From: Persephonella sp.
GTDB taxonomy: Bacteria; Aquificota; Aquificia; Aquificales; Hydrogenothermaceae
Direction of reading: 5' to 3'
Assembly (NCBI GenBank): GCA_027028005.1
Contig: JALVKE010000158.1
Location: 1 to 33,388 of the forward strand
DNA: 33,388 bases
Part shown: piece after piece, positions 1 through 33,388 of the stretch
Position numbering within the stretch: the stretch's first letter is position 1
Layout: every line of letters starts with the position of its first letter
Program-made: the position numbers and the translations under genes
Notes under the pieces: model-generated
Told to the model about the DNA's origin: nothing
What the model saw: only the letters and a program-made list of their open reading frames with translations
Databases searched by the model: none

Positions 1-43
1 CAGATAAAATATTTTAAACCATTATTCAGTTTTGTCAAGTAGA

Positions 44-120
<77 letters not shown>

Positions 121-140
121 GTAGCTAAGCTGTTTTCAAG

Positions 141-213
141 TCGGAGCGGCAGGACTTGAACCTGCGACCCCGTGCTCCCAAGGCACGTGCTCTGCCACCT
201 GAGCTACGCTCCG
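141..213 (-). tRNA. tRNA-Pro (anticodon TGG)
   Basis: Minus-strand cloverleaf with acceptor stem CGGAGCG/CGCTCCG, T-loop GGTTCAAGTCC and anticodon loop CTTGGGA, giving TGG (proline, CCA/CCN). CCA is not encoded: the discriminator is followed by CTT, so it must be added by the nucleotidyltransferase, unlike the two other tRNAs here. First gene of a Pro-Arg tRNA pair. Confidence 0.96.
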
Positions 214-236
214 AGTTAAATTAAAAGCGGATATTT

Positions 237-265
237 AATATATAAAAAATTTTTGGGAATGTCAA
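237..265 (-). promoter_or_regulatory. sigma-70 promoter of the tRNA-Pro/tRNA-Arg unit
   Basis: On the minus strand, TTGACA (260-265) is followed by a 17-base spacer and TATATT (237-242), which puts the start near 230, about 17 bases before tRNA-Pro. The -35 box overlaps the ppa stop codon, so the promoter is tucked into the end of ppa. The same box pair and spacing precede tRNA-Asn. Confidence 0.8.
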
Positions 266-795
266 GCTTTTTGTTTATTAAATCTTTTTATTGAATTTTC
301 AATATCTTTTAAAGCTTCTTCTACATCTTTGAAAGATTTAACCTTTACCCATTTTCCTGGTTCTAGTTCTTTATAATGCTCAAAGAAGTGCTTTATTTTA
401 TTTAAAGTAGCTTCTGGAAGTTCATTTATAGTTTTAACGTTATCAAATGTTTTATCTAATTTTGAAACAGGAACAGCAATAATTTTTGTATCAATTCCTT
501 CTTCATCTTCCATCTCCAGCATTCCTATTGGTCTACTTCTTATCACACTACCAGGAACAACAGGTTCAGATGATATCACAAGAACATCTGTTGGATCACC
601 ATCCTCAGCTAAAGTATTTGGTATAAAACCATAGTTAAAAGGATAGTACATTGCAGTATATAAAAATCTATCTACAAATGTTGCTCCACTTTCTTTATCA
701 ATTTCATATTTAATGTTACTTCCCTGAGGGATTTCAACAACAACATAGATATCTTCAGGAGGATTTTTTCCTACAGGTATTTTTGATAGATCCAT
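262..795 (-). CDS. ppa: Inorganic pyrophosphatase (family I)
   Basis: Cytoplasmic enzyme that hydrolyses pyrophosphate to phosphate and so pulls biosynthetic reactions such as tRNA charging and nucleic acid synthesis forward. The 177-residue length is typical of bacterial family I enzymes. The signature loop [10 protein letters not shown], with its metal-binding aspartates, is at about residues 65-74, preceded by the conserved YNYGFIPNT stretch. The ATG at 795 follows AGAGGT at good spacing; a TATAAT-like box at 818-823 lies upstream but has no convincing -35. Flanked by tRNA genes on both sides and probably transcribed alone. Confidence 0.97.
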
Positions 796-963
796 TTTCT
801 TACCTCTTTTTTTAGAAATTATAACAAAACTATAAAACTTTCTGTATATAGATTTAATTTTTTATAAACCTACTAAGGTCAAAGATAACAATAATTTTCA
901 CTTTTATTCTAAAATGCAGAACGTTGAGGTATTAGAAATAAGAGAGAAAACTTGAAAATTTAA

Positions 964-1039
964 TGGCTCCGGAGGAGGGATTCGAACCCCCGACCCGGCG
1001 GTTAACAGCCGCCTGCTCTGCCAGCTGAGCTACTCCGGA
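964..1039 (-). tRNA. tRNA-Asn (anticodon GTT)
   Basis: Minus-strand cloverleaf with acceptor stem TCCGGAG/CTCCGGA, T-loop GGTTCGAATCC and anticodon loop CTGTTAA, giving GTT (asparagine). Discriminator G followed by an encoded CCA at 964-966. It stands alone, about 25 bases below its own promoter and just beyond the end of valS. Confidence 0.96.
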
Positions 1040-1064
1040 ACACCATCAACCAATTGGGAAAAAT

Positions 1065-1093
1065 AATATATCAATAAAAAAATTTTTTGTCAA
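1065..1093 (-). promoter_or_regulatory. sigma-70 promoter of tRNA-Asn
   Basis: Minus-strand TTGACA (1088-1093), 17-base A/T spacer, TATATT (1065-1070). The predicted start is near 1058, about 20 bases before the tRNA. It sits immediately after the valS stop codon. Boxes and spacing match the tRNA-Pro promoter exactly. Confidence 0.8.
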
Positions 1094-1099
1094 GACTTT

Positions 1100-4000
1100 T
1101 TATGTTTTTAATGCTTCTTTTAAATTTTCTAATATCTCCTTTACCTTCTGTGCTTTAGATTCTAGTTCTTTATATAAGGCTCTCTCTTTTTCTACTACAT
1201 GAGCAGGAGCTTTTTTAACAAAGTTCTCATTTGAAAGTTTCTTTTCAGAAATAGATATAGACTTTTCTATATCCTTTAGGATTTTCTCTTGTCTTTGGAT
1301 TTCTTTTTCTATATCTATTGCTCCCTGAATATCTATGTAAACTTCAGCTTCTTTAGATACAACTACTACTGTATTTGCAGGTCTTTCAATGTCTTTTCCT
1401 ATGCTTATCTCATTAACTTTAGCAAGATGTTTTATAACAGGGATAAGTGTTTTCAATGCTTCTTCAAATTCTTCACTGAAAGGTTTTATATAAACATTTA
1501 TCTTTCTTGATGGTTCTATTCCAAAATCTGCTCTTGCTGTTCTTACAGATACAATTAAGTCTTTTAGATTTTCTATAATTGCTGCTTCTTTTTCAAACAC
1601 AAGCTCCTCATTATACTCTGGATAACGTGCAACAGGTAAAAATTCTGCATCTCTAATAGGGAGTTTTTGCCATATCTCTTCTGTGATAAAAGGCATCATT
1701 GGATGAAGCATTCTCATAGAGTTATCTAAAACAAACGCTAAAACAGATAAGGCTGTTTTTTTCTCTTCTTCTGCTCCTTTATATATTCTCTCTTTTGTAA
1801 ACTCTAAATACCAGTCACAGTATTGATGCCAGAAAAAGTCGTATAGAGTGGATGCATAATCGTTATATCTATACTCATTTATAGCCTTTTCAGCATTTTT
1901 AATAGTATTTTGAAGAGTTGTAAGTATCCATTTATCTTCTAGAGAAAGAGGTAGATCTTTTAGTTCATACGTGATATTCCCGGTTTCTATATGGTTTTCT
2001 ATGTTCGATAAAACGTATTTAGATGCGTTCCATATTTTATTAGCAAAATGTTTATACCCTTCTATTCTCTTTTCAGAAAGTCTTATATCTCTACCTTGAG
2101 CTGCTAAAGCTGCAAGAGTATATCTAAGAGAATCTGCTCCATACTTTTCTATCATATCAAGGGGATCTATTACATTTCCTTTTGTTTTTGACATCTTTTC
2201 CCCTTTTTCGTCTCTAACAAGGGCATGTATATAAACATCATCAAAAGGTCTATCTTTCATAAAGTGCATTCCCATCATTATCATTCTAGCAACCCAGAAG
2301 AAGATAATATCAAATCCTGTAACAAGTAAGTCTGTAGGATAAAATCTTTTCAAATCTTTGCTTTCTTCAGGCCAACCTAATGTTCCAAAAGGCCATAGAG
2401 CTGAGGAAAACCATGTGTCTAAAACATCATCTTCCTGTTTAAGATGATGGGAACCACATTTTTCACATGTTAAATCTAGATAGTATTTGATCTCTTTTAT
2501 ATGATCTTCTATAATGCCAAACACACCTTTATTTTCTGTAAAGAATATTCTTCCTTGTTTGCAGTTTCCATAGGAATGATCTATTAACCATTTTCTTAAT
2601 TTCTCTTCGTCCTCTAAAATAGAAGCTCTTTTAATACCATTTAAAACGGTATCGTAAATAAAAGTAATCTCGTCTTTATGCTCTCTATAAGCTTTTATAA
2701 TATCTTTTTCATTAAAAGTTCTTCCAATGTAACCATTTATATAGAGATAAAAAATAGCATGAGGTACAAAACCTATAATATTCTCTTCATTTGTATTTTT
2801 GGGATTTAATATAGGAACTTTCTTGTATGTTTTATCTAAAAACTCTTTAATGGTTTCTTCATCTTTTAGCTCTGGAATTTCCTTAAAGAAAACAAATGTT
2901 TCATAAAACTCAAGATTAGTTTTGTCTGGTTGATTAAAATTCTTTCCATACAGATAGTTTTTAACCTCTTCAAATGAAAATATCTGACTTATTCTTGTAT
3001 CACCATACATATTGAATATAACTTTCTCAGCTAGTGACGAATATTTCTCATCAGAAAAAACGTTAGTTTCTCCGCATTTTTGACAGTACCATACAGGTAT
3101 TCTATGACCCCACCATATCTGTCTAGAGATACACCAATCTCTTATGTTATACATCCAGTTTAAGTATGTTTTTTTCCAGTTATCAGGTATAAATCTGATA
3201 GTTCCATCTTCAACAACTTTGATTGCATCTTTTGCAAGTTCTTTTGTATTCACAAACCATTGAACAGAAAGGTATGGTTCTACAACTGCTCCTGATCTCT
3301 GAGAATGACCTACGTTGTGAACAATTTCTTCTACTTTCTCTAGCAGACCTTCTTTCTCTAAATCTTCAACAATTTTCTTTCTAGCTTCATATCTATCTAG
3401 TCCTTTATACTTTCCTGCATTTTCATTCATAACTGCAGACTCGTCCATTACTATAACCATTGGAAGATTATGTCTCTGACCTACTTCAAAGTCATTTGGA
3501 TCATGAGCAGGAGTTATTTTTACTGCACCAGTTCCATACTCAGGATCAACGTAATCATCTGCTATTATTGGTATCAGGTTAGATACTTCTTTTCCATCCC
3601 AGGTTACTCTTTTTTCTGGAGCTAAAGGAAGTTTTACCTTCTTTCCTATTAGAGATTTATATCTTTCATCTTCTGGATGGACCGCAACAGCTGTATCTCC
3701 AAGCATTGTTTCAGGTCTTGTTGTTGCAACAACTATATATTCTCCTGTCTCATTTCCTTGTTCATCAACAACAGGATACTTTATATACCAGAGATATCCC
3801 TTTTCTTCTTTATATTCAACTTCAAGATCCGATATAGCTGTTCTATCTTTAGGATCCCAATTTACTATGTAAGGAGCTTTAAAAATAAGCCCTTCATTAT
3901 AAAGCCTTTGAAAAGCTTCTCTTACAGCCCTTGCAAATCCTTCATCTAGTGTAAATCTCTGTCTCGTCCAATCACAGGAGGCTCCCAAACTTTCTATCTG

Positions 4001-4381
4001 TTTTTTTATAGTATCTCTTGCTTTTGGAACCCATTCCCAAACTTTTTCTATAAACTTTTCTCTTCCAAGATCAAACTTGTTTATACCTTGTTCTTCTAGC
4101 TGTCTAGTTACAACCCACTGGGTTGCAATTCCTGCATGATCAAATCCTGGAAGCCAAAGGGCATCAAAGCCTTTCATCCTTTTATATCTTACAGATATAT
4201 CTTGAAGGGTCATATTTAAGGCGTGACCTATATGTAAACTTCCTGTAACATTAGGAGGAGGCATTACCATAGAAAACTTAGGTTTTTTTTCATTTAATGT
4301 TGGTGTAAAAAGTGCATTTTTTAACCATTCTGAATACCATTTTTTCTCTATTTCAGACGGATTATATTCACCTAAAGGCAT
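1100..4381 (-). CDS. valS: Valyl-tRNA synthetase with a large insertion in the zinc knuckle
   Basis: Class I synthetase that charges tRNA-Val and edits mischarged threonine. HIGH motif (HIGH at 50-53), catalytic loop KMSKT at 729-733, and an editing-domain stretch around residues 200-330. The C-terminal ~70 residues are a Lys/Glu-rich heptad-like arm, the tRNA-binding coiled coil of the family. At 1093 residues it is longer than usual (about 860-950). The excess is about 185-200 residues between two CxxC pairs, CQKC at 433-436 and CEKC at 639-642, which normally lie a dozen or so residues apart. Reading is open throughout and the flanking motifs are intact. AGGAGG precedes the ATG. Transcribed alone; no T-box leader is visible. 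Confidence 0.97.
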   Translation of the reverse strand: MPLGEYNPSEIEKKWYSEWLKNALFTPTLNEKKPKFSMVMPPPNVTGSLHIGHALNMTLQDISVRYKRMKGFDALWLPGFDHAGIATQWVVTRQLEEQGINKFDLGREKFIEKVWEWVPKARDTIKKQIESLGASCDWTRQRFTLDEGFARAVREAFQRLYNEGLIFKAPYIVNWDPKDRTAISDLEVEYKEEKGYLWYIKYPVVDEQGNETGEYIVVATTRPETMLGDTAVAVHPEDERYKSLIGKKVKLPLAPEKRVTWDGKEVSNLIPIIADDYVDPEYGTGAVKITPAHDPNDFEVGQRHNLPMVIVMDESAVMNENAGKYKGLDRYEARKKIVEDLEKEGLLEKVEEIVHNVGHSQRSGAVVEPYLSVQWFVNTKELAKDAIKVVEDGTIRFIPDNWKKTYLNWMYNIRDWCISRQIWWGHRIPVWYCQKCGETNVFSDEKYSSLAEKVIFNMYGDTRISQIFSFEEVKNYLYGKNFNQPDKTNLEFYETFVFFKEIPELKDEETIKEFLDKTYKKVPILNPKNTNEENIIGFVPHAIFYLYINGYIGRTFNEKDIIKAYREHKDEITFIYDTVLNGIKRASILEDEEKLRKWLIDHSYGNCKQGRIFFTENKGVFGIIEDHIKEIKYYLDLTCEKCGSHHLKQEDDVLDTWFSSALWPFGTLGWPEESKDLKRFYPTDLLVTGFDIIFFWVARMIMMGMHFMKDRPFDDVYIHALVRDEKGEKMSKTKGNVIDPLDMIEKYGADSLRYTLAALAAQGRDIRLSEKRIEGYKHFANKIWNASKYVLSNIENHIETGNITYELKDLPLSLEDKWILTTLQNTIKNAEKAINEYRYNDYASTLYDFFWHQYCDWYLEFTKERIYKGAEEEKKTALSVLAFVLDNSMRMLHPMMPFITEEIWQKLPIRDAEFLPVARYPEYNEELVFEKEAAIIENLKDLIVSVRTARADFGIEPSRKINVYIKPFSEEFEEALKTLIPVIKHLAKVNEISIGKDIERPANTVVVVSKEAEVYIDIQGAIDIEKEIQRQEKILKDIEKSISISEKKLSNENFVKKAPAHVVEKERALYKELESKAQKVKEILENLKEALKT

Positions 4382-4413
4382 AAGTTTACCTCCTTATTAT
4401 TTTCAGAATATTT

Positions 4414-4479
4414 ATTATAACCCCTATGTAGGATATTAGATAAAAGGATTAAGAAAAATTTTTAAAGCTTTAAATTATA
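4414..4479 (-). promoter_or_regulatory. Candidate valS promoter region
   Basis: Two TATAAT boxes occur on the minus strand between rfbD and valS, at 4474-4479 and 4414-4419. Neither has a good -35 at 17 bases. The nearer one would leave a leader of about 26 bases. A TTTAAAGCTTTAAA palindrome at about 4459-4472 followed by a short T run might instead weakly terminate the rfb operon. Low confidence. Confidence 0.3.
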
Positions 4480-4490
4480 GTGAAAAATTC

Positions 4491-5324
4491 CTAATCTTTT
4501 AAAAATATTTCTAGTTCTTTATCCCAATTATTTATCTCAATATTTAAAAGATCAGATATTTTTCTATTTGACATTGGGGAAAATTTAGGTCTTTTTGCTG
4601 GGAGGTTGAATATATCTGATGGTACAGGTTTTATAAATCTATCTATACCTTTTACCTCAAAAACTTTTTTTGCCCACTCGTATCTTGAGGCGTATCCTGA
4701 GTTTGTTAAATGATAAAGTCCTTTTAATCCTTTTTCTAAGGATTTTAAAGTTATATCAACAATTGTTCTTGTTGATGTAGGGACAGATATCTCATCATAT
4801 GCAACTTTTAGATAAGGATTGCTTTTAGCCCAATGGAAAAGTTTGTATATAAAATTTTGTTTTCCTTCTCCATAAACCCAGCTAACTCTAAAGAGGAGAA
4901 AATCCTCTGTTTCCTCTTTAAGCCATTCCTCACCTGCCAACTTACTCTTTCCATAAAGGTTAAGAGGATTAGGTTTATCTTCTTCTGTGTAAAGTCCATC
5001 CTCTTTTTGTCCATCAAAAACATAATCTGTAGAAAAATGAACAAAAAAAGCATTATTTTTTTCTGATGCAAAAGCGAGGTTTCTAACTCCTAATGCATTA
5101 ACCTTAAAAGCATCTATATAATCTTCTTCTGCCTTATCAACAAAGTTATAAGCAGAGCAGTTTATAACAACAGAAGGTTTGTAGTTTTTAAAAACTTCTA
5201 AAACCTGAGAAAGATCTGATACATCACACTCTTTACGACCTAATGCCACAAATTTTTTATTGTCAAGCTTCTTTTGGAACTCTTTCCCCAACTGTCCATT
5301 TTTTCCTATTATTAGATATTTCAT
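4491..5324 (-). CDS. rfbD: dTDP-4-dehydrorhamnose reductase
   Basis: Last step of dTDP-L-rhamnose synthesis: NAD(P)H-dependent reduction of dTDP-4-keto-rhamnose. An extended short-chain dehydrogenase of 277 residues, usual for RmlD. N-terminal Rossmann motif GKNGQLGKEF at 7-16; STDYVFDG near 98-105; catalytic YGKSKLAGE near 124-132. GAGG precedes the ATG. Eight bases separate it from rfbB, and it is the last gene of the polysaccharide operon. Confidence 0.96.
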   Translation of the reverse strand: MKYLIIGKNGQLGKEFQKKLDNKKFVALGRKECDVSDLSQVLEVFKNYKPSVVINCSAYNFVDKAEEDYIDAFKVNALGVRNLAFASEKNNAFFVHFSTDYVFDGQKEDGLYTEEDKPNPLNLYGKSKLAGEEWLKEETEDFLLFRVSWVYGEGKQNFIYKLFHWAKSNPYLKVAYDEISVPTSTRTIVDITLKSLEKGLKGLYHLTNSGYASRYEWAKKVFEVKGIDRFIKPVPSDIFNLPAKRPKFSPMSNRKISDLLNIEINNWDKELEIFLKD

Positions 5325-5332
5325 ACAAAACC

Positions 5333-6322
5333 TCAGGAGTAGACTTTATTCCAGTATTCTTTTAAATATTTTAGCTTTTTTTCTACCCAGTCTATATTTT
5401 CTAGATACCATTTAACAGTTTTCTCAATTCCCTCTTCAAACGTTACCTTGGCTTTCCATCCTATCTCTCTTTCTATCTTATCTGTATTAAGAGAGTATCT
5501 AAAGTCATGTCCTGGTCTATCTTTCACAAAAGTTATTAAATCTTCAGGCTTGTTTAATAGAGAGAGTATAGCCTTAACTACCTCTATATTTTTTCTCTCT
5601 TCACCACTACCTACGTTATATATCTCTCCATCTTTCCCTTTCTCCATGATCTCAAAGACTGCCTCTGCACAGTCAGAAACAAATAGCCACTCTCTTACAT
5701 TCTCACCTGTTCCGTAAACAGGTATTGGTTCATCATTTAAAGCTTTCAAAATAACAACTGGAATAAGTTTTTCTGGATACTGCCACCACCCGTAGTTATT
5801 TGATGGTCTAACAGTTATTACTGGCAGGCCATAGGTTTTGTAATAAGCTCTTCCTAGCATATCAGCAGAGGCTTTACTTACTGAGTAAGGGGAATTTGGA
5901 ACAAGAGGAGTATCTTCATAAAACTGACCTTCCTCTCCTAACTCTCCGTAAACCTCATCTGTAGCTATATTTATAAACTGCTTTGTATTATTTTCTTTTG
6001 CTATATCTAATAAAACCTGCGTTCCTTTTACATTTGTTTCTATAAAAGGAGTAGCATCTAAGATACTTCTATCTACATGACTTTCCGCTGCCCAATGAAC
6101 CACCACATCAGGTTTTTCTACCTTAAAAATATGTTCTATAAACTCTCTATTTGTTATATCAGCTTTATAAAAGGTTATTTTATCTTCCACTTCTTTTAAT
6201 CTTTCTAAATCCCCTGCATATGTAAGTTTATCAACAACTGCAACTTCATATCCTTTATCTACCGCTTGTCTAACAAATTCACTTCCTATAAACCCTGCTC
6301 CGCCGGTAACTAAAAGTTTCAT
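5333..6322 (-). CDS. rfbB: dTDP-glucose 4,6-dehydratase
   Basis: Converts dTDP-glucose to dTDP-4-keto-6-deoxyglucose, the second step of dTDP-rhamnose synthesis. 329 residues, an NAD-dependent extended SDR. Visible motifs are TGGAGFIGSEF at 6-16, TDEVYGELGE near 121-130 (conserved Thr-Asp-Glu catalytic triplet) and YSVSKASAD near 146-154 (YxxxK). TAAGGAGGT precedes the ATG. Thirteen bases separate it from rfbC. Confidence 0.97.
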   Translation of the reverse strand: MKLLVTGGAGFIGSEFVRQAVDKGYEVAVVDKLTYAGDLERLKEVEDKITFYKADITNREFIEHIFKVEKPDVVVHWAAESHVDRSILDATPFIETNVKGTQVLLDIAKENNTKQFINIATDEVYGELGEEGQFYEDTPLVPNSPYSVSKASADMLGRAYYKTYGLPVITVRPSNNYGWWQYPEKLIPVVILKALNDEPIPVYGTGENVREWLFVSDCAEAVFEIMEKGKDGEIYNVGSGEERKNIEVVKAILSLLNKPEDLITFVKDRPGHDFRYSLNTDKIEREIGWKAKVTFEEGIEKTVKWYLENIDWVEKKLKYLKEYWNKVYS

Positions 6323-6335
6323 AGTACCTCCTTAT

Positions 6336-6902
6336 TTAATATTCAAAAGATGTATCAATCTCTTTTAAAAAAGGCAGTTTTTTATCCTTTTCTGAAAGGA
6401 TAATCTCATCTATCTGTTCTAATGGCCACTTTATGTTTATATCAGGGTCATTCCATATTATTCCTGCATCGTGCTGTGGAGAATACTCACCCCCTGAAAC
6501 TTTGTATATAACCTCTGCTTCATCTGACAGTGTTAGAAATCCGTGGGCGAAACCTTCAGGTATCCAAAGGATATATTTATTTTCCTCTGATATTTCATAT
6601 CCTACCCATTTTCCAAAAGTGGGACTTCCTTTTCTTATATCTACAGCAACATCAAAGATTTTCCCTTTTATACATCTAACAAGTTTCCCTTGAGCAAAAG
6701 GTTTTTTTTGGAAATGAAGACCTCTTAAAACCCCTTTTACTGATTTTGAGTGGTTATCCTGAACAAACTCTGCTTTTATTCCAGCCTTTTCAAAATCCGA
6801 CTTTTTATATGTTTCTAAGAAAAATCCTCTTTCATCTTGGAAAATTTTTGGTTTTATTAAAATTACATCAGGAATTTTTGTTTTTACAAACTTAAAGGGC
6901 AC
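6336..6902 (-). CDS. rfbC: dTDP-4-dehydrorhamnose 3,5-epimerase
   Basis: Third enzyme of dTDP-rhamnose synthesis, a cupin-fold double epimerase. 188 residues with the family motifs FxQDNHSKS near 47-54, GVLRGLHFQ near 57-65 (catalytic His) and IPEGFAHGF near 114-122. The start is GTG at 6902, preceded by AAGGAG at eight bases; the gene overlaps the end of rfbA by 11 bases, pointing to translational coupling. Confidence 0.96.
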
Positions 6903-7791
6903 GTTCTTTCTCCTTTACTGTATTTGCTAATTCTAATAAATACTGCCCATACTCAGTTTTTGAAAGAGGTTTCGCAAGTTCTATAAGCTCTTCTCTTGTG
7001 ATCCATCCGTTGTTAAAAGCTATCTCCTCAACACAACCTATCATTAAACCAGTTCTTTTTTCTATTGTTGCAACAAACTCCCCTGCTTCAAGAAAGCTGT
7101 CGTGAGTTCCTGCATCAAACCATGCAAAACCTCTTCCAAGAAGCTTCACCTTTAGTTCTAAGAGTTTAAGATACTCTTCATTTACAGAAGTTATCTCTAA
7201 CTCTCCTCTATCTGATGGTTCTATATTCTTTGCAATCTCTATAGCTTTATTATCGTAAAAATACATTCCCACAACAGCATAGTTAGATTTAGGTTTTTTT
7301 GGTTTTTCTTCTATAGAGAGAACATTTCCAAATTCATCAAATTCTACTACGCCAAATCTTTCAGGATCTTTAACTGAGTATCCAAAGATATAAGCTCCTC
7401 CTTCTTTCTCTATATCTTCTTTGGCCTCTTTCATAATCTTCACAAGATCATGTCCAAAGAAAATGTTATCCCCAAGCATAAGACAGATATTATCATCCCC
7501 TATAAAGTCTTCAGCTAGTATCAATCCCTCTGCTAAACCTCTTGGTTCCTCCTGTATTCTATACTGTATATTCATTCCAAGGTGAGAGCCGTCTCCAAAT
7601 AAATCCTGAAAGTGATGAAGATCAAACTTATTAACGATAAATAAAACATCTCTTAAACCAAGGAGCATAACTAAAGAAAGAGGATAGTAGATCATGGGTT
7701 TATTATATATAGGAAGAAAATGTTTATTTACACCCTTTGTTACTGGATAAAGTCTTGTTCCACTTCCTCCTGCTAATATTATTCCTTTCAT
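6892..7791 (-). CDS. rfbA: Glucose-1-phosphate thymidylyltransferase
   Basis: First step of the pathway: dTTP plus glucose-1-phosphate gives dTDP-glucose. 299 residues. The nucleotide-binding signature [11 protein letters not shown] is at 8-18, followed by [17 protein letters not shown]-type sugar-site residues; LMLGDNIF near 105-112 holds the metal-binding Asp. The start overlaps the stop of the preceding glycosyltransferase as ATGA. The set rfbA-C-B-D is therefore complete and contiguous here. Confidence 0.97.
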
Positions 7792-8621
7792 TTTGCCACT
7801 CTCCCTGCTGAAATATTTTTTAAATCTCTAAATGGGTCAATAAACCACCCCCATTTTTGAAAGTACTTTATAGCTGATTTCATATGTATCATTAACAATT
7901 TTTTATCTTTATACGAATGTTTTCCATACTTATGGTATATCTCTACTTCTGGATAATAGATTGTATCGTATTTTAGGCCTATTCTCCTGCATAGATCGTA
8001 ATCTTCCATATACATAAAAAACTCATCATCAAACATTCCAACTTCTTTAAAAACTTCTGTCCTAACAAACATAAAACATCCTGATAAAGCAGGTATATTA
8101 GCTATTTTTTCATATCCTATATCATCACATTGATACCATTTTAGTCTTTTATCTAAATATTTTTTTAAAGAACCTGGTAAAAATCTTCTACCAAAAAGAT
8201 CTATTGGAGAGGGAAGTCTTTTACAAAGTTTTTGTAATGTATTATCTGGATATAAGACTTTCGGCATCACCTGACCAACATGTGGATTTTTTTCCATAAA
8301 ATTGTAAAGCTTTTCCAAAGTTCTTCTATAAAACCAAACATCAGGATTTAAAATAAGATGATACTTTGATTTATCAATAATCTTTTCTATAGCTTTGTTA
8401 TGAGCTTTACCAAAACCAAGATTTTTTCCATCGTTGTAAATGTACTCTATCCTTTTATCCTTTAAAATTTCTAAAATGCTTCCAAGAAAAGGAGTAGGTG
8501 AATTATCCAATACATAGATTTTTACTTTTAAATCTGTATCTAAAAAACTTTTAACAGCTTCCACGATATCTTCAGGATCATTCTTATAAAGAACTAAGGA
8601 TGCTGAAACATCGTATTTCAT
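7788..8621 (-). CDS. GT2 family glycosyltransferase, probable rhamnosyltransferase
   Basis: GT-A fold family 2 transferase of 277 residues. It has an N-terminal strand with [11 protein letters not shown] (9-19), the [13 protein letters not shown] nucleotide-sugar stretch (63-75), LNPDVWF at 91-97 in the DxD position, and a C-terminal EDYDLCRR motif near 206-213. This pattern matches WbbL-like rhamnosyltransferases. Position immediately before rfbA, with an ATGA overlap, supports dTDP-rhamnose as donor; the acceptor is unknown. No membrane segments are obvious. Confidence 0.85.
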
Positions 8622-8626
8622 ATTGC

Positions 8627-9619
8627 TTAGTAACCTCCTTTTATCTTTAGATATGTTTCTCTCATTAATGATGCTAAAGGGACTGGAAATATGGATATTA
8701 GATACAAAATAGATTTTGGAATATTTACAGATTTCTCAATAAAATGCTCGTATTCTTTTATAACCTTTAGATTAAGGTATCCATATGACCTTATATACAT
8801 AAGTTTTAAAGGACTAAAAACGCCTGTATATCTATCGTGATTTTTTACACAGCTTATTTTTGCTGAGTATGAATAATTAGTAGGAAGAGAAAATACCGCT
8901 TCATACCAATCTTTTGTGAAAATTTTAACTATGTTTTTGAACCAGTTAGCACCACTTAAACTATCAAGATTTAGAGTAAAAACTGCTGGATTTTCGTCAA
9001 AATACACTTTTATATTCTGTTTCTTACCTAAATAATCATAAAGAAGAACAAACTGAGGAAATATTGTTCCTTTGTATCTTTTTCTATCAAAGTTTTTTAT
9101 TAGTTCATCACTATAAATAATTGTGCTCATGAATGTTGTATGCCATCCAAGTTCAGAAAGAAGAATATTTTTGCCTGTATATTCCTTTGATTTAATATTT
9201 TTAACTCTTAGAGATTTACATCCCTTCTCTGGATATCTCTTATCTTTTAATCTACATGCATTTAGAATAACAGCATCATAATTATCTTTATCCAAAATTT
9301 GTAAAACCCTTCTTATAGAACCTTTTGAGATAGAATCATCATCTCCAAGTAACCATTTATATTTTGTTCTAGACATATTCAAAACAGTAAAAAAGTTGCC
9401 TTCAATTCCCTGTGGATGTGGATTTCTTCGATAGAAGATTAATGGATACTCTTTTTTTAGTCTTTCAACTATTTTCTTTGTTTCTTTATTAGTTGAATCA
9501 TCAGAAATATATATAGGAACACTATTTTCTTTAGCTTCTTCTAGAAAAAATCTTATTGTCTTCTCTAAAAGATTTGCTCTATTATAAGTTGGTATGCATA
9601 TAGATAATTTTTGGTTCAT
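8627..9619 (-). CDS. GT2 family glycosyltransferase
   Basis: Family 2 transferase; this start gives 330 residues. The N-terminus LSICIPTYNRANLLEK (5-20), YISDDST near 36-42 and LLGDDDS near 89-95 are the GT-A nucleotide and metal sites. A hydrophobic C-terminal stretch (ILYLISIFPVPLASLM) may contact the membrane. I chose ATG 9619, which has GGGGA seven bases upstream and places the GT fold at the N-terminus, over an upstream TTG at 9652 with no ribosome site. It overlaps the upstream GT9 gene by 38 bases. Sugar and acceptor cannot be told from sequence. Confidence 0.85.
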   Translation of the reverse strand: MNQKLSICIPTYNRANLLEKTIRFFLEEAKENSVPIYISDDSTNKETKKIVERLKKEYPLIFYRRNPHPQGIEGNFFTVLNMSRTKYKWLLGDDDSISKGSIRRVLQILDKDNYDAVILNACRLKDKRYPEKGCKSLRVKNIKSKEYTGKNILLSELGWHTTFMSTIIYSDELIKNFDRKRYKGTIFPQFVLLYDYLGKKQNIKVYFDENPAVFTLNLDSLSGANWFKNIVKIFTKDWYEAVFSLPTNYSYSAKISCVKNHDRYTGVFSPLKLMYIRSYGYLNLKVIKEYEHFIEKSVNIPKSILYLISIFPVPLASLMRETYLKIKGGY

Positions 9620-10559
9620 TGTATTTCCCCAGAATATTAAAAGAGTTTTCAATTTTTTTTATAATTGTTTCTTCAGGAATATCTTTAACCCCTGTTGGAG
9701 AAAAAAGAGTTTCTATTTTTCCCTTTCCAAAAGGTTTGTACTTTTCTGGTTTTGTATAACCGTACAAAACCAATAAATTTGCATCATAATATGCAGATAG
9801 ATGGGCAGGTCCTGTATCTCCAGATATTACTAAATCTGTTTTCTGTAGCATTTTTACTATTTCAATGAGAGACAAAGATTTAACTTTAAACTCTGGATAA
9901 AAAATATTTGCTAATGTAAGATCTTTTTTAGATACAAGAAAAATTATCTCAGCTCTGTATCTTCTTTTTAAATAATGAGCAATATTTTTATACTTTTCGG
10001 CAGGATAGTCTTTATTATCATTTCCTGAAAATGGGAATATAAAAATTCTATTTACAGAAGGTTTTTGCTTTACCTTCCATAAAAGAGGTTTAAATTTAAT
10101 TAATGGAAAAAATCTTTTTAATAGATAAAGACTCATAAGATAAAAATGCTCATCAAGAAAAGTTTTTTTTAACTGAAAATAATAAGAGAATAGTTCTGAA
10201 TATTTTGGAGAAATAATAACTGAGTTTTTAGCTTTTGATTTTACAAGGGCTAGTTTTGAAAGATAAAGCCATAGAGCTCTTGGTTCCATCTTTAAAGGAT
10301 GAAGATAGTTTGGAGTTAGAAAGATATAATCATAGCTGTAGTCTATATTAGCCAAAATTTTGCTATCTTTGTATCCAACAATATTAGCAACAGGAAGCAT
10401 AAACATTGCTAAATCTCTAAACCAATCGGAAACAACAACAGATACATCAAATCCTTTTCTTAACATAACATTTATCAGATGAGAATCTGATATAAAATCT
10501 CCTAATCCCTTATAAAAACCAAATAAAATGCTGCTTCTTCTCATTTTTTTCTTCGTCAT
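9582..10559 (-). CDS. GT9 (heptosyltransferase-like) glycosyltransferase
   Basis: 325 residues with the two-lobed GT-B layout of family 9. The N-terminus LGDFISDSHLINVML resembles the donor-lobe start of ADP-heptose:LPS heptosyltransferases. The C-terminal lobe has SGDTGPAHLSAYY near 249-261, the family's most conserved motif, then LVLYGYTKPEKYKPFG. It probably transfers a sugar to a lipopolysaccharide or related glycan on the cytoplasmic face; the donor need not be heptose. ATG 10559 lacks a clear ribosome site, and ATG 10544 (residue 6, preceded by GAAG) is a possible alternative. First gene of the seven-gene operon. Confidence 0.85.
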   Translation of the reverse strand: MTKKKMRRSSILFGFYKGLGDFISDSHLINVMLRKGFDVSVVVSDWFRDLAMFMLPVANIVGYKDSKILANIDYSYDYIFLTPNYLHPLKMEPRALWLYLSKLALVKSKAKNSVIISPKYSELFSYYFQLKKTFLDEHFYLMSLYLLKRFFPLIKFKPLLWKVKQKPSVNRIFIFPFSGNDNKDYPAEKYKNIAHYLKRRYRAEIIFLVSKKDLTLANIFYPEFKVKSLSLIEIVKMLQKTDLVISGDTGPAHLSAYYDANLLVLYGYTKPEKYKPFGKGKIETLFSPTGVKDIPEETIIKKIENSFNILGKYNEPKIIYMHTNL

Positions 10560-10641
10560 ATACGTTTTTGTAAAGATTTAAAACAAATTTACTGCCATTT
10601 ATATAAGTAGTTGAAAATTTTAGATAAATCAAAAGAAAAAC

Positions 10642-10670
10642 TGTATAAAGTATATATCAAATATTGTAAA
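10642..10670 (-). promoter_or_regulatory. Candidate promoter of the polysaccharide operon
   Basis: Minus-strand TTTACA (10665-10670), 17-base spacer, TATACA (10642-10647), leaving a leader of roughly 75-90 bases before the GT9 start. The surrounding 10560-10845 gap is very A+T-rich and I see no gene or clear hairpin in it, so the match could be chance. Confidence 0.45.
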
Positions 10671-10845
10671 TTTTAGTAACAATTTAGAAAGATTTTTTAC
10701 AAAATTTAAAATTTAAAACTATAAAATGGCTAGTCTTTTAACAGTTCTTTATAAAAAATAAACAGGTATCCTTAATGAGGTTTTAAGTATTTTTTTAAGA
10801 AATTATTTAAAGATTTGACTACTACTTGACATATATATTGCCTTA

Positions 10846-11985
10846 TTACTTCTCATAAAAAATTAAAAGTTTAATAAACAAGACATAAAAGAAAAAAAGC
10901 ATTGGTAGAAGATAGATAATAGATGCGATCTCTCTTTTCATAAGAAACTCAAAAATGACAGAAGCTGTAGCACCTATCATAAGAGAGTAAAAAGCATAAT
11001 TTGCCATCTTTTCATCTACTACCTGAAAAACATTAGGTATCTTTTTTCCCTTTTGAGCTTTTTTAATATAAACCATATTCCATACAATTCTTGGTAAGAG
11101 ATGGAGCATAGCTCCAAAGATAGTTAATCCACCAAAACCAAGCAACATAGCATCCATATGAACTTCAATAAACTGCAGCATTTTACTTGCAGACAGATGA
11201 ATTCCCATTAAAACTCCAAAAATAAGAAACAACATTCCACCTAAAAAGAACTTTACTGTATATGGAATTTTCCCTAATGTATGGGATTTCAAGGCTTTAA
11301 AGATAATAAAAAGGAAAATACTTAAAACAACTAGCTCAAATATACCAGCGAACATAATCTTTTTATAATCAAAATAATAAAAAGATACAAATAGGCCTAA
11401 TGTTGACATCTGATGTGCATAGAAGAAAAGATTTGCAAATCTAACATTTAATGTGTGCATTAAAAGCATAGGTATCCATGCGAGTTCAACCCCTAAAATA
11501 GCATTTAGCATAGAACCTACAGTCATTGTGTGTATGGCAGTTTGATAAAGTATATTTCCTGTAAAACCTGCTAGGAAAAAGAGCATTGAAGCTATATTCA
11601 TATAAACAATAGAGATTAAAAGAAATCTCACTGTGACTGGAGATATATTTTTTACAATAGAAAAAACATGAATGGAAAATGTAACAACAGCAACTAAAGA
11701 AACAGCAGAAGCAAATTCAAACTGTCTTAAATACATTCCAATAGAAGAAATTAAGCTTAAAATAAAAACAATATATGAAATCTGTGAAAATTTTAGTGCT
11801 GTCTGTTGGGAATTAGGAATTATCTGGTATGCAGCACCAATAATAGTATGTAAAACAAACCCAAAAACAGCAATTAGCGCTACATCTATATGATCATATC
11901 CCGTAGCTCTTAAAACTAAAGCAAGAAATAAATCTATAAAGGCTAGTAGAAAAAAGAGTGGAGTAATTTTTGAAACGTAGAACAT
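10846..11985 (-). CDS. Polytopic membrane protein, heme-copper oxidase subunit I-like
   Basis: 379 residues, almost entirely hydrophobic, with about 11-12 predicted membrane segments. I do not recognise the exact family. Three stretches share a His...Gly...Pro layout: H32-I-D ... H46 ... P57, H152 ... G165 ... P172 and H276-M-D ... H295 ... P298. The last (TIFGAMLHLLPRI) resembles a helix of cytochrome oxidase or nitric oxide reductase subunit I, and NnrS-type proteins have similar His-rich helices. A heme or metal role is therefore possible but not shown. AGAGGT precedes the ATG. Transcribed alone behind a palindrome-bearing promoter region. Confidence 0.75.
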   Translation of the reverse strand: MFYVSKITPLFFLLAFIDLFLALVLRATGYDHIDVALIAVFGFVLHTIIGAAYQIIPNSQQTALKFSQISYIVFILSLISSIGMYLRQFEFASAVSLVAVVTFSIHVFSIVKNISPVTVRFLLISIVYMNIASMLFFLAGFTGNILYQTAIHTMTVGSMLNAILGVELAWIPMLLMHTLNVRFANLFFYAHQMSTLGLFVSFYYFDYKKIMFAGIFELVVLSIFLFIIFKALKSHTLGKIPYTVKFFLGGMLFLIFGVLMGIHLSASKMLQFIEVHMDAMLLGFGGLTIFGAMLHLLPRIVWNMVYIKKAQKGKKIPNVFQVVDEKMANYAFYSLMIGATASVIFEFLMKREIASIIYLLPMLFFFYVLFIKLLIFYEK

Positions 11986-12023
11986 TTCCTAACCTCTTTT
12001 GATATGTTTTTAGTAATTTAACT

Positions 12024-12043
12024 ACTGTTTTATGTAAAACAGT
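12024..12043. promoter_or_regulatory. Perfect 20-base palindrome upstream of the membrane protein gene
   Basis: ACTGTTTT-ATGT-AAAACAGT: 8-base arms with a 4-base centre, between the RNase Z-like gene and the membrane protein gene. On the minus strand a TTGACT lies about 17 bases upstream of a CATAAA/TACATA box within the palindrome, so it could be an operator over a promoter. The arms could also form a terminator stem for the upstream operon, but no clean T run follows. Confidence 0.4.
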
Positions 12044-12084
12044 ATGATTGTAGTCAAAATAAAAGGATAAAATCTAAAGAAGAT

Positions 12085-13068
12085 TTATTCAACATTTGGA
12101 AAAAACTGTTTTATCTCCTGAAGAATTTTATCTGTTTGCTTTCCATATCTTCTAGAAAAATGAAAAACTACAAGTTTTTTTACATCTGCCTCCTTTGCTA
12201 TTTCTGCTGTCTGTTCTGTTGTAAGGTGGTATACCTTTGATGCCTGTTCTCTGTCTTCAGCTAGGAAAGGTGCTTCACAGTATAAAACATCAGAACCTTT
12301 TACAAGATTAACAATCTTCTTTTTGTTTTCTTCAGAGTAAATAACATCTGTTATATAGGATATTTTCATACCTTTTTGAATATATGTATATTCATTTTTT
12401 AAAAACTCATAAGAATACTCTTCTCCCTGTATTTTAAATGTCCCATCTCTATTTTTCTCATTAGAAAGCCATTCTTTTAACACTCCAAACTCTTTTCCTT
12501 TTAAGGGAAGTTCTTTTATCTTATCTTTTTTAAATAAAAGTCTGTCTTTATACTCAAAGGTGTATCCCATTATCCATATCTTATGGTCTAAAATAGCATA
12601 TCTTACTTTGTAAAACTCATTTTCATATATAACATCTGTATCTGCTTTTTCTTCTTTTATAAAGTCTTTAGCGAATTTTTTCTTAAGGTCTAAAGAGTAA
12701 TGCTCAAACAGTCCTTCATTCCACTGTTTAACATTGAAGATAATCTGTGGCTCAAACTCAACTAAATTCCATGTATATCCCTGTAGCTTACAGTAAACAT
12801 TCTCAGCAAGGGGAGCTATTCCAAAAATATCAACAGTTTGAGCTTTACCTAATTTGTTCCTTAAGAGGTGATCAAATCCTATAAAATGATCCATATGGGT
12901 ATGGGTTATAAATATTTTATTTATCCTCTTTATAAGATGCCTGTCTAGTTTATTTATATTCCCTACATCAAAAAGGATATAATCCCCTAACGTTTCTAAC
13001 TCTATAACAAGTCCTGGGTCTTCATATTTTTCATTTACTAGATAGTGTTTTACTCTTGGAAGAGCCAT
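12085..13068 (-). CDS. Metallo-beta-lactamase-fold hydrolase, RNase Z-like
   Basis: 327 residues. HTHMDH at 56-61 is the metallo-beta-lactamase zinc motif; LFDVGN at 32-37, a C-terminal HLT and HFSRRYG around 303-309 resemble the corresponding ends of tRNase Z (ElaC). The N-terminus lacks the usual ElaC glycine-rich start, and about 150 central residues differ. It may mature tRNA 3' ends, which would matter here because tRNA-Pro has no encoded CCA, or be an RNase Z paralogue with another phosphodiester substrate. It follows kdsD by two bases as the last gene of the tmk operon. Confidence 0.75.
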   Translation of the reverse strand: MALPRVKHYLVNEKYEDPGLVIELETLGDYILFDVGNINKLDRHLIKRINKIFITHTHMDHFIGFDHLLRNKLGKAQTVDIFGIAPLAENVYCKLQGYTWNLVEFEPQIIFNVKQWNEGLFEHYSLDLKKKFAKDFIKEEKADTDVIYENEFYKVRYAILDHKIWIMGYTFEYKDRLLFKKDKIKELPLKGKEFGVLKEWLSNEKNRDGTFKIQGEEYSYEFLKNEYTYIQKGMKISYITDVIYSEENKKKIVNLVKGSDVLYCEAPFLAEDREQASKVYHLTTEQTAEIAKEADVKKLVVFHFSRRYGKQTDKILQEIKQFFPNVE

Positions 13069-13070
13069 AT

Positions 13071-14033
13071 CTAGATAACACCACTTTTTAAAATATCGTG
13101 AAGGTGAACAAGTCCTACTGGTTTTCTATTTTCAACAACAGGTAAAACAGTGATATTGTATCTCTCCATAATCTCAAGTGCTTCAATAACAAGTATATAT
13201 TTCTCTACAGTTTTTGGATTTTTTGTCATACCTTCCTCTGTCTTTCCTGTATCTATACTTCCTCCTTTTTTAATAAAACGTCTTAAATCTCCATCTGTAA
13301 TAATACCTACAAGATTTTTATCATTGTCTATAACTAAGGAAGCTCCAAAACCTTTTTCTGACATAACAATTACTGTCTCTTTTAAAGGAGTTTCTGGATA
13401 TACTAAAGGAAGTTCCTCATCTTTATGCATTATCTCAATAACTTTCATCAGCTTTTTACCAAGAGAACCTCCAGGGTGGAATTCAGCAAAGTTTTCTGCT
13501 GTGAATCCTCTCATTTCTAAAAGAGCTACTGCAAGAGCATCTCCTAATGCTAAAGTAGCTGTTGATGAGGAAGTTGGAGCAAGATTTAAAGGACAGGCTT
13601 CTTTTTTCACATTTAAAAATAGATGTATATCACTCTCTCTTGCCAACGTTGATTTTGGATTGTTTGTTATACCAATAACTTTATTCCCCCATCTTTTTAT
13701 AGTAGGGATAATAGCTAAAAGCTCTGGAGTTTCTCCACTATTTGATATAGCTAAAACAAGGTCTTCCTTTGATATCATTCCAAGATCTCCATGAATTGCC
13801 TCAGCAGGATGGAGAAAAAAGGAAGGTGTTCCTGTAGATGCTAAAGTTGCTGCTATCTTCTTTCCTACAAGACCAGACTTTCCCATCCCTGTAACAATGA
13901 CCTTGCCCTTTGTATTTAAAATAAGTTCTACAGCCCTATTAAAGTTTTCATCTAAAGCTTCTATAAGACTTTCTAAAGCTCTTTTTTCTTCTTCTAAAAC
14001 AGTTTTCCCTACACTAAGAGGATTTTTATTCAA
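13071..14033 (-). CDS. kdsD: D-arabinose-5-phosphate isomerase
   Basis: Interconverts ribulose-5-phosphate and arabinose-5-phosphate, the entry step to KDO for lipopolysaccharide. 320 residues: an N-terminal SIS domain with TGMGKSGLVGKKIAATLAST (48-67), the HPAEAIHGD motif near 77-85 and FHPGGSLGKKL near 184-194, then a pair of CBS domains (about 205-320). The start is TTG at 14033: AGGAGAGG stands upstream at good spacing and no suitable ATG exists, so the gene overlaps ricT by 8 bases. GutQ/KpsF paralogues look alike, but the KDO role is most likely. Confidence 0.92.
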   Translation of the reverse strand: MNKNPLSVGKTVLEEEKRALESLIEALDENFNRAVELILNTKGKVIVTGMGKSGLVGKKIAATLASTGTPSFFLHPAEAIHGDLGMISKEDLVLAISNSGETPELLAIIPTIKRWGNKVIGITNNPKSTLARESDIHLFLNVKKEACPLNLAPTSSSTATLALGDALAVALLEMRGFTAENFAEFHPGGSLGKKLMKVIEIMHKDEELPLVYPETPLKETVIVMSEKGFGASLVIDNDKNLVGIITDGDLRRFIKKGGSIDTGKTEEGMTKNPKTVEKYILVIEALEIMERYNITVLPVVENRKPVGLVHLHDILKSGVI

Positions 14034-14955
14034 CGGTTTCCTCTCCTGAAGTTTCTTTTTCCAAAGAAATATTTTCTATGCTATTTGAACCACATCCTGA
14101 GCATCCACCACATGTGTTTTCTCTCTTTATTCCTAATCTATCTAGCTCATCAAAGGGGATAGAAACTAAAAGACCATTTTCATCGATAACCTCTAAAGCC
14201 TCTTTTATAAAATCGTATCCTCTAACTATATATTTTTTCCCTTCAATCTCTATCTCTGATTCTATTTCAGGAAGGTCTTTTCTTATAGAGTAGTTATCTG
14301 CTTCAAAAGCTAAACAGCACATTAACCTTCCACAAACTCCTGTAAACTTCATAGGTGTTGGGGGAAGATTTTGTTCCTCTAACATCTCAACATTCACAGG
14401 ATCAAACTTATCCATAAAAAGAGAACAGCAACATTCTTGACCACAAACTCCTATTGCTCCAGCCATCTGAACGCCATCTCTAACTCCAACCTGTCTCATC
14501 TCAATTCTCATCTTTAATCTTTTTGCAAGCTCCCTAACAAGCTGCCTAAAATCAACTCTTCCTTCAGAAACATAGTAAAAAAGTATCTTAGAACGGTTCA
14601 AAGGAATATAAGATTTAAGAAGGTTCATCTTAAGACCTAGCTTTTCTGAAAGTTTTTTACATATACTTAATGCTCTTTCTGCCTCTTTTTCATGCTTATC
14701 AAATGTATAAATATCTTTTTTTGTGGCCTTTCTCAAAAATTTATATTCAGATGGATTGTTTGCATCAGGAACAGCATTTCCTACCACAACAACAAGTTCC
14801 TCTCCTTTTTCCGTTTCAACAACAATAAAATCTCCCTTTTTTATAAAGACAGGAACATTATTAACATCTCCAAATTTATGTGTATCTAAAAAACGTATCC
14901 TTACTGTTTTCGTTTTATGTTTATATTTAGGCTTTTCCTTTATAATAGACGCCAT
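14026..14955 (-). CDS. ricT: PSP1-domain protein, RicT (YaaT) homologue
   Basis: 309 residues. The core is the PSP1 C-terminal domain with its cysteine motifs CGQECCCS (about 172-179) and CGRLMCC (about 207-213). An additional CGGCSGCGS cluster lies near the C-terminus. In Bacillus the homologue belongs to an Fe-S-bearing complex affecting RNase Y, competence and sporulation; the role outside Firmicutes is not settled. AAGGAGG precedes the ATG. It lies two bases after holB, as part of tmk-holB-ricT, an order related to the Bacillus tmk-holB-yaaT region. Confidence 0.9.
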   Translation of the reverse strand: MASIIKEKPKYKHKTKTVRIRFLDTHKFGDVNNVPVFIKKGDFIVVETEKGEELVVVVGNAVPDANNPSEYKFLRKATKKDIYTFDKHEKEAERALSICKKLSEKLGLKMNLLKSYIPLNRSKILFYYVSEGRVDFRQLVRELAKRLKMRIEMRQVGVRDGVQMAGAIGVCGQECCCSLFMDKFDPVNVEMLEEQNLPPTPMKFTGVCGRLMCCLAFEADNYSIRKDLPEIESEIEIEGKKYIVRGYDFIKEALEVIDENGLLVSIPFDELDRLGIKRENTCGGCSGCGSNSIENISLEKETSGEETVE

Positions 14956-14957
14956 TA

Positions 14958-15890
14958 TTACCCTCCTTTTACATTAAAATACAAACCTTCTAAAGCTAGT
15001 TTCTTTTTCACACCTGCTTTAACTGCTTTTTCAAATCTCTCATATTCTTTCAAAAATGTTTCATACTCTTCTATATCAAATTCTCCCTTTAAGGTTTTTT
15101 TGTGGAGAATAGTTTGAACTATCTGAAATATAATAGATATTTCTCTATTATCTAGCTTATCTAATATATCTGCAAGATTTATAATACCTTCTATTCTCAA
15201 CTGTTTATCTAACATCAAAATAGCTATATCCTTAGCTATTTGATACAGTTTTTTATTATCTTTTATAAGTGAAAATAAAGACAAAGAACCCTCTGATATG
15301 GCTGATATCTCTTTTGCTTCCTTTTCTGAAAATCCCTTTTCTGTTAAAAATCTGTAGATTTCTTCTTTTGGAAGTTGTTTAAATTTTATCTTAAAACACC
15401 TAGAAACAATTGTTGGTAGAAGTTTATTCTGATTTGTTGTTGTTAATATAAACATGGTTTTTTCAGGGGGTTCTTCTAATGTTTTTAACAGAGCATTACC
15501 TGCCTCTGTGTTCATCTTTTCAGCATTTTCTATTATCACAACCTTTCCAGAAGATGATTTTAGTTTTACAAAATCTATAACGTCCCTTATCTGAGATATT
15601 TTTATATCTTTACCTTCCTGTGATGACACTAGTTTTATATCAGGATTGTATGTAAGATTTGTCCCTGTATACACATTTGATATAAGGTTATCTGTAAGCC
15701 TGCAGCTTTTACACTCTCCACATCCAAAGTTTGTATTTTTTTCGCATAGAAAACCTCTTGCTGTATGTAATGCAAGGAGTTTCTTTCCTATACCTTCTTT
15801 TCCTTCAAACAGAAAAGAGTAGGAAGGAAGATTTCTATTTAAATACTTGCTTATAATCTCTTTTTCTTTATGATGACCAATTACTTCCAT
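14958..15890 (-). CDS. holB: DNA polymerase III delta' subunit
   Basis: AAA+ clamp-loader subunit, 310 residues. Walker A region FEGKEGIGKK near 28-37, a four-cysteine zinc module (C53, C61, C64, C67 by my count), and TLEEPPEKTMFILTT, the clamp-loader signature around 135-150, followed by TIVSRCFKIKF (SRC motif). The C-terminus is helical. The SRC motif and delta'-type zinc module separate it from DnaX, which is longer. It follows tmk by five bases; its own ribosome site is weak, suggesting translational coupling. Confidence 0.92.
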   Translation of the reverse strand: MEVIGHHKEKEIISKYLNRNLPSYSFLFEGKEGIGKKLLALHTARGFLCEKNTNFGCGECKSCRLTDNLISNVYTGTNLTYNPDIKLVSSQEGKDIKISQIRDVIDFVKLKSSSGKVVIIENAEKMNTEAGNALLKTLEEPPEKTMFILTTTNQNKLLPTIVSRCFKIKFKQLPKEEIYRFLTEKGFSEKEAKEISAISEGSLSLFSLIKDNKKLYQIAKDIAILMLDKQLRIEGIINLADILDKLDNREISIIFQIVQTILHKKTLKGEFDIEEYETFLKEYERFEKAVKAGVKKKLALEGLYFNVKGG

Positions 15891-15895
15891 TCTTT

Positions 15896-16510
15896 TTATA
15901 AGATACCTCTCGCTTTTAGATGATTTAAAATCTGCTGAAAAATATGGTCTACTTCCTTTGTGCCGTCAAGAATAACTATTCTTTCTGGATTTTCTTGCGC
16001 TATCTTTATAAAACCTTCTCTCAATCTCCTATGAAACTCTATATCTTCTGACTCTATCCTATCCTTTTTATCTCCTAAACGTTTTAAGGAGATCTCAACA
16101 GGGATATCAATAAGAAATGTTATATCTGGATAAACCTCTTCAACAGCTATATCATTAAGCATTTTTATAAGGTTAATATCAATACCCCTAGCATATCCTT
16201 GGTATGCTAAAGTTGAATCTATATATCTATCACATATAACAAAGTACCCTTTTTTTAGATAAGGTTTTATAACATTGTGAACATGGAAGTTTCTATCAGC
16301 TTCATAAAGAAAAAGCTCTGCTTTTGGTGGGAAGATCTCATCTGTTTTTGTTAAAAGTATCTCTCTTATCTTCTTTCCTGTCTTTGTTCCCCCAGGTTCT
16401 CTTGTTAATATAGATTTTTTGTTCTCATTAAGTAAATATTCGTGAAGTAGCTTTGCCTGTGTTGTTTTTCCTGCTCCTTCAATACCTTCAAAGGTTATAA
16501 AAACACCCAT
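15896..16510 (-). CDS. tmk: Thymidylate kinase
   Basis: Phosphorylates dTMP to dTDP, feeding DNA synthesis and, in this genome, the dTTP used by RfbA. 204 residues: P-loop FEGIEGAGKTTQAKLL (8-23), DR(Y) motif CDRYIDSTLAYQGYARG near 92-108 and TREPGG near 36-41. AAGGAG precedes the ATG. First gene of tmk-holB-ricT-kdsD-RNase Z-like; the 88-base gap to the divergent nfu gene must hold both promoters. Confidence 0.97.
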   Translation of the reverse strand: MGVFITFEGIEGAGKTTQAKLLHEYLLNENKKSILTREPGGTKTGKKIREILLTKTDEIFPPKAELFLYEADRNFHVHNVIKPYLKKGYFVICDRYIDSTLAYQGYARGIDINLIKMLNDIAVEEVYPDITFLIDIPVEISLKRLGDKKDRIESEDIEFHRRLREGFIKIAQENPERIVILDGTKEVDHIFQQILNHLKARGIL

Positions 16511-16556
16511 TAAATCTCCTTTTGATAAAAATCATAGATAAGAGAGAAAAAGCATA

Positions 16557-16562
16557 TATAAT
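16557..16562 (+). promoter_or_regulatory. Candidate -10 box of the nfu gene
   Basis: TATAAT on the plus strand, about 37 bases before the nfu ATG, with a well-placed ribosome site following. No good -35 lies at 17 bases, so this is only a likely -10 element. Confidence 0.4.
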
Positions 16563-16598
16563 TTTAGGGAAAATTAAAAGAAAAATGGAGGATAAAAA

Positions 16599-16892
16599 AT
16601 GGCACAGGAAGAAAAAACAACAGCTCAAGAAACTCAGGAAGTTAAAATAGATAGAAAAAAAGTTGAAGAGGTTTTAGAGCAGATAAGACCTGCTTTAAGA
16701 TTTGATGGTGGGGATGTTGAATTAGTTGATATTGGAAAAGATGGAACTGTTTACGTAAGACTTATGGGTGCTTGCCACGGATGTGCAATGTCCCTTGTAA
16801 CACTAAAAGGTGGAATTGAAATGAAACTTAAAGAGGCAATACCTGAAGTAAAAGAGGTTGTTGCTGTAAACCTTAATCAACCACCATTTTAA
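16599..16892 (+). CDS. NifU C-terminal domain (Nfu-type) Fe-S carrier protein
   Basis: 97 residues, consisting of one Nfu domain after a short polar N-terminal tail. RPALRFDGGDVELVDI (30-45) and the CxxC pair C59/C62 in MGACHGCAMS are family hallmarks; two monomers share a cluster through these cysteines. The likely role is assembling and delivering 4Fe-4S clusters, for example to radical SAM enzymes such as the one at 22372-23271. GGAGG seven bases upstream of the ATG. Monocistronic, closed by a hairpin. Confidence 0.93.
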   Translation: MAQEEKTTAQETQEVKIDRKKVEEVLEQIRPALRFDGGDVELVDIGKDGTVYVRLMGACHGCAMSLVTLKGGIEMKLKEAIPEVKEVVAVNLNQPPF

Positions 16893-16901
16893 GATATATA
16901 C

Positions 16902-16922
16902 AAGCCTGCTAAAGGCAGGCTT
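16902..16922. terminator. Bidirectional hairpin terminator
   Basis: AAGCCTGC-TAAAG-GCAGGCTT: 8-base perfect arms between the convergent nfu and DUF167 genes. The distal arm overlaps the stop codon of the minus-strand gene. T runs on either side are short, so termination strength is uncertain. Confidence 0.7.
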
Positions 16923-17142
16923 ACTCTTCTATCTCAAAAATCTTTTCTCTAGATGTTTCTCCTTTAACAAGTTTTATTTTAGATTTTGGAACTTTTAGTT
17001 CTTTGGACAAAAGCTCAATAACTTTTTTATTTGCCTTCCCCTTTTCTGGAACTACTGTTACCCTTATTTCATAAAATCTTTCCTCTACTTTCTTTACCTC
17101 ATTTTTCTTTGCATTTGGTTTAACCTTAACCTTTATCTTCAT
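16921..17142 (-). CDS. DUF167 (YggU) family protein
   Basis: 73 residues, the full length of the small YggU/DUF167 fold. KVKPNAKKNEV (6-16), the central EIRVTVVPEKGKANKKVIELL region and the C-terminal LVKGETSREK are typical of the family. The function is unknown in bacteria. It is very basic. It faces nfu tail to tail and is divergent from aroK across 52 bases. Confidence 0.9.
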   Translation of the reverse strand: MKIKVKVKPNAKKNEVKKVEERFYEIRVTVVPEKGKANKKVIELLSKELKVPKSKIKLVKGETSREKIFEIEE

Positions 17143-17194
17143 TTTTACCTCTTAAATCTGTATATTTTTCTAATTAAATATTTTACGGAGAAAG

Positions 17195-17716
17195 ATGTTG
17201 AAAGATAAAAACATATTTCTTGTAGGTTTTATGGGTAGTGGAAAATCTACTGTTGGAAAGATTTTGTCTAAAAAAACAGGAATGAATTTTGTTGATATAG
17301 ATGAGCTTATAGAGAAGAAAGAAAAGATGCATATTAAAGATATCTTTTCAAAGAAGGGAGAAGCATACTTTAGAGATTGTGAAAAAAGGGAGATAGAAGA
17401 GTTTTTAGGAAAAAAGGGATTTGTTGTATCAACAGGAGGTGGTCTTGGAGCTAATATAGAAAACATGAAAAAGATGAAAAAGGCAGGCGTTGTAGTTTGG
17501 TTAGATGTTTCCTTAGATGAGGTATTAAAACGCTGCAAAATTGACAATAAAAGGCCTCTCCTTCAAAAACCTTATGAAGAGTTAAAAGAGATGTATAACC
17601 AAAGAAAAAAGGTTTACTCAATGGCAGATATTCATATAAATACAGAAGGAAAGTCTCCTGAAGATATAGCTTTTGAGATACTGGAGAGAATTAATGGAGA
17701 TATACACAGGCATTGA
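17195..17716 (+). CDS. aroK: Shikimate kinase
   Basis: ATP-dependent phosphorylation of shikimate in the chorismate pathway. 173 residues: P-loop GFMGSGKSTVGK at 11-22, substrate-binding DIDELIE near 34-40, STGGG near 79-83, and the lid region around RPLLQ. ACGGAG precedes the ATG. The acpS gene starts inside its last codons, so the two are cotranscribed. Confidence 0.95.
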   Translation: MLKDKNIFLVGFMGSGKSTVGKILSKKTGMNFVDIDELIEKKEKMHIKDIFSKKGEAYFRDCEKREIEEFLGKKGFVVSTGGGLGANIENMKKMKKAGVVVWLDVSLDEVLKRCKIDNKRPLLQKPYEELKEMYNQRKKVYSMADIHINTEGKSPEDIAFEILERINGDIHRH

Positions 17717-18074
17717 TATTGTTGAAAATGAAAGGATAAAAAAAGCAGTAGAGAGATTAGGAGATAGATTTCTTCACCGGGTTTTCACAGAAAGGGAAAT
17801 AGATTACTGCAAACAAAAGGTAACATTTTATCCTTGTCTTGCTGCTAGATTTGCAGCAAAGGAGGCTTTTATAAAGGCTTACTATCAAGCTTTTAAAAAG
17901 AAACTATTCTTTAAACAGATAGAAGTTTTAGGGAAAAGAAACTTCCCTGCAGAAATTTTGCTGCATATAGAAGAAGAGGTAGGGGAAATTTCTGAAATTT
18001 CTTTTAAATCAAGTATTTCCATATCTCACGAGAATAAATTCTCTGTAGCAATTGTGATCATATATATTCCTTAA
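17694..18074 (+). CDS. acpS: Holo-[acyl-carrier-protein] synthase
   Basis: Transfers 4'-phosphopantetheine from CoA to acyl carrier protein. 126 residues from this start, the normal AcpS length. TGIDIVENERI holds the Mg-binding Asp, RFAAKEAFIKA the conserved Glu/Lys, and the C-terminus has SISHENKFSVAIV. ATG 17694 is chosen because GGAGAG lies six bases upstream and the family begins here; a TTG at 17673 would add seven unsupported residues. It overlaps aroK by 23 bases. It supplies the pathway that FabL (21192-21977) completes. Confidence 0.93.
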   Translation: MEIYTGIDIVENERIKKAVERLGDRFLHRVFTEREIDYCKQKVTFYPCLAARFAAKEAFIKAYYQAFKKKLFFKQIEVLGKRNFPAEILLHIEEEVGEISEISFKSSISISHENKFSVAIVIIYIP

Positions 18075-18096
18075 GTGCAGTAAAAATATTGCACTT
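18073..18096 (+). terminator. Possible hairpin after acpS
   Basis: AAGTGCA (18073-18079) and TGCACTT (18090-18096) form a 7-base stem with a 10-base A/T loop, starting in the acpS stop codon. The T run is short. It probably separates aroK-acpS from the flagellar genes. Confidence 0.4.
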
Positions 18097-18189
18097 TCTA
18101 TACCAATAAACCATAAAATGCTTTTTTATCAATCACTTATACACTAGGCATACTTTTTGATATTTATGTGGCAGGAGGAGTTAAAAAAT

Positions 18190-19092
18190 ATGTATCTAAA
18201 AAAATTTTTAGCAAAAAACATACAAGAAGGGTGGAGGAAGGTGAAAGAAACATTAGGTGAAGATGCTATTATCTTGTCTATAAAAGAGATAAATAACAGT
18301 TTCGAGATAATAGCAGCTTCTCCTGAAAAGAAAGTAGAGAGTATTAAGAAGAAATATACAAAGTTTGCAAACCTAAAAAATTTTATAACGGAACTAGAAA
18401 AAAGTAGCACAGATGAACATCTAAAAGAGGAAATAGAGGAAGACATCGTATTAACCTACACACCTATTATAAAGGAAGATTTAGAAAATATCTCGAAAAA
18501 GATAAAGTCTAATCCATTAAATAAAAAATTTATTATTCTTTTTGGAAATATATCTTCAGGAAAGAGCGTTACAGCTGCTAAACTAGCAGCTATTTTAAAG
18601 TTTGAAAGAGATAAAAAAATATGCATAGCATCCTTTGATTTTTACAAAATTGGTGGTTCTGAAGCAGTTCAAACATTTGCAGAGATTATGCAGATCCCTT
18701 TTGTAAAAATTGAAAGTGAGAAAGATTTTATTCTTAACAAAGATTTTTTTGAAGAGTTTGACCACATAATCCTTGATACTCCTGGAAACATAAATGAGTT
18801 AAAAGATGTTGAAAAATTCTCATACCTTATAAGTAAAGGTAGTCAGACAGAAAATATACTTGTTATTCCTTTAACTAAAAAAGAAAGACTTATAGAAAAG
18901 GATATACACTACTTTTCAAAATTTAACATAGAACATCTAATACTTACAAAGTACGACCAGATAGAAAATAAAATTCCCCTTTACTACATCCTAAGTATAT
19001 CAAACTATCCTATCAGTTATATAGCAAATGGTGTGAAAGTTCCTGAAGATATATTCCATGCAGAAAAACTTTTAGAAGAAAAGGTTCTTTAA
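18190..19092 (+). CDS. flhF: Flagellar SRP-like GTPase FlhF (divergent)
   Basis: SRP/FtsY-family GTPase that sets flagellar position and number at the membrane. The N-terminus MYLKKFLAKNIQEGWRKVKE with LGEDAIILS is the FlhF B-domain start. G1 is GNISSGKS (119-126), degenerate against the usual GPTGVGKTT; G3 is DTPG (196-199) rather than DTAG; G4 is TKYD (253-256). Nucleotide handling may differ. I chose ATG 18190, nine bases after AGGAGGAG, over the TTG at 18157 and ATG at 18166. It is one base from flhG. The B domain and gene order fix the identity despite the weak G motifs. Confidence 0.88.
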   Translation: MYLKKFLAKNIQEGWRKVKETLGEDAIILSIKEINNSFEIIAASPEKKVESIKKKYTKFANLKNFITELEKSSTDEHLKEEIEEDIVLTYTPIIKEDLENISKKIKSNPLNKKFIILFGNISSGKSVTAAKLAAILKFERDKKICIASFDFYKIGGSEAVQTFAEIMQIPFVKIESEKDFILNKDFFEEFDHIILDTPGNINELKDVEKFSYLISKGSQTENILVIPLTKKERLIEKDIHYFSKFNIEHLILTKYDQIENKIPLYYILSISNYPISYIANGVKVPEDIFHAEKLLEEKVL

Positions 19093-19093
19093 G

Positions 19094-19951
19094 ATGAGAA
19101 ATCAGGCAGAAGGACTAGAAAATCTTATAAATAAGGAAGAGAAGCCAAAATTTCAGGCTATCTCTATAACTTCTGGAAAAGGTGGTGTTGGTAAAACTAG
19201 TTTTACTATAAATCTAGCTTATCAACTTCAAAAATTAAATAAGAAGGTTATTGTTTTTGATGCCGATTTAGCTTTGGCAAATGTGGATATTCTCCTTGGG
19301 GAAAAACCAAAGTACAATCTTATGCACCTTTTAAAAGGTGAGAAAACTATAAATGAGATTATATACACATCAAAAAAGTACGGAATAAAATTTATCCCTG
19401 CAGCTTCAGGTTTTGAAGAGTTGGCGAACTTACCTTTTGAGAAGCAGATGTACATACTAGATGCTCTACATGAGATCTACTACAAATTTGATATTATGCT
19501 AATTGACACATCAGCAGGTCTATCTCAGGATGTAATAAACTTCTGCTTAGCTTCTGATAAAACAATTGTTCTTACAACTCCTGATCCAACGTCTTTAAGT
19601 GATGCATATGCAATATCTAGGGTTCTTCTCACATATAAAACAGAAGATTTAGATGTGGGTATTGTAGTGAATATGGTAGAAGATGAAGATGAAGCTTTAA
19701 AGATATACAGAGGAATTGACTCTACTTTAAAAACGTTCACAGGTAAAGGAATTAAGTACTATGGTTTTATAAAAAAAGATGAGAGATTAGTTGATTCTAT
19801 AAGAAATATATACCTTTTATCTGCTGAAAATCCAAACGCTGTTTATAGCAGAAATGTGTTAAACATAGCTAAATCTCTGTTAGAGGGACCATCCTCTGTC
19901 AAAAAGAAAAAATCTTTTTGGCAAAAACTTATCTCTTACTGGAGAGCTTAA
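19094..19951 (+). CDS. flhG: MinD-like ATPase FlhG (YlxH/FleN)
   Basis: 285 residues; deviant Walker A SGKGGVGKTS at 27-36, DADLALANVDILLG near 55-68 and DTSAGLSQDV near 137-146, all typical of MinD/FlhG. It partners FlhF, stimulating its GTPase and restricting flagellar number. The C-terminal SFWQKLISYW is a plausible amphipathic membrane-binding helix. Follows flhF by one base. Confidence 0.93.
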   Translation: MRNQAEGLENLINKEEKPKFQAISITSGKGGVGKTSFTINLAYQLQKLNKKVIVFDADLALANVDILLGEKPKYNLMHLLKGEKTINEIIYTSKKYGIKFIPAASGFEELANLPFEKQMYILDALHEIYYKFDIMLIDTSAGLSQDVINFCLASDKTIVLTTPDPTSLSDAYAISRVLLTYKTEDLDVGIVVNMVEDEDEALKIYRGIDSTLKTFTGKGIKYYGFIKKDERLVDSIRNIYLLSAENPNAVYSRNVLNIAKSLLEGPSSVKKKKSFWQKLISYWRA

Positions 19952-19974
19952 AAAAAGAAACGGAGGGCTAAAAG

Positions 19975-20700
19975 ATGAAAATGAGTAATGAAGAAAGAAA
20001 CAAAATAATTATGGAATTTTTACCAAAGATAAACTATATAGTGCAAAACCTAAAACAGGATAATCTTCCAGCAACAATAACAGAAGAAGATATGGTAAAT
20101 ACAGGGGTTTTAGGATTAATAGATGCAATAGAAAAGTATGATCCTTCAAAAGGGGTTAAACTTTCAACGTATGCAGAGATAAGAATAAGAGGACAGATTA
20201 TTGATAGTTTAAGAAAACTAGACTGGGTTCCTAGAAATGTAAGACAGAAAGCAAGGCATATAGAGGCCGCTGTTCACGAGATAGAACAAAAATTAGGAAG
20301 AGAAGCATCTCCAGAGGAGATTGCAAACTATTTAGGCATTTCATTGGAAGAATATCTAAAGTATGCAGAGAAAATAGCTAACAGCGGATTTGTTTCTATA
20401 GATACAACTGTTGGTTCAGACGACGATTCATCAACAAAACTATGGCAGATTATATCTATTAATGATGATACTCCTGATAAATATGTGGAAGAGCAGGAAT
20501 TGAAAAAAATTCTATCTGATATAATATCTAAACTTAATGAAAGAGAAAGATTAGTTATAACTCTATACTACTATGAAGAACTTTCTATGAAAGAGATTGG
20601 AGAGATTTTAGGACTTACAGAGTCTAGGATTTCTCAGATACATACAAAAACTATGAAAAAAATAAGAGGAATGATAGAAAAATACATTTCTCAGGAATAG
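19975..20700 (+). CDS. fliA: Flagellar sigma factor sigma-28
   Basis: Directs RNA polymerase to late flagellar and chemotaxis promoters. 241 residues. Region 2: EEDMVNTGVLGLIDAIEKYD, LSTYAEIRIRGQIIDSLR and DWVPRNVRQKARH. Region 3 is around GREASPEEIANYLG. Region 4 has a C-terminal helix-turn-helix, MKEIGEILGLTESRISQIH. GGAGG eight bases upstream of the ATG. Third gene after flhF-flhG; no anti-sigma flgM-like gene is visible here. Confidence 0.95.
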   Translation: MKMSNEERNKIIMEFLPKINYIVQNLKQDNLPATITEEDMVNTGVLGLIDAIEKYDPSKGVKLSTYAEIRIRGQIIDSLRKLDWVPRNVRQKARHIEAAVHEIEQKLGREASPEEIANYLGISLEEYLKYAEKIANSGFVSIDTTVGSDDDSSTKLWQIISINDDTPDKYVEEQELKKILSDIISKLNERERLVITLYYYEELSMKEIGEILGLTESRISQIHTKTMKKIRGMIEKYISQE

Positions 20701-20703
20701 AAG

Positions 20704-21195
20704 ATGGGAAATATGGATTTTTATGTAGATCTCCTTATAGGAGATTTAGAGAGCTTTATTATCTCTGAAAAGAAAAAGGTTAGTGATATTCTTTCTAAAA
20801 ATGAAGATATTTCTTTAGAGGATACCGTTTTTGTTTTAGATAGACTTTCTAAAAGCTTAAAAAAGACTGTTAATATACTAGATTTTGTTAATCAGGTGGA
20901 TAACATAACAACTCTTAGAGGAATATCAATACTAGCTTCAGAAGCCATAGCATGGATTTTGTTTACGTTACCTAGCATTGAAAAAAATCTTCCTTACTTT
21001 GAAAGTGATTTTAAGATATACAATAGATCAGTAGTGGATTATTTAGCTGATATTCTTCTTGAATTAGAAAGTTTTATAGAAGAACCTTCTAGGATAAAGT
21101 TTATAGGTGAAGATCTTCAAAAAAATATAAACTATGTGTCTATGACAATGAGTCATACATCTAATATATTAAAGAAGGGGCTTTTAGAAAATTAA
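20704..21195 (+). CDS. Unrecognised protein encoded downstream of fliA
   Basis: 163 residues, starting three bases after the fliA stop with AGGA seven bases upstream, so surely cotranscribed. It is acidic and mostly helical by eye, with no signal peptide or P-loop. A hydrophobic patch near residues 75-95 (SEAIAWILFTLPSI) is too short for a confident membrane span. Position suggests a flagellar or chemotaxis accessory role, but nothing in the sequence proves it; I see no CheZ or FlgM signature. An internal ATG at 20713 is an alternative start. Its TAA shares bases with the fabL stop on the other strand. Confidence 0.8.
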   Translation: MGNMDFYVDLLIGDLESFIISEKKKVSDILSKNEDISLEDTVFVLDRLSKSLKKTVNILDFVNQVDNITTLRGISILASEAIAWILFTLPSIEKNLPYFESDFKIYNRSVVDYLADILLELESFIEEPSRIKFIGEDLQKNINYVSMTMSHTSNILKKGLLEN

Positions 21196-21977
21196 CGCCC
21201 CCTTACTAAGGATAATCCACCATCTACAACAATTGTTTGTCCTTGTATCCATTTAGCATCATCTGTGCATAAAAATCCAACAACACCAGCTAAATCTTCA
21301 GGCATTCCCATTCTTCCAAGAGGAGTAAGCTTTATTGTCCCTTCTTTTACTTCCTCATAGTTAGGGAAAAGCTGAATAGCTTCAGTATCTATTGGACCAC
21401 CTGAAACAGTATTAACATTTATTCCTTTAGGCCCAAACTCTACTGCTGCATATCTTACAAGAGCTTCTAATGCTGATTTTGCTGCTCCATGAATTGCATA
21501 GTTTGGCATATAATCCCTTGTTCCTGTAGAAGATATAGCTATGATCTTCCCTTCTCTTCCTTCCATTAGAGGGACAGCTCTTTGAACACTCCATATAAAT
21601 CCCATAACGGTAATATCAAAAATCCTTCTTGTTCCTCTCTCTTTCAGTCTTAAGAAAGGGGCAAATCCTCCTACAACCTCTCTTCCTGAAGCAACAGCAT
21701 TACTAACAAATATATCAAGATATCCAAATTTTTCTTTTATTTCATCAAATGCTCTATCTATATCCTCTTTTTTTCCAAAATCTCCCTGTATTGCGTAACC
21801 TTTTACACCTTTTTCTTCTATCTCTTTTACAGTTTCCTCTGCTTTTTCTTTATTTTTGTAGTAGTTAATAATAACATCCGCTCCCATATCTGCTAACTTT
21901 AATGCTATAGCTCTTCCTATTCCTCTACTTCCACCTGTTATAAAGGCAATTTTCCCTTCTAGCTCTCTACAAGCCAT
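21192..21977 (-). CDS. fabL: Enoyl-[acyl-carrier-protein] reductase, FabL-type
   Basis: NAD(P)H-dependent reductase for the last step of fatty-acid elongation. 261-residue SDR with TGGSRGIGRAIAL (14-26). The catalytic pair is Y160 and K167, a Y-x6-K spacing found in FabI/FabL, not the Y-x3-K of classical SDRs such as FabG. VSGGPIDTEA and FPNYEEV, then IQGQTIVVDGGLSL, closely match Bacillus FabL. AGGAGGAATTTA precedes the ATG. Convergent with the fliA-operon gene, overlapping by four bases. Confidence 0.88.
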   Translation of the reverse strand: MACRELEGKIAFITGGSRGIGRAIALKLADMGADVIINYYKNKEKAEETVKEIEEKGVKGYAIQGDFGKKEDIDRAFDEIKEKFGYLDIFVSNAVASGREVVGGFAPFLRLKERGTRRIFDITVMGFIWSVQRAVPLMEGREGKIIAISSTGTRDYMPNYAIHGAAKSALEALVRYAAVEFGPKGINVNTVSGGPIDTEAIQLFPNYEEVKEGTIKLTPLGRMGMPEDLAGVVGFLCTDDAKWIQGQTIVVDGGLSLVRGR

Positions 21978-21992
21978 TAAATTCCTCCTATA

Positions 21993-22310
21993 TTAATGAT
22001 GTTCTTTAAACTGCCTTGAGAATTCTAAAAATTTTCTAATTAAGTAATTTCCTCTATAGCCTTCCTCAACGAGCTCCATAAAATATCTTTGTTCCTCTTC
22101 ATTTAGTTCTCTATGTAGTATTTCAAGTATCTGTTCGTATGCTTTAAAAACTTCCTCATCCCAACCTTCACCAACAAAAAACTCTTCCACTTTTAAAGGG
22201 TCTACAACTTTTGTTCTTAAGGCTTCCTTGTAACCTAAGAAAAACATAATAACCATCAAAATAAGCATCACAATTCCAAGGATTATAGCTAGAAGAAGTT
22301 CTCCGCCCAT
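21993..22310 (-). CDS. Small membrane-anchored protein of unknown function
   Basis: 105 residues. One N-terminal hydrophobic segment (about residues 4-26, LLLAIILGIVMLILMVIMFF), then a charged, acidic soluble tail of about 75 residues that looks helical and ends in HH. GGAGGTTGCC precedes the ATG. Fifteen bases separate it from fabL, so the two may be cotranscribed. I do not recognise the family. Confidence 0.8.
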   Translation of the reverse strand: MGGELLLAIILGIVMLILMVIMFFLGYKEALRTKVVDPLKVEEFFVGEGWDEEVFKAYEQILEILHRELNEEEQRYFMELVEEGYRGNYLIRKFLEFSRQFKEHH

Positions 22311-22371
22311 GGCAACCTCCTGATAAATAAATAGCGTTAATATTATATTATGCTTTTAAATAAAAAAATAC

Positions 22372-23271
22372 TTAATCTTTAATGAGATTAAGGCCTAATT
22401 TTTCTGCATATTCTACAGCTTTTGCGTATTCATCTATATAAATTTTTCTGTTTAACTCTGGATATTCATAGGCTTTATATGCAGGAAAGTACTGAGACAT
22501 AATGTTAACATGTATATTAGGTGAAACAGATTTTAGAAAATCTAAAACCTCTTTTGTTGTTGATATATCATTAGGTAAAACTAAATGTCTAACTAAAAGT
22601 CCTCTGTAGGCAATCCCATTTTCATCTACCTTAAGGTCTCCAACCTGACGATGCATCTCTTTAATAGCCTTTTTAGCCACTTCAGGATAGTTTCTAACCT
22701 TAGAGTACTTCCTTCCATACTCTTCTTTTAAGTATTTCAGATCTGCCAAGTATATATCAACAATTCCATCTAACAGTTTTAAACTCTCTAAATTATCGTA
22801 GGAAGATGTGTTATAAACAATAGGAATTTTAAGCCCTTTTTTAGCAGCTAAATATGTTGCTTCTATAAGTTGAGGAACAATATGTGAAGGAGTAACCCAG
22901 TTTATATTGTGACAACCCATTTTCTGAAGCTTTAGCATTATATCTGCTACATCTTCTGGAGTTAACATGTATCCTTCTCCTAGCTGACTTATATCGTAAT
23001 TTTGACAGTATACGCACCCAAGATTACAGTAAGAGAAAAATATCGTTCCACTACCGTTGTATCCTCTTATTGGAAATTCCTCTCCTCTATGTGGAAAATA
23101 AGAGGCAACGTAAACATTCCTTCCTGTTTTACAGAAACCTAATTCATTTTTTGTTCTATCAACAGAGCAGTTTCTAGGACAAACTATGCAGTCTTTTAAA
23201 AGTTTTTTACTTTCTTCAACTCTTTTCTCCAACTCTCCGCTTTTAAGAAGATTTACATAGCTTCCTACCAT
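22372..23271 (-). CDS. Radical SAM protein, PflA-like (COG1313 type)
   Basis: 299 residues. An N-terminal cysteine cluster (C28, C31, C35, C47: CIVCPRNCSVDR...GFC) precedes the radical SAM CxxxCxxC motif C82, C86, C89 (YCNLGCVYCQN), which binds a 4Fe-4S cluster and S-adenosylmethionine. Later are GLLVRHLVLPN and HVNIMSQYFPAY, typical of the uncharacterised 'pyruvate formate-lyase activating enzyme-like' group. No target glycyl-radical enzyme is encoded nearby, so a pflA function should not be assumed. Ribosome site AAGGG is modest. It may be transcribed alone. Confidence 0.88.
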   Translation of the reverse strand: MVGSYVNLLKSGELEKRVEESKKLLKDCIVCPRNCSVDRTKNELGFCKTGRNVYVASYFPHRGEEFPIRGYNGSGTIFFSYCNLGCVYCQNYDISQLGEGYMLTPEDVADIMLKLQKMGCHNINWVTPSHIVPQLIEATYLAAKKGLKIPIVYNTSSYDNLESLKLLDGIVDIYLADLKYLKEEYGRKYSKVRNYPEVAKKAIKEMHRQVGDLKVDENGIAYRGLLVRHLVLPNDISTTKEVLDFLKSVSPNIHVNIMSQYFPAYKAYEYPELNRKIYIDEYAKAVEYAEKLGLNLIKD

Positions 23272-23640
23272 TAGCTAACCCTTTTCTAAAATTTTTTTAG
23301 AAATTTATTGAAAAGAAAAAAATCTTCAACTTTCTGTTTTAAATTTTAAAAAAATACTAAAATTTGACGCTTTTAACTTTTTAAATCTATACTTTATGCA
23401 TAGAAATTTGACTGTTTCACAGAGATATAGGGAGTTACACAGATAAATTACTCTCTAACACATGTGCAGTAGTCTTTCTCTCCACAGATTTTAGACAGCT
23501 TCAGGTAGGTCTAGATCTATGTTTTTACACTATTTAACTCTCTTTCTAAACTAGATTTTGAAAGTTTTGAAGAACTCTAGAAAAACCTCTAGTCATCTAT
23601 AATAAGTGCAATTTAACATATTTTCTCAAAAAGTAGCTTT
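23272..23640. other. Non-coding A+T-rich stretch
   Basis: About 370 bases between the radical SAM gene and the structured remnant. It must include the radical SAM promoter, but I see no convincing one. No ORF, tRNA or repeat array is evident. It has short palindromic bits (for example around TAGATCTA near 23510) of unknown meaning. Confidence 0.5.
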
Positions 23641-23669
23641 TGTTTATATTGTTAAGACAAGTTAACTAC

Positions 23670-23945
23670 GTGAACTGCTCTAAAAAGCTTCCTGCTTCAC
23701 AGCTAGATGTCTCATGAACTGTACTACTCACTTACAGTCGCCAATTTGCTTACGCAAAAGTCTGCCAGCATAGCCAGCTCCACAATCCCAAAGAGATTAA
23801 GCCTGCAACTTTTGTTGCAGAGCAAAGACTGTAGCTGCTTCCGTTAGTCGCTATATCTCTTCGGGATAGCCTTAGGTAGTTCCTACCCTACAGTTTTTGG
23901 TGGAAGTTTTCCTTCTCCCTTCCTACTTTCAGGAAAATCTTTAAT
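23670..23945 (-). mobile_element. TnpB 3'-end/omegaRNA-like transposon remnant
   Basis: Richer in G+C than its surroundings and packed with hairpins: CTGCAAC-TTTT-GTTGCAG (23803-23820), TTTGC-TTAC-GCAAA (23745-23758), GGTAG-TTC-CTACC (23875-23887), GCTAT/ATAGC (23850-23870) and an enclosing TACAGTC/GACTGTA pair (23733-23739 and 23827-23833). On the minus strand, 23680-23712 reads RHLAVKQEAF then stop, like the C-terminal tail of IS200/IS605-family TnpB, followed by AGCAGTTCAC ending at 23670, like the right end of such elements. Upstream frames carry stops, so no TnpB is made. If intact as RNA, its guide would begin at 23669. It lies just downstream of murA. Alternative: an unrelated structured RNA. 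Confidence 0.5.
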
Positions 23946-24007
23946 TTGGTTATTGTTTCTATCTTTAATGAAAAACTATCTGCCAAAATGACAGGTAAAT
24001 TTTTTCT

Positions 24008-25306
24008 TTACAATGTTCTTTCAATCATATCTCTTCTTAGTTTTGCACCAAGTTTTTTTAGTTTTTCATCTATATTTTCATATCCTCTATCAAGATGATA
24101 TATATCGTAAATTCTTGTAGTTCCTTCAGCTATAAGACCTGCTATAACCATAGCTGCACTTGCTCTTAGATCTGTTGCCTTAACTTCAGCCCCAGTTAAT
24201 TTTTTAACACCTCTTATATAAGCTGTTTTGTCCTTAACTTTTATATCTGCTCCTAATCTTTCTAGTTCAGGAACATGCATAAATCTATTCTCAAATATAT
24301 TTTCAGTGATAGAAGAAACTCCATCTACAACAGATAAAAGAGTCATAAACTGAGCCTGTAAATCTGTTGGGAAGTATGGATATTCCTTTGTTTCAATATC
24401 TACAGGTTTTAATTTCTTTTTTCTTTTAATAGCTATCTCATCTTTCCCAATAGGAATAACATATACACCTATCTCTTCAAGCCTTTTATTGACAAACTCT
24501 AGATACTCTAAAGGATAGTTTTTAATAGTTATATTTCCATCAAAAAGAGCAGACAGTACGGCAAATGTTCCTGCTTCTATTCTATCTGGTATTATCCTGT
24601 GTTTTGTTCCATGGAGTTTTTTAACCCCTTTTATGTATATAGTTGATGTTCCTTCTCCTTCTATTTTAGCTCCCATTTTCTTTAGCATCTTAGCTAAGTC
24701 GACCACTTCAGGTTCTCTTGCTGCGTTCGTAATAACTGTTTCTCCTTCAGCAAGAACTGCAGCCATCATAATATTTTCTGTCCCTGTTACTGTTATTTTT
24801 TCAAAGTTTATATGAGCTCCTTTTAAGCCATTGGGAGCTTTTGCTATGATGTATCCATGTTCTACTTTTATATCAGCACCCATCTTTTCAAGGGCTGAAA
24901 GATGAAGGTCAACAGGTCTTGTTCCTATGGAACATCCCCCAGGAAGAGCAACCTTTGCATGTTTAAATCTAGAGAGCATAGGACCTAAAACAAGAATAGA
25001 AGCTCTCATTTTTGATACAAGCTCATACGGAGCAACAAGAGAGTTAATTGTTTTTTGCTTAAAGGAAAATGTTTTTTCAGATAGTTTTTCTATAGAAAAA
25101 CCTACAAAAGATAAAAGATCTTTCATTGTCTTAACATCAAGAAGATTAGGCATATTTTCTAATATAATCTCTTCATCTGTTAAAAGTGTAGCAGCCATAT
25201 TTGGAAGAGCTGCATTTTTAGCGCCGGAAATTTCCACAGTACCTCTTAAAGGAATTCCACCCTCAATCTCTAGATATTCAACTATCTCTAAATTCTGTTT
25301 TATCAT
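24008..25306 (-). CDS. murA: UDP-N-acetylglucosamine 1-carboxyvinyltransferase
   Basis: First committed step of peptidoglycan synthesis: transfer of enolpyruvate from PEP to UDP-GlcNAc. 432 residues. Catalytic loop LPGGCSIGTRPVDLH with Cys125 (fosfomycin-binding Cys of the family, so not the Asp variant); SGAKNAALP near 28-36 binds substrate. The N-terminus is about ten residues longer than E. coli MurA. Start overlaps the prmC stop as ATGA. Last gene of the folP-to-murA run. Confidence 0.97.
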   Translation of the reverse strand: MIKQNLEIVEYLEIEGGIPLRGTVEISGAKNAALPNMAATLLTDEEIILENMPNLLDVKTMKDLLSFVGFSIEKLSEKTFSFKQKTINSLVAPYELVSKMRASILVLGPMLSRFKHAKVALPGGCSIGTRPVDLHLSALEKMGADIKVEHGYIIAKAPNGLKGAHINFEKITVTGTENIMMAAVLAEGETVITNAAREPEVVDLAKMLKKMGAKIEGEGTSTIYIKGVKKLHGTKHRIIPDRIEAGTFAVLSALFDGNITIKNYPLEYLEFVNKRLEEIGVYVIPIGKDEIAIKRKKKLKPVDIETKEYPYFPTDLQAQFMTLLSVVDGVSSITENIFENRFMHVPELERLGADIKVKDKTAYIRGVKKLTGAEVKATDLRASAAMVIAGLIAEGTTRIYDIYHLDRGYENIDEKLKKLGAKLRRDMIERTL

Positions 25307-26145
25307 CTTTTTTCTCCTATTATTACTCTGTCTAAATTTTGCAGATCTTTTTTACAAATAGTATGGAAGCCCTTTTCTTTTAAAAGTTTACTTACCTTTT
25401 CACACTGATTGTATCCTATCTCAAAGGCAAAAAAACCATCTTCCTTTAAAAAAGAAATACCTTCATTAATAATCTTTTCGTAAAACTCTATACCTTCTTT
25501 ACCAGCAATAAGAGCTTCAACAGGTTCTTTTTTTACTTCTCTTGAGAGTTTCCCATACTCTTCCTCTGAAATATAAGGTGGATTTGATACAATAAAATCA
25601 AACTTTTGATTTTTTGGTATCTTTTCAAATAGATTACTTTTAATAAGAATTAATCTATCAACAACACCATGTTTAATTGCATTTTTGGCTGTTATTTCTA
25701 AAGCTTTATCTGATATATCAACAGCTGTCATTTTAAGTTTTGGTCTGTGTTTTAAAAGAGAAATAGATATTATTCCACTTCCAACGCCTATCTCTAATCC
25801 ATGAAAATGCCTATCCTTTGGTATTCTCTTTAATACTTCTTCTACTAGTATCTCAGTCTCAGGTCTAGGAATAAGAACTCCCTCTTCAACCTCAAACTCT
25901 AAACCATAAAAGTATTTTTTTCCAGTTAGGTAGGCAACAGGAACTCCTTCTGATCTTTTCTTTATAAGAATAAAGTAGTAGTCTAGAATAGACTTAGAAA
26001 GCTCCTTTTCCCTTTCAGTGATAAGTTTCCATCGTGGTATGTGGAGAATATGAGATAATATAAGCTGACTATCTGTTACAGGAGTTTCAACACCTGCTTT
26101 TCTCAGTATATAGGAAGCCCTTTTCAATGCGTCTCCTATTTTCAT
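25303..26145 (-). CDS. prmC: Peptide chain release factor N5-glutamine methyltransferase
   Basis: Methylates the GGQ glutamine of RF1/RF2. 280 residues: an N-terminal helical substrate-recognition domain (1-85), then a Rossmann methyltransferase fold with LEIGVGSGIISISLL near 115-129 and the diagnostic NPPYISEEEY near 189-198. The ATG directly abuts the argB stop codon (TAGATG) and the ribosome site is weak, so translation is probably coupled to argB. Confidence 0.95.
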   Translation of the reverse strand: MKIGDALKRASYILRKAGVETPVTDSQLILSHILHIPRWKLITEREKELSKSILDYYFILIKKRSEGVPVAYLTGKKYFYGLEFEVEEGVLIPRPETEILVEEVLKRIPKDRHFHGLEIGVGSGIISISLLKHRPKLKMTAVDISDKALEITAKNAIKHGVVDRLILIKSNLFEKIPKNQKFDFIVSNPPYISEEEYGKLSREVKKEPVEALIAGKEGIEFYEKIINEGISFLKEDGFFAFEIGYNQCEKVSKLLKEKGFHTICKKDLQNLDRVIIGEKR

Positions 26146-27045
26146 CTACAAGGTAATCTCTGTCCCTATACCTTTTGCTGTGAATATCTCAAGTAAAATG
26201 CAATGGGGAACTCTCCCATCCAAAATGTGTGCTTTTTTAACCCCTTGCTGCAGAGCTTCTATACAGGCTTTCACCTTTGGTATCATTCCACCTTTAATAG
26301 TTCCTTCTTCTATCATCTTTTCAATCTCCCTTACAGTGATAGAAGAGACTGTCTCACCTTTCTCATCTTTTAAACCTTCTATATCTGTCAGGAATAAAAC
26401 CTTCTCAGCTTTCAGTGCTCCTGCTATTGCTGATGCAACAAAATCTGCATTTATGTTGTAAGCATTTCCTTCACTGTCAAAACCAATAGGAGCTACTACA
26501 GGTATATAGTTATCCTCTTCAAGATGTTTTAAAATCTGTGTATCTATAAACTCAACCTCTCCAACATGTCCTAAATCTAAAAGCTCTGTTGGAACAAAAT
26601 CACCAATTTTCTTAAAATACTCTTCAACATCTAGCTTTTTTGCTCTAATTAATCCACCATCTTTTCCTGTTAATCCAACAGCTCTAATATGCTTCCCAGC
26701 ATACTTATTAATGAGCATAACTATATTTTTATTTACTAATCCTCCTAAAACCATCTCAACAACATCCATAGTCTCCTTATCTGTAACCCTTAAACCACCT
26801 ACAAACTTACTTTCAAGTCCCATTCTTTTTAAAACCTGTCCTATCTGAGGACCACCACCGTGAACAATAACAGGATTTATACCGATATACTTAAGAAGGA
26901 TTATATCCTGTGCAAAGGCAGACTTTAAATCCGCCTTTGCCATAGCATTTCCTCCATACTTTATAACAAATGTTTTACCTCTAAACTTTGTTATATAAGG
27001 AAGGGCTTCCATTAATATTTCAGCTTTTTCTACTAGCCTTTCCAT
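26146..27045 (-). CDS. argB: Acetylglutamate kinase
   Basis: Second step of arginine synthesis: N-acetylglutamate phosphorylation. 299 residues with KYGGNAM at 29-35, VHGGGPQIG near 61-69 and [15 protein letters not shown] near 203-217, all conserved amino-acid kinase sites. It includes the N-terminal helix of the arginine-sensitive hexameric type, so feedback inhibition is likely but not proven. AAGGATAA precedes the ATG, which abuts the yajC stop. Confidence 0.96.
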
Positions 27046-27351
27046 TTATCCTTCCTTTTTTTCTTTACTTTCTTCTTCTTTATATTGTGATGCTATAGCT
27101 GATTTTAAAACCTTAATCATTGTTCCTTCAGATACTTTTAAGGTAACAGTTTTATCTGTAATCTGTTTAACCTCTCCTATTATTCCACCAGAAGTAACAA
27201 CCTTATCTCCCTTTTTTAAGTTTTTAAGGAATTCTTCATGCTTCTTTTTTTGTTGCTGCTGTGGTCTGTACAAAAGAAAATAAAAGATTGCAATAAGAAT
27301 AATCATCCATATAAAAGCACTTATTAAACTCTCAACACCACCGCCTTGCAT
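27046..27351 (-). CDS. yajC: YajC, Sec translocase accessory subunit
   Basis: 101 residues with one N-terminal membrane segment (about 8-27, SAFIWMIILIAIFYFLLYRP) and the family stretch FLKNLKKGDKVVTSGGIIG. It associates with SecDF beside SecYEG. Here it is separated from secDF and sits between cdaR and argB. AGGAGG precedes the ATG. The charged C-terminal tail (EESKEKKEG) is typical. Confidence 0.95.
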   Translation of the reverse strand: MQGGGVESLISAFIWMIILIAIFYFLLYRPQQQQKKKHEEFLKNLKKGDKVVTSGGIIGEVKQITDKTVTLKVSEGTMIKVLKSAIASQYKEEESKEKKEG

Positions 27352-27432
27352 ATCTACCTCCTAAAAATTTTTCAATATATTATCACAATTGATTTTTATT
27401 CATTGAGTTTCTATAATTAGAATTGTGTTAGT

Positions 27433-27500
27433 AAACACTAACTAGGGAGAGCCCTTTGCTGCGTTCCATCTTACCCTGTTAGTGACCGCCTCTTCTTCCG
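27433..27500 (-). ncRNA. Candidate structured RNA or leader upstream of yajC
   Basis: Between the cdaR stop and yajC an interrupted stem pairs CACTAAC-AGGG with CCCT-A-GTTAGTG (about 27435-27483) over an apical region reading GGTAAGATGGAACGCAGC on the minus strand; AGGG-CTCT-CCCT is a competing hairpin. The apex loosely resembles the GGAA/GCAGC core of 4.5S (SRP) RNA, and yajC is a Sec gene, but the pairs closing the GGAA loop do not form. It may instead be a leader, attenuator or processing site. Identity unproven. Confidence 0.35.
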
Positions 27501-27507
27501 CAGTATT

Positions 27508-27903
27508 TTAGAGGGTTTTACTCCCTCTCTTTTTTTGCACAACTCTGACAATAATTGTTTTAGGACGAACATCTATAACTTTTAGATTTGAAGGTAAATC
27601 AACATAGACTTTTAAGATATTTATTCCAGGTTTTAGATTTTTACCATCAGCATAGGCGTTTATATCCTCTATATTCAAATTGTTTATGACATTCTTATAA
27701 CCTTCAATTGTAACTAGAACTTTATCAGGTTTTATTTTAGTTATTGCGATACTTTCAGGTACATTTCTAATTTCCACAGGAATATATAGTTCAATCCTTG
27801 TTTTTTGCATACTTGTTATATTTAACCACAGCAAAAAAGCAACAAGAACGGAAAGAAGTTTTAAAGGAAGATTCTTAATAAATAGGTCTTTTAACTTTTC
27901 CAT
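27508..27903 (-). CDS. YbbR-domain protein (CdaR-like)
   Basis: 131 residues: an N-terminal membrane segment (about 13-30, LPLKLLSVLVAFLLWLNI) followed by a single YbbR domain, shorter than the multi-domain CdaR of Firmicutes. CdaR binds and modulates the membrane-bound cyclase CdaA. Overlaps the end of cdaA by 13 bases, giving the classic cdaA-cdaR pair. Ribosome site GGACTGGAA lies within the upstream gene. Confidence 0.88.
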   Translation of the reverse strand: MEKLKDLFIKNLPLKLLSVLVAFLLWLNITSMQKTRIELYIPVEIRNVPESIAITKIKPDKVLVTIEGYKNVINNLNIEDINAYADGKNLKPGINILKVYVDLPSNLKVIDVRPKTIIVRVVQKKRGSKTL

Positions 27904-28742
27904 TTTCCAGTCCTAAATTTATCTAAAAATTTTTGAAATTTTTTCCTCAATTTCTCATACCTTGTTGTTGGACTAACCTCTAGTAAATCCATTAGCTTTT
28001 GTTTTAAGGTTATTGAGTCTAGATTCCTGTAAAGCTTTCCATCTACAGCGAGGGATATTTCTCCTCTTTCCTCAGATACTATTAAAGCAACTGCATCTGT
28101 TTCTTCAGATATTCCAATACCTGCTCTATGCCTTGTTCCTATATTTTGAGGTATATTTGGATTTATTGTTAAAGGAAGAAAACATCTTGCTGTAGCAATT
28201 TTTTGATCTCTAATAATAACTGCTCCATCATGGAGAGGGGTTTGGGGAATAAAAATAGATATAAGAAGCTCAATAGAAACATCAGCATTTATTTTAACGC
28301 AACCTTCTGTATAGTTATCTAAGTCTATACTTCTTTCAAATACAATTAAAGCTCCTATTTTCCTCTCAGCTAAAAATGTAGCTGCTCTGATAACCTCGTC
28401 AACAACTTTTTTACGAGATAAAGACAAACTTTTAAATAAGCCTGTTTCTCCAAGTTTTGCTAACCCTCTTCTTAGCTCCGGCTGAAAAAGGACTATAATA
28501 AGAAAAATTCCTACACTCCATAGGTTGTCAAAAATCCATAAAACTGTTCTTAATTCTAAAATTCTAGCAATCAACCACACAGATAAAATAAAGAAGATAC
28601 CTATAAGTATCTGCCAGCCTCTTGTCCCAATAAGAAACTTTAAAAGATAGTAGATAAGTATAGAAACAATAAGTATGTCTAATATATCGTTCCATCTTAT
28701 TGAACTGACTACATCAACTATCCAGTGAAAATTCTCAAACAA
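27891..28742 (-). CDS. cdaA: Membrane-bound diadenylate cyclase CdaA
   Basis: Makes c-di-AMP from two ATP. 283 residues: three N-terminal membrane segments (about 20-36, 43-61, 67-87), then a DAC domain with the diagnostic DGA (172-174) and RHR (204-206) motifs. The start is TTG at 28742; GAGG lies eight bases upstream and the reading begins the first helix properly. Overlaps folP by 8 bases. The glmM gene often found with cdaA-cdaR is absent here. Confidence 0.93.
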   Translation of the reverse strand: MFENFHWIVDVVSSIRWNDILDILIVSILIYYLLKFLIGTRGWQILIGIFFILSVWLIARILELRTVLWIFDNLWSVGIFLIIVLFQPELRRGLAKLGETGLFKSLSLSRKKVVDEVIRAATFLAERKIGALIVFERSIDLDNYTEGCVKINADVSIELLISIFIPQTPLHDGAVIIRDQKIATARCFLPLTINPNIPQNIGTRHRAGIGISEETDAVALIVSEERGEISLAVDGKLYRNLDSITLKQKLMDLLEVSPTTRYEKLRKKFQKFLDKFRTGKWKS

Positions 28743-29802
28743 GTCTGTATCCTCTAATGGTGTCTAACATAGTTAGAAACTCATTTGTCTGTTTTACATC
28801 ATGGGTTCTTACAATATGTGCTCCATTTAGTACTGCTATGGCAGTAGCAGCTAATCCTCCATAGAGTCTATCTTTTGGAGATGGTTCCCTTTCCATTCCT
28901 AAAAGATTTTTCAAAACCTTTCCAATAAAAGATTTTCTTGAAATCCCCACAAGAATAGGAAACCCTAGTATTTTGAACTCTTTTAATCTTTTTATTATCT
29001 CAATGTTATGCTCTACATTTTTTCCAAAGCCAATACCTGGGTCTATAATAAATCTATCTTTTCTTATACCCTTTTCTAAAGCTATAGATATCTGTTTATT
29101 TAAAAACTCAATTATTTCTCTAACAACATCATCGTAATAGACATTCTTTTGCATATTTTGAGGTGTTCCCTTTATATGATTTACAATTACAGGACAGTCA
29201 AACTCCTTTATAACATCTATCATGTGTTCATCAAAGGATAATCCGCTTATATCATTTACAATATCAGCTCCCTCTTCTAAAGCTGCTTTAGCAACCTTTG
29301 ATTTATACGTATCTATAGAGATAAAAAAATTATCCCCAAGTTCTTTTCTTATCTGTTTTATAACAGGTATAACTCTTTTTAATTCTTCCTCTTCTGATAC
29401 AGGTTTTGCTCCAGGTCTTGTTGATTCTCCTCCAATATCAATAATATTGGCTCCTTCTTCTAACATCTGTGCAGCTTTTTCAACAGCTTTCTCTACATGA
29501 AAAAACTCTCCACCATCAGAAAATGAGTCAGGAGTTACATTGAGAATACCCATTATTGCTGTTTTTTCCCCTAAATTTAAAAATTTTCCTTTATAGTTTA
29601 TTTTGAAATGCTTTTTTTTAAGATTAACCCACTGCTGAGTTAAGGATCTTGCTTCCTCAATTAAACCTTCCTCTTTAAGCTTTGAAACAATATCTTTAAA
29701 CTCATCTTCATCTTTAATGGCAACTGGTTCTTTAAATGGATCTAAAAAGTAAATTTTATAAATCTCAACGTCCTTAGGGACTATATATGCTGGTAAATTC
29801 AT
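28735..29802 (-). CDS. folP: Dihydropteroate synthase
   Basis: Joins p-aminobenzoate to dihydropterin pyrophosphate in folate synthesis. 355 residues, longer than the usual ~280. GILNVTPDSFSDGG near 86-99 and IDIGGESTRPGA near 121-132 are the TIM-barrel signatures, with further DISGL, FIIDPGIGFGK and GISRKSFIG motifs. The extra ~80 N-terminal residues precede the first signature and do not look like another folate enzyme. AAGGAG precedes the ATG. First gene of the run down to murA. Confidence 0.95.
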   Translation of the reverse strand: MNLPAYIVPKDVEIYKIYFLDPFKEPVAIKDEDEFKDIVSKLKEEGLIEEARSLTQQWVNLKKKHFKINYKGKFLNLGEKTAIMGILNVTPDSFSDGGEFFHVEKAVEKAAQMLEEGANIIDIGGESTRPGAKPVSEEEELKRVIPVIKQIRKELGDNFFISIDTYKSKVAKAALEEGADIVNDISGLSFDEHMIDVIKEFDCPVIVNHIKGTPQNMQKNVYYDDVVREIIEFLNKQISIALEKGIRKDRFIIDPGIGFGKNVEHNIEIIKRLKEFKILGFPILVGISRKSFIGKVLKNLLGMEREPSPKDRLYGGLAATAIAVLNGAHIVRTHDVKQTNEFLTMLDTIRGYRLV

Positions 29803-29923
29803 TTTTTCTCCTTAAATTTAGCTGTAGAGTTAAATATTTTATAACGTGGGGTTGTTAAATAAAATTATTAACAGTTTTCCCGTGAAGAAAGAATGAAAAT
29901 AAAAACAAAATATTATGAGATTT

Positions 29924-29959
29924 CTAATAATATTCCATCCTTGTGGACATTATTATTAG
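29924..29959. promoter_or_regulatory. Inverted repeat in the folP/dnaG divergent gap
   Basis: CTAATAAT (29924-29931) and ATTATTAG (29952-29959), perfect 8-base arms around 20 bases, in the shared upstream region of folP and dnaG. Could be an operator, but A+T-rich arms arise easily by chance. A TTGACA at 29964-29969 follows, without a -10 at 17 bases. Confidence 0.25.
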
Positions 29960-29986
29960 TTTATTGACAATAAATGGTGGAATACA

Positions 29987-31612
29987 ATGGCTATATCTCC
30001 AGAAACCATAGAAGAAGTAAAAAGGACAGCTAACGTATATGATGTGATATCTGAATATATTACATTAGAAAAAACAGGTTCAAACTACAGAGCTTTATGT
30101 CCTTTCCATCAGGAAAAAACTCCTTCATTCATGGTTTCTCCTCAAAAAAATATCTTCAAATGCTTTGGATGTGGTGTGAGTGGAGATGCAATAAAATTTG
30201 TTATGGAATATGAAGGCCTAAATTTCTCTGATGCCATAGTAAAACTAGCTCAAAAGTATAATATCCCTGTTAAGTATACAAAAAACAGCGAAGATATAGC
30301 ACATCTTCAAGGACTTTATCAGATAACTCAAAAAATAGCATCTTTTTATAAAGAACAGCTAAAAAAATCAGAAAAAGCAAAAAGATATTTAAATCAAAGG
30401 AACATATCTGCTACTATAGCAGATATATTTGATATAGGATATTCACCAGAAGATGTAAAAGAACTTTTAGAGTTTTGTAAAAAAGAAGATATTTCTTTAG
30501 AAGAGTTAAAAGAGATAGGTCTCATCACCCAATTAGAAGATGGAAAAGTTCTAGATAAGTTTAGAGGTAGAATAATATTTCCTATAAAAGACCACAGAGG
30601 TAGAGTTATAGCCTTTGGTGGTAGGAGTTTATCTCCTGAAAAACAACCTAAATATCTAAACTCTCCAGAAACAAAGATATATACAAAAAGTAAAGTCCTA
30701 TATGGATTTTTTGAAGCAAAAGATTATCTTAGAGAGAAGAAGGAAGTTATTGTTGTTGAAGGATATTTTGATCTTTTATCCCTATATCAGTTAGGTATTA
30801 AAAATGTGGTAGCAACCTTGGGAACAGCTTTTACAGAAGGTCATGCAAAACTTTTAAAAAAATTCGTAGATAGAGCTATCTTAATGTTCGATTCAGATAA
30901 AGCAGGAAAAAAGGCTGCAATAAGAGCATCCCAGTTATTGATTTCTCAGGAAATAGAAGTATATTACGCACAAATGAATAGGAAAGATCCTGATGAACTT
31001 GCTAAGGAAGGAAGATTAGTTGTTGAAGAAATAATCTCTTCTTCTAAAGATTTTCTGTTCTTTCTCCTTGAAAAGATAAAAGATGAAAAGGAATTGAAAA
31101 AGAAAAAAAGCCTTATAGATTTATATCTTGATACAGTCAGTTTTATACCTGGAAAACATGTTAGAGGCTTATATTTAAAGGAACTGTCTAAAGAAATAGG
31201 TATACCTGTTGAACTTTTAGAAGTAAAAAATAGAAAAATAGAAACCAGCAGGGAAGAAAATGAACTTGAAAAACATCTATTTTTTCCAGAAAAACTGATC
31301 TTAAAAACTTTAGTATATGAAAAAAACAATTTATTGAGTAAATTTAGTAAATTTGATAGAATTGAAGGTTCTGAGTATTTTTTATACTTAATTGAGTTAG
31401 TATTAAATAACCAACTATCAGAGGAAGAGTTGGAAGAAATAAAAAGTTTTCCAGTAAATGTAGATATCAAAGGTGCAGTGGAATCTTTAGAAAATCTGCA
31501 TCAAAAATGGATCCAGAAACAAATAGAGATATCAGCTTTATTTAATCAAATAGATAACTCCGTTCTTTCTTTATTTTTAGAAAAAACGAAAGGAGGAAGT
31601 GATAACAAATGA
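29987..31612 (+). CDS. dnaG: DNA primase
   Basis: Makes RNA primers for replication. 541 residues. N-terminal CHC2 zinc ribbon with C38, H41, C59 and C62; the central TOPRIM fold has [11 protein letters not shown] and the metal site [13 protein letters not shown]. The C-terminal helicase-binding part is short relative to E. coli DnaG. The ATG follows GGTGGA. Stop and the rpoD start overlap as ATGA: the dnaG-rpoD pair of the 'macromolecular synthesis operon', without rpsU. Confidence 0.96.
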
Positions 31613-33345
31613 TGATGCATGAAAGGGACGATGTCCAAAAACTTATTATCCTTGCAAAAGAAAAAGGATATGTCACCTATAAAGAACTCTCAGAAACCAT
31701 TGATGAAGACCTCCTTTTATCAGATGAACTTGAAGATCTTATTGAGTATCTCAACGAGCTAAATATAGATGTTATTGAGGAAGGAAAACCAGAAGAGTTC
31801 TCAGGAGATGGAGCAGACTATCTAGGGATAGATTTTTCTGATGATGTATGGTCTAAAACCGATGACCCTGTAAAACTCTACCTTAAAGAGATGGGAAAAA
31901 TTCCTCTTCTTACTAGAGAAGAAGAGATCAGCCTCGCAATGGATATTGAAAAAGGGAGAAAGAAGGTTTTTAGGGGACTACTTAGAACATCTTTTCTAAT
32001 GGAAAGACTTCTTGATGAATGGGCAAAAGTAGCTGATGGAAAGATGAAAGTGAAAGATATTGTTAATATTGATTTTGGTGATAAAGAAGACGAAGATGCT
32101 ATAGACGAATCAGAAGTTTTGGATGCAGCTACAAAAGAATTTATACAGAAAGGTCTTCAACTTGCCCATATGTACAGGGAATTAAAAGATTTAGAAGAAC
32201 ATATTATTGCAGACCCTGACAATGAAAAATTAAAAAAAGAGTTTGTAAAAAAACATGCTTCTGTTAACAGGTTTGTTAGAAGTCTTAATATCAAATTTAC
32301 AAAATTAGACAAGATAGCTGATGAATTAAAAGAGTTATACCAAAGATTAAAAAGAAAAGAAAAAGATCTAAATAAAAGAATAAGAAAATTAGAAAAAATA
32401 GATCCAGATATTGAAAAACTCCTTAAAGGAGATTACTCAGATCCAGAAATTTTAAAAAGAATAGAAGAAAATGGATTTTCTTTTGGTAGATTTGAAATAT
32501 TAAGAACAGAGGTTTTAAGACTTAGAGAAGAAGTAGCTGAACTTAGAGAAAAGATTGGAACAGTTCCTGGAGAGTTTGAATATGTAATGAAAATAATACA
32601 GGAAGGAAGATATCAGGTAAATGAAACAAAACAGAAAATTGTTCAGTCAAACCTAAGACTTGTTGTATCTATTGCTAAGAAGTACACAAACAGAGGTCTT
32701 CAATTTCTGGACCTTATTCAGGAAGGAAATATTGGTCTTATGAAAGCTGTTGATAAGTTTGACTACAAAAAAGGATACAAATTCTCTACCTATGCTACAT
32801 GGTGGATTAGACAGGCAATAACCAGAGCAATAGCAGATCAAGCTAGAACTATCAGAATACCTGTTCATATGATTGAAACTATTAACAAACTTGTGAGAGT
32901 ATCTCGTTCTATGGTTCAGGAACTTGGAAGAGAGCCTACACCAGAAGAGATAGCTAAAAAGGTTGGAATGCCAGCTGAAAAGGTGAGAAAAATCCTTAGA
33001 ACATCTCAAGAGCCTATATCCCTTGAAACACCGATTGGTGATGATGATGAATCACACCTTGGAGACTTTATTGAGGATAAAACTGTTCTCTCTCCTGAAC
33101 AGCACGTACTAAGACAGGCTCTTAGACAACAGCTTGAAGAGGTTCTATCAACACTCTCAGAAAGAGAAGAGCAGGTTCTCAGATACAGATTTGGGCTTGA
33201 GGATGATACAGAGTATACCCTTGAGCAGGTTGGTAAAAAGTTTGGTGTTACAAGAGAAAGAATTAGACAGATTGAAGCTAAAGCCCTTAGAAAACTAAGA
33301 CACCCTCACAGAGCAAAATATCTCAGACCATTCTGCGAAGAATAA
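31609..33345 (+). CDS. rpoD: Primary sigma factor sigma-70
   Basis: Housekeeping sigma factor. 578 residues: region 1.1 at the N-terminus; region 1.2 at about 85-115 ([20 protein letters not shown]); a Lys/Glu-rich non-conserved segment (about 150-330); region 2 with [26 protein letters not shown]-type core and [11 protein letters not shown]; region 3; and region 4.2 helix-turn-helix [20 protein letters not shown]. Three ATG codons stand in tandem at 31609-31617; AGGAGG is 12 bases before the first, so the second or third may also serve. Its cognate promoters are the TTGACA/TATATT boxes before the tRNAs. Confidence 0.97.
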
Positions 33346-33379
33346 AAAAAAGCTCCCGAAAGGGAGCTTTTTTGTTTTT
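33344..33379 (+). terminator. Strong intrinsic terminator of dnaG-rpoD
   Basis: AGCTCCC (33351-33357), GAAA tetraloop, GGGAGCT (33362-33368), flanked by an A run and followed by TTTTT then G and a second T run. It starts immediately after the rpoD stop codon. Confidence 0.93.
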
Positions 33380-33388
33380 GATATTTAA

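Follow-up and report, generated by a model that had tools for sequence, protein, structure and literature searches.

The gap between murA and a radical SAM gene in a Persephonella genome very probably harbors a decayed, non-autonomous, terminal-only derivative of the IS200/IS605 family, which lost most of tnpB in an ancestor, spread in its short form and then decayed in the copy described here. IS200/IS605 elements are common jumping genes, and their omegaRNA is the guide RNA of the TnpB nuclease. The remnant itself is ordinary; the interesting part is a set of small two-hairpin cassettes nested in it. In the following, the window is the entire analyzed stretch of 33,388 nucleotides, and the window copy is the element within it.

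Position and origin of the element

The gap extends from 23272 to 24007 between the radical SAM gene (22372-23271, minus strand, PF04055) and murA (24008-25306, minus strand, PF00275). The host genome, a fragmented MAG, is contaminated to 8.4%, and some of its contigs are possibly foreign. It was assigned to the Hydrogenothermaceae (Aquificota) because its TnpB has close relatives, at 84-90% identity, in Persephonella, Hydrogenothermus and further MAGs of this family. Judged by homology to tnpB and to the right end of the family, the minus strand from 23670 to approx. 23985 represents the omegaRNA region and the right end of an element of the IS200/IS605 family that lacks its protein. The earlier note had proposed such a 3′ part at 23670-23945. 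The feature is real but had been drawn too short, as homology to other copies reaches 23975 and probably continues to about 23985 (upper boundary within 23975-24007).

A full copy, which the earlier note had suggested looking for, is present on contig C269 of the same genome. This contig carries an intact tnpB whose 3′ end shares 85% identity with the window stretch across 119 nt, and the counterpart of the stretch comprises the 3′ end and downstream region of the gene. The encoded TnpB of 402 residues has OrfB_IS605, Cas12f1-like TNB and HTH_OrfB domains, and its three acidic RuvC positions are legible by eye (GIDVG, VVES, HDRD). Altogether, the stretch has six more matches in its own genome (C76, C78, C254, C316, C233 and C269). 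Lack of any similar TnpB 3′ end in other genomes had been named as an argument against this origin; related ends were found in 15 of the 61 genomes searched, the own genome counted.

The tail and terminus that had been pointed out earlier are both shared with relatives. On the minus strand, 23712-23680 reads R-H-L-A-V-K-Q-E-A-F followed by a stop. In relatives the TnpB reading frame spans the entire omegaRNA region and terminates with tails such as RHPAVKQEAPQFIEE, and their full-length TnpBs carry the same C-terminal tail, e.g. ...STRHPAVKQEAPQFIEE in L056. As this frame runs through the omegaRNA region, the tail in the window is a true TnpB C-terminus. The right end AGCAGTTCAC (23679-23670, minus strand) is the terminus common to nearly all copies, which finish in (A/G)GTTCAC or a one-base variant, and the DNA beyond it differs in every copy. 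This is the arrangement expected of a right end beyond which the guide is read from flanking DNA (PMC10278001). By this analogy, a 20-nt guide would take up the host flank GTAGTTAACTTGTCTTAACA (23650-23669, minus strand). Positional homology thus places the window copy where a functional omegaRNA is expected, at the 3′ end of tnpB, ending at the right end and followed by a flank guide. At the other side, most of the other copies have TTTA in front of their left end, as judged by eye; in the window copy this end is eroded.

Since the stretch is structured, intergenic and downstream of murA, a different known RNA unrelated to TnpB was also considered, a case that the earlier note had raised against its own reading. 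However, an Rfam search brought no family to its gathering threshold and nothing credible at relaxed thresholds. Its homologs are scattered IS copies, and this genome-wide homology already contradicts such an RNA, to which we attach a negligible probability.

Upstream of the omegaRNA region, a leader segment (23892-23975, minus strand) is common to short copies, as detected by BLAST to L002, L004, L005, L006, L010 and L012, and adjoins none of the full-length tnpB genes found in this analysis. The extension of this shared leader to about 23985 had been overlooked. Next to it, the hairpin CTGTCATTTTGGCAG followed by a T run (23980-23994, minus strand) is either an eroded left-end hairpin or the murA terminator; it resembles a terminator and lies where sister copies have their left end. 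In the remainder of the gap, window positions 23400-23530 contain the imperfect direct repeats GTTTCACAGAGATAT / GTTACACAGATAAAT.

Two sister short copies, located on C76 and C78, have the internal deletion, the leader junction and the inserts M1, M2 and M3 described below in common with the window copy, M3 being partly eroded in C78. By this shared form, the window copy (23670-23985) is very probably a terminal-only, PATE-like derivative. It has lost the protein genes and retained the right terminus. Copies of the same form (C76, C78 and other short copies) occupy unrelated sites, as do C76, C78 and the window copy among themselves, and therefore the short form once moved. In the ancestor, an internal deletion would have removed nearly all of tnpB and spared the leader at the left end, the end of tnpB that encodes the omegaRNA, and the right end. 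The short form would then have spread to at least three sites in its own genome, presumably by a Y1 transposase (TnpA) acting in trans. Y1 TnpA occurs in 14 of the 41 family genomes; none was detected in the fragmented MAG itself. At G012:C54:10841-11206, a tnpA with one in-frame TAA stop is located directly upstream of a same-family tnpB, a pair that by its sequence is of the IS605 type with a broken transposase.

Conserved hairpins and the state of the window copy

The earlier description of the stretch as structured was correct with respect to folding. The minus strand folds at −76.5 kcal/mol (z = −2.5; a single shuffle out of 200 does as well), and the plus strand is weaker relative to its shuffles (z = −1.7). 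The number of inverted repeats, on which that description had also relied, is not above chance: two perfect stems (at least 5 bp, loops of 3-8) compare with 1.2 in dinucleotide shuffles, and 353 of 1000 shuffles equal the count. For this reason it was dropped as evidence, and the case for a real feature is based on homology instead.

A consensus fold of 28 copies contains 28 pairs, 15 of which show compensatory changes. The core omegaRNA hairpin GGGTAGGAACTACC (23875-23888, minus strand) belongs to this fold and exhibits such changes (UA 16, CG 9). The hairpin just 5′ of the conserved TCTACGAG block is highly variable in sequence and keeps its pairing, with 96.7% of cells paired as compared to 67.6% in shuffles and at most 54.4% in slid controls. 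Pairing that persists despite strong sequence variation indicates that the family has a real conserved structure, be it in RNA or in single-stranded DNA.

According to the alignment of copies, deletions have removed two hairpins from the window copy, the covarying one of the omegaRNA and that of the right end. The former, which precedes the right end, persists as collapsed remains at 23711-23724 (minus strand), where 12 nt are missing and the alignment has a gap at the tested helix. The subterminal hairpin of the right end, present in other copies, is absent between AAGCT and GAGCAG within the stretch encoding the tail (23680-23712, minus strand). The missing right-end hairpin marks the window copy as a decayed derivative rather than an intact element. 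In the proposed course of events, the murA-adjacent copy would have lost the guide-adjacent omegaRNA hairpin and the right-end hairpin after the short form had spread.

These losses bear on two further explanations. The TnpA of the IS200/IS605 family needs the right-end hairpin. That the short element is still mobile in trans, as the past movement seen in its sister copies might suggest, is very improbable given the lack of this hairpin in the window copy and of a detectable TnpA in its own genome. A domesticated or still working stand-alone omegaRNA, as entertained in the earlier note, would have the C269 TnpB at its disposal in trans. This protein is intact and of the same family, its omegaRNA is 85% identical to the window stretch over the 119 nt mentioned above, and the stretch still folds well. 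Several observations argue against this explanation, which we consider improbable. The conserved scaffold hairpins of a functional omegaRNA are not intact, as the guide-adjacent and right-end hairpins are deleted. The stems of the inserts M1 and M3 contain mismatches in the window copy. A promoter-like site was not found on the minus strand upstream of the remnant. Finally, the position is not conserved, the element being absent from the single further member of the genus in which the murA 3′ flank was readable at this place. The comparison with an empty site, also suggested earlier, did not go further than this, as gene order around murA differs and no clean empty site is demonstrable from its neighbors. 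With two hairpins deleted and no promoter-like site, the remnant does not look domesticated. A TldR-like domesticated TnpB system was ruled out because no TnpB-derived gene adjoins the remnant.

We thus return to the decayed terminal-only derivative. From the loss of both hairpins, the window copy is most likely inactive, neither moving nor guiding TnpB, and any transcript of it would stem from murA read-through. Better candidates for a working protein-less omegaRNA, again judged from their sequences, are the short copies L010 (1432-1725), L006, L005 and L004 (own genome and G002), in which left and right ends surround an omegaRNA-like segment. Of these, L010 combines an intact right-end hairpin with a good promoter-like site, TTGATA-17-TATATT, at the left end.

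Nested two-hairpin cassettes

When the copies are aligned, the omegaRNA region shows five sites at which a block is cleanly present or absent, M0, M1, M2, M3 and M5, with sizes of approx. 36, 36, 42, 36 and 36 nt as read from the alignment. Three of these two-hairpin inserts would have been carried within the omegaRNA region of the short form and are found in the window as exact blocks on the minus strand: M1 (23836-23871, 36 nt), M2 (23783-23824, 42 nt, reversed relative to M1 and M3) and M3 (23725-23760, 36 nt). A cassette similar to M3 exists in a tnpB 5′ region and intergenically elsewhere. The three precise inserts, which had escaped notice before as later additions, make up much of the visible hairpin content of the remnant.

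In the TnpB proteins of relatives, the inserts appear as extra blocks of 12-14 residues, e.g. NLRFEHAERHST, ALHQKVQAQSQRDC, LLHKQIGDHKGA and SQKLASLQSEQA; the TnpB frame of the C269 copy stops just past M1. In family A, a tnpB insert of 33 nt, corresponding to about eleven residues within DKSLIWATEREQ, is present in the own genome and one relative and missing from other homologs. A second TnpB family has inserts of 33 and 34 nt, the latter (C217) shifting the frame, and a third has inserts at up to three points, with empty alleles that are less closely matched. Exact filled and empty sites are available for M0, M1, M2, M3 and M5 of the omegaRNA, for tnpB families A and B and for the F site. 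Their comparison places the insert generally after an A and ending in GCA, one-base ambiguities allowed.

Cassettes of 33-36 nt, mostly in frame, reside in tnpB of three TnpB families, as at L034 1026-1058 (G000:C269:14246-14278) and in L272, L241, L245, L213, L168, L209 and L199. In the full element, a cassette-like two-hairpin unit also lies within the left end, 5′ of tnpB (L034, approx. 501-535; G000:C269:13721-13755), with similar left-end matches in G002:C42 and G030. Two-hairpin cassettes of 33-42 nt, mostly in frame, thus recur in tnpB, omegaRNAs and left ends of IS605 elements in the heat-loving Hydrogenothermaceae.

All cassette statistics were collected after the pattern had been noticed. 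The exact variable-gap pattern GCGACCN{2,6}GGGAGCA occurs 23 times, in 9 of the 41 Hydrogenothermaceae genomes, and its reversed control not at all; about 20 of the 23 fall in TnpB elements by inspection. Apart from this pattern, only hits with 0-1 mismatches were used, and the 2-mismatch hits of a first search were discarded because many arose by chance in GC-richer genomes. A covariance model was built from the gapless 33-nt type only, as hairpin sequences differ among cassette types and a joint MAFFT alignment fails; it misses the diverged window cassettes. Among its 16 best matches, 6 of which were in the training set, 14 overlap TnpB-like coding sequence, one is at 40 nt from such a sequence and one has none nearby. 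At E ≤ 0.001, matches occurred in 12 of 136 Aquificota genomes, all of them Hydrogenothermaceae, absence elsewhere being provisional under these strict filters. Some weaker matches fall on left ends or on Y1 TnpA genes, the latter at G002:C311:8963-8995, G018:C52:8530-8562 and G002:C30:6899-6931. In the cassette stems, 5 of 10 pairs show double changes and none of 500 shuffles reaches the covariation score, on an alignment that was itself fitted to the structure.

The same cassette type is found at different places in different TnpB families, which suggests that it may be mobile. Our judgment is evenly balanced on the wider proposal that Hydrogenothermaceae carry a mobile family of 33-42-nt two-hairpin cassettes colonizing IS200/IS605 elements almost exclusively. 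Its members would have a first hairpin with a loop of 3-4 nt and a second hairpin often containing tandem G-A mismatches (GC-GA-stem-loop-stem-GA-GC), and would insert after an A and end in GCA. They would add hairpins to omegaRNAs and 11-14 residues, mostly in frame, to TnpB, so that protein and guide RNA would be enlarged together by a parasite of the transposon. Movement could be due to a Y1-type enzyme recognizing single-strand hairpins or to recombination copying between IS copies; either fits.

If the cassettes move, they would constitute mobile units of very small size that strongly prefer TnpB elements. Length and topology of omegaRNAs vary widely (PMC10278001), and mobile cassettes would offer a simple source of this variation. 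The natural pairs of filled and empty sites make it possible to test directly where omegaRNA and TnpB tolerate inserts.

Relation to known elements

Terminal-only IS605 derivatives are already known (PMC3119063, PMC7290912). The ends-only, PATE-like element of Halanaerobium hydrogeniformans (PMC7290912), approx. 271 nt long and without transposase, consists of the same parts as the window copy, namely sequence of the left end, the terminal portion of tnpB and a right end, which is complete in the Halanaerobium element. It differs in host and sequence, and the window copy lacks the right-end hairpin and contains three cassettes. The PATEs of Haloquadratum (PMC3119063) are likewise transposase-free, multicopy products of a core deletion in IS605-type transposons, but their host is archaeal and they keep the near-terminal palindromes, the right one of which is deleted in the window copy.

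For the cassettes, the closest precedents in the open-access literature are SMR-A, the Halanaerobium hairpin inserts and the Rickettsia palindromic elements; an earlier description elsewhere is possible. SMR-A of Haloquadratum (PMC3119063) are small repeats that, like the cassettes, prefer IS605-type elements and PATEs and insert without target duplication. In contrast, they measure approx. 110 bp and have terminal inverted repeats, whereas the cassettes comprise two adjacent hairpins in 33-42 nt and also enter tnpB coding sequence. In Halanaerobium IS605 (PMC7290912), hairpin-bearing inserts of 64 nt in tnpB and of 28 nt in the right end of one IS605 family resemble the cassettes by description; their sizes differ, and a wider family is not described there. 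The palindromic elements of Rickettsia (reviewed in PMC10969869) are also small and located in frame inside coding genes. However, they are approx. 150 bp long and reside in unrelated metabolic genes, whereas the cassettes have about one quarter of that length and are concentrated in IS605 elements.
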